Positions 1 to 64,000 of a DNA stretch of 64,000 nucleotides are shown here, one piece after another. The DNA comes from Pseudomonadota bacterium (GTDB taxonomy: Bacteria > Pseudomonadota > Alphaproteobacteria > Rhizobiales > Beijerinckiaceae). Position numbers and translations under genes: made by a program. A model generated the notes under the pieces. That model was given only the letters and a program-made list of their open reading frames with translations. It searched no databases and had not been told where the DNA came from. The stretch's first letter is position 1, and every line of letters starts with the position of its first letter. Where the stretch lies: contig JAJZGX010000001.1 of assembly GCA_021804825.1 (NCBI GenBank), positions 1-64,000 of the forward strand. The letters run 5' to 3'.

Positions 1-332
1 AATGTTTCACCGCCCTCAATGATCATCTGATAGCTGCCGCGCATCAGGCCCGAGGGCGTTTTCAGCGGACAGCCGGATGTATAGCGGAAGGATTGGCCGG
101 GATCGAGCACGGGTTGCTCGCCGATGACCCCCGAACCGCGCACTTCCTCCGTCATGCCGCGCGCATCGGTGATGATCCAGTGGCGCCGCAGCAATTGCAC
201 GCGCACCGGCCCATGATTGGCGATCTCGACGGTATATATCCAGAAATATTGGCCAGATTCAGGGTCTGATCTTTGCGGCAGATATTCCGGCATGACGGTC
301 ACGTGGATGTTGCGTGTCACGGCATTATACAT
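1..332 (-). CDS. apaG: ApaG family protein (partial, C-terminus beyond left edge)
   Basis: The reverse strand reads from an ATG at 332 and runs off the window after about 110 codons. The translation begins MYNAVTRNIHVTVMPEYLPQ and continues through WIYTVEIANHGPVRVQLLRR and a Cys-Pro-Leu-Lys-Thr-Pro-Ser-Gly stretch, which matches the ApaG fold (about 125-130 residues, fibronectin-III-like beta sandwich). The family is associated with Co2+/Mg2+ resistance and occurs as a domain in F-box proteins; its biochemical role is not settled. About 90 percent of the protein is visible and no defect is seen. Family assignment is secure; function is only as good as the family knowledge. Confidence 0.9.
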   Translation of the reverse strand, partial: MYNAVTRNIHVTVMPEYLPQRSDPESGQYFWIYTVEIANHGPVRVQLLRRHWIITDARGMTEEVRGSGVIGEQPVLDPGQSFRYTSGCPLKTPSGLMRGSYQMIIEGGET

Positions 333-630
333 CGAGCAGCCTCATCGATTCCGCGCGTTGATTTCAAGCGCGCACCAAGACTCCGGCCGCCTATGAATGC
401 GCGGCCGCTGCCTGATTGTCAAAGCGTCAATGGCGTGGCTTGCAACGTTTCTTGACAGGCGTTTCTGGTCGAACTGGTTCCAGCACGCGTCAAGACGGAC
501 GATCCGCGTGCCTTGCTGCCGATGCCCCTTGGATTATCCAGGGTGTCATGAACCGGCGACCCGATCGCGCCACCAAAGGCAAGCCGGAACCCGCGTCGCA
601 GGTTCGTTCACTTGTCGTTGGATCGAGGAC
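333..630. other. Gene-free stretch upstream of apaG
   Basis: Nearly 300 bases lie between the apaG start and the end of the DUF2235 gene. No open frame here looks like a protein. The only structure noted is a dispersed dyad, CTTGAC at 451-456 and GTCAAG at 489-494, enclosing smaller CTGG/CCAG repeats; it may belong to the apaG promoter or be chance. No clear promoter or terminator was recognised. Confidence 0.3.
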
Positions 631-2010
631 TTAGTCGGCACCCGGCAGCGTCGGCAGTTTCAAGCGTTCGCGGGCCGCCAGCACCAGCGTCGCTGCTGCC
701 GCGCATTCGCCCGCTTGATAGGGGTTCAGCGGATGCCCGGCCCAGTCGACAATGCGGATTTCACGCGCGGGCTGAGCCAGCCCCGGCAAGCGCATGTAGG
801 TCGCGGTGATCTGGTCGAAAACGGCCATCAGATTTTCAGGGCTGTAGAGCAAGGCGTCACCGCTGACATCGACATAATGGCCGAGCCGTTCGATCACGCT
901 TTGATGAATGCTCTCATGCAGAACCTCAGCGTGGCGATCATAGCCGCTGGCCTCGACAAAATGCAGCCACGAATCGGGCACCGGGGTGTTGGCGATTGCA
1001 CGCAGATTGGTGCGCAGCAAACGCCACGCAAACTGGCGCATTTCATGTTGCGGGGCGAGATAGTCCTTGGTGCCGGAAAGGTGCGGCCCCAGACGCGGGT
1101 CAATCGGAAAATCCGGTAGATGCAGGCGGATGCGTTTCAGCATCCAATCCAGCGCAATGTCGTCGAGCTGCGGTTGCGGCAGCGCCTTGCGCTCTGCTTC
1201 AATCACCATCGAGCCGCCGACATCGGCATGCGCGCCGGCAAACCACACCTGCTCGACTTTGCCACTGAAATCCAGAAACGGCGTGCGCTGCCAGAGCGCG
1301 GCACAATAGGCCTCGCGATGCTCGTCAACGGCGAGAGCCTGCAGATTGACCTTGGTGATGCGGTTCAATTCGACATCGTGAAAGCCATATTTCGCGGCAT
1401 TGGCGCGGCTGAAGGCCACCAACGGAATCCCCAGCGCCCCGACAGTGTCGAACACCGCCAGCAATTCAATCGCAAATTCATCGGCGGGCCAAACATGAGC
1501 AGCGAGTTCAAGTTTCTCGGCCGGATATCGATCTGCTGGCTTTTGCCGGTAATAGGCCCAAGCGCGCGATTCCATGGCTGGTGTGCAATGTTCCGGGCGC
1601 AGCAGCCCCGCCGCCGCCACGTAACCAGCCAGCGAGCGGGCCGCAAAAGCGCCGCGTGAAAAGCCCAGGATGTAGATCTTGTCACCCGGCACATAGTTTT
1701 GCGCCAGAAATTTATAGCCCTCGCGAATCTTGAAGGCGATGCCCTCGCCGAAAGCCGCGCTTTGCATTTGCCGCTGGATGCGGTCGGTGGTCGATCCCAG
1801 ACCCGGCTGGTAATAGACGACACATTCATGGCCATTTTCGGCAAAGCGGCGCGGCTTCCACAGTCCGCCATGGCCCGGTTGCGGGCTGCTATGGCCGGTG
1901 TGGCTCAAGCTGCGATCAAGCAGGCCACGCAACCTCGCGATGTTGGTATCTTTGTCGCTGGTGTCGGTATTGTCCCACGTGCCATCAAGAAGGAGAACTA
2001 GCTGCTTCAT
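631..2010 (-). CDS. DUF2235 alpha/beta-hydrolase (Tle1-like phospholipase fold)
   Basis: This 459-residue protein opens with the DUF2235 signature (LVLLLDGTWDN). It carries the nucleophile elbow GFSRGAFAAR with Ser118 (G-x-S-x-G) and the second family motif AGAHADVGGS, whose Asp263 is the likely catalytic acid. DUF2235 proteins include the Tle1 phospholipase effectors of type VI secretion as well as many uncharacterised cytoplasmic hydrolases. No signal peptide, VgrG, PAAR or immunity gene is present nearby, so a secreted effector is not supported; a housekeeping lipase/esterase is more likely. The ATG start at 2010 has a G-rich ribosome-binding site. It stands alone, with tRNA-His upstream of it on the same strand. 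Confidence 0.8.
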   Translation of the reverse strand: MKQLVLLLDGTWDNTDTSDKDTNIARLRGLLDRSLSHTGHSSPQPGHGGLWKPRRFAENGHECVVYYQPGLGSTTDRIQRQMQSAAFGEGIAFKIREGYKFLAQNYVPGDKIYILGFSRGAFAARSLAGYVAAAGLLRPEHCTPAMESRAWAYYRQKPADRYPAEKLELAAHVWPADEFAIELLAVFDTVGALGIPLVAFSRANAAKYGFHDVELNRITKVNLQALAVDEHREAYCAALWQRTPFLDFSGKVEQVWFAGAHADVGGSMVIEAERKALPQPQLDDIALDWMLKRIRLHLPDFPIDPRLGPHLSGTKDYLAPQHEMRQFAWRLLRTNLRAIANTPVPDSWLHFVEASGYDRHAEVLHESIHQSVIERLGHYVDVSGDALLYSPENLMAVFDQITATYMRLPGLAQPAREIRIVDWAGHPLNPYQAGECAAAATLVLAARERLKLPTLPGAD

Positions 2011-2103
2011 CCGGCCCCCGAAATGCGAGCAAATCGCGACCGTTTTGGAGCTGGTCGCTTCACCGCGTTTGATCGTGCGTGATGGCCGATCGACCTTGCA
2101 CTA

Positions 2104-2180
2104 TGGTACAGCCACCCCGGCTCGAACGGGGGACCTCTAGATCCACAATCTAGCGCTCTAACCAACTGAGCTATGGCTGC
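2104..2180 (-). tRNA. tRNA-His (GTG), without G(-1)
   Basis: The reverse strand folds into a complete cloverleaf beginning GCAGCCATAGCTCAG and ending in an encoded CCA. The anticodon stem is CTAGA/TCTAG with loop TTGTGGA, giving anticodon GTG. The residue before position 1 is U, not the G(-1) universal in most tRNA-His, and the discriminator base is A73. These are the features of the alphaproteobacterial clade whose HisRS no longer needs G(-1). The first acceptor pair appears to be G1-U72. Confidence 0.95.
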
Positions 2181-2247
2181 AACGGCGCGGAACCTATGAG
2201 CAAAGCCCGCCAAATGCAAGGGGCCATCGACAGGCTTTACGCAAATT

Positions 2248-2309
2248 GATGACCGCAGCGCTGTCAACTGCGGTCATCATTGTCATGGGGCGGGCCGCGT
2301 GCGGCCCGC
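2248..2309 (-). terminator. Two tandem hairpins after the phasin genes
   Basis: Downstream of the phasin-like gene on the minus strand are two perfect stems. One at 2290-2309 has arms GCGGGCCGC/GCGGCCCGC and a 2-nt loop; one at 2248-2278 has 11-bp arms GATGACCGCAG/CTGCGGTCATC and a 9-nt loop. Neither is followed by a long U-run, so they could serve as Rho-assisted ends, 3' stabilisers or terminators. They separate the phasin transcript from tRNA-His. Confidence 0.55.
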
Positions 2310-2327
2310 GATATTGGTGCCGGGCAC

Positions 2328-2882
2328 TCAGGCCTTGAAAATACCTGCCCCGGATTGGCGCAGGCTTTCCAGCCAGGCTTCGCCGAAGCTCTGCCAGGCC
2401 TTGAACTGGGTCTGCGAGAAATCCTGCGCCAGCTTGAAAGCTTCCACAGGTGTCTTGCTCGAAGCCAGGGCATTGGCGAGCTGAATCTGCCCCTTGCCCT
2501 GATCGAGCCACAGTGCCACCGCACGGGCATTGAGGGCTTGGAGACCCTTCGCAGCCTCTACGGTCTTGGTTGCGGCTTTGGCCCGCACGGCTTCCGGCTT
2601 GGCCGCAGCAACGGAGGGCTTTGCCACAGGTGCCGGGCCGGTCTTGATCTCGACCAGCTTGGGTGCGGCAACTTGCGGCGCCGCGACCTTGACAGCGGCT
2701 TCGACCACGGGGGCGGCCGTCAGCTTGGGCGCAGCGACAGGCGCTGGTGCGCTGACAATGGCCGGTTTTGCAGCAACGGTGGGACGCGCCTTGGGCTGCG
2801 GCGGCGTGGTTTTTTGAACGATCGGCGCGGCTGACGCTGCTGCTTTGGCCTTGCCCGCCGAATTGGTAAGCTTGCGCTCCAT
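2328..2882 (-). CDS. Phasin-family protein with Ala/Pro-rich N-terminal arm
   Basis: The protein has about 184 residues. Residues 1 to about 110 are low-complexity Ala/Pro/Lys/Val (repeated PAPVAAPK-like units). The last 75 residues are an amphipathic helical segment (ALNARAVALWLDQGKGQIQ, then FKLAQDFSQTQFKAWQSFGEAW) of phasin type. Phasins coat polyhydroxybutyrate granules. The ATG at 2882 is preceded by AGGAG at good spacing; a GTG one codon earlier is possible. It follows the phasin gene at 2905 on the same strand and is probably cotranscribed. The N-terminal arm resembles the Lys/Ala/Pro-rich tails of histone-like or PhaF-type proteins, so a link between granule and nucleoid is conceivable but unproven. 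Confidence 0.65.
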   Translation of the reverse strand: MERKLTNSAGKAKAAASAAPIVQKTTPPQPKARPTVAAKPAIVSAPAPVAAPKLTAAPVVEAAVKVAAPQVAAPKLVEIKTGPAPVAKPSVAAAKPEAVRAKAATKTVEAAKGLQALNARAVALWLDQGKGQIQLANALASSKTPVEAFKLAQDFSQTQFKAWQSFGEAWLESLRQSGAGIFKA

Positions 2883-2904
2883 CACATCAACTCCTGTCAG
2901 CTGC

Positions 2905-3264
2905 TCACTTGGCCTTCATTGATTTCTGAACCGCTTCGCCAAGTTCTTTGGCCTGCGTCTGGATGGCAGCCATCTGAGTCTTGGCAAATTCGCTCTGGAG
3001 CGCCAGAACTTCGCTGAAATCCTTGGCTTTCACCAGTTTCTGGGCCAGATCGAATGCAGCCGAGACATTGTCCTGCGCATAGGTCATGGCCTTTTCGGTC
3101 ACGGTCTTGGCATTGGCTTGCAGCGATGATGTCGTGCCTTCGGCCTGACCAGCGGCCTTCTGGGCCGCGCCCATGAAGCCCTCAAAGGCTTTGCGTGCCT
3201 GATCAACGCTCTTTTCTGCAAATTCGCGCATTTCGCCGGGAACCTGATAGGGTGAATTGCTCAT
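2905..3264 (-). CDS. phaP: Phasin (PHB granule-associated protein)
   Basis: A 119-residue, almost wholly helical protein (MREFAEKSVDQARKAFEGF, AAQKAAGQ, FDLAQKLVKAKDFSEVLALQ, FAKTQMAAIQTQAKELGEAV) that matches the alphaproteobacterial phasin family (Phasin_2). Phasins cover the surface of poly-3-hydroxybutyrate granules and control granule size and number. The ATG at 3264 is chosen because GGAG lies 7 bases upstream; a TTG two codons earlier would also be in frame. The promoter carries two TGC-N3-GCAA sites, the first abutting a TATAAT box (3365-3399), fitting PhaR-type control by polymer level. It is followed by a second phasin-like gene. Confidence 0.85.
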   Translation of the reverse strand: MSNSPYQVPGEMREFAEKSVDQARKAFEGFMGAAQKAAGQAEGTTSSLQANAKTVTEKAMTYAQDNVSAAFDLAQKLVKAKDFSEVLALQSEFAKTQMAAIQTQAKELGEAVQKSMKAK

Positions 3265-3270
3265 GTCCAA

Positions 3271-3628
3271 ACTCCATTGATGGGGCTCCCCCTTGCCTCA
3301 TGTGCTGGGAGCCGGTCGGGCCTTGGCCCGCGCTCGAATTGAACGCGAGCATGATATAGGGCCGATTATATTGCATTGCAACATAATTGTGCGGTGCAAT
3401 ATGCGAATTTCCGCCGGATTTTGGGGTCAAATTGGCGCATTGTCGTGGTGGTCGGTCGTGAATTGCAACCATCGCCATGATTCAAGCTTTGCAGGCATGG
3501 ACAGACCGGGGGGTTGCCGCTAGCCTGTCGCGGCATTTTTACCCATGCAGCGCGGCAAGCAAACCGCGCCGGGCGCAGGAGGCCAGCGCTCAGGGACAAG
3601 CCATGACGATCATGCCGAGGAACAGGCG
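3271..3628. other. Intergenic region between phasin and kinase genes
   Basis: This divergent region holds the phasin promoter elements at 3365-3399. It also holds the 5' side of the kinase gene, where the frame is open from 3545 but the best ribosome-binding site is at about 3618. No further gene is supported. A lone TTGCAA at 3463-3468 resembles half of the phasin operator. Confidence 0.4.
3365..3399 (-). promoter_or_regulatory. Phasin promoter with PhaR/PhbF-type operators
   Basis: On the minus strand, TGTTGCAATGCAA (3371-3383) is followed directly by TATAAT (3365-3370), a good -10 box for the phasin gene. The core TTGCA-n-TGCAA is a perfect dyad and fits TGC-N3-GCAA. A second TGC-N3-GCAA, TGCGGTGCAA on the plus strand, lies at 3390-3399. 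PHB-responsive repressors (PhaR, PhbF) are known to bind such motifs at phasin promoters. A repressor here would overlap the polymerase site. Confidence 0.6.
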
Positions 3629-6397
3629 ATGCAAGAGAGCGGCGGTAAGGCAATGGAAACTGGAGAGCACGGAGCCTTGAGGGACCCGGGCTTCAGCATT
3701 GACGCGCGCGACCAGCTCTTTGGCGAACCTGCCACAGCCGACGCCCATTTGCGCGGCGACCCGATTCTGGTGATCCGTGCCGATCCGCTGCATGTCGTCT
3801 ATGCCAATGCCAGTGCGGCCAGCATGATCGGGGCGGCAACGCCCGGCGAGCTCACCGCGACGCTTGCAGCTGGTGATCGGGCCGCATGGCATCGGTTGGA
3901 GCACCTCGCAAACCACCTGACGCCGCGCCCGAATCCGCAAATGGAGCGCCTGCGTCTGCCTGTGGCTGGTGCCATGCGGCAGATCACGCTGCTTTGCCGC
4001 AGGTTCACCACAGACGATCAAAAGCCTGCCTTGCTGCTGATCGCCCCCGGCCTCGATGGCGCCTGGCGGCACCGGCCCGAGGTGACACCGCGCCTCGATA
4101 ATTTGCCGGAAGCGGCGGCGATTGACGACGTCGCCGCTCTTGAGCCCGATGCGGCCATGGGCGGCACGGATGCACCCGAGGCCGTTGCCGAGGCGGTGGC
4201 TGCACCTGTGGTCAGTGTCACGCACGCCCCCGACGTGACCAGTGATGACGAAGGTGGCGCCGCAAGCCGACGCTTTGTCTGGCGGGCGGATTTCAATCAT
4301 TGCCTCACCCATATTTCGGAAGATGGATGCGCTGCCCTTGGCCTTGACGAGGAGGTATGGCGCGGCAAGACTTGGGCCGAGATCATCCCTGACGCGGAGG
4401 CGGGCGCACAACTTGTCACTCACCTCGAACAGACCGCAAGCTGGAGCGGCGAGCCCTTGCGCTGGAGCCCTGCCCTGCTGCTGACGCTTGGGGCAACACC
4501 GCTGTTCAAGCCGGTGCGCCTGTTTGCCGGGTGGCGCGGTTACGGCGTTGTCCAGCACGCACCTCCCGCAAGCGGGTTCGCGCCCGATGATGCAGAGGCC
4601 ATGCCGGCGCCAGCCCACCACGAAGATGCCAAAGCTGCCGACGAAGCCGCCAGTTTCGCGACGTCGGCCGCCCCTTCCGAGATCGTCGCCGAGGCCGCCG
4701 AAGGTCAAGCGCCGCATGACCCGCTGCCACATGAACCCGTGCTGCAGAGCGACCATGAAGATGAGCCATCAACCGACGCCGACGAACCCGCAACCGGCAT
4801 CGCCGTAGAGCCTTTGACAGCGGCAGAATCGCGGGCCTTCAACGAGATCGGCGAGCGTCTGTCGCCGCATCTCGTCGCGGCAGAACCGGCTGCCACCCCC
4901 GAAGAACCCGCCGCAACTGGCAAGACGTCGACGCCATCTGCCGCGCCGGATGAGGCCAGCTTTGCCGCCTTGCTCGACATACTGCCGCTCGGCCTGCTGG
5001 TGGCGCGCGGCGGCGAGACCTTGTTCATCAACAAGCCGCTGCTGCAACATGCCGGGTTTTCCGACGCATCCGCGCTGGCGGCTGCCGGTGGTGCCGATCA
5101 AGTGACGGCGCGCCTCGCTTCCGCGCAGGGCATGATGGAAGCCAGCGACGAAGGCGAGCCCGGCGAGGATGGGCGCGTGTTCCTTCTGCGCCAGATCATC
5201 TGGCAGGGCGAGCCCGCCAGTCTGCTGACGACGGGGCTGGGCCAGCCTGCCGACAGCGTGCGCGCCCAGCACCGCACAGCCGAAGCTGAAGCGCGTGATC
5301 TTCGCGCCATACTCGACACCGCAACCGACGGCGTCGTGACTTTGGATGCCAATGCGCATGTGCTGTCGCTCAACAAGTCCGCCGAGGCGCTGTTTGGCTG
5401 CGATGGCGCGGATTACATCGGCCAACCCTTCGCCAGCCTGCTGCAGCGCGACGGCCAAGCCGCCTTTGCCGGCTATTTCAGCGGTGTGACGTCCAATGGC
5501 GTCGCCAGCCTCATGAATGACGGGCGCGAGATTGCCGGACGCACTGCCAAAGGTGGGCATATCCCGCTGTTCATGACGCTGGGGCGCATCGGCACGCCCG
5601 AAGAGCCGCGCTATTGCGGCGTGCTGCGCGACATGACGCAATGGAAAAAGGTCGAAGCCGAACTCAATGAAGCGCGCCATGAGGCCGAGCGCGCCAGTGC
5701 CATCAAATCAGAATTTCTGGCGCGCATCAGCCACGAAATCCGCACCCCGCTGGGGGCGATTCTCGGGTTTTCCGAAGTCATGTCCGAGGAGCGCCTCGGG
5801 CCCGTCGGCAACGAGCGTTACCGGGAATATCTGAAAGACATTCACGCTTCCGGCCAGCATGTCATGAGCCTGGTCAATGACCTGCTCGATCTTTCAAAGA
5901 TCGAATCAGGCAAGCTGGACATGAGTTTCACCAGCGTAGATATCAACCAGATCGCCGAAGAATGTATCATGCTGATGCAGCCCGTCGCGGCACGCGAGCA
6001 CGTCGTGCTGCGGCGCTCTCTTGCCGCCAATCTGCCACCTGTGGTGGCTGACGAGCGCTCGCTGCGTCAGATCATGCTCAATATCCTCTCCAATGCCATC
6101 AAATTCAACGTCAGCAGTGGCCAGGTGATCGTTTCGACGGCCTTGACCGACAGCGGCCATGCCGTGCTGCGGGTGCGCGATACCGGCACCGGCATGAGCG
6201 AAGATGAGGTGCAACTCGCCATGGAACCTTTTCGACAATTGCCCAATGCCGCCCAGAAGCGCGGCACCGGACTCGGCCTGCCGATCACCAGGGCGCTGAT
6301 TGAAGCCAACCGCGCCAGTCTGGTCATTCGCAGCCGCCCAAATGAAGGCACGATGGTCGAGATCGCCTTTCCGCCGACGCGGGTGCTGGCGGAGTAG
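3629..6397 (+). CDS. Multi-PAS sensor histidine kinase, PdhS/PleC-DivJ type
   Basis: About 922 residues from the ATG at 3629, chosen because GAGGA sits 7 bases upstream; the frame is open to an ATG at 3545. An N-terminal PAS-like region is followed by a long Ala/Pro/Glu-rich linker, a second PAS (about 585-690) and a HisKA domain with FLARISHEIRTPLGAILGFS (phospho-acceptor His702). The HATPase follows with N box NILSNAIKFN, G1 DTGTGMSEDEV and G2 GTGLGLPI. The helix-1 and DHp sequence (ERYREYLKDIHASG, LVNDLLDLSKIESGKL) closely resembles PdhS-family kinases, which act on DivK in cell-cycle control. No membrane segment is seen, so it is probably cytoplasmic and may be polar. There is no cognate regulator beside it. 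Kinase identity is certain; PdhS subgroup is an inference. Confidence 0.85.
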   Translation: MQESGGKAMETGEHGALRDPGFSIDARDQLFGEPATADAHLRGDPILVIRADPLHVVYANASAASMIGAATPGELTATLAAGDRAAWHRLEHLANHLTPRPNPQMERLRLPVAGAMRQITLLCRRFTTDDQKPALLLIAPGLDGAWRHRPEVTPRLDNLPEAAAIDDVAALEPDAAMGGTDAPEAVAEAVAAPVVSVTHAPDVTSDDEGGAASRRFVWRADFNHCLTHISEDGCAALGLDEEVWRGKTWAEIIPDAEAGAQLVTHLEQTASWSGEPLRWSPALLLTLGATPLFKPVRLFAGWRGYGVVQHAPPASGFAPDDAEAMPAPAHHEDAKAADEAASFATSAAPSEIVAEAAEGQAPHDPLPHEPVLQSDHEDEPSTDADEPATGIAVEPLTAAESRAFNEIGERLSPHLVAAEPAATPEEPAATGKTSTPSAAPDEASFAALLDILPLGLLVARGGETLFINKPLLQHAGFSDASALAAAGGADQVTARLASAQGMMEASDEGEPGEDGRVFLLRQIIWQGEPASLLTTGLGQPADSVRAQHRTAEAEARDLRAILDTATDGVVTLDANAHVLSLNKSAEALFGCDGADYIGQPFASLLQRDGQAAFAGYFSGVTSNGVASLMNDGREIAGRTAKGGHIPLFMTLGRIGTPEEPRYCGVLRDMTQWKKVEAELNEARHEAERASAIKSEFLARISHEIRTPLGAILGFSEVMSEERLGPVGNERYREYLKDIHASGQHVMSLVNDLLDLSKIESGKLDMSFTSVDINQIAEECIMLMQPVAAREHVVLRRSLAANLPPVVADERSLRQIMLNILSNAIKFNVSSGQVIVSTALTDSGHAVLRVRDTGTGMSEDEVQLAMEPFRQLPNAAQKRGTGLGLPITRALIEANRASLVIRSRPNEGTMVEIAFPPTRVLAE

Positions 6398-6425
6398 AGC
6401 CTTGCGCAAATCGGGGAACGGGGCA

Positions 6426-6788
6426 ATGAATCTGGCAGGATTGTTAGTGCTTGGGCTTGCCGCTGGCGCCTTGAGCGGGCTCACGGGCATGGGTGGCGGC
6501 ACGATTCTGGTGCCGGTGCTGCTTTATGTGTTCGGCTTTTCCATCCACGAAGCGCAGGGCACCACGCTGGCGCTGATGGTGCCGCCGATCGGGCTGGTGG
6601 CGGCCTATGAATATTTCCAGAAGGGCTATGTCAATGTCACAGCAGCCTTGCTGATCGCCCTTGGCTTTCTGATCGGCAGCGTGTTTGGTGCCAAGCTGGA
6701 ATTTGTGTTACCCGCTGACCTGCTGCGGCGCATTTTTGCGCTGCTGCTGCTGGCGGTCGCCATGGAAATGCTGCTGAAAAAGGCTTGA
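6426..6788 (+). CDS. TSUP (TauE/SafE) family permease, single-repeat
   Basis: A 120-residue membrane protein from the ATG at 6426 (GGGG upstream). It has about four hydrophobic helices and the TSUP motif GLTGMGGGTILVPVLLY near the N-terminus, followed by EAQGTTLALMVPP. TSUP proteins export sulfite, sulfoacetate or other organic anions. Most have two such repeats (about 250 residues); this one has a single repeat and would need to dimerise. It lies 28 bases after the kinase gene. SqrR/BigR-type operons often contain a TSUP gene and such a regulator lies 2 kb away, but the genes are not contiguous, so a sulfur role is only a suggestion. Confidence 0.8.
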   Translation: MNLAGLLVLGLAAGALSGLTGMGGGTILVPVLLYVFGFSIHEAQGTTLALMVPPIGLVAAYEYFQKGYVNVTAALLIALGFLIGSVFGAKLEFVLPADLLRRIFALLLLAVAMEMLLKKA

Positions 6789-6827
6789 GGCGCGAAACGC
6801 ACCCAGCCTGCGGATCATGCCGCCTCG

Positions 6828-6854
6828 CACCATGATGGAGCTTGCGTCATGGTG
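6828..6854. repeat. 8-bp inverted repeat at the 3' end of tRNA-Ala
   Basis: CACCATGA (6828-6835) and TCATGGTG (6847-6854) are perfect inverted copies with an 11-nt loop. The right arm covers the encoded CCA of the tRNA. It may be a 3'-trailer hairpin or terminator for the tRNA transcript, or for the permease gene read from the other side. No U-run follows. Confidence 0.35.
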
Positions 6855-6925
6855 GAGCTGATGAGAGTCGAACTCACGACCTCTGCAGTGCGATTGCAGC
6901 GCTCTACCAACTGAGCTACAGCCCC
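6850..6925 (-). tRNA. tRNA-Ala (CGC)
   Basis: The reverse strand gives a full cloverleaf starting GGGGCTGTAGCTCAG with anticodon stem CTGCA/TGCAG and loop ATCGCAC, anticodon CGC, which reads GCG alanine codons. The acceptor stem has the G3-U70 wobble pair that is the alanine identity element, discriminator A73, and an encoded CCA at 6850-6852. It is the C-ending isoacceptor, useful in a GC-rich genome rich in GCG codons. Confidence 0.95.
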
Positions 6926-7143
6926 GACGCGTTGGGCTTTACGCTTGCAGCCGCGCCTTTGTCAACGCGGCATGCGCGCCTTCTTGCGGCAACCCGCCTT
7001 GGGTTTGCCATCGCGTGCCGAGGCGCGAGCGGGCCACGACTTGGCCGCCGCCGCTTCGTTCCTGCATTTTGATCTAACGCAAGGCGGTCGCGGCAAAATG
7101 CGTGGATACTGGCACCCTTGGTCTATCAGAATGCGAGGGCGCG

Positions 7144-7770
7144 GTGCTGAATCTTGGTGCCTTGGAGCAAGCGGCGATGGCAAGGCAGCCATTTGCCTAT
7201 TTCGCCGCCAGCAATGTCCTCGATGACGCAGCGCTGGATGCGATTTCCAAAGATTTTCCGGATATCAGCAAACCGGGCATTTTTCCTTTGGCGGATCTGC
7301 GTTTCGGCGAGGCCTTCGCGCGGCTGATCGATGAAATCAGGGGCCGCGAGCTTGAAGCGGTGCTGGAGGCGAAGTTCGGCCTGAAACTGTCGGACAAGCC
7401 GTTGATGGTCACGGTGCGCGGCCGTTGCCAGAAGAAGGACGGGCGCATCCACACTGATTCAAAAGACAAAGTGGTGACCTGCCTGCTTTATCTCAATGAC
7501 AAGTCCTGGAATGCCGATGGCGGTCGCCTTCGCCTGCTGCGCGACGGCAATGATCTGGAAAGCACAATCGTTGAAGTGCCGCCCAATGGCGGCAATTTTG
7601 TCGCGTTTCAGCGCAGCGACAATTCATGGCATGGCCACGCGCCGTTCGAGGGACCGCGCCGTTATGTGATGTTCAATTGGGTGACATCGGAAGCGACACT
7701 GGCCAAAAACCTTGGCCGCCACAGATTATCTGCCTTGTTCAAGCGAATGCGAGGGTCTTATGGCTACTGA
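7144..7770 (+). CDS. 2-oxoglutarate/Fe(II)-dependent oxygenase (first of a tandem pair)
   Basis: About 208 residues from the GTG at 7144 (upstream GCGAGGG); the frame is open to a GTG at 7102. The double-stranded beta-helix residues are visible: the iron ligands His-x-Asp in GRIHTDSKDKV, the distal His in DNSWHGH, and the 2-oxoglutarate-binding Arg in RRYVMFNW. LLYLND and GGRLRLL complete the fold of the prolyl-hydroxylase-like 2OG-FeII_Oxy family. The reaction would be hydroxylation coupled to decarboxylation of 2-oxoglutarate; the substrate is unknown. Its stop overlaps the start of the next oxygenase gene by 11 bases, and both genes share the same GCGAGGG ribosome-binding site, which supports both start choices and translational coupling. 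Confidence 0.8.
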   Translation: MLNLGALEQAAMARQPFAYFAASNVLDDAALDAISKDFPDISKPGIFPLADLRFGEAFARLIDEIRGRELEAVLEAKFGLKLSDKPLMVTVRGRCQKKDGRIHTDSKDKVVTCLLYLNDKSWNADGGRLRLLRDGNDLESTIVEVPPNGGNFVAFQRSDNSWHGHAPFEGPRRYVMFNWVTSEATLAKNLGRHRLSALFKRMRGSYGY

Positions 7771-8431
7771 GGCCCAGAGCGTGCAGGCGGCGTCGCCGTC
7801 AACGGACCATGCCGCACATGTGCTCGCCTGTCTTGATCGCGCGCAGCATTGCCCAGAGCCGTTCGATTACTGGCTGCTGGATGATGTGCTGCCGATGGCC
7901 AGCATCAAAGCCATTGCCGGATTGCCGTTTGCGCCGCCGAACGCACCGCTGTTTGATGGCCGCCGCGAAAGCAACAATTCAACCCGCGTCTATTTCAACC
8001 CGGAACAACAGGCGCGCTTTGCGGTCTGCCGCGATGTCGTGGCGGCATTCCGCGACCCGGCAGTCATTGCCAGACTTACCCGCCTGACAGGCGCGGATGT
8101 CGCCAAGGGGCATCTGCGGGTCGAGTATTGTCAGGATGTTGACGGCTTCTGGCTGGAGCCGCATCTCGATATTTCGGTGAAGCTTTTCACCATGCTGGTT
8201 TATCTGTCCGACGACCCCAATCTGCGCGATGCCGGGACCGATATTTATGATGGCCCACCGGAGCATCATCTGGTTACTTCGGCGCCTTACGAGCAGAACA
8301 AGGGCCTGATTTTCATCCCTGGCACCAACAGCTGGCATGGATTTTCCAAGCGTCCGATCCGTGGTCTGCGCAAATCGATCATCATCAATTATGTCGCACC
8401 GGCCTGGCAAAGCCGTTACGAGCTTGCCTGA
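7760..8431 (+). CDS. 2-oxoglutarate/Fe(II)-dependent oxygenase-like protein (second of the pair)
   Basis: A 223-residue protein from the ATG at 7760, preceded by GCGAGGG. The iron-binding triad can be read as His-Leu-Asp in LEPHLDISVKLFTMLVYLS and the distal His in TNSWHGF; the 2-oxoglutarate Arg is probably in RKSIIINY. The NSWHG motif is shared with the upstream gene, but the proteins are otherwise diverged, so this is an old duplication or a functional pair rather than a recent copy. Such proteins often occur near glycan or secondary-metabolite genes; none is nearby. Substrate unknown. The repressor gene downstream is convergent. Confidence 0.75.
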   Translation: MATEAQSVQAASPSTDHAAHVLACLDRAQHCPEPFDYWLLDDVLPMASIKAIAGLPFAPPNAPLFDGRRESNNSTRVYFNPEQQARFAVCRDVVAAFRDPAVIARLTRLTGADVAKGHLRVEYCQDVDGFWLEPHLDISVKLFTMLVYLSDDPNLRDAGTDIYDGPPEHHLVTSAPYEQNKGLIFIPGTNSWHGFSKRPIRGLRKSIIINYVAPAWQSRYELA

Positions 8432-8511
8432 ACCGCCCGCCGACGCACCATGATCCAGCTGTGGCGCTGCATGGGCGGTGTCAGACAAGGACATGCAGCG
8501 GGGCGGTCTTG

Positions 8512-8871
8512 TCAGGCGACTTCGCTGCTTAATTGGCGCGCGTCACCGTGATCAGTATTGCAATACAATTCGTATAATGCGCTCAGAATAAAAGATACTT
8601 CCATACCCTCGACCGTATAGAAAATCATCTGCGCGGCACGCCTGGTGGCCACCAGATTGTTGCGGCGCAACACGGCGAGGTGCTGCGACAGGGCGGATTG
8701 GCTGATGGGGATCAGGCTTTCCAGCTCGCCGACAGATTTTTCGCCCTTCATCAATTGGCAAAGGATCAAAAGCCGCCACTTGTTGCTGATTGATTTCAAT
8801 ACAAGAGCGGCATGGTCGGCCTTGTCGGCCAGTTGCTCCATCGGATCGATATCGACAAGCATCTGGTTCAC
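8512..8871 (-). CDS. SqrR/BigR-type persulfide-sensing ArsR-family repressor
   Basis: A 119-residue winged-helix protein with the ArsR recognition region SQSALSQHLAVLRRNNLV. Two cysteines sit at the diagnostic places: Cys38 in LLILCQLMKGEKSVGELE and Cys104 in LSALYELYC. Their spacing of 66 residues equals that of Rhodobacter SqrR (Cys41/Cys107) and Xylella/Agrobacterium BigR (Cys42/Cys108), where a disulfide or tetrasulfide forms with reactive sulfur species and releases DNA. The metal-binding CxC motif of ArsR is absent. GTG start at 8871 with GGGGAG 9 bases upstream; an ATG at 8862 is an alternative. The expected partners (sqr, persulfide dioxygenase, rhodanese) are not in the window. Confidence 0.85.
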   Translation of the reverse strand: MNQMLVDIDPMEQLADKADHAALVLKSISNKWRLLILCQLMKGEKSVGELESLIPISQSALSQHLAVLRRNNLVATRRAAQMIFYTVEGMEVSFILSALYELYCNTDHGDARQLSSEVA

Positions 8872-9218
8872 AGCATATGTCTCCCCGCGCGATGTGCGTG
8901 CACTTTTGCCATGGCGTTTGAACCAAACCCCTCAGGTCGGACATGTTGTTTGCGGCGCTGCGCAACGGGGCCGACGTCCGTCAGACGATCGCCATGCAAA
9001 GCGCACTTGCAACAACCAGCCATTCCTGTCTCCAACACATCATATCTTGTTCGTTTATACGCAATTGCTCATTTGAGCAACAAATCGCGCTCGGCCCCAT
9101 TTGGCAAATGGCCCGGCAAAGACAGCTGTCAACATCAATCGCAGGCCGCCCCATTCCATGAAAAAGCGCGAATCTGGCGGCGCCATGGCGGGGCATGACG
9201 CGTCGGCACGGGATTTCG
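8872..9218. other. Intergenic region between the repressor and LacI-type genes
   Basis: About 350 bases without a supported gene. It must hold the promoter of the SqrR-type gene and the 3' end signals of the LacI-type gene, both on the minus strand. A perfect 16-bp dyad, TTGCTCA-TT-TGAGCAA, lies at 9065-9080. The GC content around 9000-9110 is lower than in the flanking genes, as expected of regulatory DNA. Confidence 0.4.
9065..9080. promoter_or_regulatory. 16-bp palindrome upstream of the SqrR-type gene
   Basis: TTGCTCA and TGAGCAA are perfect 7-bp arms with a TT spacer. It lies about 195 bases upstream of the repressor start and 140 bases after the LacI-type gene. It could be an operator for an unknown regulator or a short transcript hairpin. 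It does not resemble the AT-rich BigR site I recall. Confidence 0.35.
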
Positions 9219-10229
9219 TCACGCCTCTGGCCCGGCGCATGTGCTGGCGCGCTCGCGGATGGTGAAGCCGACATCGATTTTGGCATGGGCACCTTGTCTG
9301 CCGCTCAGCCTTTGCAGCAGCATGTGACCGGCAACACGGCCCATGGCGATGCGATCGACGCTCACTGTGGTCAAACCCGGATTGATGGCCGCCGCCAGCG
9401 GCAGATCGTCAAAGCCCGCAATCGCCAGACGTCCGGGCACATCGATGCCACGCCGCTGACACTCAAAAATCGCGCCCACCGCCAGCACATCGGTGGCGCA
9501 GAGCAGCAGATCAATTTGCGACGGGTGGCGCAAGACGCGCTCGACTGCCGCCGCTCCGCCGCTGAAACTGTTGGCATTTTCAAGCACTAGGTGGCGGCTA
9601 TCCCAACCCAGTTCGGCGCAGGCGGCATAATAGCCCTTCAACCGATCGCCAATGCGGTCATTGTGTTCGCTGGTGCTGGCAACAAAGGCCATGGCGCGGT
9701 GGCCACGCTTGTGCATGAGCAACGTCAGCGCTCGCGCTGCGTCATGATTGCTGTAGCCGACGACACAATCGATCGGGTCATCGGTCAGGTTCGCGCCCTC
9801 GACAATGGGGATGCCGCTGGCCCGCAGCATGTGCCGGGTTTTGGCATTGTGCACAACGCCAGTCAGATAAAAAGCATCGGGGCGGCGCTCAAGAAAATCG
9901 GCGACAATCGCCTCTTCGCGGTCAGGTTGATAGCCACAATCACCGATCATCACCTGAATGCCGTGTTCGTGCAGAACATCGCCAAGGCCCTGAATGACTT
10001 CGCCGTGCTGCGGCGCGCCTATCGCGGGAATCAGGGCGCAAACCATGCCCGTGCGGCTGGCGGCCAGCCCCCGTGCCACCAGATTGGGCCGATACCCCAT
10101 TTCGAGGATGCAGGCCTGCACACGGTCGCGGGTGGACTGGGAAACATTTCTCGCGCCATTGAGCACCCGCGACACGGTGCCGGTGCCCACCCGCGCGCGC
10201 TTGGCTACATCGGCCAGGGTGACGGTCAC
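9219..10229 (-). CDS. LacI-family transcriptional regulator
   Basis: 336 residues from the GTG at 10229, preceded by GGAG at 7 bases. This start places the LacI helix-turn-helix at residues 3-25 (VTLADVAKRARVGTGTVSRVLN) and the hinge at LVARGLAASRTG; the open frame continues 47 codons further upstream but those residues are not family-like. The rest is the periplasmic-binding-protein-like effector domain (HGIQVMIGDCGYQPDREEAIV, VGYSNHDAARALTLLM, AIAGFDDLPLA). The likely effector is a sugar or sugar acid, not identifiable. A LacI-type operator palindrome stands at 10327-10340, so it may regulate itself. The xylulokinase gene 2 kb away on the same strand is a possible target, though ribosomal genes intervene. 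Confidence 0.9.
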   Translation of the reverse strand: MTVTLADVAKRARVGTGTVSRVLNGARNVSQSTRDRVQACILEMGYRPNLVARGLAASRTGMVCALIPAIGAPQHGEVIQGLGDVLHEHGIQVMIGDCGYQPDREEAIVADFLERRPDAFYLTGVVHNAKTRHMLRASGIPIVEGANLTDDPIDCVVGYSNHDAARALTLLMHKRGHRAMAFVASTSEHNDRIGDRLKGYYAACAELGWDSRHLVLENANSFSGGAAAVERVLRHPSQIDLLLCATDVLAVGAIFECQRRGIDVPGRLAIAGFDDLPLAAAINPGLTTVSVDRIAMGRVAGHMLLQRLSGRQGAHAKIDVGFTIRERASTCAGPEA

Positions 10230-10326
10230 TGTGCAACTCCGGTATGGTTGAGTCCCGCAGAGCATCCAAGGGCTCGCAGGAGCGAGCAGAACGCCAGACA
10301 CTGCTGCCTGCCAGCGCAACAAGATA

Positions 10327-10340
10327 TGGAAGCGCTTCCA
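10327..10340. promoter_or_regulatory. LacI-family operator palindrome
   Basis: TGGAAGCGCTTCCA is a perfect 14-bp palindrome with a central CG, the classic form of a LacI/GalR-family operator. It lies about 98 bases upstream of the GTG start of the LacI-type regulator and points to autoregulation. Confidence 0.7.
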
Positions 10341-10494
10341 GATTGGCAATGGCCTTTGGGCCTCTGTCAATCACAACGCTGTCGGTGCGATGAGTGCGGC
10401 TCTGGCGCCGTGCCGGAGGTCATGCTCCCCCAGAGCCGGCGACGATCTTGCGGGCAGCAACGTCGAGCCTCGACTTTGCCACTGGGACAGACTG

Positions 10495-10531
10495 CTACCG
10501 CCCCCTTCGTGCCTTGGGCATGGGGCGGTAG
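10495..10531 (-). terminator. Hairpin after rplI
   Basis: CTACCGCCCC (10495-10504) and GGGGCGGTAG (10522-10531) form a perfect 10-bp stem; the 17-nt loop contains a further TGCC/GGCA stem. It lies 31 bases beyond the rplI stop on the minus strand. No U-run follows, so it is either a Rho-type end or a 3' stabilising structure. Confidence 0.45.
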
Positions 10532-10562
10532 ACCTTGTCGATTTCAGGCACTTGAGGCCGAA

Positions 10563-11132
10563 TTACCGATCGCCGAGGCTCCCGCCGGCATCGGCCAGCG
10601 CCGCGCCCACTTCCAACCCGAGATCAGCCATGCTGGTCTCTTCCACAGTCGCGAGCGTCTCGCCCTTGGTCTGACGTTCGGCTTCTTCGGGTGAACGCGC
10701 GACGTTGACGGTGACGGTCGAGGTCACTTCCGGATGCAGATGCACCGGCACTTCATGCAGGCCAATGGCCTTGATCGGTGCGTTGAGCGTCACCTGATTG
10801 CGCTCAACCTTGAAACCTTCAGCATTGATCAATTCGGCAATGTCGCGCGGCGACACCGAGCCATAGAGCTGACCAGTTTCACCTGCCTGGCGGATGATGG
10901 TGAAGCTCTTGCCGTTGAGCTTTTCAGCTTCAGCGGCGGCACCGGCCTTCAACTCGCTGTTGCGGGCTTCAAGCGACGCGCGCTGGCTCTCAAACTTCCT
11001 CATGTTGGCTTCAGTGGCGCGCAAAGCTTTCTGCCGCGGCAACAGAAAATTGCGGGCATAGCCGTCCTTGACGCGGACCTTGTCGCCCATATGGCCCAAT
11101 TTGCCAACGCGTTCGAGCAGGATAACTTCCAT
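10563..11132 (-). CDS. rplI: 50S ribosomal protein L9
   Basis: 189 residues from the ATG at 11132 with GAGGT upstream. The N-terminal domain [19 protein letters not shown], then [16 protein letters not shown], is the L9 signature. A central helix rich in Glu/Ala/Lys links it to the C-terminal domain ([26 protein letters not shown]). L9 binds 23S rRNA domain V near the L1 stalk. The roughly 40-residue tail beyond the E. coli length (about 149) is typical of alphaproteobacteria. The gene follows rpsF-rpsR on the same strand but after a 170-bp gap; the DUF2232 membrane-protein gene often found between rpsR and rplI in Hyphomicrobiales is absent. Confidence 0.97.
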
Positions 11133-11302
11133 GGTGTGACCTCGTTTCATGACCAAAATGAAGACGGGATCCACACAACGCGGTGCGCTTGCGGCGCCCG
11201 GTCAGCGGCTGTCCCGTCGGTGACGGTTAGGAGGCAGCCAAGCTGCCCCCAGCCAAGATTAAAGGCGCTGCACCCAGCAAGGGCGCAACGCGCGTTCCTG
11301 AT

Positions 11303-11548
11303 TTAGCCGATCACATAGGGCAGCAGCCCCAGGAACCGGGCGCGCTTGATGGCATTGGCCAATTCGCGCTGCTTGATTGCCGAGACGGCGGTGATGCGCG
11401 AGGGCACGATCTTGCCGCGTTCGGAAATATAGCGCGAAAGCAGGCGCGTATCCTTGTAATCGATCTTCGGCGCATTGGCTCCGGAGAACGGGCAGGTCTT
11501 GCGACGACGAAAAAACGGACGCCGGGCGGTTTCGGTGGACATGGACAT
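11303..11548 (-). CDS. rpsR: 30S ribosomal protein S18
   Basis: 81 residues. The motif [25 protein letters not shown] and the conserved [20 protein letters not shown] identify S18, which binds 16S rRNA on the platform as a heterodimer with S6. It starts 2 bases after the rpsF stop, so the two are translated from one mRNA. An ATG two codons in is an equally good start. Confidence 0.97.
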
Positions 11549-11550
11549 GA

Positions 11551-11988
11551 TCAGGCATTCCCTTCGTAGCTGGGGGCGTCGTCACGCGGACGGCGCGGGC
11601 CGCGATCACGATCGGGACGATCACCGCGCGGGCCACGCGGGCCGCGCTCGCCGCGATCATCATCATCGCGCTTGCGCAACATGGCCGAAGGGCCTTCTTC
11701 ATGGGCTTCGACGCGCAGGGTAATGAAACGGAGCACATCTTCGCTGATGCCCATCATGCGCTCCATCTCGACCACGGCGGCGGAGGGAGCGTCAATGTTC
11801 AACAGACAAAAATGCGCCTTGCGGTTTTTCTTGATGCGGTAAGCCAGCGACTTCACGCCCCAGTTCTCGACCTTGGCGATCGAACCGCCATTCGCGGTGA
11901 TGATGCCCTTGAACTGCTCGGTCAAGGCATCGACTTGCTGGCTGGTGACGTCCTGACGGACCATGAATACGTGCTCGTAGAGAGCCAT
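11551..11988 (-). CDS. rpsF: 30S ribosomal protein S6
   Basis: 145 residues starting [20 protein letters not shown]. The ferredoxin-like S6 core is followed by a strongly basic/acidic, Arg-Gly-Asp-Pro-rich tail (about residues 108-145: repeated [16 protein letters not shown] units). Such disordered tails are usual in alphaproteobacterial S6. It is the first gene of the rpsF-rpsR unit. The region upstream (11989-12188) should hold the promoter and contains TTGACG on the minus strand near 12114. Confidence 0.97.
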
Positions 11989-12188
11989 GGGGACCCTTTC
12001 TCATGTTACAAATTGTCCGGCGCGGAGCCCCCCGAGCCGATGAGGGCCCGAACGGTGTCGAAGGCGGAGACAAGGGAAGACGGATCAGGTGATCCTGCAC
12101 GTTTTGACACGCGTCAACCTTTCAGCCCCCGGCCGGAACTGAACGGCTCGCTGTTACGCCAAGCGCAGGCAAAGGGCAAGTCTTTTGA

Positions 12189-13685
12189 TCACGCCATATC
12201 CTGCAGCGGCGGGAATTGACTTTTCAGGGCCTGATAAAGCGCGCGAAAATGCGGCAGGCGGCGGGCATAGGCCGCCACCTCGCGCGGGTTCGGCGTGATG
12301 GTGGCGCTGATTTTCGGGGCGGTGCAGACGGCTTCGGCGGCTTCACGCGTCAAGGCGAGGCGCGCCAACCGGGCGGCGCCAAAGGCCGGGCCGCGCGCGC
12401 TGGCGTCATAACGCACCAGAGGCACATCCAGCACATCGCTGAGAATTTGCAGCCACAACGGGCTGCGCGCGCCCCCGCCAATGACGCCAGCTTCGGTAAT
12501 GGTCGTGCCCGAGCGCGCCAGACAATCGCGGGCATCGGCGAAGCTGAAGGCAACGCCCTCCATGATGGCGCGCACCACATCACCGCGTGACGTCGCCGGG
12601 GTGAGGCCAAACAGCACGCCGCGCGCATCGGGATCATTGTGAGGCGTGCGCTCACCGGTGAGATAAGGCAGGAACAGCAAAGGCCCTGCTGGCGACGCCT
12701 TTTCTGCCTCGGCCAGCAAAGCCGTGACTTCGGTGCCGAACAGGTCGCTGGCAAAGGCCAATGAACTCGCGGCACTGAGCATCGCGCCCATCTGCAACCA
12801 GCGGCCCGGCAAGGCGTGGCAGAAGGCGTGCACCATCAGTTGCGGGGCGGGACGAAAGCTGCTGGTGGTGACAAAGAGTTGCCCTGACGTGCCCAGCGAC
12901 AAGAACGCATCACCATCGTTGATGGCACCTATGCCGACGGCCCCTGCCGCTGCATCACCGGCGCCACCGGCAACGATGACACCGGGCCTTAGTCCGAAGC
13001 GGGCCGCGAGGTCGGCGCGCACCGCGCCGGCCGCCTCGCTGCCTTCAACGAGGCGCGGGAGTTGGCGCTGGCTGATGTTCAACGCGCCGAGCGCGGTCGG
13101 CGACCAGGCACGCTGCGCCTCGTCGAGCAGCCAGGTTCCTGCGGCATCGGACATGTCGGTCACGCAATCGCCCGTCAGCTTCAGGCGCACATAATCCTTG
13201 GGCAGCATCAGCATGGCGAGGTTGGCGCGCAGCGCGGGTTCGTGGCGGGCCAGCCAATCAAGCTTGGGCGCGGTGAGACCCGACATGGGCATGACGCCGG
13301 TCTCGCGCGACAAATCAGGAAACCGCTGGGCCAGGGCCTCGGCTTCTGCGCCGCTGCGCGAATCATTCCACAAAATCGCCGGGCGCAGCGGCGTCATGGC
13401 CGCATCGAGCATGACGGCGCCGTGCATCTGGCCGGAGAGGCCGATGGCCCCCACCCGCGCCATGGCGGCCGCGTGCCGCTGGTGAAATTGCCCGAGCACA
13501 TGCTCAACCGCCTGCCACCACAGGTCGGGGTGCTGCTCGCTCCAACCCCTGTGCGGGCGGCTGGTGGCGAGGGCAACGTCAGCTTCCGCAACAATCTCCT
13601 GCGTTTTGTCGACCAGCACGGCCTTGACGGCGGACGTGCCCACATCAATGCCAATGAAATGGTCGCTCTGATTGTGGGTGCTCAT
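12189..13685 (-). CDS. xylB: Xylulokinase (FGGY carbohydrate kinase)
   Basis: 498 residues, the usual size. FIGIDVGTSAVKAVLVD is the phosphate-1 motif, HRGWSEQHPDLWW and GLSGQMHGAVMLD are xylulokinase signatures, and the C-terminal ATP-binding lobe has GGGARSPLWLQILSDVL. It phosphorylates D-xylulose to D-xylulose 5-phosphate for the pentose phosphate pathway. No xylose isomerase, xylitol dehydrogenase or transporter gene adjoins it; it stands between rpsF and the divergent fabD, a junction where these two are often direct neighbours. The ATG at 13685 is the start. Confidence 0.93.
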   Translation of the reverse strand: MSTHNQSDHFIGIDVGTSAVKAVLVDKTQEIVAEADVALATSRPHRGWSEQHPDLWWQAVEHVLGQFHQRHAAAMARVGAIGLSGQMHGAVMLDAAMTPLRPAILWNDSRSGAEAEALAQRFPDLSRETGVMPMSGLTAPKLDWLARHEPALRANLAMLMLPKDYVRLKLTGDCVTDMSDAAGTWLLDEAQRAWSPTALGALNISQRQLPRLVEGSEAAGAVRADLAARFGLRPGVIVAGGAGDAAAGAVGIGAINDGDAFLSLGTSGQLFVTTSSFRPAPQLMVHAFCHALPGRWLQMGAMLSAASSLAFASDLFGTEVTALLAEAEKASPAGPLLFLPYLTGERTPHNDPDARGVLFGLTPATSRGDVVRAIMEGVAFSFADARDCLARSGTTITEAGVIGGGARSPLWLQILSDVLDVPLVRYDASARGPAFGAARLARLALTREAAEAVCTAPKISATITPNPREVAAYARRLPHFRALYQALKSQFPPLQDMA

Positions 13686-13778
13686 GTTTGCCCTGCTTGC
13701 CTGCCAAAGAGGCGCTATCCTTGACTCGGAAGCGCGGCAATGTCACTGCCAAACGGTTTTTTCAGGTTGGTGGGGCCA

Positions 13779-14741
13779 ATGTCGCGCGCTTTATTATTTC
13801 CCGGTCAAGGGTCGCAAACGCCCGGAATGGGCAAGGATCTGGCAGAAAATTTTGCCGTCGCACGCGCGGTTTATGACGAAGTTGATGCGGCGCTGGGCGA
13901 AAAGCTGTCGAAAGTCATCTTCGAAGGGCCGGAGGCTGATCTCACCCTGACCGCCAATGCCCAGCCCGCCCTGATGGCGACTTCGATGGCCGCCTTGCGG
14001 GTGCTGGAAACTGAAACGGGCCTTGATCTCGCGCGTGACATTGCCTTTGTCGCGGGACATTCGCTCGGCGAGTATTCAGCGCTGGCATCGGCGGGCGCGC
14101 TTGACGTGACGACGACCGCGCGGTTGTTGCGGCTGAGGGGCCTCGCTATGCAGAAGGCCGTGCCCGCGGGTGTCGGCGCCATGGCGGCCCTGCTCGGCGT
14201 TGAGCCTGCCGCTGCGGCACAATATGTGGAGCAGGCGGCCAGCGCTACCGGTGAAGTTTGCGGCGTCGCCAATGATAATGGCGGCGGCCAGGTGGTGATA
14301 TCGGGCTCGGCTGCCGCCGTGGCGCGCGGCATCGAGATTGCCAAAGCTGCGGGCGTCAAGCGCGCAGTGCTGTTGCCGGTGTCCGCGCCTTTCCATTGCG
14401 CGCTGATGCAGCCCGCGGCCGAAGCCATGGCGCAGGCCCTTGCCGAGGCGCGGATTCGCGCACCGCTGGTGCCAGTGGTCGCCAATGTCACGGCTGCGGC
14501 GGTGCGCGACCCCGAAATCATCCGCGAATTGTTGGTGCGTCAGGTGACTGCAACAGTGCGCTGGCGCGAATCTGTGTTGTTCATGGCCGCTGCCGGGGTG
14601 CGCGACGCGCTTGAACTTGGCGCTGGCAAGGTGCTTACGGGGCTGGTGAAGCGCATCAGTGACACAATGCCGGTGCGGGCGATCGGCACCAAGGCCGACG
14701 TTGACGCATTCAAGGCTGCAGAGGGGGCTGGGCATGTTTGA
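13779..14741 (+). CDS. fabD: Malonyl-CoA:ACP transacylase
   Basis: 320 residues from the ATG at 13779 (MSRALLFPGQGSQTPGMGKD). The catalytic Ser95 is in GHSLGEYSALASAGAL, and His is in PVSAPFHCALM. The enzyme loads malonyl groups from CoA onto acyl carrier protein for fatty-acid elongation. It is the first gene of fabD-fabG-acpP-fabF; its stop overlaps the fabG start by 8 bases, so the two are translationally coupled. The frame is open upstream to 13740, but the family start and GGGG spacing favour 13779. Confidence 0.97.
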   Translation: MSRALLFPGQGSQTPGMGKDLAENFAVARAVYDEVDAALGEKLSKVIFEGPEADLTLTANAQPALMATSMAALRVLETETGLDLARDIAFVAGHSLGEYSALASAGALDVTTTARLLRLRGLAMQKAVPAGVGAMAALLGVEPAAAAQYVEQAASATGEVCGVANDNGGGQVVISGSAAAVARGIEIAKAAGVKRAVLLPVSAPFHCALMQPAAEAMAQALAEARIRAPLVPVVANVTAAAVRDPEIIRELLVRQVTATVRWRESVLFMAAAGVRDALELGAGKVLTGLVKRISDTMPVRAIGTKADVDAFKAAEGAGHV

Positions 14742-15471
14742 TCTCACGGGCCGCAAGGCATTGGTGACCGGAGCGAGCGGCGGATTGGGCAGCGCCATTG
14801 CGCGGGCACTGCATCAACAGGGCGCCGAGGTGGCGCTGTCGGGCACACGCGTTGAGGCTCTGGAAGCGCTGGCGCGCGATCTTGGCGCGCGGGCGCATGT
14901 TACCCCTTGCGACCTTGGGGATCGCGCCTCGCTGGATGCGCTGGTGCCGGCCGCCGAAAAGGCGCTCGGGCAGATTGATATTCTGGTCAACAATGCCGGC
15001 GTCACGCGTGATAATCTGTTCATGCGCATGAAAGATGCCGACTGGGATCAGGTCATCGCCATCAATCTGACCTCGGCTTTCGTGCTTTCGCGCGCCGTGT
15101 TGCGCGGCATGATGAAGCGCCGCTTCGGCCGCATCATCGGCATAACCTCGATCGTCGGCGTCACGGGCAATCCCGGTCAAGGCAATTACGCCGCCTCGAA
15201 AGCCGGCATGATCGGCATGAGCAAGGCACTGGCGGCGGAGGTCGCCAGCCGTGCCATCACCGTCAATTGCATCGCGCCGGGCTTTATCGCCAGCCCGATG
15301 ACGGACGCTTTGAGCGAGGCGCAACGGGCGAGCATACTGGCCAATGTGCCGATGGGCGCTTTGGGGCAAGGCCAGGATATTGCTGCAGCTTGCGTTTATC
15401 TCGCCAGCGCCGAGGCCGGTTATGTCACCGGCCAGACGCTGCATGTGAATGGCGGCATGGCGATGATCTGA
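14734..15471 (+). CDS. fabG: 3-oxoacyl-ACP reductase
   Basis: 245 residues. It has the SDR cofactor motif TGASGGLG, the NNAG motif (ILVNNAGVTRDNLFMRM) and the catalytic Ser (ITSIVG) with Tyr152 and Lys156 in NYAASKAGMIG. It ends with the family LHVNGGMAMI. It uses NADPH to reduce 3-oxoacyl-ACP in each elongation cycle. It starts inside the fabD stop region (14734) and is followed after 271 bases by acpP. Confidence 0.97.
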   Translation: MFDLTGRKALVTGASGGLGSAIARALHQQGAEVALSGTRVEALEALARDLGARAHVTPCDLGDRASLDALVPAAEKALGQIDILVNNAGVTRDNLFMRMKDADWDQVIAINLTSAFVLSRAVLRGMMKRRFGRIIGITSIVGVTGNPGQGNYAASKAGMIGMSKALAAEVASRAITVNCIAPGFIASPMTDALSEAQRASILANVPMGALGQGQDIAAACVYLASAEAGYVTGQTLHVNGGMAMI

Positions 15472-15700
15472 AGCGTCGCGCGCCGGGATTGGCCTTGAAG
15501 TGTTTCACAGTGCTGAAAATTTGGCATTGGCAGGGTATCGCCATGCTCAAATTAGTGTGTTAGACGCCAATCAACGTGAAGTCGCGGAAGCGCGATTTTT
15601 GCGACCTTTTGTTGTTGAGCCGTGTCATGCGCCTCAGCGAGGGGTCGAAATGAATTCAGGCCCATCCATCGCGGTGTGGCCAGAATGATGATCGAGGCTG

Positions 15701-15725
15701 AAGGTATTTTGCAAAAATACCTTTT
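15701..15725 (+). promoter_or_regulatory. Perfect hairpin with T-run in the acpP leader
   Basis: AAGGTATTTT (15701-15710) and AAAATACCTT (15714-15723) pair over 10 bp with a GCA loop, and the right arm runs into TTTT. It lies directly upstream of the AGGGAAG ribosome-binding site and 18 bases from the acpP ATG. It looks like an intrinsic terminator placed in a 5' leader, or a stabilising 5' hairpin. Its AT-rich sequence stands out from the surroundings. Confidence 0.55.
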
Positions 15726-15742
15726 CAACAGGGAAGTGAGCA

Positions 15743-15982
15743 ATGAGCGAAGTCGCTGATCGGGTTAGGAAAATTGTGGTCGAACAGCTCGATGTCGATC
15801 CGTCGAAAGTTGTCGACAATGCCAATTTCATTGATGACCTTGGCGCGGATTCGCTCGACACAGTCGAACTGGTGATGGCCTTCGAAGAAGAATTCGGGGT
15901 CGAAATTCCTGACGATGCTGCCGAGCACATCGTGACGGTCGGCGATGCCGTGAAATTCCTTGAAAAAGCCAAAGCGGCCTGA
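15743..15982 (+). CDS. acpP: Acyl carrier protein
   Basis: 79 residues, acidic. The phosphopantetheine site is Ser37 in [20 protein letters not shown]. It carries acyl intermediates as thioesters through fatty-acid, lipid A and lipoate synthesis. Ribosome-binding site AGGGAAG precedes the ATG. A strong intrinsic terminator follows at 16034-16061, so acpP can be expressed at high level apart from fabF. Confidence 0.98.
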
Positions 15983-16033
15983 ATTTGCGACTTGACAGTC
16001 GCGACAACTGGCTGATCATGAAAACGATACGGG

Positions 16034-16061
16034 CGCTGACGGCATCACCGTCAGCGTTTTT
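16034..16061 (+). terminator. Intrinsic terminator after acpP
   Basis: CGCTGACGG (16034-16042) and CCGTCAGCG (16048-16056) form a perfect 9-bp stem with a 5-nt loop (CATCA), followed by five T. It lies 52 bases beyond the acpP stop and ends most acpP transcripts before fabF. Confidence 0.9.
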
Positions 16062-16143
16062 CATGTTTGTGGCACAGGATTCATAGCTCGCACCCGTTTT
16101 GGCGCGCAGGAATGAAACAAGGGCCACTGATGTTGAGGATAAA

Positions 16144-17418
16144 ATGGGGGCATCGAATATGCGCAGAGTGGTTGTCACTGGCCTCGGTCTGGTTAGCCCT
16201 CTGGCGGATGGTGTCGAGGCAAGCTGGCAGCGATTGCTGGCTGGCCAATCCGGGATCAAGGCGATCACGTCGTTCGACGTTTCCGATCTGGCCTGCAAGA
16301 TCGGTGGCGCGGTGCCGCGCGGCACCGGCGAAGCGCAATTCAATCCTGACCGCTATCTTGAGCCCAAAGAGCAGCGCAAGGTCGACGATTTCATCATTTT
16401 CGGCATAGCTGCCGCAGATCAGGCTTTGGCAGATGCGGGCTGGTTCCCCAAAACCATTGAAGATCAAGTTGCCACGGGCGTGCTGATTGGCTCGGGCATC
16501 GGTGGCCTCGGCGGCATTTATGATGCCTCGGTCACCCTGCACGAACGTGGGCCGCGGCGGATTTCGCCGTTTTTCATTCCGGGACGTTTGATCAATCTGG
16601 TCAGCGGCCAAGTTTCGATCAAGCACGGTCTGAAGGGACCCAATCACGCGGTGGTCACGGCCTGTTCCACCGGCGCGCATGCCATAGGCGATGCCGGACG
16701 GCTGGTGGCGCTCGGCGATGCCGATGTGATGGTGGCGGGCGGCGCCGAGGCCTGTCTCAACCGTCTTGCCTTTGCTGGATTTTCTGCGGCGCGTGCGCTT
16801 TCCACCGGATTCAATGATACGCCGGAGCGGGCTTCGCGTCCCTATGACAAGGATCGCGATGGCTTTGTCATGGGCGAAGGCGCGGGTTGCGTGGTGCTGG
16901 AGGAATATGAACACGCCAAGGCACGCGGCGCCCGGATTTATGCCGAATTGGTGGGCTACGGCCTTTCGGGTGACGCTTATCACATCACCTCGCCTGCACC
17001 CGATGGCGATGGCGCGTTCCGTTGCATGACCATGGCGCTGAAACGCGCCGGCATCGCGCCCGGCGATGTCGATTATATCAACGCCCATGGCACATCGACG
17101 CCGGTCGGCGACGAAATCGAGCTGACCGCCGCCGAACGATTGTTGGGCGCGGCTGCCAGCAAGGTTTCCATGTCGTCAACCAAATCTGCGACCGGTCACC
17201 TGCTCGGCGCTGCCGGCGCGATCGAGGCGATATTCTCGATTCTGGCGATGCGCGATCAAATGGCCCCCGCGACGCTCAATCTCGACAATCCTTCGGTGGT
17301 CAGCCATATCGATCTGGTGGCCCACAAGCCGCGCGCCCGAAATATCGACGTCGCGCTGTCGAATTCCTTTGGCTTTGGCGGCACTAATGCCTCGGTGGTG
17401 TTCCGCCGCGCCGGGTGA
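16144..17418 (+). CDS. fabF: 3-oxoacyl-ACP synthase II
   Basis: About 424 residues from the ATG at 16144, which has GAGGAT at ideal spacing; an ATG at 16159 is also possible. The catalytic Cys174 is in VVTACSTGAHAIGDA; the two His are in NAHGTSTPVGD and KSATGHLLGAAGA. It condenses malonyl-ACP with acyl-ACP and controls the unsaturated/saturated balance. It follows the acpP terminator and so may have its own promoter in 16062-16140. Confidence 0.97.
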   Translation: MGASNMRRVVVTGLGLVSPLADGVEASWQRLLAGQSGIKAITSFDVSDLACKIGGAVPRGTGEAQFNPDRYLEPKEQRKVDDFIIFGIAAADQALADAGWFPKTIEDQVATGVLIGSGIGGLGGIYDASVTLHERGPRRISPFFIPGRLINLVSGQVSIKHGLKGPNHAVVTACSTGAHAIGDAGRLVALGDADVMVAGGAEACLNRLAFAGFSAARALSTGFNDTPERASRPYDKDRDGFVMGEGAGCVVLEEYEHAKARGARIYAELVGYGLSGDAYHITSPAPDGDGAFRCMTMALKRAGIAPGDVDYINAHGTSTPVGDEIELTAAERLLGAAASKVSMSSTKSATGHLLGAAGAIEAIFSILAMRDQMAPATLNLDNPSVVSHIDLVAHKPRARNIDVALSNSFGFGGTNASVVFRRAG

Positions 17419-17570
17419 AACGCGCAGCTATTGCACAAAACCCGGCCCGCCGCGGTTGCCAAGCTTGGCTTAAAGTCGCATTATGGGAACCGGTGCGGGT
17501 GGGTGTTGCAACAGGAGAGCGTCGCGGCTGAAGCGGGCATGAAGCTCACGATAGCGCAACGCGATATGAC

Positions 17571-19349
17571 ATGACGGACGAGCTACCAGACAATCAGACT
17601 CCGGCACCGGCCACTCCAAGCGACCTGGCAGACAATGAGATTTCCACCGCGCCGGTGATCACGGAAGCGGCGATGCCTGCCGCCAGCGTTTCGGCGCCGA
17701 CCAAGCGGTTTTTTGGCTCGCGCAGGGTGCTCAAGAGCCCGAAAGAGGCGTTGCAGCCCGATCTGGTGCCACCACCGCCACCGCGACCTAAACGCCGCCG
17801 CCGCTCGCTGTTTTCGCAAGCCAGCGGCTTTGTCACCTTTGGTGCTGCCTTGTTTTTGCTGGCCGGCTTTTTCATCGTCGAGGCCAAAAAGCAGCTGGAG
17901 ATGCCCGGGCCTCTGACCCAGAACACGGTGGTGATGATTCCGCGCGGCACCGACACGCCCGGCATCGTCAACACCTTGCAGCAGAACAACGTGATTCGTG
18001 ATGGTTTCTGGATGCAGGCGGCGCTGTTTCTGCAAGGCCAGCGCGGCCGCCTGAAAGCTGGCGAATATCAATTCACAAAGTCGGAAACCCTGGCATCGGT
18101 GATCGCCACGATCGTCGCCGGCAAATCCATTGAGCATACGCTGACCATCCCCGAGGGCTGGAGCGTTGAGCAAGTGGTGGATCGGCTCAATGCCGACCCG
18201 CTGCTGACCGGAACCATCACCCAGTTGCCGCCGGAAGGCTCGCTGCTGCCCAGCACCTACAAATATCTGCGCGGCGACACGCGTGCCCATCAGCTTGCCG
18301 TGATGAAAGCCGACGATCAGAACCTGCTCACGCAGATCTGGGATGGTCGCGACCCGACGCTACCGCTCAAGACCCCGGAACAATTGGTGACGCTGGCCTC
18401 GATTGTCGAGAAAGAAACGGGCAAGGTTGACGAGCGTCCGCGCGTTGCTGCGGTTTTTCTCAACCGGCTGCAGCGACGCATGCCTTTGCAATCCGACCCG
18501 ACCGTGGTTTACGGGCTGGTGGGTGGCAAGGCTGTGCTCGGCCATCAATTGACCAAAGCCGATTTGCAGACGCCCTCGCCCTACAATACCTATCTGCATT
18601 ATGGCTTGCCGCCCGGCCCGATTGGCAATCCCGGCAAGGCCGCGCTGGAAGCCGTTGCCCACCCCGATCATACCAAGGAGCTGTATTTCGTGGCCGATGG
18701 CTCCGGGGGCCATGTTTTTGCCGATACGCTGAAGCAGCACAATATCAATGTCGCGCATTGGCGGGAGTTGCAAAAGCTGAAGGACGCCGCGTCGCCCGCT
18801 GCGGTTCCGGCATCAACGCCGCGCACTGCGCCCGCCGCCGCGCCACTGGCCGACCCGAAACTGCGCCAGCAGCATAGCGAGCTTCTGCCCGATCAACAGG
18901 AATTTTCACGAAGCCTTGCAGATCAGCGCGGCGCGGTGGCGGCGGCCACACCGCTGGCGCGTGATTTGCGGGCGCGGGCCTTGCGTCTGGCGACCGCCTT
19001 GCAATTTACCTATGGCGTCGGCATCGGCGTGGCACCGCACAATGCGGCGGGGGATGCGTCGCAAGGTGCTGCAAAGACCGGTGCCAATGCCACCGATGCG
19101 GCGCTCGATGCCGGACTTCCCGGCGCCGACCTCACAAATTTCCACCCGGTTCAGCCCTCTGCGAACGAGCGCTCGGCGCTGGGGGCCATTAACCGGCATG
19201 TGCCGCTGGCCAAGGGTGCGAAGGGCCGGGTCATGGCGCGCCGGGCGCTTGCCTATGATGCCAGCGAGGGCACGCGCTATGATCCGCTGCGCGAGCATGG
19301 CTATGACCTCAATGCCGCCCAGAATGTCCCGGCGCTGAAGGCGCCCTGA
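17571..19349 (+). CDS. mltG: Endolytic murein transglycosylase MltG with long C-terminal extension
   Basis: 592 residues, against about 340 in E. coli. An N-terminal cytoplasmic Pro/Arg-rich region is followed by one membrane helix (GFVTFGAALFLLAGFFIVEA, about 83-102), then a LysM-like subdomain (IPRGTDTPGIVNTLQQNNVI) and the YceG catalytic domain with Glu280 in LASIVEKETGK. It cleaves nascent glycan strands at the inner membrane and sets their length. Residues from about 405 to 592 are an Ala/Pro-rich extension outside the known fold, with short conserved-looking patches (DQQEFSRSLADQRGAVA, RYDPLREHGYDLNAAQNVP). It lies downstream of fabF as in most alphaproteobacteria. Confidence 0.93.
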   Translation: MTDELPDNQTPAPATPSDLADNEISTAPVITEAAMPAASVSAPTKRFFGSRRVLKSPKEALQPDLVPPPPPRPKRRRRSLFSQASGFVTFGAALFLLAGFFIVEAKKQLEMPGPLTQNTVVMIPRGTDTPGIVNTLQQNNVIRDGFWMQAALFLQGQRGRLKAGEYQFTKSETLASVIATIVAGKSIEHTLTIPEGWSVEQVVDRLNADPLLTGTITQLPPEGSLLPSTYKYLRGDTRAHQLAVMKADDQNLLTQIWDGRDPTLPLKTPEQLVTLASIVEKETGKVDERPRVAAVFLNRLQRRMPLQSDPTVVYGLVGGKAVLGHQLTKADLQTPSPYNTYLHYGLPPGPIGNPGKAALEAVAHPDHTKELYFVADGSGGHVFADTLKQHNINVAHWRELQKLKDAASPAAVPASTPRTAPAAAPLADPKLRQQHSELLPDQQEFSRSLADQRGAVAAATPLARDLRARALRLATALQFTYGVGIGVAPHNAAGDASQGAAKTGANATDAALDAGLPGADLTNFHPVQPSANERSALGAINRHVPLAKGAKGRVMARRALAYDASEGTRYDPLREHGYDLNAAQNVPALKAP

Positions 19350-19449
19350 GCCGAAACACGCTGCCTCTTGCCTAAACCATGCGGCTCGGCTAAGGGACGC
19401 GCATTCCACACGCGATGTGAGCGGCCCTGATTCAAGGGTTGCACCGGTG

Positions 19450-19469
19450 GGCCCGGATGTTCCGGGGCC
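19450..19469 (+). promoter_or_regulatory. Possible structured leader of rpsB
   Basis: GGCCCGGA (19450-19457) pairs with TCCGGGGCC (19461-19469) with one bulged G and a TGT loop, in the leader 37 bases before the rpsB ATG. rpsB mRNAs in many bacteria have structured leaders for S2 autoregulation. Whether this hairpin is part of such an element cannot be told from sequence alone. Confidence 0.3.
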
Positions 19470-19506
19470 TTGACATCATCGCGGCGGCACAACCGGAGAC
19501 GAACAC

Positions 19507-20523
19507 ATGGCACTGCCAGACTTTTCTATGCGTAGCTTGCTCGAATCGGGCGCACATTTCGGCCACCAGTCGCATCGCTGGAACCCGAAGATGGCCCCCT
19601 ATATTTTCGGCGCACGCAACAACATCCATATCATCGACCTTGCCCAGACCGTGCCGCTGCTGCACCAGGCGCTGAAGGCGGTCTCGGACACCGTGGCGCG
19701 CGGCGGGCGCGTGCTGATGGTTGGCACCAAGCGTCAGGCTGCCGATCTCATTGCCGATAGCGCCAAGCGCTCGGCACAGTATTATGTCAATGCGCGCTGG
19801 CTCGGCGGCATGCTGACCAATTGGAAGACGATTTCAGCCTCGATCAACCGGCTGCGCAAGGTTGATGAAATTCTCAAGAGCGGTGCGCAGGGTCTCACCA
19901 AGAAAGAGCGTCTGGTGCTGGTGCGCGAGCAGGACAAGCTCGAAAAGGCTCTGGGCGGCATCAAGGATATGGGCGGCACGCCGGATCTGTTGTTCGTGAT
20001 CGACACCAACAAGGAAGCGTTGGCGATCAAGGAAGCCAACCGTCTGGGCATCCCGGTGGCGGCGATTGTCGACACCAACTGCGATCCTGACGGCATCACC
20101 TATCCCATTCCCGGCAATGACGATGCGGGCCGGGCCATTGCGCTCTACTGCGATCTCATCGCCCGTGCGGCGCTGGATGGTATTGGCCGGGCTGACGGTG
20201 CTGCTGGCATCGACATGGGCGCTGCGGATGCGCCGGTTGCCGAATCGGCACTGGCAAATTCCGCCGAAGGTGCCGAGACGGGTGCCGAGAAGTTCGAGTT
20301 TCTGGCGGCACCGCGCGGCGCACCGGATGATCTCGCCAAAATGCACGGCGCGGGACCGCAAATCGTGCAAAAGCTCAATGACGCAGGCATTTTTCATTAT
20401 TGGCAGATTGCCAGCCTCACTGAAGCTGAAGCCACCACGGTGGACGCCGATCTCAAGCTCGGTGGTCGCATCGCCCGTGATGGCTGGGTCGATCAGGCCC
20501 GGTCATTGGTCGCCGGCGCTTGA
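19507..20523 (+). CDS. rpsB: 30S ribosomal protein S2 with C-terminal helix-hairpin-helix-like extension
   Basis: 338 residues. The S2 core ([63 protein letters not shown]) ends near residue 228. An acidic linker follows, then a 75-residue domain ([49 protein letters not shown]) that reads like the helix-hairpin-helix domain found at the ends of other alphaproteobacterial ribosomal proteins. Such extended S2 proteins are known in Hyphomicrobiales; E. coli S2 has about 241 residues. It heads the rpsB-tsf-pyrH-frr cluster. Ribosome-binding site GGAGACG. Confidence 0.97.
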
Positions 20524-20547
20524 TGTGCAAACTGCGGGGATAGGACA

Positions 20548-21471
20548 ATGACTGCGATTACGGCCTCCATGGTCAAGGATCTGCGCGAAAAAACCGGCGC
20601 AGGCATGATGGATTGCAAAGTGGCGCTGACCGAGACTGGCGGCGACAGCGAAGCGGCGGTTGACTGGCTGCGCAAGAAGGGCCTGTCAAAGGCTGCCAAG
20701 AAGTCCGGCCGCGTTGCGGCTGAAGGACTGGTCGCGGTAGCCGTGCGCGATCAGACCGGCGTTCTGGTCGAGGTCAATTCCGAGACGGATTTTGTCGCCC
20801 GCAACGAGGAATTCCAGGCGCTGGTGCGCGCCATTGCGCTGGTCGCGCTGGAAACGGGCGATGATCTGGAAAAGCTGAAGAACGCGCATTATCCTGGTGG
20901 TGACAGCGTCGATGCGGCCATCGCCAATGCCATTGCGACCATTGGCGAGAACATGACGCTGCGCCGCACGGGCGCGCTGCATGTCGGCAAGGGTGTGATC
21001 GGCTCTTATGTGCATAATGCCATCACTGATGGCCTCGGCAAGATCGGCGTGATCGTCGGTCTGGAGTCAGCGGGCAACACCGATGTGCTGATGCCGCTGG
21101 CGCGGTTGATTGCGCTGCATGTCGCGGCGGCCAACCCGACGGCGCTGGAACCCTCGGCGCTCGATGCCGCGCTGGTGACCCGCGAGCGCAACCTTCTGGC
21201 GGACAAGAACGCTGGCAAGCCCGCCCATGTTCTGGAAAAAATCATCGATAGCGGCATGAAGACCTTCTACAAGGAAGTCTGCCTCGTCGATCAGATTTCG
21301 ATCCATGCCGACCATGCCGGCAAGGCGATCAGCCAGGTCATCAAGGATAGCGAGAAGGCCGCCGGTGCGCCGATCGTGCTCAAGGGCTATCTGCGCTACG
21401 CCCTCGGTGAAGGCATCGACAAGCCCGAGGCTGCCGATTTCGCAGCCGAAGTGGCAGCGCTGCAATCCTGA
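20548..21471 (+). CDS. tsf: Elongation factor Ts
   Basis: 307 residues. It has the N-terminal UBA-like domain ([20 protein letters not shown]) and the EF-Tu-contacting motif [19 protein letters not shown]-Ts exchanges GDP for GTP on EF-Tu. It lies 24 bases after rpsB with GGGGATAGG as ribosome-binding site. Confidence 0.98.
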
Positions 21472-21539
21472 GACGCGCGGTCGCTTGAATTATGCCAACC
21501 TTGTGCGTTGCACCGATCACCTAACCTGAAAGGCCAGCC

Positions 21540-22274
21540 ATGTCCGCCGCCCCACAATCGCGCTGGAAGCGGGCTATGGTGAAGCTTTCAGGTGAGGCGA
21601 TGATGGGGTCGATGACCCACGGGCTTGATCCAGCGACGCTCAAGCGCATGGGTGCGGATCTGGCCGAAGGTGCGGCGAGCGGCGTGCAACTGGCAATTGT
21701 CGTGGGCGGCGGCAATTTCTTTCGCGGGATGCAGGGTGCCGACAAAGGCATCGAGCGGGCGCGGGCTGATTCCATCGGGATGCTGGCGACAGCCATGAAT
21801 GCGCTGGCGCTGGAGGCAGCGATCGAGGCCGCCGGTTGGCCGTGCCGGGCGCTGTCAGCCATTGCGATGCCGCAAATCTGTCAGCCCTATTCGCGCCAGG
21901 CTGCGCTGAATCACATGAACAAGGGCCGCATCGTGGTGCTGGCGGGGGGCACGGGCAATCCGTTTTTCACCACGGACACGGGCGCGGTTCTGCGCGGCGC
22001 CGAGCTTTCCTGCGATGCCGTGCTCAAAGCGACGCAAGTCGATGGCGTTTATAGTGCCGACCCTAATCGTGACCCGACGGCCACCCGCTATGATAGCCTG
22101 ACCCATGATGAGGCCATCTCCCGCAACCTTGCCGTCATGGACACTGCGGCCTTCGCCCTGGCGCGCGAAAACGCATTGCCAATCGTGGTGTTCTCGATAC
22201 GCGAGGCCGGCGCGATCACGGCGGCATTGACCGGCACCGGACGATGCACCATCGTCACGCCCGCATCTGCGTGA
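21540..22274 (+). CDS. pyrH: UMP kinase
   Basis: 244 residues, the usual length. Amino-acid-kinase motifs are VKLSGEAMMG, VVGGGNFFRG, GTGNPFFTTDTGAVLRGAEL and KATQVDGVYSADPN. It phosphorylates UMP to UDP with ATP as a hexamer, allosterically controlled by GTP and UTP in the family. Start ATG 21540 with AAAGG. Confidence 0.97.
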   Translation: MSAAPQSRWKRAMVKLSGEAMMGSMTHGLDPATLKRMGADLAEGAASGVQLAIVVGGGNFFRGMQGADKGIERARADSIGMLATAMNALALEAAIEAAGWPCRALSAIAMPQICQPYSRQAALNHMNKGRIVVLAGGTGNPFFTTDTGAVLRGAELSCDAVLKATQVDGVYSADPNRDPTATRYDSLTHDEAISRNLAVMDTAAFALARENALPIVVFSIREAGAITAALTGTGRCTIVTPASA

Positions 22275-22371
22275 TTGGTGTTCATGATTGCTGATTTTAG
22301 TGGCAGAATGATTGACGCCTGTTCCGTCAGGCCCAAAGTGATTATGATGAGAATCTGGAAGGACGATGTCC

Positions 22372-22932
22372 ATGGCCGCAACCTTTGACCTTGCCGATAT
22401 CAAGCGGCGCATGCAGGCAAGCATTGCCAGCCTGAAGCATGAACTGAATGGCCTGCGCACCGGGCGCGCCTCACCATCCCTGCTCGAACCTGTGCAGGTG
22501 ATTGCCTATGGAGCGGCGACCCCTCTCCTGCAAGTCGCCAATATTTCGGTGGTCGAAGCGCGCATGCTGGCCGTGCAGGTATGGGACAAGGGACTGGTGA
22601 ATGCGGTCGACAAGGCCATTCGCGACGCGAATCTGGGCCTTTCGCCTACAGTCGAGGGCCAGACGCTGCGCATCCGCATTCCCGAACTCAACGAACAGCG
22701 CCGCAAGGAAATGGTCAAGGTGGCGCATAAATATACCGAGGACTGCCGGGTGGCCGTGCGTCATATCCGGCGCGACGGCATTGATCTGTGCAAAAAGCTG
22801 TTGAAGGACAAGCTTATCTCGGAGGATGACGAAAAGCGGCAGGCCGCCGACGTGCAAAAAGCTACTGATGCCGCCATCCAGGAGATCGAAGCGGTGCTTG
22901 TTTCCAAAGAAAAAGAAATTATGCAGGTTTGA
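22372..22932 (+). CDS. frr: Ribosome recycling factor
   Basis: 186 residues. [40 protein letters not shown] and [15 protein letters not shown] are the RRF signatures of the three-helix bundle. It splits post-termination ribosomes with EF-G. The ATG at 22372 stands 8 bases after AAGGA; the in-frame ATG at 22366 is only 2 bases from it and so less likely. Confidence 0.97.
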
Positions 22933-22976
22933 GCGCCATATGTGTTGGCTGACAACAGCAGGAGCGCGCGAGACCC

Positions 22977-23753
22977 ATGAATGACATGCCGTCAGTGCCC
23001 GCGATCATGCCGAGTGCGACACTGGCCGGCCTCAGTGTCGGCATTATCATGGATGGCAATGGGCGCTGGGCGCAGGCGCGCGGTCTGCCGCGCTTCGAGG
23101 GCCACAGGCGCGGGATGGAGGCGCTGCGAGACTGTGTGCGCAGCGCGCCCGGCCTTGGTGTGCGTTATCTGACGCTTTACAGCTTTTCGGTTGAAAACTG
23201 GTCGCGCCCGCCGGATGAGGTCGAAAACCTCATGGGCCTGCTGCGGCTCTATCTGCGCCGCGATCTGGCCGAACTCAACCGCAATGGCGTGCGCATCAGG
23301 GTCATCGGCGAGCGCAATGGTCTTCCCCCCGGCATTGCAGCCTTGCTGGACGAGGCCGAGGCGACCACCCGGAGCAACACCAGGCTCGATCTGGTGCTGG
23401 CCTTCAATTATGGTGCGCGCCAGGAGATCACCCGCGCCATGCGCAGTCTTGCCGAACGAGTAATGGCCGGAACGCTGCAACCACAGGCGATCAACCTTGC
23501 AGAGATCGATGCGGCGCTCGATACGGCAGGTCTGCCAGACCCCGAAGTCATCATCCGCACGTCGGGTGAGCAGCGGCTGTCAAATTTCCTGCTGTGGCAG
23601 GCCGCCTATGCGGAATTCATATTTCTGCCAGCCCTTTGGCCGGATTTTGATGAAGCCATGTTTGCTGCGGCCCTCGACGAATTCAAGCAGCGCACGCGGC
23701 GGTTTGGTGGACGCAATGACTGCGCGCCCAGCGCAAGGGTGGTTCGCTCGTGA
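22977..23753 (+). CDS. uppS: Undecaprenyl diphosphate synthase (cis-prenyltransferase)
   Basis: 258 residues. It has the catalytic Asp in [17 protein letters not shown], the [10 protein letters not shown] motif, [11 protein letters not shown] and the C-terminal [21 protein letters not shown]. It makes the C55 lipid carrier for peptidoglycan and O-antigen by adding isopentenyl units to farnesyl diphosphate. Its stop overlaps the cdsA start by 4 bases. Confidence 0.97.
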
Positions 23754-24622
23754 GCACCGAAAAAGCCAACGGCTCGGCATTTTGGCTCAAGCGCGGATTG
23801 GCCAAATTGCAGGATTTGAAGGTTCGCATCATCTCCAGTGTCGTCATGGCCAGTCTGGCCCTGCTCTGCCTGTGGGCGGGCGGTTGGCTGTTTTCATTAT
23901 GCTGGCTGTTTCTCAGCGCCATGGTCGCATTTGAATGGCAGACGATGGTGACGCCGCATGCCAGCACGACCCGCAATGTTGTCGCGCTGGTGATGCTGCT
24001 GGCCATGGCAAGCGCGATGAATCTGGCTGACGCTGGCGCGGCGCTGGAATGTCTGCTGGTGGGTGTGCTCGCCATAGCCGGGCTGGCACCGGCAGGACGA
24101 CGTCTGTGGACCGGCGGCGGTGCACTTTATGCCGGCACGCTGCTGCTCGCCGTGATGGACTTGCGGTTCTCGCTGTCGCCGTTCGGCTTTCTTGCATTGT
24201 TCTGGTTGTTTGGCGTGGTCTGGATGACCGACATCATGGCGTATTTCGGTGGCCGTCTCATCGGTGGTGCCAAATTATGGCCGCAAGTGTCGCCCTCCAA
24301 AACCTGGGCTGGCACGCTGAGCGGCCTCGTCAGCGGCACTTTGGCGGGGGCAGGCATTGTCTGGCTGGCCGGAATGCCGGTATCCTGGCCTCTGGTGCTG
24401 TTGCTCGGCATTGCCGCTTCGCTGGTGGCACAGGGCGGAGACCTGCTGGAATCAGCCATGAAGCGGCATTTTGGCGTCAAGGATTCATCACCCTTTATTC
24501 CCGGTCACGGCGGTTTCATGGACCGGCTGGACGGTTTCATCGCCGCCAGCATATTTGCCGCCTTGTTTGGCTTCCTGCGACTTGATGCGCCGATGGCGGC
24601 GGCGGGGCTGTTTCAATGGTAA
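23750..24622 (+). CDS. cdsA: Phosphatidate cytidylyltransferase
   Basis: 290 residues from a GTG overlapping the uppS stop. Multiple membrane helices precede the CDP-alcohol signature, [16 protein letters not shown], and [28 protein letters not shown] carries the metal-binding aspartates. It activates phosphatidic acid to CDP-diacylglycerol, the precursor of all membrane phospholipids. Its stop overlaps the dxr ATG by 7 bases, so uppS-cdsA-dxr are coupled. Confidence 0.96.
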
Positions 24623-25785
24623 GGCCGCGCGCCGCGCCCAAGCGGTTGGTGATTCTGGGCGCCACCGGCTCCATTGGCCGTTCCACCGCCGATCTGATCG
24701 CGGATCATCCCGATTTCATGGTCGAAGCCGTGGTGGGGGGTAGCGATGCCGTAGCCCTCGCTGCCATGGCCCGCAGGCTGAAGGCGCGCCATGCCGCGCT
24801 GCATGATGAGCGGGCCTTGGGGGCCTTGCGGGCGGCGCTGGCGGGCAGCGACATCAGCTGTGCCGCCGGTGAGGCGGCCGTGATCGAAGCGGCGCAACGT
24901 CCCTGCGATGTCGTGGTCGCCGCCATTGTCGGCATTGCCGGGTTGAAACCAACTTTTGCCGCCTTGCGGCCGGGGCGCACCATTGCGCTCGCCAACAAGG
25001 AATGTCTGGTTTCGGCCGGATCAGCCTTCATGGCAGAAGTGGCCGCGCGCGGCGTCCAGTTGCTGCCGATGGACAGCGAGCATAATGCGATCTTCCAGGC
25101 CCTGAATGGCCGCGACTCCAGCAGCGTCGAGCAGATGGTGCTGACCGCATCCGGCGGCCCGTTCTTGCGCTGGAGCGCCGAGGCCATAGAGGCGGCCGAT
25201 GTCAGCGCGGCTCTGGCCCATCCCAACTGGAGCATGGGTCGCAAAGTCACGATTGATTCAGCCGGATTGATGAACAAGGGCCTTGAACTGATCGAGGCGC
25301 AGGCCTTGTTTCACATCGCGGCGGAAAAGCTCGATGTCGTGGTGCATCCGCAATCGGTCGTGCATGGCATGGTGTCATTCAGCGATGGCACGGTGCTGGC
25401 CGGGCTGTCGGTTCCCGATATGCGCACCCCCATCGCCCATTGTCTTGGCTTTCCAGATCGTCTGGCAACCTCGTGCCGGAGGCTTGATCTCGCGGCACTT
25501 GGCGGGCTGACATTCGAAGCGCCCGATCATGCCCGCTTTCCTGCCCTGCAACTGGCCATTGACGCCATGAAAAGCGGGCAAGGCCTGCCGACCGTGCTCA
25601 ATGCTGCCAATGAATTGGCGGTCGAAGCCTTCCTTGCCGGCAAGATAAAGTTTGGTGATATTGCCCGTCTGGTCGGGCGCGCCTGCGAGGCGGCGCTGTG
25701 CCATGGCGAGGCAAAAAGCCCGCAAACACTGGCAGAAGCGCTGGGCGTTGACCATATTGCAAGAGAAAGGTTTGCCACCCCCTAG
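24616..25785 (+). CDS. dxr: 1-deoxy-D-xylulose 5-phosphate reductoisomerase
   Basis: 389 residues. The NADPH motif LVILGATGSIGRSTADLI, the NKECLVSAG motif, the metal and substrate residues in MDSEHNAIFQAL and TIDSAGLMNKGLELIEA, and HPQSVVHGMV are all present. It makes 2-C-methylerythritol 4-phosphate, the committed step of the MEP isoprenoid pathway that feeds uppS upstream. Confidence 0.97.
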   Translation: MVRPRAAPKRLVILGATGSIGRSTADLIADHPDFMVEAVVGGSDAVALAAMARRLKARHAALHDERALGALRAALAGSDISCAAGEAAVIEAAQRPCDVVVAAIVGIAGLKPTFAALRPGRTIALANKECLVSAGSAFMAEVAARGVQLLPMDSEHNAIFQALNGRDSSSVEQMVLTASGGPFLRWSAEAIEAADVSAALAHPNWSMGRKVTIDSAGLMNKGLELIEAQALFHIAAEKLDVVVHPQSVVHGMVSFSDGTVLAGLSVPDMRTPIAHCLGFPDRLATSCRRLDLAALGGLTFEAPDHARFPALQLAIDAMKSGQGLPTVLNAANELAVEAFLAGKIKFGDIARLVGRACEAALCHGEAKSPQTLAEALGVDHIARERFATP

Positions 25786-25893
25786 GCGCGGGGCCTTCAT
25801 TCCGGCATGGTAACGAAATAGTAACCATATGACCTTGGCCCCCTCACAACGGCGCGTTACGCCGGAACGGGGCACAACCGAAGGTGCGTAGCG

Positions 25894-27027
25894 ATGTCAG
25901 GATTTCATGCAATCTGGGTAGTTTTCACGGACATCGTCCCCTATGTTCTGGTGCTCACGAGCATCGTGTTCGTGCACGAGATGGGGCATTTTCTGGTCGG
26001 GCGCTGGTGCGGTGTGAAGGTCGATGCCTTCTCGATTGGTATCGGGCCGGAACTCTACGGCTTTGATGACAAGCACGGCACCCATTGGCGGCTTGCGGCC
26101 TATCCGATTGGTGGCTACGTCAAATTTCATGGCGACGCCAATGGCGCCAGCGTTCCCGATAATGAGGGCGTTGCGGCCATGTCCAGGCAGGAACGCTCGG
26201 TGACCCTGCAAGGCCAGCCGGTGTGGAAGCGGGCGCTGGTGGTTGTCGCCGGGCCAGCGGTAAATTTCATTTTCGCGATCCTGTTGTTTTCCGGCATGTT
26301 CTACATCTCGGGCCGCAATGAGTTGCCGGCGATCATCGCCAATGTGGCGAAGGCGAGCGCAGCCGCTGTCGCAGGGTTTCAGCAAGGCGATAAAATCACC
26401 GCTATCGGTAACGTCAAAATCAATGATTTCAATGATGTGCAGCGCATTATCATGAACAACGCGAATGTGCCGCTGGGCGTAACGGTTATGCGGCAAGGCC
26501 ATGCCTTGCTGCTGCATGTGACGCCCGCCGCCGTGGTGATAAAATCCAGCCTTGGCGATCAGACCATCGGGCGTATCGGCATCCAGAACGATGCCAGCCC
26601 CACCGCGTGGCGGCATATTTCCTACTCGCTGCCAGGTGCGTTGCGCGCCGGTTCGTCCGAAACCTGGTATTGGGTCGCCAACACCGGCACAGCCTTGAAG
26701 CGCATCGTCACCGGGCACGCTTCGGCCAGCCAGATTTCGGGGCCGATCCGCATCGGCGCTCTGGCCGGGAAAATGGCCCGCTCCTCATTCGACAGCCTGC
26801 TCAGCCTCATGGCGATCCTCTCGGTGTCGATCGGCCTGATGAACCTGCTGCCGATCCCGATGCTCGATGGCGGCCACCTGCTGTTTTATGCCTATGAAGC
26901 GGTGTTCCGGCGTCCGATGAGCGAGAGGGTTCAGGAATATGGCTTCCGGTTCGGGCTCGCAACCGTGGCAGCCATGATGATATTCGCGATTTCCAATGAC
27001 ATCCTGCAGATGCTGCATCTGGTTTAG
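25894..27027 (+). CDS. rseP: Site-2 (intramembrane) zinc metalloprotease RseP/MmpA
   Basis: 377 residues. The zinc motif HEMGH (His28, Glu29, His32) lies in the first membrane helix; the substrate-side motif IGIGPELYGF and PIGGYVKF follow. A PDZ domain spans about 125-200 (GFQQGDKITAIGNVKINDFNDV). The third zinc ligand is Asp in LLPIPMLDGGHLLFY. It cleaves membrane-bound anti-sigma factors and remnant signal peptides (RseP in E. coli, MmpA in Caulobacter). The ATG follows GAAGG. In most relatives bamA comes next; here it does not. Confidence 0.95.
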   Translation: MSGFHAIWVVFTDIVPYVLVLTSIVFVHEMGHFLVGRWCGVKVDAFSIGIGPELYGFDDKHGTHWRLAAYPIGGYVKFHGDANGASVPDNEGVAAMSRQERSVTLQGQPVWKRALVVVAGPAVNFIFAILLFSGMFYISGRNELPAIIANVAKASAAAVAGFQQGDKITAIGNVKINDFNDVQRIIMNNANVPLGVTVMRQGHALLLHVTPAAVVIKSSLGDQTIGRIGIQNDASPTAWRHISYSLPGALRAGSSETWYWVANTGTALKRIVTGHASASQISGPIRIGALAGKMARSSFDSLLSLMAILSVSIGLMNLLPIPMLDGGHLLFYAYEAVFRRPMSERVQEYGFRFGLATVAAMMIFAISNDILQMLHLV

Positions 27028-27060
27028 ACGCAGCATTCGATCGAACGAAAGGGGCCAACA

Positions 27061-27810
27061 ATGACCACGCCGCCGCGCATTGCGCTTGTCACCGGAGCCG
27101 GAACCGGGGTTGGTCGCGCTGCGGCGCATGGGTTGATGCAGGCGGGCTGGCAGGTCTGGCTGACCGGGCGGCGGGCTTCGTTGCTGCAGGAAACTGCGGT
27201 CTTGGCGCCGGGCGTTGCGCATATCCATGCCTGTGATGTCACTCATCCGGATGCGGTCGCGGCGCTGTTTGCTGCGATCAAGGCGCAATCGGGGCGGCTC
27301 GATCTGCTGTTCAACAATGCGGGCACGGGCGCGCCGCCTGTGCCGATGGAAGACATCACCTTCGCGCAATGGCAGGATGTACTGGCCGTCAATCTCACCG
27401 CAGCTTTCCTCTGCACGCAGCAAGCGCTGCGCATGATGAAGGCGCAGGTGCCGCGTGGCGGACGGATCATCAACAATGCGTCAATTTCCGCGCAGGCTCC
27501 GCGCCCTAATTCCGCGCCCTATACGGCGACCAAACACGCCATTACCGGCCTCACCAAATCGACCATCCTTGATGGGCGTGCCTTCGATATTGCCTGTGGC
27601 CAGATCGACATCGGCAATGCTGCCACCGAGATGACCGAGGCCATGAAGCAGGGTGTGCGCCAGGCCGATGGCTCGCTGAAGCCCGAACCGCGCATTGATC
27701 CGAAACTGGTGGCTGATGCGCTGGTCTATATGGCGGGCCTGCCGCTCGATGCCAATGTGCCCTTCATCACCGTCATGGCCACCAAAATGCCGCTGACCGG
27801 GCGGGGCTGA
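27061..27810 (+). CDS. SDR family oxidoreductase
   Basis: 249 residues. The Rossmann motif [12 protein letters not shown] ([13 protein letters not shown]), the catalytic Ser (INNASIS) and Tyr-x3-Lys in [15 protein letters not shown] define a classical short-chain dehydrogenase. The substrate cannot be told. It lies 33 bases after rseP on the same strand, where bamA would be expected, and 24 bases before a GST gene, suggesting a small accessory unit. Confidence 0.88.
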
Positions 27811-27834
27811 TCACGCATCATTCGGAAAATCACC

Positions 27835-28488
27835 ATGCACCTTACTATCGTCAATAAAGCCTATTCGTCGTGGTCACTGCGGCCTTGGATTTTGATGCGG
27901 CATTTTGCAATTCCCTTCGACGAGACCGTGGTGCCACTACGCCAAAGCGATACTTCGGCGCGTTTGCTCGCCGTATCGCCGACTGGCAAGGCGCCAGCGC
28001 TCCAGGATGGCGACATCCATGTCTGGGAATCGCTGGCGATCATCGAATATCTGGCGGAGAGTTTTCCGCATCTCGCCATTTGGCCGCGCGTCAAGGCGGC
28101 ACGTGCTCATGCGAGGGCCATAAGCAGCGAGATGCACGCTGGCTTTATGGCAATGCGGCAGGAATGCTCCACCAATTTCCGCCGCGCACCGCGCCCGCCG
28201 CGCAAAGAGCTAAGCGCTGATGCGCGCGCCAACATCGCCCGCATCGAAGCGCTGATTGCTGATTGTCGGCAGCGCTTTGGGGCCAATGGCGCATTTCTGT
28301 TTGGGGAATTTTGCGCCGCAGACGCGATGTATGCGCCGGTCGTCAACCGACTTTACGCCTATGACATCAGGGTCAACCCCACGACCAAGGCCTATATGGA
28401 TGCCATGCGGGCGCTGCCAGCCTGGCAGGCCTGGCACAAGGATGGCGCCGCCGAGCCATGGGTGATTGAGGAATACGAAGACCTTTAG
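27835..28488 (+). CDS. Glutathione S-transferase family protein
   Basis: 217 residues. The N-terminal thioredoxin-fold domain starts with KAYSSWSLRPWILMRHF, where a Ser at the YSSWS turn is the likely glutathione-activating residue. PTGKAPALQDGDIHVWESLAI is the cis-Pro and Glu-Ser glutathione-binding motif, and the C-terminal all-helical domain follows. The substrate is unknown; related proteins act in detoxification or dehalogenation. Confidence 0.88.
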   Translation: MHLTIVNKAYSSWSLRPWILMRHFAIPFDETVVPLRQSDTSARLLAVSPTGKAPALQDGDIHVWESLAIIEYLAESFPHLAIWPRVKAARAHARAISSEMHAGFMAMRQECSTNFRRAPRPPRKELSADARANIARIEALIADCRQRFGANGAFLFGEFCAADAMYAPVVNRLYAYDIRVNPTTKAYMDAMRALPAWQAWHKDGAAEPWVIEEYEDL

Positions 28489-28515
28489 CGTGCAATCAGC
28501 CGTGCGGCGATGCCC

Positions 28516-29013
28516 TTATGGCAAATGGGCAAATTCTGCGACAACCGCTTCATAAACCTGACGCTTGAAGGGAATGATCAAGCCGGGCAGATTGGCGCGC
28601 GGCTCCCAGCGCCATTGATCAAACTCCGGCTTTTCACCGCCGCCGGGATCGAGCACGTTGATTTCGCTGATCGGCCCCGTGAAACGATAGGCGAACCATT
28701 TTTGCGTCTGGCCGCGATAACGCCCCTTCCAGGCGCTGCGCACCAGATGTTCGGGCAGGTCATAATTGAGCCACTGCCCGGCCTCGGCCAGAAGTTCCAC
28801 GGATTTGACGCCGGTTTCCTCGAATAATTCGCGCCGCGCTGCGGCTTCCGGGATCTCGTCGGCATCGATGCCGCCCTGCGGCATTTGCCATTCATGACCG
28901 GCGGCGACATGCTCGCCTTGGGTCTTGTTGGCGCGCCGTCCGATGAAGGCATGACCGGCGCCGTTGAGTAGCATGATACCGACGCAGCGGCGATAAGGTG
29001 CATCACTTGTCAT
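28516..29013 (-). CDS. rppH: RNA pyrophosphohydrolase (Nudix)
   Basis: 165 residues from the ATG at 29013. The Nudix box [20 protein letters not shown] and the RppH-type surroundings ([41 protein letters not shown]) identify it. It removes 5' pyrophosphate from mRNA to start decay, and hydrolyses dinucleoside polyphosphates. Its start overlaps the stop of the upstream deacetylase-like gene by 4 bases. Confidence 0.94.
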
Positions 29014-30224
29014 CGTTTGGCTGCCAGTGGCGCGTGCCCGCCGAAGGTTACGCTGGTGAAAGGCACCAGTGCAATGCCTTGCGCCTTGAGGCTGCGGCAA
29101 AAATCAACCAGCACGCGGATGGTGGACGGCAGGGCGCTGGCCGAAGCCAAAACCGTATGATTGCTGCGCGCCAGCGCCACAAGCTGCTGCAAGCGCGCGC
29201 GGATGGCGACTGGATCTGGATTGGCGTCCAGAACGATATCGGCCCGACGTGCCGGCAGGCCGACGGCGAGCGACAATTGCGTTACGGTGCTTTGCGGCGA
29301 AGTGCCATCATCGGCAAAATCCAGCCCGCGCTCGCTTGCCTCCTGCAACAGGGGTTCCATCACTTCCGCATGGGCGGTGAATTGCGCGCCCAAAAAGGTT
29401 TCGAGGCCGACATAGCCGGTGAAGCGCCCCATCAACCAATGCAGATCATCAACCCGCTGCGTCAGGCTGGCGGAGGTCAGCAAGGTGTGGGGGCCGGGGT
29501 TATTATGAGCGTAGTCGAATGGCTCCATCGGCAATTGCAATAGCACCTCATGGCCATCGGCGCGGGCGCGATTGACCTGAGCCTGCAAATCCGGCCCGTA
29601 GGGCGCAAAGCCGAAGGTCACGGCGCCGGGAAGCTGTGCCATTGCATTGCGCGTCGTGATGACATTGAGACCCATGCCGCCGACAATAATGGCGATGCGC
29701 GGTGCGTTTGGGGGCAGCCCCGGCGTGCGCACGAGCGGTCGCGCGTAAATTGCGGCCGGGCGATCGCCATTATCGGCCATTTTCGGCAAGGGCCCGAAGC
29801 GGCTCGATTCAACAAGGCGCGGATCGGGCGCCGGGGTCAGTTGCACGCCGATGTGCTGGGGCACATGAATGATGAGTGCGCCGCTGCCTGCCGCGCTTTT
29901 CCGCACCACTTTGACGCCATGCTCGAACGAGACCTGCGATTGCGCCTGCCTGATGCCCACGGGTGCGATGGACCCGGTGGCGTCGGCACTGACGGGCAAG
30001 GCCACCAAGGGTTTCATCGGCGGCGGCGCCTGATGCACAATCGCCACATGCGCTTCATTTTTGGCCGGCGGCGCGCTGGTGACAAGATGTTGCAGCACTG
30101 CCGCGCCCGCGCCAAAACCGGCAATCACCACACCGGCAACGACAAACCTCGCGTAACGACGCCACTGGCCCGGCGCCGATGGTGCAAGGCCAAGTGGTCG
30201 ATTGAGGTCATCAGGTTGCAACAC
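29010..30224 (-). CDS. Divergent polysaccharide deacetylase family protein (YibQ-like)
   Basis: 404 residues from a GTG at 30224. An N-terminal membrane anchor (about residues 25-48) is followed by a Pro/Ala-rich linker and a divergent polysaccharide deacetylase domain ([57 protein letters not shown]). The family has the NodB-like fold and acts in the periplasm, probably on envelope glycans; in the first motif the usual DDxG is replaced by VGGMG, so its catalytic power is uncertain. The coupling to rppH downstream (ATGA overlap) is commonly seen in alphaproteobacteria. Confidence 0.88.
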
Positions 30225-30333
30225 GCGATCAATCCGGCCGACGGGCTAAGAAGGGGACAATCAGGAAAACGAATCACCCTGTCGTCAACTTACAAAGCCA
30301 GCTTGATGGCCGCAATGCCAGAGCTTGCGATAA

Positions 30334-31119
30334 TCACTTGAACGCCAGGCGCACGGCACCGTCCAGCCGGATCCCCGTGCCATTGAGCATATCATTTTCG
30401 CAGATCGCGGCGACCAGCGCGGCATATTCGTCCGGCAACCCAAGCCGCGCCGGAAAGGGCACGCTCGCCGCCAGCGCGTTGCGCGCCTCATCAGGCAGGC
30501 CATCGAACATCGGGGTCTGGAACAGGCCGGGCATGATGGTCATGACCCTTATGCCAGCCGGAGCCAGATCGCGCGCCACCGGCAATGTCATCGCCAGCAC
30601 ACCGCCTTTGGAGGCCGAATAGGCGACCTGACCGATCTGGCCGTCTTCGGCGGCAACCGACGCCGTGGAAATCATCACACCGCGGCCACCATCGGCGGTC
30701 ACCGGCGCCAGCGGCATCATGCCAGCGGCCGCCTTGGCCATCATCAGGAAACTGCCGGTCAAATTGACGGCGATGATTTTCTGAAACGTCGCCAGATCAT
30801 GCAGCATGATCGCGCCAGTGTCTTTCTTGCGCGACACGATGCGGCGGGCAATGCCGATGCCCGCGCAATTCACCAGCACCCGCTCTTGACCGTTCGCGGC
30901 GCGGGCCGCCGCCAGACCGGCATCGACCGAGGCTTCGTTGGTGACATCGACCGCACAAAACACGGCGCCGATTTCCTTGGCGAGAGCAGCACCGCGCTCA
31001 GCCTGCATATCAAACAATGCCACCTTGACGCCGCGTTTGGCGAGCATGCGCGCCGTGGCGGCGCCAAGACCGGAGGCGCCACCGGTGACAATGGCGGAAA
31101 TTGTTGAATCGAGTTGCAT
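30334..31119 (-). CDS. SDR family 3-hydroxyacyl-CoA dehydrogenase-like protein
   Basis: 261 residues. TGGASGLGAATARML, DVTNEASV, NCAGIGIARR, the Ser in STASVAAEDGQIGQ, Tyr-x3-Lys in YSASKGGVLAMTL and PGLFQTPMFDGLP correspond closely to type II 3-hydroxyacyl-CoA dehydrogenase (HSD10-like). These use NAD to oxidise 3-hydroxyacyl-CoA, including short branched chains. GGGGAAG precedes the ATG at 31119. It is 25 bases downstream of the CAP lipoprotein gene. Confidence 0.87.
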   Translation of the reverse strand: MQLDSTISAIVTGGASGLGAATARMLAKRGVKVALFDMQAERGAALAKEIGAVFCAVDVTNEASVDAGLAAARAANGQERVLVNCAGIGIARRIVSRKKDTGAIMLHDLATFQKIIAVNLTGSFLMMAKAAAGMMPLAPVTADGGRGVMISTASVAAEDGQIGQVAYSASKGGVLAMTLPVARDLAPAGIRVMTIMPGLFQTPMFDGLPDEARNALAASVPFPARLGLPDEYAALVAAICENDMLNGTGIRLDGAVRLAFK

Positions 31120-31144
31120 GGTCTTCCCCTGCTTGTGCGGCGTC

Positions 31145-31630
31145 TCAGCGTGCCATGATCATGGCCCAGAACACCCGATAGCGCGAATGTGGCGCATAGA
31201 CCGCCGCCATGGCAAATCGATGCATGTTGCCGTTGAGCATATGCGCCCGCGAGGCCGGTGCATAGCGCCAACCCGAAAACGCATCTTCCAGAGTGTCATG
31301 GCCTGCCGCGACATCGACAAAAGTGCCCGCCGTCGCCTGATTGGCATGCAGCAAATGCCCCGTGCGGGCCATGGTCTCGGCGAGGGCCTGCGCCCGGGCC
31401 ATAAGTGCCGGGTCATAGGCCAGGGCTGGCAGGCCGTGGCCGCGACGATAGGTCGAAACCAGACTGAGCGCCTCGCGCTCATTGAGCCGCATGGTGCCAT
31501 TGCCAAGCCCGCCCTCTAGCCCGGCGAGGCGGTAAGGCCCGTGTGATGGCACGCCGGTGCGCCCTCCCGGCTGACAACCGGCGAGGCAAAGCCCGCACAG
31601 CAGGCTGACGATGGCTAATTTACGATGCAT
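31145..31630 (-). CDS. CAP (SCP/PR1) domain lipoprotein
   Basis: 161 residues. A lipoprotein signal MHRKLAIVSLLCGLCLAG ends at Cys19 (LAGC). The CAP domain motifs are LNEREALSLVSTYRRGHG, a His in TGHLLHANQ and SRYRVFWAMIMA. CAP proteins are secreted alpha-beta-alpha proteins of varied and often unknown function. It should be anchored in the periplasm or outer membrane. It lies 3 bases after the end of the channel gene upstream. Confidence 0.85.
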   Translation of the reverse strand: MHRKLAIVSLLCGLCLAGCQPGGRTGVPSHGPYRLAGLEGGLGNGTMRLNEREALSLVSTYRRGHGLPALAYDPALMARAQALAETMARTGHLLHANQATAGTFVDVAAGHDTLEDAFSGWRYAPASRAHMLNGNMHRFAMAAVYAPHSRYRVFWAMIMAR

Positions 31631-31633
31631 GGG

Positions 31634-34114
31634 TCAGGCCTCTGGAGTTTTCTGGGCATCAAGCCCCTTCGTGTTGGCCCATGCGCCTGCAATGGTTTCC
31701 AAGTGCTCAACGTTCACCACCGAGCGTGCCGTTGGTGCCAACACGCGCAGCAGACCCGCCTCTCTGAAGCGGCGGTGCATGTCAAACAACAATTCACTGC
31801 GCACCCTGCCCGAGGTCTCGACATCATCGACGTAGCAATAAAAATCAAATTTCAGGCTGCTTCCGACAATATCGGCGAAAATCACACTTGGTGCCGGAAT
31901 GCGCAGCACCAGCGGCTGAGCCTTGGCGCAGGCGATGAGCAGATCATGCACCTCGTCGAGTGGCGAATCCATCGCCAGCGTCAGACTGATCTTGATGCGA
32001 CCAATTTTATCGTGGCGCACCCAGTTCTTGACGACTTCAGCAACCAGGCTGGAATTGGGCACAATGACAGTGAGACGGTCAAAGGTCTCGATCTCGGTGG
32101 AGCGCACATTGATGCGGCGCACAAAGCCCTGATCGTCGCCCACGACGATCCAGTCGCCTTCCTGAATGACCCGCTCCCAAAGCAGGATCAGGCCGGATAC
32201 AAAGTTATTGACGATGGATTGCAGGCCAAAGCCGATACCCACCGACAAGGCGCCAGCCACCAGCGCCAACCGCGCGAAATCCAGCCCCATTTGCCCGAGC
32301 GCCAGGCCCGCGGCAATGACAAAGCCGACATAGCCGAGGCTGGTGCGGATGGAGGTGCGCAGACCGCGATCCAGTCTGGTCGCGGGCAGGAATTTGAGAT
32401 CCAGCCAGCGTTGAAAGGTGCGCGTCAGCGCCAGTGCAATGGCAAACAGCGCCAGCGCCACCACAATCCGTGACGGCGAAATCATCACACCGCCGACGCT
32501 GAAGCCAAAATAGGCGGCGCGCAGGGTCTGCTGGAAACTATCGGACTGGATGCCCAGCGGGGCTACCAGGGCGATGAACGCCAGTCCGTAAATCGCCAGA
32601 TGTGTCAGCCCGGATGCCAGAACCGCGCCCTGCCGCAAGGCGGATTCGCGCACACCCAGATTCAGCATGATCGCAGCGCCGAGCCGATCCTTGGGTTGCA
32701 AGGATGTCTCCAGCAGGTCGACGGCGACGGCGCGCAGCAGATAGGCCGCGGCGATGATGAGACTGATGCGCAATATCTGGTCGCAAATGAATGCGGCAAA
32801 GGAGATGAAGCCTCCCAGCAGCGCCAGCACGACCACGATAACGGCCACCCACAGAGCAAGCCGCAGCGGCTCGAAGAAATCGGCTATGGTGGTGGCGCGT
32901 GCTTCGCCATTGCTCGCGGGACTGATCTGCCGCAGCGTCGCCCCCAAAATCAGCACGAAAGCAAGGGCGCCAAGCGCGCGCACGGCGACGGTGACCGACA
33001 GATCGGCGGAAATGGCATCGGCAATCACGGCAAAGAGATGCGATGCGCCGAGAATCAGCGCCATAAGCAGCGCGCGCGTGCCGATCAGCCGGGCTCCGAC
33101 CAAGGGTATGTTGATCATCCGCCAGCGTTCGTGGCGCGGGCTGAGCAAGGCCTGGGTCAGAGCCGCCACAAAGGTGAGGCGCAACACCACACCAACCATG
33201 GCGCGCATGATCGGATCAGTGCGCGACTGCAGGAGGTGATAGCTGCTGAGCATCAACCTCGCCGCGAAAATATAGGCGAGCGGCACGGCGATGATCACCA
33301 GCGCCGTCGCCAGTCGCGATGATGACCGGCGCAGTCCTGATGGCGCAGCTTCGTGGGCATCGCCCCAGAGCAGGCGCGATTGCAGGCCGGAACTGAGTGC
33401 GCGGGTGCCAAGCATGCCAAGCAACAGCAGCAGGATGAACGGGCCGCCGATATTGCCCAGATTGTCCGACAGGGCGTCGGTCCAATCGCTGACAAGGAAA
33501 CCAAAGGCGCGCATGTCGCCCGGCACATCGGCGACCACCCGCATCCAGAGGCGCGGTTGCAGCACCGAATAGGACTGCGCAAACAGCATGTTGGTGAACA
33601 GACTGTTGCGCCGCTCCTGAATGGCGCGCGAGGTCTGGCCGATTTCCACCTGCAACGCGTTGGCGCGCTTGAGCAGGGAATCGAGTCTGGCATATTCCTT
33701 TTGCTGGCTATCGCGCTCGCTGGTCAGGGCTGTCGTTGCCGCAGAAGGCGCGGCTGGCGGCGGTGGCGGCGCTGCCCCGGCCACCGGCTTGGTCGCGGGC
33801 GCCACCGGCGTTAGCTCCGCCAGACGCGATTTCACCGCCGTGAGCTTGGGGGCCGTCGCCGCAATGATGGTTGAGGTTTGGGTTGACAGGCCAGACAGCT
33901 CGGTTTGCAGGCCGACCAGCGCGCTCTCGCTCTGATCGGTGCGCTTCAGGCTGGCTTCGATCGTGTCGAGGGCGCTGCGAATGGTATCGAGCGTGTTGTC
34001 GGGGGTCGATTGCGCATAGGCCCCCGTGCCAGCCACAACAAAGGCCAGCACTAGCACAAGCGCGAGCAAGCGACGTATCCACGCCTCGATTCGGGGAATT
34101 TCGTTTTGGCTCAA
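31634..34114 (-). CDS. DUF3772/MscS-type mechanosensitive channel protein
   Basis: 826 residues from a TTG at 34114 with GGAG 7 bases upstream; no ATG is available near the signal peptide. It has a signal peptide (LLALVLVLAFVVAGTGAYAQ), a periplasmic coiled-coil DUF3772-like domain (about 35-180), about ten membrane helices, and the MscS pore and beta domain near the C-terminus (ALVAGALSVGIGFGLQSIVNNFVSG, IQEGDWIVVGDDQGFVRRI, TVIVPNSSLVAEVVKNW). It releases osmolytes upon membrane tension. The size and layout resemble the large MscK-like channels. Confidence 0.92.
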   Translation of the reverse strand: MSQNEIPRIEAWIRRLLALVLVLAFVVAGTGAYAQSTPDNTLDTIRSALDTIEASLKRTDQSESALVGLQTELSGLSTQTSTIIAATAPKLTAVKSRLAELTPVAPATKPVAGAAPPPPPAAPSAATTALTSERDSQQKEYARLDSLLKRANALQVEIGQTSRAIQERRNSLFTNMLFAQSYSVLQPRLWMRVVADVPGDMRAFGFLVSDWTDALSDNLGNIGGPFILLLLLGMLGTRALSSGLQSRLLWGDAHEAAPSGLRRSSSRLATALVIIAVPLAYIFAARLMLSSYHLLQSRTDPIMRAMVGVVLRLTFVAALTQALLSPRHERWRMINIPLVGARLIGTRALLMALILGASHLFAVIADAISADLSVTVAVRALGALAFVLILGATLRQISPASNGEARATTIADFFEPLRLALWVAVIVVVLALLGGFISFAAFICDQILRISLIIAAAYLLRAVAVDLLETSLQPKDRLGAAIMLNLGVRESALRQGAVLASGLTHLAIYGLAFIALVAPLGIQSDSFQQTLRAAYFGFSVGGVMISPSRIVVALALFAIALALTRTFQRWLDLKFLPATRLDRGLRTSIRTSLGYVGFVIAAGLALGQMGLDFARLALVAGALSVGIGFGLQSIVNNFVSGLILLWERVIQEGDWIVVGDDQGFVRRINVRSTEIETFDRLTVIVPNSSLVAEVVKNWVRHDKIGRIKISLTLAMDSPLDEVHDLLIACAKAQPLVLRIPAPSVIFADIVGSSLKFDFYCYVDDVETSGRVRSELLFDMHRRFREAGLLRVLAPTARSVVNVEHLETIAGAWANTKGLDAQKTPEA

Positions 34115-34195
34115 TGAACAGCTCCAACCGGGCCTGCCCCGGTTGTCGCCCTTATAGGATCACTCGCCGCAAATCAGAAGCCCGTGCCCGCGCTT

Positions 34196-35224
34196 TTACG
34201 CGGCGCAGGCCATGAAACCCTTGTGCAACTCGTCTTTTTTCAGGTCTTTGCCGATAAAGACGATCCGGCTGATGCGCTTTTCATCGCTTCGCCAAGCGCG
34301 CTGCGTGTCGCCCTCGATCATCATGTGCACACCTTGAAAGACATAGCGCCGGTCTTCGCCGCGCAACGACAAAATGCCCTTGGAGCGCAGGATCGAGGCG
34401 CCATCGCGTTGCAGCACGTCATTGATCCATGGCATGAATTTGGCCGGCGCGACATCGCCCTCGATGGTCAGCGAAAGCGATTGCATGTCCTCGTCATGAT
34501 AATGTTTCAGGCCATGGTGGTGATGATCATGATCATGGTCGTGATCGTGGTGGTGGTGATGATCGTGGTCATGCTCATCGACTTCGAGGAATTCCGGCTC
34601 CAGATCGAGAATACGTTCGAGATCGAAGGCGTTGCGCCCAAGCACCGCGTCGAGTGCGACATCGCAGCGCGACGTCTTGTGCAGCTTGGCATAGGGGTTG
34701 ATGGCGCGGATGCGGGCCTCGATCAGCCGCATTTCGGCGGGCGTCACCAGATCCTGCTTGTTGAGCACGATCACATCGGCAAAGGCGATCTGATTCTTGG
34801 CTTCGGGTGAATCTTTCAACTGGGTGGCGAGAAACTTGGCGTCAGCCACGGTTACAACGGCGTCCAGTGTGGCCTTTTCCTGCACATCCTGGTCAACAAA
34901 AAACGTCTGCGCCACCGGGGCGGGGTCGGCCAGCCCCGTGGTTTCGACGATGATCGCATCAAAGCGACCCTTGCGTTTCATCAAACCCTCGATGATGCGG
35001 ATGAGATCGCCACGCACGGTGCAGCAGATGCAGCCGTTGTTCATTTCAAAAATTTCCTCATCGGCGCCGACGATCAGGTCGTTGTCGATGCCGATTTCAC
35101 CGAACTCATTGACGATAACAGCATATTTCTTGCCGTGGGGCTCTGAAAGAATGCGGTTCAGCAGCGTCGTCTTGCCGGCACCAAGATAGCCGGTGAGCAC
35201 AGTCACGGGAATTTTGTCGGCCAT
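34196..35224 (-). CDS. CobW/COG0523 GTP-dependent metallochaperone with His-rich loop
   Basis: 342 residues. Walker A is GYLGAGKTTLLNRIL, the metal site is CxCC in NNGCICCTVRGDLI, Walker B is in VETTGLADPAPVAQ, and the guanine motif is NKQD. Between the GTPase and the C-terminal CobW domain is a His/Asp run (about residues 218-245, some 16 His) that must bind metal, probably zinc. COG0523 proteins deliver Zn, Co or Fe to client enzymes. No Zur box was recognised upstream. The start ATG at 35224 is divergent from bdhA. Confidence 0.92.
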   Translation of the reverse strand: MADKIPVTVLTGYLGAGKTTLLNRILSEPHGKKYAVIVNEFGEIGIDNDLIVGADEEIFEMNNGCICCTVRGDLIRIIEGLMKRKGRFDAIIVETTGLADPAPVAQTFFVDQDVQEKATLDAVVTVADAKFLATQLKDSPEAKNQIAFADVIVLNKQDLVTPAEMRLIEARIRAINPYAKLHKTSRCDVALDAVLGRNAFDLERILDLEPEFLEVDEHDHDHHHHHDHDHDHDHHHHGLKHYHDEDMQSLSLTIEGDVAPAKFMPWINDVLQRDGASILRSKGILSLRGEDRRYVFQGVHMMIEGDTQRAWRSDEKRISRIVFIGKDLKKDELHKGFMACAA

Positions 35225-35343
35225 CAGCGGCGCCCTTTCAAATGTCGGTCATGATTATTGCGCAGACTTGCGCGTCTCTGCCATCACAATCGTGAGATAA
35301 GCACTACCGGCTTTGACGACAAGGCTTGAATCAACCGCCAAAT

Positions 35344-35356
35344 TGTTGCACTGCAA
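35344..35356 (+). promoter_or_regulatory. PhaR/PhbF-type operator upstream of bdhA
   Basis: TGTTGCACTGCAA differs at one base from the motif in the phasin promoter and contains the same perfect TTGCA-n-TGCAA dyad. It lies 108 bases upstream of bdhA and on the same strand, as the phasin site does for its gene. It fits TG-n-TGC-N3-GCAA, the motif I recall for the PHB regulator PhbF. Confidence 0.6.
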
Positions 35357-35464
35357 AACCGGAGATGAAATACAGCTCTTTGGCGCCGGGATGGCGCCCG
35401 GTTTTCGAAATATGCCTCAATAGTCACTGCCCCCTGATGCTCGACAACCCCAAGGATTTTCCCC

Positions 35465-36250
35465 ATGTCACTGAAAAACCGCGTCGCCCTCGTTACCGGC
35501 TCAACCTCTGGCATTGGTCTTTGCATCGCGCGGGCGTTCGCCGCGGATGGAGCGCATATCATGATCAACGGTCTAGGCGACCCGGTGGCGATTGAAACCG
35601 AACGTGCCAAGATCGAGAGCGATTTCGGCGTCAAATGCCTCTATTCCAGCGCCGATATGACCAAACCCGATCAGATTGTCGGCATGGTCAAAGATTGCGA
35701 GGCCAAGCTCGGGGCCTTGGATGTGCTGGTGAACAATGCCGGCATCCAGCATGTCGACCCGATCGAGAATTTTCCGCCCGCGAGCTGGGATGCGATCATT
35801 GCCATCAATCTTTCCGCCGCATTTCATGCCATCCGCACTGCCGTCCCCGGCATGAAGGCGCGCAAATGGGGCCGCATCATCAATACCGCATCGGCCCATT
35901 CCAAGGTCGCTTCGCCGTTCAAATCGGCCTATGTTACCGCCAAGCACGGCCTCAACGGCCTGACCAAGACCGTTGCGCTGGAAGTTGCAACTGATGGCAT
36001 CACCGCCAATTGCATTTCTCCCGGCTATGTCTGGACGCCGCTGGTGGAAAAGCAGATCCCCGATACGATGAAAGCCCGCAACATGACCAAAGAGCAGGTC
36101 ATGCATGACGTGCTGCTGGCGGCGCAGCCCACCAAGGAATTTGTGACGGTTGATCAGGTTGCGGCGCTCGCGCTGTTTCTGACCTCGGATGCAGCTTGCA
36201 ACATCACGGGCGCCAACCTGTCGATCGACGGAGGATGGACGGCAGAATGA
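35465..36250 (+). CDS. bdhA: D-3-hydroxybutyrate dehydrogenase
   Basis: 261 residues, the usual length. It has TGSTSGIGLCIARAFA, VNNAGIQHVDPIENFP, the Ser in INTASAHSKVASPFKSAY with Tyr/Lys in YVTAKHGLNGLTK, and the substrate-lid and end motifs VEKQIPDTMKARNMTKEQV and LSIDGGWTAE. These are specific for BdhA. It oxidises 3-hydroxybutyrate to acetoacetate with NAD in the breakdown of PHB. AAGGA precedes the ATG. A PhaR-type operator lies upstream, and a patatin gene follows after 10 bases. Confidence 0.95.
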   Translation: MSLKNRVALVTGSTSGIGLCIARAFAADGAHIMINGLGDPVAIETERAKIESDFGVKCLYSSADMTKPDQIVGMVKDCEAKLGALDVLVNNAGIQHVDPIENFPPASWDAIIAINLSAAFHAIRTAVPGMKARKWGRIINTASAHSKVASPFKSAYVTAKHGLNGLTKTVALEVATDGITANCISPGYVWTPLVEKQIPDTMKARNMTKEQVMHDVLLAAQPTKEFVTVDQVAALALFLTSDAACNITGANLSIDGGWTAE

Positions 36251-36260
36251 GGTGCCGGCC

Positions 36261-37364
36261 ATGACCTCGACAAAAGAAAATGCCATCGACTGGAATGGCG
36301 AGAAGAAAATCTCGCTGGCCCTGCAGGGTGGCGGCGCGCATGGCGCGTTCACCTGGGGCGTGCTCGACGCCATTCTCGAAGATACGCGCCTTGATATCGA
36401 AGCGATTTCAGGTTGCAGCGCCGGTGCCATGAACGCTGTGGTGCTGGCGGAAGGCTATCTCGAAAATGGCCGCAAGGGCGCGCGCGAAAAGCTGTATCAC
36501 TTCTGGCACTCGATCAGCGACGACGGCACGGTCAATGGCAGCCTGCGCGAGGTGTTCGAGCAGGTGTTTTCGGGCGCCTCCTATGAGGACAGCCCGCTTT
36601 ACCTGTTCGCTGATCTGCTGACCCATTACGCCAGCCCCTATCAGTTCAACCCGCTCGACATCAATCCGCTGCGCGATCATCTGGTCAAGATGATTGATTT
36701 CAAGAAGGTGCGCGCCTGCTCGCACATGAAACTGTTCATTTCCGCCACCAATGTCGAGACCGGCAAGATCGCGATTTTTAAGGGCGAGGACATGACGGTG
36801 CATCATCTCCTGGCCTCCGCTTGCTTGCCTTATTTGTTTCAGGCGGTGGTGATTGACGGTGTGCCCTATTGGGATGGCGGCTATATGGGCAATCCCGCCT
36901 TGTATCCGCTGTTTTATCAGGCGAGTTCGCAAGACATCCTGCTGGTGCAGGTCAACCCGGTCGAGCGCGACGGCGTGCCCAAAACGGCGCGTGACATTCA
37001 AGACCGCATCAACGAAATCACGTTCAATGGCGCTTTGCTGCGTGAGTTCCGGGCGATCGAATTTGTCAACCGGCTGATCAACGAAGGCAAACTGGCCGAG
37101 GACGAATACCGGCGCTCCTATGTGCACCGCATCGATGGCGGCAAGGCGCTCGGGAAATATTCCGCCGCCACCAAGCTCAACAGCGCCTGGCCGTTTTTGC
37201 AGGAATTGCGAGACCTTGGCCGCGACGCCGCGAAAGCGTTTCTGGCCGCTCATTATGCCGACCTCGGCCAGCGCGGCACTCTCGACTTGCGTGATGCGTT
37301 TTCAGGCGGCATCATGAAACGCACCGTCCCTGCCCTGCCAAACAAGGCCAAAAAGCGCGCCTGA
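36261..37364 (+). CDS. Patatin-like phospholipase (DUF3734 type)
   Basis: 367 residues from the ATG at 36261 (GAGGT upstream). It has the oxyanion motif [15 protein letters not shown], nucleophile Ser53 in [10 protein letters not shown] and catalytic Asp205 in [10 protein letters not shown], that is, the patatin Ser-Asp dyad. The C-terminal third ([20 protein letters not shown]) is of the DUF3734 kind. It hydrolyses acyl esters; patatin-fold proteins next to bdhA are frequent in Hyphomicrobiales, and the fold is also used by some PHB-granule hydrolases, so a role at the granule is possible. No signal peptide, so cytoplasmic. Confidence 0.92.
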
Positions 37365-37387
37365 GCTTTGCAACTTCGAGACCTAAC

Positions 37388-38797
37388 ATGACTTATGATG
37401 CCATTATCATCGGCACTGGCCCTGGGGGCTATGTCTGTGCCATTCGCGCTGCGCAATTGGGTCTGAAGATTGCCGTAGTGGAAAAGCGGGCCACGCATGG
37501 CGGCACCTGCCTCAATGTCGGGTGCATCCCCTCGAAAGCCCTGCTGCATGCCTCGGACATGTTTCATGAGGTAGAGCATAATCTGGCAGCCATGGGCATT
37601 GTCGCGAGCCCCAAGCTCGACCTGCCCGCGATGATGCGACACAAGCAGGAGACTGTGGATGCCAATGTCAATGGCGTCGGCTTCCTGCTGAAGAAAAACA
37701 AGATCGATGCCTTCCATGGCAGTGCCACGCTGAAAGGCGCTGGGCGGGTCGAAGTCAAAGCGGCCGACGGCGCGGTGACGGCCCTTGAAGGCAAGGCCAT
37801 CATCATCGCGACAGGCTCGGATGTCGCCCCCTTGCGCGATGCGACGGGTGCCGTGATTGCCATTGACGAAACGACGATACTTTCCTCCACCGGGGCGCTG
37901 ACGCTTGAAAAAGTGCCTGAGCACCTGGTTGTGGTGGGCGCCGGGGTGATCGGGCTGGAATTGGGCTCGGTCTGGGGTCGGCTTGGCGCCAAGGTCACGG
38001 TGATTGAATATCTTGATCGCATCCTGCCGGGCATGGATGGCGAAGTGGCGCGTCAGTTCCAGCGCATGCTCGAAAAGCAGGGCATGACCTTCCGGCTCGC
38101 TCAAAAAGTGACGGCCGTGCGGCGCAAGGGCAAAGGCGTCGAAGTCACCGCCGAGCCGGTGGCAGGCGGCGCGTCTGAAGCCATTGATGCGGACAAGGTG
38201 CTGATCGCCACGGGACGTGTCGCCTATACCGAGGGCCTCGGGCTTGAAGCGCTGGGCGTCACGCTGGAGCGCGGGCGCATTGTCATTGATGATCGCTTTG
38301 CCACCAATGTGCCGGGCATCTATGCCCTTGGCGATGTCGTGCGCGGGCCAATGCTGGCTCACAAGGCCGAGGATGAAGGCGTCGCGCTGGCGGAAATGCT
38401 GGTGGGTCAACACGGACATGTCAATTACGGCGTCATTCCCGGTGTCGTCTATACCATGCCGGAAGTTGCCAGTGTCGGGCAGACCGAGGAAGACTTGAAG
38501 GCCGCGAAGATTGATTATCGCATTGGAAGATTTCCTTTTACGGCCAATGGCCGGGCGCGTGCCATGCGCCATACCGAGGGTTTTGTGAAAGTGCTCGCGG
38601 ATGCGACCACAGACAGGGTGCTTGGCGTGCATATCATCGGCTTTGGCGCTGGCGACATGATCCATGAGGCCGCTGTGCTGATGGAGTTCGGCGGTTCTGC
38701 GGAAGATCTCGCGCGCACATGCCATGCCCATCCCACCATGTCCGAAGCCGTCAAGGAAGCGGCCATGGCGGTGGATAAGCGCGCCATTCACACGTGA
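37388..38797 (+). CDS. lpdA: Dihydrolipoyl dehydrogenase (E3)
   Basis: 469 residues. The FAD motif is [19 protein letters not shown]; the redox-active disulfide is Cys41/Cys46 in [19 protein letters not shown]; the NAD motif is [15 protein letters not shown]; the catalytic His-Glu is in [13 protein letters not shown]. It reoxidises the lipoyl groups of 2-oxoacid dehydrogenase complexes and glycine cleavage. Here it is not next to sucAB but follows the patatin gene after 23 bases and precedes an S4 protein after 3 bases. Confidence 0.96.
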
Positions 38798-38800
38798 GCC

Positions 38801-39073
38801 ATGGCAAGCCAGCGCCTCGACAAATGGCTTTGGTTTGCACGAATCCTCAAATCACGCACGCTTGCGGCCGCTCTGGTGAGCGCGGGGCATGTGCGGGTCA
38901 ACGGCCACAGGACTGATCAGCCAGCCAGGCAGATCAGTCCCGGGGATGTTCTCACCATCGCGCTGGAACGCCAGGTGCTGGTCCTCAAAGTGCGCGATGG
39001 CGGCACAAGGCGCGGGCCTTTTATCGAAGCGCGGCAGCTTTATGATGATCTCTCCTTGTCGGAGGAGCCCTAG
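38801..39073 (+). CDS. S4-domain RNA-binding protein (Hsp15-like)
   Basis: 90 residues. The S4 fold is clear in QRLDKWLWFARILKSRTLAA, VSAGHVRVNGHRTDQPARQI and SPGDVLTIAL. Hsp15 (HslR) family proteins bind free 50S subunits carrying stalled nascent chains after heat stress. It starts 3 bases after lpdA and is surely cotranscribed with it. The family call is firm; heat regulation cannot be seen. Confidence 0.9.
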   Translation: MASQRLDKWLWFARILKSRTLAAALVSAGHVRVNGHRTDQPARQISPGDVLTIALERQVLVLKVRDGGTRRGPFIEARQLYDDLSLSEEP

Positions 39074-39222
39074 CCGGATGGCCGCTTGCCGCTAAATCAA
39101 GCTTCAGGCTCGAAATCCCGATTGCATGGGCGTGGGCATGATCATTATGCTATCTCCTACCCTATCGAAGGCGAGGAAGCAGTCGCTGTTTTCCCGTTCG
39201 AGACTCGACCGAGGCCATTCAC

Positions 39223-40749
39223 ATGTCAATGACACCCCTGCGCGCCAACACGCTGATCGAACTCATCGCGGCGGGCGCTGACGCGGCACCGGCACTGTTT
39301 GCCCCCGGCACTCCAGCCCTGAATTACGGCAGCTTGCGCGGCTTGGTGGCGCGCACGAGGGCATCGCTGAACGGCCATGGCATCGGCCGCAACGACCGGG
39401 TCGCGATCGTGCTGCCGAATGGCCCTGAAATGGCAACTGCCTTCATAGCGATGGCATCGTCGGCCACAGCGGCACCGCTGAACCCTTCCTACCGGAGCGA
39501 CGAATTCAAATTCTATTTCGAAGATTTGCGCGCCAAGGCGCTGGTGGTGGAAGCTGGCAGCACGTCGCCTGCCCTCGAGGTTGCGCGTGAGCTTGGCATC
39601 CGGGTGCTGACCTTGCAGCCGGAACCGGCGCAGGGCGCGGGAAGTTTCGCGCTTGTCGGCGATGGCCATGGGCCTTGTGTGGCGGGGCCGGCGGCGCCTG
39701 ATGATATTGCGCTGATCCTGCATACGTCCGGCACGACATCGCGGCCAAAGATCGTGCCGCTGACCCAGCGCAACGTCAGCGTATCGGCGGGCAACATTGC
39801 CGAGGCTTTGGCCTTCACCGCCACTGATTGCGGCCTCAACATCATGCCGCTGTTTCACATTCACGGTTTGATGGCGGGTGTGCTGGCACCGCTTTCGGCG
39901 GGGTCTAAGGTTTTCTGCACGCCGGGCTTCAACGCGCTGCGGTTTTTTGCCTGGATGGATGAGGCCAAACCCACCTGGTTTACGGCGGTGCCAACCATGC
40001 ATCAGGCCATCCTTTCGCGCGCTGCAGGCAATCGCGACATCATCAAGCAGCACCCCTTGCGCTTCATGCGTTCATCATCGTCCTCGATGCCGCCACAGGT
40101 GATTGCGGAAATGGAGCAAACTTTTGGTGCGCCGCTGATAGAGGCCTATGGCATGACTGAAGCCGCCCATCAGATGGCCTCGAACCCGCTGCGCGGCAAG
40201 CGCATTCCCGGATCTGTCGGTCTGGCGGCAGGGCCGCAGGTGGCGTTGATGAATGAGGCCGGCCTGCTGCTGAAACCCGGTGAAACTGGCGAAATCGTCA
40301 TTCGCGGCGCGAATGTCACCTCGGGTTATGAGGCCAATCCGCAGGCCAATGCCAGCGCTTTCACCAATGGCTGGTTTCGCACGGGTGACCAGGGCACAAT
40401 CGACGACGAGGGTTATATCAGCCTGACCGGTCGTCTGAAGGAAATCATCAATCGGGGTGGCGAGAAAATCTCGCCGCGCGAAGTCGATGAAGTGTTGATG
40501 GATCATCCTAGCGTGCGTCAGGCGGTGGTGTTTGGCGTCAAGCACGACAAACTCGGCGAGGACGTCGCCGTCGTCATCGTGCTGCGCGAGGGCACGAGCG
40601 CCACTGAAACGGACATTCGGCAGTTTGTCAGTGCCCGGCTCGCGCCCTACAAAGTGCCGCGCAAGGTGCTGTTCATGGAACAGATTCCGCTGGGCGCCAC
40701 GGGCAAATTGCAGCGCATTGGCCTCGCCGCCAAACTCGGTTTGGAGTAG
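39223..40749 (+). CDS. Acyl-CoA synthetase, oxalyl-CoA synthetase (AAE3/Pcs60)-like
   Basis: 508 residues. AMP-binding motifs: P-loop LHTSGTTSRPKIVPLTQRN, A5 IEAYGMTEAAHQMASNPL, A7 GWFRTGDQG, A8 GRLKEIINRGGEKISPREV and the acyl-adenylating Lys in GATGKLQRIG. The surroundings PLFHIHGLMAGVLAPLSAGS and RSSSSSMPPQV resemble plant AAE3, yeast Pcs60 and bacterial oxalate-CoA ligases more than long-chain FadD. If so it activates oxalate for decarboxylation by Oxc; no oxc or frc gene is nearby, so the substrate stays open. Start ATG with GAGG at 8 bases. Confidence 0.85.
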   Translation: MSMTPLRANTLIELIAAGADAAPALFAPGTPALNYGSLRGLVARTRASLNGHGIGRNDRVAIVLPNGPEMATAFIAMASSATAAPLNPSYRSDEFKFYFEDLRAKALVVEAGSTSPALEVARELGIRVLTLQPEPAQGAGSFALVGDGHGPCVAGPAAPDDIALILHTSGTTSRPKIVPLTQRNVSVSAGNIAEALAFTATDCGLNIMPLFHIHGLMAGVLAPLSAGSKVFCTPGFNALRFFAWMDEAKPTWFTAVPTMHQAILSRAAGNRDIIKQHPLRFMRSSSSSMPPQVIAEMEQTFGAPLIEAYGMTEAAHQMASNPLRGKRIPGSVGLAAGPQVALMNEAGLLLKPGETGEIVIRGANVTSGYEANPQANASAFTNGWFRTGDQGTIDDEGYISLTGRLKEIINRGGEKISPREVDEVLMDHPSVRQAVVFGVKHDKLGEDVAVVIVLREGTSATETDIRQFVSARLAPYKVPRKVLFMEQIPLGATGKLQRIGLAAKLGLE

Positions 40750-40813
40750 GCGCGACGCCGAGCCTTGAGATCACGCGTCAATTTGCGCCTCACCACCCGT
40801 TTCCGCCTATGCC

Positions 40814-40842
40814 CTTCCCAAGGGGGCAAATATGTGTATAAG
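40814..40842 (+). promoter_or_regulatory. Possible promoter of rpsO
   Basis: TATAAG at 40837-40842 with TTCCCA 16 bases upstream (40815-40820) forms a weak sigma-70-type promoter about 140 bases before rpsO. It lies in the only sizeable gap upstream of rpsO-pnp. Confidence 0.3.
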
Positions 40843-40981
40843 CGGCGCATGGTGCAGTTGCGAAGAGCTTCTGCCCTGTTTTGCGCGCGACCTCTCTGGA
40901 CGACATCCCGGGCTGGCTTGAGAGCGCAGAGCCTGTCGGGTGGGTCATTTCCGCCCCTATCAACTTAAAGGATGACACGCG

Positions 40982-41251
40982 ATGTCGATTACCCCGGAGC
41001 GCAAGGCTGCGCTCATCAAGGATTATGCCACCAAGTCGGGCGACACCGGCTCGCCTGAAGTTCAGGTAGCGATTCTCACCACCCGCATTGCCAATTTGAC
41101 CGAACACTTCAAAACCCACGTCAAGGACAATCATTCCCGGCGCGGTCTGTTGAAGCTTGTGTCGCTGCGTCGGCAATTGCTCGACTATGTCAAGAAAAAC
41201 GACGAGGCCCGCTACAAGAGCCTCATCGAGCGTCTCGGCATCCGCCGCTGA
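40982..41251 (+). CDS. rpsO: 30S ribosomal protein S15
   Basis: 89 residues, full length. [56 protein letters not shown] and [10 protein letters not shown] are invariant S15 segments. It binds the 16S three-way junction and starts platform assembly. It is followed by pnp as usual, but truB, which commonly precedes it, is replaced by the acyl-CoA ligase gene. Confidence 0.98.
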
Positions 41252-41283
41252 TGCTTCGCCGCGCGCGTTGTGCGGCCCCTCAA

Positions 41284-41308
41284 GGGCGACAACATGGGGT
41301 TGTCGCCT
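41284..41308 (+). promoter_or_regulatory. pnp: Hairpin in the rpsO-pnp intergenic leader
   Basis: GGCGACAAC (41285-41293) and GTTGTCGCC (41299-41307) form a perfect 9-bp stem, extended by a G-U pair, with loop ATGGG. It lies between rpsO and pnp, the place where E. coli has the RNase III-cleaved hairpin through which PNPase controls its own mRNA. By position it is a good candidate for the same role. Confidence 0.55.
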
Positions 41309-41434
41309 GACCGTCCGCGAAGGAAACGACCAGGCCATGAGAGAATTGCCAGACGCTGACACGCCTTGCTGCCAGCCTCTTGTTATTCTCCTCATGGCTT
41401 TTGTCGTTTCGCATCATTGAAAGACCGAAAACTC

Positions 41435-43564
41435 ATGTTCCAGATTCATCGTGAAACGATTGAATGGGCGGGCCGCACGCTCACCCTCGAAACCGGGCGC
41501 ATTGCCCGCCAGGCTGACGCTGCCATTCTGGCTACCTATGGCGAAACCACCGTGCTCGCGACCGTCGTGTCGGCAAAGACCGCCAAGCCCGGTGTCGATT
41601 TCTTCCCCCTGACCGTCAATTATCAGGAAAAGGCCTTTGCGGCTGGACGCATTCCTGGCGGCTATTTCAAGCGCGAAGGTCGGCCCTCTGAAAAGGAAAC
41701 GCTGGTTTCGCGGCTGATCGATCGGCCGATCCGTCCGTTGTTCCCCGATGGTTACCGCCATGACACGCAGATCGTGATTACGGTGCTGAGCCATGATCTT
41801 GAAAACGATCCGGATATTCTGTCGATGGTGGCGACTTCCGCAGCCCTGACGCTTTCGGGTGTTCCGTTCATGGGGCCGGTGGGTGCGGCACGCGTCGGCA
41901 TGATCAACGGCGCGTTGAAGCTGAACCCGACGCTCGACGACATGAAAATGAGCTCGCTCGATCTGGTGATGGCTGGCACCGCCGATGCCGTGCTGATGGT
42001 GGAATCCGAAGCCAAGGAGCTTTCGGAAGCGACCATGCTGGAAGCAGTGATGACCGGGCATCGCGGGTTCCAACCCGTGCTCGATGCCATCATCCGGCTG
42101 GCTGAAAAAGCTGCCAAAGAGCCGCGCGATCTGGTGCTCGCCGACAAGAGCGACGTCGAAAAGGCCGTGCACGCCGTTGCCGAAGCCGATCTGCGCGAGG
42201 CCTACAAGATCACGGCCAAGCAGCAGCGCTACAGCGCTGTTGATGCCGTGAAGGCCAAGGTCAATGCCGCATTGTTTCCGGCCGATGGCGAAGCCAAATT
42301 CTCCAAAGAGGCCGTGGGCGAAGTTTTCCATGATCTGCAGGCCAAGGTCGTGCGCTGGAATGTGCTCGACACGGGCATCCGCATCGACGGGCGTGATGTG
42401 AAGACCGTGCGTCCGATCATTTCGGAAGTCGGCATTCTGCCGCGCGCCCATGGCTCGGCCCTGTTTACGCGCGGCGAAACTCAGGCGCTGGTGGTGGCAA
42501 CGCTCGGCACGGGCGAGGATGAGCAGTTCATTGATGCCCTCGATGGCACCTACAAGGAACGCTTCCTGCTGCACTACAACTTCCCTCCCTACAGCGTTGG
42601 CGAAACCGGCCGCATGGGGTCTCCGGGCCGCCGCGAAATCGGCCATGGCAAGCTCGCCTGGCGGGCGCTGCACCCGATGTTGCCGACGGCTGCGGAATTT
42701 CCCTACACGGTGCGTGTCGTCTCTGAGATCACCGAATCCAACGGCTCATCGTCGATGGCCACAGTGTGCGGCACGTCGCTGGCGCTGATGGACGCAGGCG
42801 TGCCGCTGAAGCGGCCCACCGCGGGCATTGCCATGGGGCTCATTCTGGAGGGCACCCGGTTTGCCGTGCTTTCCGATATTCTGGGTGACGAAGATCATCT
42901 CGGCGATATGGACTTCAAGGTTGCCGGCACAGAAGAGGGCATCACCTCGCTGCAGATGGATATCAAAATCGCCGGTATCACCGAGGAAATCATGAAGGTG
43001 GCTTTGGCGCAAGCCAAGGACGGTCGCCTGCATATTCTCGGCGAAATGGCGAAGGCGCTGACCGGCGCGCGGGCGGAACTCGGCGAGTTTGCACCGCGCA
43101 TTGAAACGCTGAAAATCCCGACCGACAAAATCCGCGAAGTGATTGGCACTGGCGGCAAGGTGATCCGCGAGATCGTCGAGAAAACCGGCGCCAAAATCAA
43201 CATCGAGGATGATGGCACCGTCAAGGTGGCGTCGAGCGATGGCAGCAAGATCAAGGCGGCGATCGCCTGGATCAAGTCGATTGCCTCGGACCCGGAAGTT
43301 GGCCAGATCTACGAAGGCACGGTCGTCAAGACCGTCGATTTCGGAGCTTTCGTCAATTTCTTTGGCGCACGCGATGGACTGGTGCATATTTCGCAACTCA
43401 CCAGCAGCCGCGTCAACAAGACCACCGACGTGGTCAAGGAAGGCGACAAGGTCAAGGTCAAGCTCGTCGGCTTTGATGATCGCGGCAAGGTGCGCCTGTC
43501 GATGCGCGCTGTTGATCAAGCGACCGGCGCTGACCTTGAAGGCAAGGAAGCTGTTGCCGAGTGA
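41435..43564 (+). CDS. pnp: Polyribonucleotide nucleotidyltransferase (PNPase)
   Basis: 709 residues from the ATG at 41435 ([20 protein letters not shown]). There are two RNase PH domains ([40 protein letters not shown]), a KH domain ([20 protein letters not shown]) and an S1 domain ([20 protein letters not shown]) in the normal order. It degrades RNA 3' to 5' by phosphorolysis, in the degradosome with RNase E. The hairpin upstream at 41284-41308 may allow autoregulation. The ribosome-binding site is weak. Confidence 0.98.
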
Positions 43565-43772
43565 AGCAGCTGATGCAACCGGGCGAGGCCGCACTTGCAG
43601 CTTTGCCCGGCGGCATTTTGAACGCCTGTTGCAAGGCAACCCGTGCTCACGCCCTGATGGCGCGAGCCGGGTCTTCCGCAGCGTTGACGCTTCAGCCAAA
43701 GCGGCGCGATCGAGCGCTGGTCGCCCGCTGCAAAAAACCACTGCGCCCGCAAATTCCCTGTGAAGGCCGATT

Positions 43773-44564
43773 ATGATCCGTTCCGCGTTAATGAATGTCA
43801 TGACTGCCGCCGCGCTCAAAGCCGGGCGTGGGCTGAAGCGTGATTTCGGCGAGGTCGAAAATCTGCAGGTCTCGTTGAAAGGCCCGGGGGATTTCGTCAG
43901 CCTGGCCGACAAGAAATGCGAAATCACCTTGCACGAGGAGCTTTCCAAGGCCCGCCCCGGCTATGGCTTCATCATGGAAGAGCGCGGCATCGTCGAGGGC
44001 CCGGACAAGAGCCACATCTGGCATATCGACCCGCTCGATGGCACGACGAATTTTCTGCACGGCCTGCCGATTTTCGCCATTTCCATTGCGCTGGAGCGCG
44101 ATGGCCATATTGTTGCGGGATTGATCTATAATCCTGCTACCGACGATATGTATGTCACAGAAAAGGGCCAAGGTGCTTTCCAGAACAACCGCCGTCTACG
44201 CGTTTCGGCGCGTCGTGACATGTCCGAAGCCTTGATCGGCTGCGGCGTGCCACATCTTGGCAAAGCCGTCGCGCATCCGCGTTTCAAGGCCGAATTGAGT
44301 GCCGTCATGGCAAGAGCCGTCAATGTGCGCCGCCTTGGCGCCGCTTCGCTCGATCTCGCCGATGTCGCTGCCGGACGCTATGAGGCCTATTGGGAGCGCG
44401 GCCTGCAAAGCTGGGATATGGCCGCCGGGATCTTGCTGGTGCGTGAAGCCGGTGGCTATGTTTCCGATGCCGACGGCGGCGATAATCCTTTGGCGGCCGG
44501 GACGATCTGCGCTGGCAATGAATATATCCATCGCCAGCTCCTCGGCCTGCTCGCTTCAGCCTGA
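43773..44564 (+). CDS. suhB: Inositol monophosphatase family protein (SuhB-like)
   Basis: 263 residues. Metal-binding motifs are MEERG, HIDPLDGTTNFLHGLPIFAI and SWDMAAGILLVREAGGYVSD, typical of IMPase. It hydrolyses inositol monophosphates or related sugar phosphates; SuhB in E. coli also aids rRNA antitermination. GAAGG precedes the ATG at 43773. It is separated from pnp by 208 bases with no further gene and is convergent with the dehydratase gene. Confidence 0.9.
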   Translation: MIRSALMNVMTAAALKAGRGLKRDFGEVENLQVSLKGPGDFVSLADKKCEITLHEELSKARPGYGFIMEERGIVEGPDKSHIWHIDPLDGTTNFLHGLPIFAISIALERDGHIVAGLIYNPATDDMYVTEKGQGAFQNNRRLRVSARRDMSEALIGCGVPHLGKAVAHPRFKAELSAVMARAVNVRRLGAASLDLADVAAGRYEAYWERGLQSWDMAAGILLVREAGGYVSDADGGDNPLAAGTICAGNEYIHRQLLGLLASA

Positions 44565-44596
44565 ACCTGCGCCCGCGCGACCAAAGCTGCGCATCA

Positions 44597-44612
44597 CCGG
44601 CCTTGCGGCCGG
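44597..44612. terminator. Hairpin between convergent genes
   Basis: CCGGCC-TTGC-GGCCGG is a perfect 6-bp GC stem placed between the converging ends of the inositol monophosphatase and dehydratase genes. Only a short T-rich tail (CCCTTGTT) follows on the plus strand. It could end transcripts from both sides. Confidence 0.45.
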
Positions 44613-44622
44613 CCCTTGTTGC

Positions 44623-46467
44623 TCAATGGTTATCGCGCGGCACGCCCATGACCTGCGCGACGTGCTGATATTTTGGTGCGCCCTTCAGCACCATGCCTTC
44701 ATCAAACTGCGCCACCATGCTGCGCTGGATTTCCTGCCAGGGGGTCTGACTTGGCGCGAAGGCAAAGCCGCCCTGCGCCGCCAACCTTGCGCGGCGGGCG
44801 TTGAGTTCGTCGTCGCTGATAAGAATGTTGGCGCTGCGGCGCAAAAGATCGATCCGCACCCGGTCGCCGGTCTGGATCAGCGCGAGGCCACCTCCCGCTG
44901 CGGCTTCCGGCGCAGCATTGAGGATGGAGGGCGAACCCGACGTGCCCGATTGCCGACCGTCGCCGATGCAGGGAAGTGCAAGGATGCCGCGCTTGATGAG
45001 ATAGGCCGGTGGCTGCATATTGACCACTTCCGCCCCGCCCGGATAGCCGAGTGGCCCGGTGCCGCGCATGAACAGCATGCAATGCTCGTCAATGGCCAAA
45101 GCCGGATCATCAATGCGGTGATGATAATCCTCCGGCCCTTCAAACACGATAGCCCGACCTTCAAACGCTTCCGGGTCGCTCGGGTTGGCGAGGTAGCGCT
45201 GGCGGAATTCCGGCGAGATGACGCTGGTCTTCATCACGGCATTGTCGAATAAATTACCCTTGAGGATAATGAATCCGGCATTTTCCACCATGGGGTGATC
45301 GATCGGCCAGATCACGTCGGCATCGCCCGATGCCATGCCGCGGCAATTGTCACCAAGGCCATGGCCATTCACGGTCAGGGCATTTTCGTGCACCAGATTG
45401 TGCTGCATCAATTCATTGACCACAGCGGGCACGCCGCCTGCGCGGTGAAACTCTTCGCCAAGGTATTTGCCTGCCGGCTGCACATTGACGATCAGCGGCA
45501 CCTTGTGGCCTACCGTCTCGAAATCTTCGATTTCCAGCGGCACGCCGGCCTGACGGGCAATGGCCAGAATGTGGATGGTGGCGTTGGTCGAGCCGCCGAT
45601 GGCACTGTTGACGACGATGGCGTTTTCCAGCGCCTCACGGGTCAGAATGTCGGAGGGTTTCAAATCTTCCCACACCATTTCGACGATGCGCTTGCCCGTT
45701 TCATAGGCGATCTGGCCACGTTCGCGATAGGGCGCAGGGATGGCGGCACAGCCCGGAAGGCTCATGCCCATCGCCTCGGCCAGCGCATTCATCGTCGAAG
45801 CCGTGCCCATGGTGTTGCAATGACCAACAGAGGGCGCCGACGAGGTGACGATTTCCATGAACTCGTCATAATTGATCTTGCCGGCCGAGAGCTCCTCGCG
45901 GGCCTTCCAGACAATGGTGCCCGAACCGGTGCGCTCGCCCTTGTGCCAGCCATTCAGCATCGGCCCACCCGACAACACGATGGCCGGAATGTTGACGGTT
46001 GCTGCGGCCATGATGCAGGCGGGCGTGGTCTTGTCACACCCCGTCGTCAACACCACGCCGTCAAGGAAATAGCCATAGAGCGTCTCAACGAGGCCAAGAT
46101 AGGCGAGATTGCGGTCCAGCGCCGCCGTGGGACGCTTGCCGGTCTCCTGAATCGGATGCACCGGGAATTCAAAAGCAAGGCCGCCCGCAGCGGTGATGCC
46201 ATCACGAACGCGCTTGGCAAGGTCGATATGATGGCGGTTGCAGGGTGAAAGATCCGATCCGGTTTGCGCAATGCCGATAATCGGCTTGCCGGAGCGCAAT
46301 TCGGCCGGAGTCAACCCGAAATTCAGATAGCGCTCGATATAAAGCGCTGTCATGCCGGGGTTTTCAGGATTATCGAACCACAGTTTCGAGCGCAGTTCGC
46401 GCGGAGTTTTTCTGTGCTGGCCGACATGCCAGCCTGAATTGCCCGTCCCTGATTGAATTTTCGTCAT
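44623..46467 (-). CDS. IlvD/Edd family sugar-acid dehydratase
   Basis: 614 residues from the ATG at 46467 (AGGA 8 bases upstream). The three Fe-S cysteines are Cys76 ([11 protein letters not shown]), Cys144 ([10 protein letters not shown]) and Cys217 ([16 protein letters not shown]); [16 protein letters not shown] marks the substrate end. The sequence [20 protein letters not shown] at the start is characteristic of the sugar-acid branch (L-arabinonate, D-xylonate, D-fuconate dehydratases), not of valine-pathway IlvD. It would make a 2-keto-3-deoxy sugar acid. No partner aldolase or dehydrogenase adjoins it. A dyad at 46539-46555 lies upstream. Confidence 0.88.
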
Positions 46468-46538
46468 TGAAGCCGTCCTGTTATCACGAACAACATAGAT
46501 CAATCATCTGACAATTGCCATAGACATTGCACAGCAGC

Positions 46539-46555
46539 CTGTGTTTTCGACACAG
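46539..46555. promoter_or_regulatory. CTGTGT-N5-ACACAG dyad in a divergent promoter region
   Basis: A perfect dyad with 6-bp arms and TTTCG between them lies 72 bases upstream of the dehydratase gene and about 115 bases before the divergent outer-membrane barrel gene. The size suits a dimeric regulator; it could also be a transcript hairpin. Confidence 0.4.
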
Positions 46556-46670
46556 CGAAATCGCGGTGTGGCGCGGGATGGTTCGGCGTGACAATGCCAT
46601 GAGGTAACAAGGTATTAACCATAAATGCTCTAGCCTGTGCGCTGCAACAACATGTTGAATCGGTGGCATT

Positions 46671-48230
46671 TTGCTCAAAACCGCGGACGGCCGGGGATCA
46701 TCCTGGGGGGTTCAGACAGCCTGTCTTGCCCTCGTCAGCGGCCTATGCGCTTCGGTTCTGGTAGCGCGCGTCGACGCGCAAGCTTTTGATAATGCAGACT
46801 ATCCTGCCGTCGCGGCGCCATTGCGCGGCGATGGCAATGCTGCATTATCCGACCCGACCGACAATTCTGCCGTTGATGCGCCCAATTTCGGCAAGCGCAA
46901 GCCACGCCTGCGCCTGCTGCCCAAGCGCTATGGTCCCGCTTATGTGGCGCCTCTGCCCGCGCTCAGTCCCTACCAGACGGCACCGGGCATGATCAGCCGG
47001 ACCCCGGCGCAGAATATCCCGGTCGCCACACCCACCACGGCCATGCTGCCAGGCCCCCTGCCCCGCCGCAAACCCGTGGCGGAAACCCATCCCTATGATC
47101 CGCTGGGGCTGCGTCTCGGCAATCTGATCGTCAAGCCCTATGTCGAGAGCGATGTCGGCTATGATTCCAACCCGTTCGGCCAGGCCACCCATCCGCAGGG
47201 TTCGTGGTTCCTGCGCGGCGAAGCTGGCGGCACCATTCAGTCGGATTGGTCGCGCAATGAATTTGATGCGACGATCAAGTCCGGCTACAGCCGCTACCTG
47301 CAACTCCCGGCCAATTCGAGCCCGGATAATGCCCTGACCGCCAATGGCAGGATTGATGTCTCGCGGCACCTCACCATCGACGGGCAGGGGCGCTTCGTGC
47401 AAAGCTCGCAGCAGGCCAACGCACCGGGCTTGCTCGCGGGCGTCAACCTGCTGGCGCGGCCTCTGACCTACACCTCCGGGGCCACGCTCGGCGCCACGCA
47501 AACATTCAATCGCCTGTCGCTCGGCCTGCATGCTTCGCTGGATCGCTACACCTATGACAATGCCAATGCCTCGGGTGGCGGCATCATTGACCTTGCCAAT
47601 GGCAATTACACCGATAGCGGCCTGCAATTGCGGGCCGGTTATGATTTGTTGCCGGGGGTTGCGCCCTTCGTTGAAGTTGATGCCGACAGGCGCCAACGTG
47701 ACGTAGCGCTGGATACAGCCGGTTATGACCGCAATTCAACGGGCTACGGCGCGAAACTTGGCTCGACCTTCAGCCTGTCGCAATTGCTGACCGGTTCGAT
47801 CTCGACCGGCCTGACGCACCGAAACTACAAGGATGTACGTCTTGGGGCCGTGACGGCGCCGACACTGGACGCCAACCTCGTCTGGACACCGACACCCCTG
47901 ACCACGGTCACTCTGCATGGCAACACCGACATTGCCGAATCCACGGTAACGGGAGCCACCGCCGCCCTCACCCATACAGCCACACTTCAGGTTGCTCACC
48001 AATTGTTGCGCAACCTCACCCTGACCGGCAATGTCGGATGGACCAACACCAGCTATGCTGGTGCAGGGCTGATCACCAATCAGCTCTCAGCGGGCTTGAG
48101 TGCCGACTACAGCCTGACTCGCGAAATCAAATTGCATGGCGGCTTCACACAGCAAAGATTGACCAGCAACCAGCCGGGCTATCAATACACGGATAACATC
48201 TTCCTGTTCGGCGTGCGCTTGCAGCGCTGA
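46671..48230 (+). CDS. Outer-membrane beta-barrel protein (BBP2-like)
   Basis: 519 residues from a TTG at 46671 (GGTGGC upstream); no ATG is available before the signal sequence. The signal peptide spans about residues 14-37 (CLALVSGLCASVLVARVDAQ). A Pro-rich linker is followed from about 140 by alternating amphipathic strands (LIVKPYVESDVGYDSNPFG, FLRGEAGGTIQSDWSRNEF, NLTLTGNVGWTNTSYAG) and a last strand ending in FLFGVRLQR. This is the outer-membrane beta-barrel pattern of the BBP2 family common in Hyphomicrobiales. Function unknown; such proteins sometimes accompany exopolysaccharide export, but no such genes are near. Confidence 0.82.
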   Translation: MLKTADGRGSSWGVQTACLALVSGLCASVLVARVDAQAFDNADYPAVAAPLRGDGNAALSDPTDNSAVDAPNFGKRKPRLRLLPKRYGPAYVAPLPALSPYQTAPGMISRTPAQNIPVATPTTAMLPGPLPRRKPVAETHPYDPLGLRLGNLIVKPYVESDVGYDSNPFGQATHPQGSWFLRGEAGGTIQSDWSRNEFDATIKSGYSRYLQLPANSSPDNALTANGRIDVSRHLTIDGQGRFVQSSQQANAPGLLAGVNLLARPLTYTSGATLGATQTFNRLSLGLHASLDRYTYDNANASGGGIIDLANGNYTDSGLQLRAGYDLLPGVAPFVEVDADRRQRDVALDTAGYDRNSTGYGAKLGSTFSLSQLLTGSISTGLTHRNYKDVRLGAVTAPTLDANLVWTPTPLTTVTLHGNTDIAESTVTGATAALTHTATLQVAHQLLRNLTLTGNVGWTNTSYAGAGLITNQLSAGLSADYSLTREIKLHGGFTQQRLTSNQPGYQYTDNIFLFGVRLQR

Positions 48231-48276
48231 CATGCCTCGTGAAGCGCAGGTCAGCCTGCTTGGCACGGCGTGAATT

Positions 48277-48891
48277 TCAGCGCAAAGGCGAGAACTTCAG
48301 CGGCAGTCCGATGGAAGATTGCATCTGTCCGGTAAGCCAGGTCGGCCCGCCCTTGGGCGGCCAGATGCCTTGCTGAACCGCCGCCGCGCGCATTTCCGCC
48401 CGCTCATTGGTTGATGCATAGGGCCAGAAATGCGTCATGCGCAGCGGCCCATCCAGCGACGACATCACCATGGCAAGGGGCGACAGCTTCACCCGATCCG
48501 GCACGGCCGCTTCCCAGGCGGCAATGGTGGGTGCCAACCCGCCATGCACCAGATGATAAGTGCGGATTTCATAAACGGCACCGAACGCGCCGGGCTCGAT
48601 GGCTTTCATGAAAGGAAACGGCTTGTAGGCTTCCTGCGTGATCGTGCCCAAGGCGGAGCCACAATGAAATGGATCTGCCGTGGCACGCACGCGGGCGCGG
48701 CCTGCCTCCAGGTCGGCGCGGTCGGCGTAGGAGCGCAACAACATGATGGTGTTGAGCGTGCCAATATCGAGATTCCAGCCGCCAGCCAGCGTGCCGGGCA
48801 CATCGGGCGCGCATTCCCACGCTTCGATGCCCGCCAGGACTTGCGGCAGCGTGCCCATCCTGAAACTTAGGGTTGTGAGATCATACAGCAT
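48277..48891 (-). CDS. NIPSNAP family protein
   Basis: 204 residues from the ATG at 48891 (GAGGTG upstream). Two ferredoxin-like repeats can be read: MLYDLTTLSFRMGTLPQVLA with NTIMLLRSYADRADLEAGRA, and VYEIRTYHLVHGGLAPTIAA with LRMTHFWPYASTNERAEMRA. NIPSNAP proteins are dimeric alpha-beta-barrel proteins, often beside catabolic enzymes. It follows the flavoprotein gene after 10 bases, so the two probably share a substrate pathway. Confidence 0.88.
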   Translation of the reverse strand: MLYDLTTLSFRMGTLPQVLAGIEAWECAPDVPGTLAGGWNLDIGTLNTIMLLRSYADRADLEAGRARVRATADPFHCGSALGTITQEAYKPFPFMKAIEPGAFGAVYEIRTYHLVHGGLAPTIAAWEAAVPDRVKLSPLAMVMSSLDGPLRMTHFWPYASTNERAEMRAAAVQQGIWPPKGGPTWLTGQMQSSIGLPLKFSPLR

Positions 48892-48901
48892 CGAGAGCAC
48901 C

Positions 48902-50599
48902 TCATTTCGGCAATTCATGGCCTGCGGCGTGATGGGCGGCAATATAGCCGAAAGTCATGGCCGGGCCGAGCGTGATGCCGCCCGCCGGATAATGCCCGCC
49001 CATGACGCTCGCCATGTCATTGCCGACAGCATAAAGCCCCGCAACAGGCTGCTGGTTGTTATCCAGCACACGGGCAAAGGCGTCGGTCGCAAGGCCTGCG
49101 AAGGTTCCCAGACTGCCCGGCACCACTTTTACGGCATGAAACGGCGCGTAATCCAAGGGCGCGACGCAGGGGTTGGGCTTGTGCAGGGGTTCGCCCCCCG
49201 CGCGATTATAGGGCGAGGAGCCGCGCCCGAATTGCGGATCGAGCCCCGACCGGGCCGACTCGTTATAGGCCTCGACGGTGGCTGTCAAAGCGGCCGGATC
49301 AATGGCGCAAGCGCGCGCCAATCCCGCCAGATCGGGCGCTGACTTGAGATAGCCGCTGGTCTGCCAGGGCTTGAGGGGGAAAGGAAATGGCCGCACCCGG
49401 CCCAGGCCATAGCGGGTGATGAATTTCTGGTCGCAGATCAGGAACGCTACTGGGGCCTGCCCTTTCGGCGTTGCTTCAAACAAGGCCCGCATCACGTCAT
49501 AATAAGAATCGGCTTCATTGCAAAAGCGACGGCCCTGCGGGGTCACCATGATCAGCCCCGGCTTGGCGCGCTCGACCAGATGCGGGAAATGCCCCGTAGT
49601 GCCATCCTTGTGCGGCACCACCGATACCGGTGCCCAAGCGGCGGGGGCGGCAAGATCCGCGCGGACATGGCCACCCGCGGTCTCGCCCAGTGCCAGCCCG
49701 TCACCGCTGTTGGAGCGCGGCGCGGCTGACCAATGCCCGGCACTGGTGCCGGTCAGCGAGGCAATACGCGCGGCATCATGCGGGAACCCGCCGCAGGCCA
49801 GCACGACACCCCGCTGCGCCGCAATATGGTGCGGGCCATCCTGGAGGCGCACGGTCGCGCCGCGGACGCCCTCGGGGCCATGCGTGAGGGCGAGGCATGG
49901 GGCGGAATGGATCAGCCGCACACCGTGATCATCGGCGGCCTTCAGCAACCTTGCCACCAAGGCCTGGCCATTGACCAATTGCATGGAGCGCTGGTGCACC
50001 AGCATGTCAGCCGCATGGCGTGTCAGCCGTTTGGTGACATGGAGAAACGAGCCGGGATCGCTGGTGGCATTGATGAAATGCGCCAGATCGGCACCCGCCG
50101 CGATGCCCAGGCCAAAGGGAGCGATTTCCGGCAAGGCCAGACGCAGATCCTTGATGCGCGGCCCCAGAGCACGGCCATCAAACGGTGCGGCGCAAATCGA
50201 GCGACCACCACGAGAGGCTCCAGCGCTGCGATCATGAAAATCCGGAATCGCCAGACCGGCGATGAAGGAGAGCGCCGTCTCGCGAATGAAAAACGCCACC
50301 ATATGCGGCGCCTGCATCAGAAACATGTCGACCAGTTGCGGCTCGAAATGATTGCCGAGTTCCTCGCGCAAATAGGACCGCGCCGCGCCCGGCGGTTCTT
50401 TGACACCAGCCGCCACCGCCAGAGGGTTGCCGGGCACCCAAAGCCACCCGCCCGACCATGCGCTGGTGCCGCCGAAATGGCGCTCTTTCTCGACGAGGGT
50501 CACCTTCAGCCCCAGCACGGCAGCGCTGACCGCCGCCGCAAGACCTGCCGCCCCCGAGCCGATCACCAGCAGGTCGCATTCATCCCCATCTTGCGCCAA
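48902..50599 (-). CDS. FAD-dependent oxidoreductase, 3-ketosteroid-delta1-dehydrogenase/fumarate-reductase type
   Basis: 565 residues from a TTG at 50599 preceded by GGGGGAC. The FAD motif is VIGSGAAGLAAAVSAAVLGL, followed by HFGGTSAWSGGWLWVPGNP, and the C-terminus has GLYAVGNDMASVMGGHYPAG. These match the KstD/FRD flavoprotein group that desaturates ketosteroids or reduces fumarate-like acids. The substrate is unknown; no other steroid genes are present. It forms a run with the NIPSNAP gene downstream and, 33 bases upstream, a metallophosphoesterase gene. Confidence 0.85.
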   Translation of the reverse strand: MAQDGDECDLLVIGSGAAGLAAAVSAAVLGLKVTLVEKERHFGGTSAWSGGWLWVPGNPLAVAAGVKEPPGAARSYLREELGNHFEPQLVDMFLMQAPHMVAFFIRETALSFIAGLAIPDFHDRSAGASRGGRSICAAPFDGRALGPRIKDLRLALPEIAPFGLGIAAGADLAHFINATSDPGSFLHVTKRLTRHAADMLVHQRSMQLVNGQALVARLLKAADDHGVRLIHSAPCLALTHGPEGVRGATVRLQDGPHHIAAQRGVVLACGGFPHDAARIASLTGTSAGHWSAAPRSNSGDGLALGETAGGHVRADLAAPAAWAPVSVVPHKDGTTGHFPHLVERAKPGLIMVTPQGRRFCNEADSYYDVMRALFEATPKGQAPVAFLICDQKFITRYGLGRVRPFPFPLKPWQTSGYLKSAPDLAGLARACAIDPAALTATVEAYNESARSGLDPQFGRGSSPYNRAGGEPLHKPNPCVAPLDYAPFHAVKVVPGSLGTFAGLATDAFARVLDNNQQPVAGLYAVGNDMASVMGGHYPAGGITLGPAMTFGYIAAHHAAGHELPK

Positions 50600-50632
50600 T
50601 TTCGTCCCCCGGAACTATCTCGCCTCACGCGG

Positions 50633-51577
50633 TCAGGTCATGCCGCCGGCCTGAAGCACCCCGATTTCGCCACGCTCGCCACGCGACGCGTCAAGATCGA
50701 TCTGCCCAAGGTCGCCGATACCTACGCCATTGGCAAGAAGGCCGCGCGCTGTCGCAGTGATCCTTGCATCGGTGCCGGTGCCGTCGATTGCAAACATGTG
50801 CCAGGCGGCCCGATGACTGGCGCTGCCGGGAATGGCCGAGGCCGAAGCGACGCCAATGCACGGCACCGGGCCGCGTGGCCCTGCCATGAAGTGCACCTGC
50901 TGGCGGTGATTATGGCCGTGAAGCACGAGTTCAGCGCCGCTGCGGGCGATGATCGCCTCGATACGCGCGGCATCCGTGAGATGACGGCCCGGCTTCGCGC
51001 CTCTGCGCCACGGCGGATGATGAATGAGCACGACCCGCACCAGCCCTTCTTCGCGCGCCGCCAGCAGCAGGGCCTCGAACTCTCTGGCCTGGCGCTGCCC
51101 GACGGTGCCCGTCGCCAGAAACGGGGCGGTAGGGACGCCGCTGCCAAGACCGATCAACGCGACCGGCCCGCGCCGACGCATATACGGAAAATGCGCTTCC
51201 AGAACGGGCTGGTCGCTGGTGTAAGGCGCGAAAGTATGGCGCAGCAACCGGGTGCAGGCAGGCGTGTAGGCATCATGATTGCCGGGCGTGAAGCTGACCT
51301 GTTCCGGCGTGCCGACACTTTCGAGCCAGCGCCGAGCCGCCAAAAATTCCGCCGCCAGCCCGAGATTGAGAATATCGCCGGTCATGGCGATATGGTCGGG
51401 ATGATGCGCGCGCAGATCGGCAACTATGCTGCCTAGCATCGGCATGTTGTGAATGCGCGAGCGGTGCCGGTTCCAGTTGGTGAAACCGGTGATGCGCTTG
51501 CTGAACAACTCACGATAGGTCGCAACCGGCAGCGGCCCGATGTGAGCATCAGATAAATGGGCAAGGTGAAATGTCAC
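50633..51577 (-). CDS. Metallophosphoesterase
   Basis: 314 residues from a GTG at 51577 with AGGAG 6 bases upstream. All motifs of the calcineurin-like fold are present: HLSDAHIGP (Asp10, His12), MTGDILNLG, PGNHDAY, VVLIHHPPW and LHGHNHRQQ. It needs two metal ions and hydrolyses phosphomonoesters or diesters; the group includes cyclic-nucleotide phosphodiesterases. It lies between mbfA (31 bases upstream) and the flavoprotein gene. Confidence 0.9.
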   Translation of the reverse strand: MTFHLAHLSDAHIGPLPVATYRELFSKRITGFTNWNRHRSRIHNMPMLGSIVADLRAHHPDHIAMTGDILNLGLAAEFLAARRWLESVGTPEQVSFTPGNHDAYTPACTRLLRHTFAPYTSDQPVLEAHFPYMRRRGPVALIGLGSGVPTAPFLATGTVGQRQAREFEALLLAAREEGLVRVVLIHHPPWRRGAKPGRHLTDAARIEAIIARSGAELVLHGHNHRQQVHFMAGPRGPVPCIGVASASAIPGSASHRAAWHMFAIDGTGTDARITATARGLLANGVGIGDLGQIDLDASRGERGEIGVLQAGGMT

Positions 51578-51608
51578 CAGCCGCTCCTGCCCAGAAGTTG
51601 TGGCAAAA

Positions 51609-52580
51609 TCATGCCGCCCCGATCAGCATTCCTGTTGCCAGCACAATAGCCCCACCAAGCACGATCTGGAAAGCCGCCCGGAGGAATGGTGTGTCCATAT
51701 AGCGCGCTCTGATCCATGCAATCGCCCATAGTTCAACAAAGACCACGAAACAGGCTATGCCCGTGGCAATGAGAAAGGCATGAGGCAGCGAATCAGGCAC
51801 CAGAAATGGCAATGTGTGCCCGAGACCGCCGATGGCCGTCATCAATCCAGTGACGATACCACGAACCAGCGGCGCGCCGCGTCCGGTCAGCGAACCATCG
51901 TCCGACAGCGCCTCGGCAAAGCCCATGCTGATGCCGGCTCCCAGAGACGCCGCCAGCCCCACGAGGAAGGTCGAAAAGTTGCTGTGCGTGGCGAAAGCCG
52001 CCGCAAACAGCGGTGCCAGAGTGGAGACCGAGCCATCCATGAGACCAACAAGACCGGGCTGCACATATTGCAGGAGGAACATGCGGTGCCGGGTGGCGTC
52101 TTCCTCCGCCTTGGCATCGGGCGTGAGATTGGTGGCCGTGAGCCTGGCTGCGAGGTTTTCGTGCTTTTTCTCGATCAGCGCCAGATCACCAAGCAATTTG
52201 CGCGCATCGACATCAGTGGCTTGCTGCGCCGCCTTTTCGTAGAACCGGCCGGCTTGATATTCCATGCTCTCGGCTTCACGTCGCATGACATCGAGCGGCA
52301 GGTGCTTGGTGAGCCATACCGGACGACGGCGCAACACACCCCGCACATCTTCGCGGCGAATCGCCGGAAGATTGGGGCCGAATCGCTTCTCATACAGGGC
52401 CAGCAACAGGTGGCGATGCTCGCTCTCCTCGGCCGCCATTTCCTTGAACACCTGAGCGGATGCTGGAAATGCCGTTTCGAGCTGCTCGGCAAAAGTCAGA
52501 TAAATGCGAGCGTCTTCCTCCTCGGACGAAATGGCAATCGCCAAGACCTCGCGCTCGCTCAATTCGGCGAAATTTTTCAT
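51609..52580 (-). CDS. mbfA: MbfA-type ferritin-like iron exporter
   Basis: 323 residues. The N-terminal ferritin/rubrerythrin-like domain (1 to about 165) has the di-iron ligands in [36 protein letters not shown] and LIEKKHENL. The C-terminal VIT1-like membrane domain (about 170-323) has [20 protein letters not shown] and [17 protein letters not shown]. MbfA exports iron and protects against iron and peroxide in Bradyrhizobium and Agrobacterium. The ATG at 52580 has AGGAG; an Irr-type box lies just upstream, so expression should rise when iron is plentiful. Confidence 0.93.
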
Positions 52581-52596
52581 TGCCGCTCCTCGATGA

Positions 52597-52618
52597 GTTT
52601 AGTAGAATCATTCTAAAC
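52597..52618 (-). promoter_or_regulatory. Irr box (iron control element) upstream of mbfA
   Basis: GTTTAG (52597-52602) and CTAAAC (52613-52618) are perfect inverted arms, and the inner TAGAA-TCA-TTCTA (52603-52615) is itself a perfect dyad. One half, TTCTAAA, equals the ICE half-site; the other has an extra TA compared with TTTAGAA. The site ends 16 bases before the mbfA ATG, where Irr is known to repress mbfA under low iron. Confidence 0.75.
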
Positions 52619-52685
52619 TATGGAAAGTGCTTTTTCCAGTCCACAGTGACGTATTACAACACCGCTCTTTGCGAAAGGCGCGAAT

Positions 52686-53189
52686 ATGGATTTTGCCGAA
52701 GCCTTGCACCTAGCTTTGGGTCATTTGCGCCATGCGTGGTTTCGGATCGCGCGCCCGGTCACGCTTGGGGTGCAGGGCATTGTGCTTGATGATCAGGCCA
52801 GAGTGTTTCTGGTGCGCCATACCTATGTTCCGGGCTGGCATTTTCCGGGGGGCGGCGTCGAGGCGGGCGAGAGCGTCGTTGAGGCCTTGCTGCGTGAATT
52901 GCACGAAGAGGGCCATATTGAAGCCGATTCGCCACCCGCATGGCATGGAATTTTCTTCAATGACCGCTTTTCGCGCCGCGACCATATTGTGGTGATGGTG
53001 CTGCGGCAATTTCATCAAACGTCGCCGCGGGGCGCGGATGCCGAAATTGCCGAAACAGGATTTTTCCCGGTGGATCAGCTTCCGGCGGGGACGACCTCTG
53101 CCGCAAGAGCACGCTTGCAGGAAGTCCTGACCGGCAGCACGCCCGCTGAGCGCTGGTTGCCGCCCCGCCAAGCGCACCATAGCCAATAA
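52686..53189 (+). CDS. Nudix hydrolase
   Basis: 167 residues. The Nudix box GGGVEAGESVVEALLRELHE with EEGHI fits G-x5-E-x7-REUxEExGU. The N-terminus (LGVQGIVLDDQARVFLVRHT, then PGWHFPGG) is typical of the family. The substrate is a nucleoside diphosphate derivative that cannot be specified. It is divergent from mbfA across a 105-base region holding the Irr box, and convergent with the petC end; its stop lies in the A-run of the pet terminator. Confidence 0.88.
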   Translation: MDFAEALHLALGHLRHAWFRIARPVTLGVQGIVLDDQARVFLVRHTYVPGWHFPGGGVEAGESVVEALLRELHEEGHIEADSPPAWHGIFFNDRFSRRDHIVVMVLRQFHQTSPRGADAEIAETGFFPVDQLPAGTTSAARARLQEVLTGSTPAERWLPPRQAHHSQ

Positions 53190-53213
53190 AAAAGGCCACC
53201 CTGCAGGATGGCC
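53188..53213 (-). terminator. Intrinsic terminator of the petABC operon
   Basis: On the minus strand a 20-nt hairpin with arms GGCCATCC/GGGTGGCC (one mismatch, 4-nt loop) is followed by six U (A at 53188-53193). It lies 25 bases after the petC stop. The plus-strand side has TTTTG, so it may also work for the Nudix gene. Confidence 0.85.
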
Positions 53214-53237
53214 AATTTTGTTGCAAGACCGCTGCGC

Positions 53238-54164
53238 TCAAGCCGACGGCGATATGTCATGGACGCCAGCCCAGATCTTTTTCTTCACGAAATACAGCAA
53301 TGAAGCGAAAACACCGAGGAACACCAGAACATTGAAGCCCATACGCTTGCGCTCTTCGAGCTTGGGTTCAGCCGCCCACATCAGGAAGGCCGATACATCG
53401 CGAGCGACCTGATCAGGCGTCACCGGGGTGCCGTCGGTATAGAACTTCGGATTGTTGGGCTTGCCATTATTATCAAAAATCATCGCCAAAGGGCTTGGCA
53501 TTCTGATCAAATGACCCGAACCCTGAATCACGGCATTATAATAGAGGCCGCTCGGCACTTTGAAGCCCTTTGGCGGGTTCCTGTAACCATCCTTGATCAG
53601 TGCGTAGATATAGTCGGGGCCCTGCTCTTCATCCTCGAAGAAGGGCAGACCTTCCGCGAGGAAATAGGGGAAGCCATATTGCACCGTGCGGGCCTTGGCC
53701 AGCAACGACATATCCGGGGGCACCGCACCCAGCGCAGATTTGGCAGCCTCGTCATTGGCAAAATTCCAAGGCCATGGATCGGAGGGCTTGCCCGGACGCT
53801 TGAACATGTCGCCCGAATCATTCGGGCCATCTTCGATCTTGTAGGTCGCCGCCAAAGCCTTGACCTGCGCGAGGGTGAACTCTGGCCCACCTGGTTCCGA
53901 CAATTCGCGGAACGTCAGATGCTTGGCTGCGTGGCATTGCGAGCAGACATCGTGGAAAACCTTGAAGCCGCGCTGCAATTGCGCCCGATCATAATGGCCG
54001 AACACACCGGCAAACGACCAGTCCTGCCGTTGGGGTATGAGATAGCCTTCGCTGTTCAACCCTTCCGCGCGGGCGCCAATGCCGCCCACGCCCACCAACA
54101 AGGCCCCTGCGAGCAGCGTCGCCGCAAATGCACGCACAGCCGTGGCTTTCATTCGCATTTTCAT
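53238..54164 (-). CDS. petC: Cytochrome c1 of the bc1 complex
   Basis: 308 residues from the ATG at 54164. The frame is open to a TTG overlapping the petB stop. A signal peptide ends near ARA-EGLNSEG. The heme site is Cys74-Ser-Gln-Cys77-His78; a C-terminal helix (FNVLVFLGVFASLLYFVKKK) anchors it. It accepts electrons from the Rieske protein and passes them to soluble cytochrome c. Third gene of petABC; a strong terminator follows. Confidence 0.96.
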   Translation of the reverse strand: MKMRMKATAVRAFAATLLAGALLVGVGGIGARAEGLNSEGYLIPQRQDWSFAGVFGHYDRAQLQRGFKVFHDVCSQCHAAKHLTFRELSEPGGPEFTLAQVKALAATYKIEDGPNDSGDMFKRPGKPSDPWPWNFANDEAAKSALGAVPPDMSLLAKARTVQYGFPYFLAEGLPFFEDEEQGPDYIYALIKDGYRNPPKGFKVPSGLYYNAVIQGSGHLIRMPSPLAMIFDNNGKPNNPKFYTDGTPVTPDQVARDVSAFLMWAAEPKLEERKRMGFNVLVFLGVFASLLYFVKKKIWAGVHDISPSA

Positions 54165-54169
54165 GTGTC

Positions 54170-55462
54170 TCAACCCTTCACGGACGGTTCGGCGCTAGCG
54201 CCTTTGAGCATGGTTGATGATCCGTGCGACCCCAGCACGGCATCAGCAATCGAGGCAGGCACCTGCAAAGGCGTTTCGAGCAAGCCCAGGAGCGGCAAAA
54301 CGATCAGGAAAAACGCGAAGTAACACAGCAGCAGGATTCTGCCCGCCAGAATCGTTCCCTCCGTGACCGGTTGCGAACCAAGATAGCCGAGGCCAATGCC
54401 GCAGAGCACAAAAGCCCAGAAAAACACCCGGAACACCGGCCGATAGCTGCCGGAACGTACTTTCGATGTATCCAGCCATGGCAGGAAGGCAAAGACCGCG
54501 ATCGAGCCAAACATTGCCAGCACACCAGCCAATTTGGCCGGGATGAACAGAATGTTGGGGGTGGAGCGCAAAATTGCATAATAGGGCAGGAAATACCATT
54601 CCGGGACGATTTCCTGCGGTGTCACCAACGGGTTGGCCGGGTTGTAATTGTCGGCGTGACCGAAATAATTCGGCACGAAAAACACAAACCAGGCGAAGAA
54701 TATCGCAAAGCAGACGACTGCAAACGTATCCTTGATGGTGAAATAAGGATGGAAGGGCAAGGTGTCCTTGCTGGTCTTCGGTTCGACACCCGCCGGGTTG
54801 TTTGAGCCGGGAACATGCAAAGCCCAGATGTGCAGCACTACAACGCCGGCGATCATGAACGGCAGCAGGTAGTGCAGCGCAAAGAACCGGTTGAGCGTCG
54901 GATCACCGACCGAGAAGCCACCCCACAGCCAGGTGGTGATGTAGTTGCCCACCAGCGGAATGGCAGAAAACAGATTGGTGATGACCGTCGCACCCCAGAA
55001 GCTCATCTGGCCCCATGGCAGCACATAGCCCATGAAGGCCGTGGCCATCATCAGCAGGAAGATGATGACGCCCAAAATCCACAGCACTTCGCGCGGTGCC
55101 TTGTAGGAACCGTAATAAAGCCCGCGAAGCATGTGGATATAGACGGCCAGGAAGAACATCGTCGCGCCGTTGGAATGCAGATAGCGCAACAGCCAACCGT
55201 AATTCACGTCGCGCATGATGTGCTCGACCGAATTGAACGCGAAACGGGCATCTGGAATGTAGTGCATCGCCAAGGTCACGCCGGTGGCGATCTGCGCGAC
55301 GAGCATGAACGCCAGGATGGCACCAAAGGTCCAGAAATAGTTCAAATTGCGCGGGTTAGGAAACACCACGAAAGACGAGTGGATCAGCCCGCCGATCGGC
55401 AGACGCTGCTCAAACCATTTTCCAATGGCTGATTTCGGAACATAAGTGGACGGACCGCTCAT
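54170..55462 (-). CDS. petB: Cytochrome b of the bc1 complex
   Basis: 430 residues with about eight membrane helices. The b-heme histidines lie in the second and fourth helices ([39 protein letters not shown]). The Qo-site motif is [14 protein letters not shown]. It oxidises quinol and translocates protons by the Q cycle. It starts 45 bases after petA and ends 5 bases before the petC ATG. Confidence 0.97.
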
Positions 55463-55507
55463 CTTTGGTGCTCTCTTCAGGGGTGAGGTCTCTTAAGCCT
55501 AGGTCTT

Positions 55508-56038
55508 TCAGCCAACGACAACCGAGGTCGGCGTTTTGAATTCGTATGTCGGTACGAGCAAATTGAGGGGCGCGGGCCCGTGCCGGACACGGCCGGAAGC
55601 ATCATATTGCGAACCATGGCAAGGGCACAGCCAGCCGTCATAGTCGCCCCCGACATTCGGCGTGCAGCCCAGATGGGTGCAGACACCCACGACGATCAGC
55701 CAGTTGGCAACTTTGACACGCGCCTGATCCGTCTCGGGATCGATAAGCTGCGACAACGGCACGGCCCGCACTTCTGCCACCATTTTCGGCGGGCGATTGC
55801 GCACGAACACCGGCTTGCCCTGCCACTTGACCACAATGTTCTGGCCGGGAGCTATGGGCTTCAGATCGATCTCGGTCTTGGAGAGCGCCAAAGTGGACAA
55901 GTCCGGGTTCATCTGATCAATCAAGGGCCAGATGACGGCTGCCACACCAACCACTCCGACGGCAGCTGTGGCAACATAGAGGATGTCACGCCGAGTCGGC
56001 TCTGCCATATTGGGCTTTGCCATTGTCATGTCAGTCAT
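55508..56038 (-). CDS. petA: Rieske iron-sulfur protein of the bc1 complex
   Basis: 176 residues. A twin-Arg-type N-terminus (TRRDILYVATAAVGVVGVAA) gives a single membrane anchor. The 2Fe-2S ligands are Cys120 and His122 in GVCTHLGC, and Cys138 and His141 in CPCHGSQYD; Cys125 and Cys140 form the disulfide. It takes electrons from quinol to cytochrome c1. First gene of petABC. Confidence 0.97.
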   Translation of the reverse strand: MTDMTMAKPNMAEPTRRDILYVATAAVGVVGVAAVIWPLIDQMNPDLSTLALSKTEIDLKPIAPGQNIVVKWQGKPVFVRNRPPKMVAEVRAVPLSQLIDPETDQARVKVANWLIVVGVCTHLGCTPNVGGDYDGWLCPCHGSQYDASGRVRHGPAPLNLLVPTYEFKTPTSVVVG

Positions 56039-56403
56039 TAACCGTCTCCGAACCTGTCCAGCCCGCCATGCGCCAATCCTGCCACATCACGGCCTTGAAA
56101 CCGTCACCATCATGCTGCGCCTAGCGCAAAACCTGAGTGAGCGCAATTGCCACTGCTTGCAATGCGACGCAGCGCCACAATCGGTGCATGTGCCGCAAAC
56201 GTCACTGTCCTGTGAGATTTTGACAGGAAACCGCGTCGCCGTGTCACTCCCCAGATTATTGCGTCAATTTGTCCCCCATGAAATTTTGGGGAATTCACCT
56301 CTCGCAAGCAGGCGTTCGAAGTGCGCCGCGGTGCGGTGGGCGCGAAGCGGCTTGCTTGACCTTGGCGGCGTGCTGACGGCATGATCGCGGCAGCGAACGA
56401 GCC
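56039..56403. other. Divergent control region between petA and hemF
   Basis: No gene is supported in these 365 bases. Two dyads stand out: TCCTGT-N9-ACAGGA at 56208-56228 and CCCCA-N8-TGGGG at 56274-56291. They flank an AT-rich spot and are plausible regulator sites for the oxygen-linked genes on either side. No FNR-type TTGAT-N4-ATCAA was found. Confidence 0.4.
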
Positions 56404-56418
56404 TTGGGGCATGGGACA

Positions 56419-57324
56419 TTGACGATAGATCTGGAGCAGCGCAAAGCCGCTGCGCGTGCCTGGTTCGAGACGCTGCAATCACGACTCATCGCGGAATTTG
56501 AACGTCTCGAGCGCGAGGCTTCCGGCCCGTTTCTGCCGGGGCAGGATCAGCCGGGCCGTTTCGAGCGCAAGGCCTGGACAAGGCGCAACGAGGCGGATGG
56601 CGAAGCGGGTGGCGGCGGCATCATGGCCATGCTGCATGGGCGGGTGTTTGAAAAGGCGGGGATTCACACCTCGACGGTGTTTGGCACCTTCACACCGGAA
56701 TTTGCCAAGCAGATGCACGGCGTCGGGGACGATCCGCGCTTCTGGGCGTCCGGCATTTCGCTGATCGCCCATCCCGCCAATCCGAATGTGCCGACCGTGC
56801 ACATGAACACACGTTTTGTTGTGACCGGGACTTCGTGGTTTGGCGGCGGCGCGGATCTCACGCCGGTGATGATGCGACGCCGCACGCAGGATGACGTCGA
56901 TGCGCAAGCCTTCCATGCCGCCATGAAAGCCGCTTGCGACGCACATGCCACCGTGGCGCCCCATGACAAGTTCAAAACCTGGTGCGATGAATATTTTTAT
57001 CTCCCGCACCGCAAAGAGCCGCGCGGCATTGGCGGGATTTTTTATGATTACCTCGACAGCCCGCAGGACAAGGGCGGCTTTGAGGCTGATTTCGCCTTTA
57101 CCCGCGCGGTCGGCGAGACTTTCGCGGGGATTTACCCGGCCATCGTGCGCGCTAATGTCGCAACCAGTTGGAACGAGGCCGACAGGCTCGAGCAAATGCA
57201 GCGGCGCGGACGCTATGTCGAATTCAACCTGCTTTACGATCGCGGCACGATTTTCGGGCTGAAGACCGGCGGCAATGTCGAATCAATCCTTTCGTCGCTG
57301 CCGCCCGCCGTCATCTGGCCCTGA
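56419..57324 (+). CDS. hemF: Oxygen-dependent coproporphyrinogen III oxidase
   Basis: About 301 residues. No ATG exists in frame at the 5' end; TTG at 56419 has GGGG 9 bases upstream and gives [20 protein letters not shown], while TTG at 56404 is also possible. HemF signatures are [57 protein letters not shown] and [20 protein letters not shown]. It decarboxylates coproporphyrinogen III to protoporphyrinogen IX with O2 in heme synthesis. It is divergent from petABC and ends 7 bases from the convergent pepF. Confidence 0.95.
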
Positions 57325-57331
57325 CCGCCGT

Positions 57332-59143
57332 TCAGGCCATGGTCTCAAGCTCGGTGATCATGCCGCTGATGAGATTGAGACCTATCTGCCAGAAAGACGG
57401 GTCGGCGGCATTGAGGCCAAAGCCTGCCAGAAGCTCGGAATGATGCTTGGTTCCGCCTGCCGCCAGCATGGCGAGATAGCGCTCGGCAAACCCTTTATGG
57501 GCGCCTTCATAGACGCCATAGAGCGAATTCACCAGACAATCGCCAAAGGCATAGGCGTAAACATAGAAGGGTGAATGGATGAAATGCGGGATATAGGTCC
57601 AGAACACTTCATAGCCCGGCCCCAGCTTGATCGCCGGGCCAAGGCTGGCAGCCTGCACATCCATCCAGATCCGGGCAATTTCTTCGGATGTCAGTTCGCC
57701 GGTGCGGCGCGCCTCGTGCACCCGGCGCTCGAAGAGATAGAATGCCACCTGCCGCACTACGGTGTTCAGCATGTCCTCGACTTTGCCCGCCAGCAACGCC
57801 TTGCGCTGGCGCTGAGAGGTGGCTTTGGCGAGCAGCGAGCGAAACGTCAGCATTTCGCCGAAAACCGAGGCGGTCTCGGCAAGGGTCAGCGGAGTCGGGG
57901 CCATGAGCGCGCCATTGTGCGCTGCCAGCACCTGATGCACGCCATGGCCCAGTTCATGGGCCAGCGTCATCACATCGCGGGTTTTGCCCTGATAATTGAT
58001 CAGCACGTAGGGGTGGGCGGAGGGCACCGTCGGATGGGCAAAAGCGCCCGGAGCCTTGCCCGGACGCATGGCGGCATCGATCCAGCCCGAATCGAAAAAT
58101 CTTCCCGCAATATCCGCCATGCGCGGCGAGAACTGTCGATAGGCGCCGAGCACCGTGTCGCGCGCCTCGCTCCACGGCGTCAGGCGGGTCGCAGCCTGCG
58201 GCAAGGGCGCGTTGCGATCCCAATAATCGAGCTGGGAGACGCCAAACCATTTGGCCTTCAGCTTGTAGTAGCGATGCGACAGCTGCGGCCACGCTGCCTC
58301 GACAGCGCTGACCATGGCATCCACCACTTCGCCTTCAACGCGATTCGATAGATGGCGACTCGCGGCGACATCCTTGAAACCGCGCCATTGATCCGAAATC
58401 TCGCGATCCTTGGCGAGCGTGTTGGTGATCAGCGTGAAGACGCGCACATGCTCCTTCAGGGTCGTGGTCAGGGCTTCGGCTGCGACTTTGCGCATGGCCG
58501 GGCGCGGGTGTTGCAGCATGTTCAGGGTTGGATCGAGCGTCAGGCTCTGGCCGCGAACCTTGAAGCGCAGGTCGGAGATGGTTTCATCGAACAGCCGGTT
58601 CCAGGCACCGCGCCCGGTGATGGATTTTTCGTGAAACAATTGTTCAATGCGATCTTCGAGCTGATAGGGTTTGTCGCGACGCACATCGGCAAACCAGGGC
58701 GCATAGCGGATCAGCGCCGGATCGGCGCAGAGTTTGGCCAGCGTCGCCTCATCGAGCCGGTTGATTTCCAGCGTGAAGAAAATCAGGTCGGAGCCTGCCG
58801 CCGTCAAACGCTCCTGCGTGTCGCCATAGAATTTGGCGTGAACCGGGTTGCTGGTGTCGCCCGCATAAATCAGCCCGGCATAGGACATCAACCGCCCTGC
58901 CCGATCTTCGATGGCTTCAAAGCGTCGGATCATGTCGGCAAAGGCTTGCGGACGCGCGCTCAGCTCTGCCAGCTTGCCACGATAAGCTTCTGAAAACGCG
59001 GCAGATTGCGCGACAAGCGCTGCCATGTCCTCGTGGAATTCCGGCCCATCGAAGCGCGGATAAAGATCGCGCAGGTCCCATTCGGGCAAGTCTTCGGCCT
59101 GCGGCCTGGCAAGGGGGGTGGACGGAGACTGCAAGGCCGACAT
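57332..59143 (-). CDS. pepF: Oligoendopeptidase F (M3 family)
   Basis: 603 residues, typical length. The zinc motif HELGH is in VMTLAHELGHGVHQVLA, with the third ligand Glu in LAETASVFGEML. The substrate-binding C-terminal part (FWTYIPHFIHSPFYVYAYAF) is also typical. It cleaves peptides of about 7-17 residues in the cytoplasm. The ATG at 59143 begins MSALQSPSTPLARPQAEDLP. A single gene, convergent with hemF. Confidence 0.95.
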   Translation of the reverse strand: MSALQSPSTPLARPQAEDLPEWDLRDLYPRFDGPEFHEDMAALVAQSAAFSEAYRGKLAELSARPQAFADMIRRFEAIEDRAGRLMSYAGLIYAGDTSNPVHAKFYGDTQERLTAAGSDLIFFTLEINRLDEATLAKLCADPALIRYAPWFADVRRDKPYQLEDRIEQLFHEKSITGRGAWNRLFDETISDLRFKVRGQSLTLDPTLNMLQHPRPAMRKVAAEALTTTLKEHVRVFTLITNTLAKDREISDQWRGFKDVAASRHLSNRVEGEVVDAMVSAVEAAWPQLSHRYYKLKAKWFGVSQLDYWDRNAPLPQAATRLTPWSEARDTVLGAYRQFSPRMADIAGRFFDSGWIDAAMRPGKAPGAFAHPTVPSAHPYVLINYQGKTRDVMTLAHELGHGVHQVLAAHNGALMAPTPLTLAETASVFGEMLTFRSLLAKATSQRQRKALLAGKVEDMLNTVVRQVAFYLFERRVHEARRTGELTSEEIARIWMDVQAASLGPAIKLGPGYEVFWTYIPHFIHSPFYVYAYAFGDCLVNSLYGVYEGAHKGFAERYLAMLAAGGTKHHSELLAGFGLNAADPSFWQIGLNLISGMITELETMA

Positions 59144-59330
59144 GGCGAGACCTCAATGATCGGGAGCGGGATGAACCCTAGATAGAGCCAGCGGGGTGCT
59201 CTGGCAAACCAGCCCTTCACCGCGCAGGCACGTAAAGTCGCGGCTCGTTAAAGCGCTGTTTACCCTGTTCGTCCAGCATCATAGCGCGGCATCAGTGCTT
59301 GACTGGTGCTCTTTGGGCATTTGAGGCGGT

Positions 59331-60845
59331 ATGACTTCCACACTTTTAATTGTCGATGATGATCCGGTTCAGCGACGCTTGCTGGAAGCCATGGTGCGGC
59401 GATTTGGCCACATGTGCGAAGTTTGCGAGAGCGGCGATCTGGCGCTGGAGCGCCTTGCTGCAGCGCATCTGCCGACGATAGATCTGCTCATCCTTGACCT
59501 CGTCATGCCGAATCTTGACGGCATGGGTGTGCTCGGACGCCTGCGCGATCTGCACATCGACGTGCCGGTGATCGTGCAAACGGCGCATGGCTCGATCGAA
59601 TCGGCGATTTCCGCCATGCGGGCGGGGGCGTTGGACTTTGTGGTGAAACCAGTCGGGGCCGAGCGCTTGCAGGTGTCGATTCGCAATGCCTTGCGCACCG
59701 ACGCGCTGGCGGGCGAAGTGCGGCAGATGACCCGCCGGGCGAGCGGCGTCATGACCTTTCGTGACATTGTTGCTTCCAGCCCCGAGATGGAGCGCGTGGT
59801 GCGGCTCGGCGAGCGTGCGGCAAAATCATCGATCCCGGTGTTGATCGAAGGTGAATCGGGTGTTGGCAAGGAAATGGTGGCGCGCGCCATTCAGGGCACA
59901 TCGGAGCGGCGTGGCAAGACATTCGTCACGGTAAATTGCGGCGCTCTGCCGGAAAATCTGGTGGAATCCATTCTGTTCGGCCACGAAAAGGGGGCCTTTA
60001 CCGGGGCCACCGATCGGCATGTCGGCAAATTTCAGGAAGCCCATGGCGGCACGCTGTTTCTCGACGAAATCGGTGAACTGCCGCTGGAAACCCAGGTCAA
60101 GCTGCTGCGCGCCTTGCAGGAAGGCGAGATCGACCCCGTCGGTTCCAAACGTCCCGTCAAGGTCGATATCAGGCTGATTTCCGCAACCAACCAGAACCTC
60201 ATTGAGCTGGTGAAAGCCGGCCGTTTCCGCGAAGACCTTTATTATCGCCTCAATGTGTTTCCCATCACCGTGCCGCCGCTGCGTCAGCGCCGTGAGGAAA
60301 TCGTGCCGATGGCGCGGCGCTTTCTGGCACGCTTTGCTGCTGAGGAGGGCAAGCCGGAATTGCGCGGCCTGACCGCAGAATTGCAGGCCCTGCTCTATGC
60401 CTACAATTGGCCCGGCAATGTCCGGCAATTGGAAAATGCTGTGTTTCGCGCGGTGGTTCTGGCCGATGAAGCGGATGAACTGACGATCACCGAATTTCCG
60501 CAAATTGCCGCGCAAATGGACGGGTTTGATGTGCGCATCCCGCCGCTGCCCGTGCCGGCGCCGGTGCCCAGTCAGCGCGAAATCCTGCGTGTCGAAGTGC
60601 GCGATCCCAATGTCTTGAGCCTGCTCGATGAAAACGGCGATGTGCGCCGCCTGGAAGATATGGAGGCGGAGGTCATCCGCTTTGCGCTCGCGCATTATCG
60701 CAGCCAGATGTCGGAAATGGCGCGCAAGCTCGGCATTGGCCGCTCGACGCTTTATCGGAAAATGAAAGATTTCGGCATGGACGATGACGCCCTTGCGGAT
60801 ATGCCGGGCGAGCGGGTCGCCAGCCAGAGTCCGTTTGCGGCATGA
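59331..60845 (+). CDS. Sigma-54-dependent response regulator (NtrC type)
   Basis: 504 residues. The receiver domain has the phospho-acceptor Asp56 in LLILDLVMPNLDG. The AAA+ domain has Walker A GESGVGKEM, the sigma-54 contact loop GAFTGA, Walker B GGTLFLDEIGELP and the arginine region LYYRLNVFPITVPPLRQRR. A C-terminal Fis-like helix-turn-helix reads ARKLGIGRSTLYRKM. It should activate RpoN promoters upon phosphorylation; no kinase gene is beside it and the targets are unknown. GAGGCGGT precedes the ATG. A short GTGGCG/CGCCAC hairpin follows at 60870-60885. Confidence 0.93.
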   Translation: MTSTLLIVDDDPVQRRLLEAMVRRFGHMCEVCESGDLALERLAAAHLPTIDLLILDLVMPNLDGMGVLGRLRDLHIDVPVIVQTAHGSIESAISAMRAGALDFVVKPVGAERLQVSIRNALRTDALAGEVRQMTRRASGVMTFRDIVASSPEMERVVRLGERAAKSSIPVLIEGESGVGKEMVARAIQGTSERRGKTFVTVNCGALPENLVESILFGHEKGAFTGATDRHVGKFQEAHGGTLFLDEIGELPLETQVKLLRALQEGEIDPVGSKRPVKVDIRLISATNQNLIELVKAGRFREDLYYRLNVFPITVPPLRQRREEIVPMARRFLARFAAEEGKPELRGLTAELQALLYAYNWPGNVRQLENAVFRAVVLADEADELTITEFPQIAAQMDGFDVRIPPLPVPAPVPSQREILRVEVRDPNVLSLLDENGDVRRLEDMEAEVIRFALAHYRSQMSEMARKLGIGRSTLYRKMKDFGMDDDALADMPGERVASQSPFAA

Positions 60846-61067
60846 AGCGCGGCATTTGATCAAAAAACTGTGGCGCGCCCGCCACATAGCAGATAAATTT
60901 GGTGTTGAATGGCTTCGCGGGCACGATGCTGCCACAAAATATCGCACAAGCTGCGTCGTGGACGAATGAATTTTGCCCCCGCTGGCGGGCGCTGACGGCG
61001 CAAGGACAAAACCGTCGCAGGCGCAACAAGGTGGCAGACGGCACAACAAAGTTAGCGAGAGCAGAGC

Positions 61068-62681
61068 GTGACGCATTTCCGATCAGCAAAGTCCTCAAAC
61101 CATGGCGAGCGGGCTGGGATTGCGCGGGCCGCGCGGATGGCGGCCCGCCTTGCGGCACTTGCCATGTGTTCAGGCGTGACCGCGGGTGCGCAAACCATGC
61201 CTGCGCCGCAGCCGACGCCTGCTGTCATCAAACTACCAGCGCTGCCGGCCGTGGTCGTGACTCTGCCGAAACCCGGCCCGTCTTCGGTCATTCACCTCAG
61301 CTATGCCGCTCCGGCACCGCAACCGGCCCCCAGCGCACCGACTCCGCCAACCGCGGCTCCGCCTGTTGCAACCACGCCGGTGCCGGCTGCGCCGCCAGTC
61401 GCGGCTCTACCCGCAGACCCGCAGATTGTTGCGGCGCTGGCTGCGCTGCCATCATTGCATCACCCGTTGGGGCGCGCCCTTCTCGCCCGCACCTACGGCA
61501 ATTTCCGTGAGGCCGTCGGCCAGCAATATGCGCTTGGCGGCCAACAGCCAATTTTCATGGCGAGCGCTGCGGCGCGGCCGCCGCAATGGAGCGCGGCGGC
61601 CCGCAGTCTGGCGCAGCGGTTGTTGCTGGCCAGTCATGACGGCATCGACCTCAGCCAGACCCCCGTTCCCGACATGAACCTGGCACCGAGCGGCGCGGCC
61701 GACGTGGCCCTCACCGCAGCCGTGCTGAATTACGCCTGGCAGGCGCAGGGCGGGCGCGTCAATCCGCGCTTCATTTCGCGCTTTGTCGAGTTGCGGCCGA
61801 CCATCGTGCCGCCCAGCGACGTGCTGGCCCATGTCAAGGCGGCCGGGATCGTAGCCGGGGCGACCCTGCAGCAGATAAATCCGCATCAATCAGGCTATCA
61901 GCGGTTGCGCACCGATTTGATCACGCGTCTGGCGCAACGCCCCGCCGACACCGGGGAAGCCTTGAAACAATGGCGCGCGGCGCGCAATGGCCTCGTTGTC
62001 AACATGGAATTCTGGCGCTGGCAACAGGCCGCGACCGGTGCGGCGCAAATTGTTGTGAATGTGCCGGCGTTCACGCTGCGGCTGCGCAAGGACGGCCACA
62101 CCGTGATGACGCGCAAGGTCATTGTAGGCAAAAGCGCCACACCAACGCCGCTACTGAACAGCAAAATACAATATATTATTATAAATCCATCCTGGCACGT
62201 GCCGCAATCTATCATAAAAAAGGATTTTATTCCAAAACTTGAGGCCAATCCTGATTATTTAGCTGAGCGCGGGTTTGATGTTCGGGTGAGCGATGGCCAC
62301 CTAATTGTCAAACAACCACCCGGCCCGCGTAACGCACTTGGTCTCATTAAATTCATATTTCCGAATGATCAATCGGTTTATCTCCACGACACTTCCGAGC
62401 GACGACTTTTCAGCAATCGCGTGCGGGCGTTCAGCCACGGATGCGTCAGATTGCAGGAACCATTTTCATTGGCGTCAGCATTGCTGGGCGCAAAGTGGTC
62501 ACAAAAACGTTTGGAATCAATGGTTGGTAGCAAAGAACATTATCTGCGCTTTGGCGAGGTTGTGCCTATTCAAATCGAATATTTCACGATATACGCTGAA
62601 AACAATGGTAAACTTGAGCAATTCGCCGACCTTTATGGCTATGCCCGCAAAGTGCAGGCCGCTCTTGGGCTTCGCACTTAG
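61068..62681 (+). CDS. L,D-transpeptidase, YcbB/LdtD type
   Basis: 537 residues from a GTG at 61068. A signal-like segment (ARMAARLAALAMCSGVTAGA) precedes a Pro/Ala-rich linker (45-118), a helical region (120-320) with a peptidoglycan-binding-like part, and a YkuD domain with His457 and catalytic Cys459 in AFSHGCVRLQEP. It forms 3-3 cross-links or attaches proteins in peptidoglycan. From about 62150 the DNA changes sharply: roughly 32 percent GC in 62161-62220 against about 65 percent before, with codons such as ATA, TTA and AAA. The reading frame is intact, so the C-terminal third looks like imported or recombined DNA. Confidence 0.92.
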   Translation: MTHFRSAKSSNHGERAGIARAARMAARLAALAMCSGVTAGAQTMPAPQPTPAVIKLPALPAVVVTLPKPGPSSVIHLSYAAPAPQPAPSAPTPPTAAPPVATTPVPAAPPVAALPADPQIVAALAALPSLHHPLGRALLARTYGNFREAVGQQYALGGQQPIFMASAAARPPQWSAAARSLAQRLLLASHDGIDLSQTPVPDMNLAPSGAADVALTAAVLNYAWQAQGGRVNPRFISRFVELRPTIVPPSDVLAHVKAAGIVAGATLQQINPHQSGYQRLRTDLITRLAQRPADTGEALKQWRAARNGLVVNMEFWRWQQAATGAAQIVVNVPAFTLRLRKDGHTVMTRKVIVGKSATPTPLLNSKIQYIIINPSWHVPQSIIKKDFIPKLEANPDYLAERGFDVRVSDGHLIVKQPPGPRNALGLIKFIFPNDQSVYLHDTSERRLFSNRVRAFSHGCVRLQEPFSLASALLGAKWSQKRLESMVGSKEHYLRFGEVVPIQIEYFTIYAENNGKLEQFADLYGYARKVQAALGLRT

Positions 62682-62899
62682 ACTATCGTCTAGTGCCTTT
62701 CTGCTGATATGTGCTATTTTGGGCACAGTTCAACACATTTATTGCCATGATTCGGCCAAATCGACGGGTTGATTATTCCATCCAACGGTGTTATCCAGCC
62801 ACGTGGGTGAGGGTTTACCCTTCGTTAACCTTATGCAGAAACAATCCCGCTGTTGCATGGCACGGCGAGGCCCGTCAACGACAGTCTGCGAGTGAGCCA
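62682..62899. other. Low-GC gap before the DUF882 gene
   Basis: The gap continues the AT-rich composition that starts inside the L,D-transpeptidase gene and returns to normal near 62850-62960. No gene is supported. It should hold the promoter of the DUF882 gene. Confidence 0.35.
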
Positions 62900-64000
62900 T
62901 TGAAAGCACCATATCTGAGGGTTCGGATTCCTGCGGGAACTTGGCGATCGGCACTAATTGGTGTCGGCGCGGTCGTCGGGGTTCTTTTTTCCTCCGGCAC
63001 GGAAAATGCCATTGCCAATGGCGACACCCGCACCCTGCATCTTGTTAACGCGCACACGCATGAAGCCATTGACGCTACCTACATGGTCAATGGCCATTAT
63101 GATCCGGCCGTTCTGGCCAAGCTCAACTGGTTCTTGCGTGATTGGCGGCAAAAGCAAGAAACCCAGATGGACCCGCATCTGTTTGACATCGTCTGGGATG
63201 CCTACCGGCTATCGGGTTCGCATGAGCCGATCGTGGTGCTGTGCGGTTATCGCACCCCCAAGACCAACGCCATGCTGCGGCGCCGCTCGCGGCTGGTCGC
63301 CAAATTCTCGCAGCATATTCTGGGCAAGGCGATGGATCAGCATTATGTTGACGTCCCCATGTCGAAAATCCGTGAAATCGGCATGAAAATGCAGATGGGC
63401 GGGGTTGGCTATTATCCGCATTCGGGCACGCCCTTTGTGCATCTGGACGCCGGCCCGGTGCGCTATTGGCCGCGCATGTCACGCACGCAGTTGGTGCGCA
63501 TGTTCCCGAATGGCAAGACGGTGGATATTCCCTCCGACGGTGTGCCGCTGAAAGGCTATGAGGAAGCGCGGGCGGAAATCGCCTCACGCGGCTGGAACAA
63601 TGCCCCCGTCACGGCCGTCGGCAAACCAAAGGGCTTTTTTGCACGTCTGTTTGGTGGTGATGGCGGTGATGATGCCGAAGCCCAGCAGCGGACACAGCTT
63701 GCCAGCAATTGGCCAAGCAATGATGAAGACATGCGGTTTCCCCGCCCCAATCCCGGCAATGTGAAGGCCGCTGCCGCCGCGCCAACCGCCCCGCCGAAAG
63801 CTGTTTCGCCGCCGGTTGCCGCCGCGCCGTCGCGGCCGCTTCCAACTTTGATGGCCAGCAACACGGCGCCGCAAGGCCCCGCCAACATTGTGCCCTTGCC
63901 GCCGCAACGCCCCGCCGACCTTTCGGCATCGCTGCAATTGGCCGCCGCGCCCATGCCGCCGCAACGTCCGGTGCTGCTGGCCTCGCTTGACAAGGATTAT
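62900..64000 (+). CDS. DUF882/M15-type murein peptidase-like protein (partial, right edge)
   Basis: The frame begins at a TTG (62900) and is open to the window end, at least 367 residues. A signal/anchor segment (ALIGVGAVVGVLFSSGTENA) is followed by the DUF882 domain: LHLVNAHTHEAIDATYMVNG, VVLCGYRTPKTNAML, the zinc-site motifs SQHILGKAMDQHYVDVP and VGYYPHSGTPFVHLDAG, then PRMSRTQL. It resembles the D-Ala-D-Ala carboxypeptidase-like YcbK/M15 family that trims murein. A long Pro/Ala-rich C-terminal region follows. The start is uncertain because no ATG is in frame near the signal sequence. It lies next to an L,D-transpeptidase gene, fitting a cell-wall role. Confidence 0.88.
   Translation, partial: MKAPYLRVRIPAGTWRSALIGVGAVVGVLFSSGTENAIANGDTRTLHLVNAHTHEAIDATYMVNGHYDPAVLAKLNWFLRDWRQKQETQMDPHLFDIVWDAYRLSGSHEPIVVLCGYRTPKTNAMLRRRSRLVAKFSQHILGKAMDQHYVDVPMSKIREIGMKMQMGGVGYYPHSGTPFVHLDAGPVRYWPRMSRTQLVRMFPNGKTVDIPSDGVPLKGYEEARAEIASRGWNNAPVTAVGKPKGFFARLFGGDGGDDAEAQQRTQLASNWPSNDEDMRFPRPNPGNVKAAAAAPTAPPKAVSPPVAAAPSRPLPTLMASNTAPQGPANIVPLPPQRPADLSASLQLAAAPMPPQRPVLLASLDKDY

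Follow-up and report, generated by a model that had tools for sequence, protein, structure and literature searches.

Does a single regulator control both the coating of PHB granules and the breakdown of the polymer in this genome? The question is raised by a short dyad that precedes the 3-hydroxybutyrate dehydrogenase gene bdhA and recurs 32 kb away before a phasin gene, both within the window, the stretch of 64,000 nucleotides analyzed here. In all probability the site before bdhA is a genuine operator, through which an already known regulator, acting at a familiar type of site, would have a new target. On the strength of its sequence, we consider it quite likely to be a PhaR operator that couples granule coating to a breakdown unit composed of bdhA and a patatin gene.

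The repeated dyad and its gene context

The 13-mer TGTTGCACTGCAA was located at positions 35344 to 35356 of the forward strand, upstream of bdhA, as the earlier note had it. The 11-bp dyad TTGCA-C-TGCAA occupies 35346 to 35356 (+) and ends 108 bp before the bdhA ATG (35465), an intergenic placement in the promoter region. The features at this locus are as follows.

35344..35358, + strand: predicted PhaR operator before bdhA, TGTTGCACTGCAAAA, 21.6 bits on the S. meliloti matrix
35465..36250, + strand: bdhA, D-3-hydroxybutyrate dehydrogenase (TIGR01963 370 bits, cutoff 307; PDB relatives)
36261..37364, + strand: patatin-like hydrolase, candidate PHB depolymerase (PF01734 E 2e-22; GCSAG and DGG motifs)
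37388..38797, + strand: dihydrolipoyl-dehydrogenase-like flavoprotein (PF07992 and PF02852)
34196..35224, - strand: CobW-type GTPase, divergent neighbor of bdhA (PF02492)

The PDB relatives of bdhA are D-3-hydroxybutyrate dehydrogenases. The patatin gene starts 10 bp 3' of bdhA, and both the GXSXG serine motif (GCSAG) of the patatin domain and DGG are present in its translation; the gene neighborhood and, by analogy, the literature make its product a candidate PHB depolymerase. The two genes are presumably co-transcribed, and the dihydrolipoyl-dehydrogenase-like gene, 23 bp 3' of the patatin gene, may by its position belong to the same transcription unit.

The other copy of the site lies upstream of the phasin unit, which comprises the following features.

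2905..3264, - strand: phasin (PF09361 E 5e-15; TIGR01985 107 bits, cutoff 99.7)
2328..2885, - strand: phasin-like gene (weak PF09361 match, E 6e-4, below cutoff)
3369..3383, - strand: predicted phasin operator A, TGTTGCAATGCAATA, 18.7 bits
3387..3401, - strand: predicted phasin operator B, TATTGCACCGCACAA, 17.0 bits, 18 bp from A

The phasin-like gene is the probable second gene of this unit; when 2328-2885 (-) was scanned whole, no Pfam or NCBIfam match was obtained, the Phasin_2 match being weak and below cutoff. The phasin copy of the site, TGTTGCAATGCAA (3371-3383, -), lies on the strand of the phasin gene and differs from the bdhA site by one base, which agrees with the earlier description. 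The emphasis of that description on the coding strand in both cases carries little evidential value, because the core is palindromic and the TG flank alone is directional. At a second phasin gene on another contig (L006:1499-1680), one box lies directly 5' of TTGACA and one between TTGACA and TATATC, a typical textbook repressor layout. The exact dyad copy of that locus falls within the last part of the preceding ORF, roughly 300 bp 5' of the phasin start, and the better-placed boxes are nearer the gene.

Match to published PhaR boxes

PhaR is encoded elsewhere in the same genome (PF07879 E 1e-28; TIGR01848 138 bits, cutoff 109) and in 49 of the 50 genomes of relatives; no solved structures resembling it by sequence were found. 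PhaR boxes have been described for several bacteria, namely, TGCRNYGCASMA for B. diazoefficiens (PMC6201568), WNWDDNYGCRNYGCRNHHWNW with the core YGCRNYGCR for S. meliloti (PMC12542648), and the palindromic YTKNTGCRNYGCANMAR for R. eutropha (PMC12849132). In its core the bdhA site agrees with each of these, TGCACTGCA at 35347-35355 matching the PhaR-box core (TGCRNYGCA or YGCRNYGCR), and 16 of 17 positions agree with the R. eutropha box when compared by hand.

Sites were scored with a matrix of 15 positions, for which 24 EMSA-positive S. meliloti sites, with either efficient or weak binding of PhaR, served as the training set. The training sites score between 12.2 and 22.0 bits, the phasin site 18.7 and the bdhA site 21.6, which is within the range of the experimentally bound sites. 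The bdhA site, whose 3' arm ends in CCG, does not fit the extended AT-rich arms of the S. meliloti box (WNWDDN...NHHWNW). These arms are a species consensus from which some bound S. meliloti sites, such as those of zwf and wgaA, likewise depart at their ends (PMC12542648). The strict published 21-mer had 22 matches genome-wide versus 11 for the reversed control, the bdhA site not being among them. Because it gave so few matches relative to the control and missed this site, the 21-mer did not serve as the principal test. In S. meliloti, a close site before guaB, TTGCACTGCGA, showed no PhaR binding, and that of sdhC, exactly TTGCACTGCAA, was bound only weakly (PMC12542648).

Frequency of the dyad in the window and genome

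Exact copies of TTGCANTGCAA (TTGCA-N-TGCAA) in the window were confined to the phasin and bdhA sites. Six were found in the genome (2.78 Mb, 163 contigs), corresponding to two phasin loci, bdhA, and three positions inside unrelated coding sequence (a saccharopine-dehydrogenase-fold gene, lemA, and a tannase-like gene); the reversed control pattern had none. The looser palindrome TNNTGCRNYGCANNA matched 46 times versus 9 for its reversed control. The genome scan consisted of pattern searches and fetched stretches, and gene context was determined for part of the listed sites. Allowing two mismatches, 36 dyads were counted in the window versus 54 expected from shuffles, with no excess, so that the evidence lies in exact, well-placed, and conserved copies and not in abundance.

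The base-composition estimate of about one exact copy in the genome, together with the three of six copies in coding sequence, speaks for chance, by which a ten-base palindrome would simply have happened to fall before bdhA.

Outside coding sequence, about 12 further strong boxes are present, with gltA, ccrA, bioY, prs, and a hydrogenase gene among the genes nearby. The earlier note had named numerous additional copies at genes without a PHB link as a result that would refute its proposal, and these boxes are in part such copies; since PhaR regulons are known to be broad, they are no argument against PhaR. The strong copies lie either between the called coding sequences or at their edges, with gene starts taken from simple ORF calling. 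Strong PhaR-like boxes of 18-21 bits near genes for citrate synthase (L214, C105), crotonyl-CoA carboxylase/reductase and BioY (L213, C83), a MaoC-type hydratase (L217, C138), and ribose-phosphate pyrophosphokinase (L223, C71) possibly mark a wider acetyl-CoA regulon. Boxes of 21.7 bits (L149, C159:8122-8142) and 18.5 bits (L141, C59:4133-4153) lie about 80-105 bp before the genes for a rubredoxin-reductase-like flavoprotein and the NiFe-hydrogenase small subunit, respectively, and another strong copy is near an HlyD-type protein gene. The window also holds two weaker intergenic boxes, at 21501-21515 (14.2 bits, before an ORF starting at 21540) and at 46635-46649 (14.6 bits, before a 519-aa ORF with a weak EpsL-like match). 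Before both phaC genes, phaZ, and phaR of this genome, no well-placed box was seen.

Conservation of the box at related bdhA loci

The site was compared with 80 bdhA loci from other genomes, which are mutually related and therefore do not represent 80 independent trials. A box of at least 10 bits was present within 200 bp 5' of bdhA in 43 of the 80 loci, versus 2 of 80 in reversed sequence and 0 of 80 in the bdhA coding sequence. Boxes of at least 12 bits numbered 41 in the 16 kb immediately 5' of bdhA versus 18 in the remaining 434 kb. When palindromes 5' of bdhA were counted without reference to the motif, TGC-N3-GCA ranked top (39 loci versus 7.2 expected from shuffles); no other palindrome with three-base half-sites came close to this excess, and TGCR-N-YGCA led among four-base half-sites. 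The position of the box varies from -29 to -130, and the promoter flanks differ. Since the box recurs before bdhA or its patatin gene across many genera, at distances that vary and between flanks that have diverged, chance is hardly credible, and it was rejected on the conservation in bdhA promoters and the motif-free palindrome excess.

A real operator could also serve the divergent CobW-type GTPase gene instead of bdhA, as the box lies roughly midway between the two divergent starts and the closest relatives (L016, L025) have the same arrangement. The CobW gene, however, adjoins bdhA in only 3 of the 80 loci, and the box is kept before bdhA in dozens of loci that lack it. Because most relatives retain the box in the absence of the CobW gene, this target is very unlikely and was rejected.

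The neighboring patatin gene was followed across the same loci. Where a related patatin lies 3' of bdhA, a box of at least 10 bits was found in 33 of 43 loci, compared to 7 of the 25 loci in which a patatin was not detected. In an alternative order, a more distant patatin (about 29% identity) lies 5' of bdhA. Three of these patatin-first loci (L061, L067, L083) carry the box 56-92 bp before the matched patatin start, and in two others (L064, L094) it remains before bdhA. In several genomes, though not in every one, the box thus travels with the bdhA-patatin unit whichever gene comes first. In a separate class-wide sample of patatin relatives, boxes of 19.8 bits were also observed 175 and 86 bp before patatin genes without an adjoining bdhA (L191:1326 and L209:1415, respectively), suggesting that patatin itself may be a target.

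The conservation has its bounds. The class-wide sample contained 10 loci with bdhA beside patatin, of which only one (L186) had the box before the unit, so that the arrangement is limited to certain clades. The box is missing from almost every bdhA promoter of Microvirga and Methylobacterium, though the genomes have PhaR. Such genomes, and the fact that DNA alone cannot name the protein binding it, would suit a conserved operator bound by a different regulator of similar TGC-N3-GCA specificity. We regard this as unlikely, since the matrix was derived from PhaR-bound sites, the same box stands in the phasin promoters, and almost all of these genomes encode PhaR.

Comparison with known PhaR systems

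The earlier note regarded PhaR as best known for phasin and synthesis genes, in contrast to breakdown. This view is contradicted by the published work. In S. meliloti, PhaR binds and represses depolymerase genes, PHB sequesters PhaR and thereby relieves the repression of phasin and depolymerase genes, and the authors place the synthesis genes outside PhaR control (PMC12542648). In B. diazoefficiens, PhaR binds and represses depolymerase genes (PMC6201568), namely, phaZ1 and phaZ3 (PMC6201568, PMC10888616). Deletion of phaR in Methylorubrum extorquens led to upregulation of a homolog of the patatin-like depolymerase PhaZh1 (PMC6520949).

The window resembles the S. meliloti PhaR/AniA regulon in the box core YGCRNYGCR, the PHB-titration logic, and gltA as a predicted target in both. 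It differs in that the reported breakdown targets there are phaZ and SMa1961 and not bdhA, which the table of S. meliloti targets does not list (PMC12542648), and in that S. meliloti bdhA adjoins xdhA2 and xdhB2 (PMC5596199), unlike the bdhA-patatin pair of the window. B. diazoefficiens shares the TGCRNYGCASMA box and the paired boxes around the -35 of phaP1 (PMC6201568, PMC10888616); in the passages of PMC6201568 consulted, bdhA was not found among the PhaR targets and appeared as a background mention only. In R. eutropha, by contrast, the reported PhaR targets are the phasin genes and phaR itself, and depolymerase control by PhaR was left open by the authors (PMC12849132).

PhaR of R. eutropha activates phaP3 (PMC12849132), which brings up the alternative that PhaR binds the bdhA site but activates the gene or has little transcriptional effect. 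It would fit the result that no sigma-70-type promoter was recognised in 35225-35500. Most S. meliloti boxes are nevertheless at PhaR-repressed genes, including depolymerases (PMC12542648), and we hold activation or little effect to be rather improbable, although less so than the other alternatives considered. Repression by PhaR is accordingly the reading preferred here.

For the gene pair itself, the closest parallel lies in Haloferax mediterranei, where bdhA is directly 5' of the patatin-like PHA depolymerase gene phaZh1, and both BdhA and PhaZh1 were found on granules (PMC7137286). PhaZh1 hydrolyses PHA granules in vitro, although PHA mobilisation was unchanged in the phaZh1 knockout (PMC7137286). 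This parallel and the M. extorquens result both speak for a role of the patatin in PHB breakdown. H. mediterranei differs in being an archaeon with an AbrB-type PhaR, and the function of PhaZh1 could be carried over to the window patatin by analogy.

Proposed coupling of granule coating and breakdown

A PhaR-matching site precedes both the coat gene and the probable breakdown genes and is kept in many relatives, so one switch probably controls both. The earlier proposal of one regulator for phasin and bdhA-patatin is thus borne out at the level of sequence, through the published boxes, the presence of PhaR in the genome, and conservation across genera.

At low PHB, free PhaR would occupy the TTGCA-N-TGCAA sites of both the phasin genes and the bdhA-patatin unit and keep their expression low. 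As granules form, PhaR, a PHB-binding repressor, would move onto the polymer and off the DNA, assuming that PHB titration operates here as it does elsewhere. Its release would allow phasin to be made and to coat the granule, and bdhA and patatin to be made simultaneously as a mobilisation pair. The patatin-type hydrolase would yield 3-hydroxybutyrate, which BdhA would oxidise to acetoacetate.

That PhaR controls phasins and PHB depolymerases is known from earlier publications, and a literature search of incomplete coverage found no report of bdhA-patatin as a conserved PhaR target. In a broader form, PhaR would directly couple coating to a unit of bdhA and a patatin-type intracellular depolymerase in Beijerinckiaceae, Xanthobacteraceae, and some other alphaproteobacteria, in the present genome instead of to a classical phaZ, with the operator staying with the unit upon a change of gene order in several genomes; for this wider claim we see the balance as even.

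If true, the feedback that makes phasin at granule formation would also make the enzymes that consume the polymer, and the cells would already be prepared for breakdown during storage. A specific regulator and operator would be assigned to bdhA, and the neighboring patatin would represent an overlooked intracellular PHB depolymerase in alphaproteobacteria.
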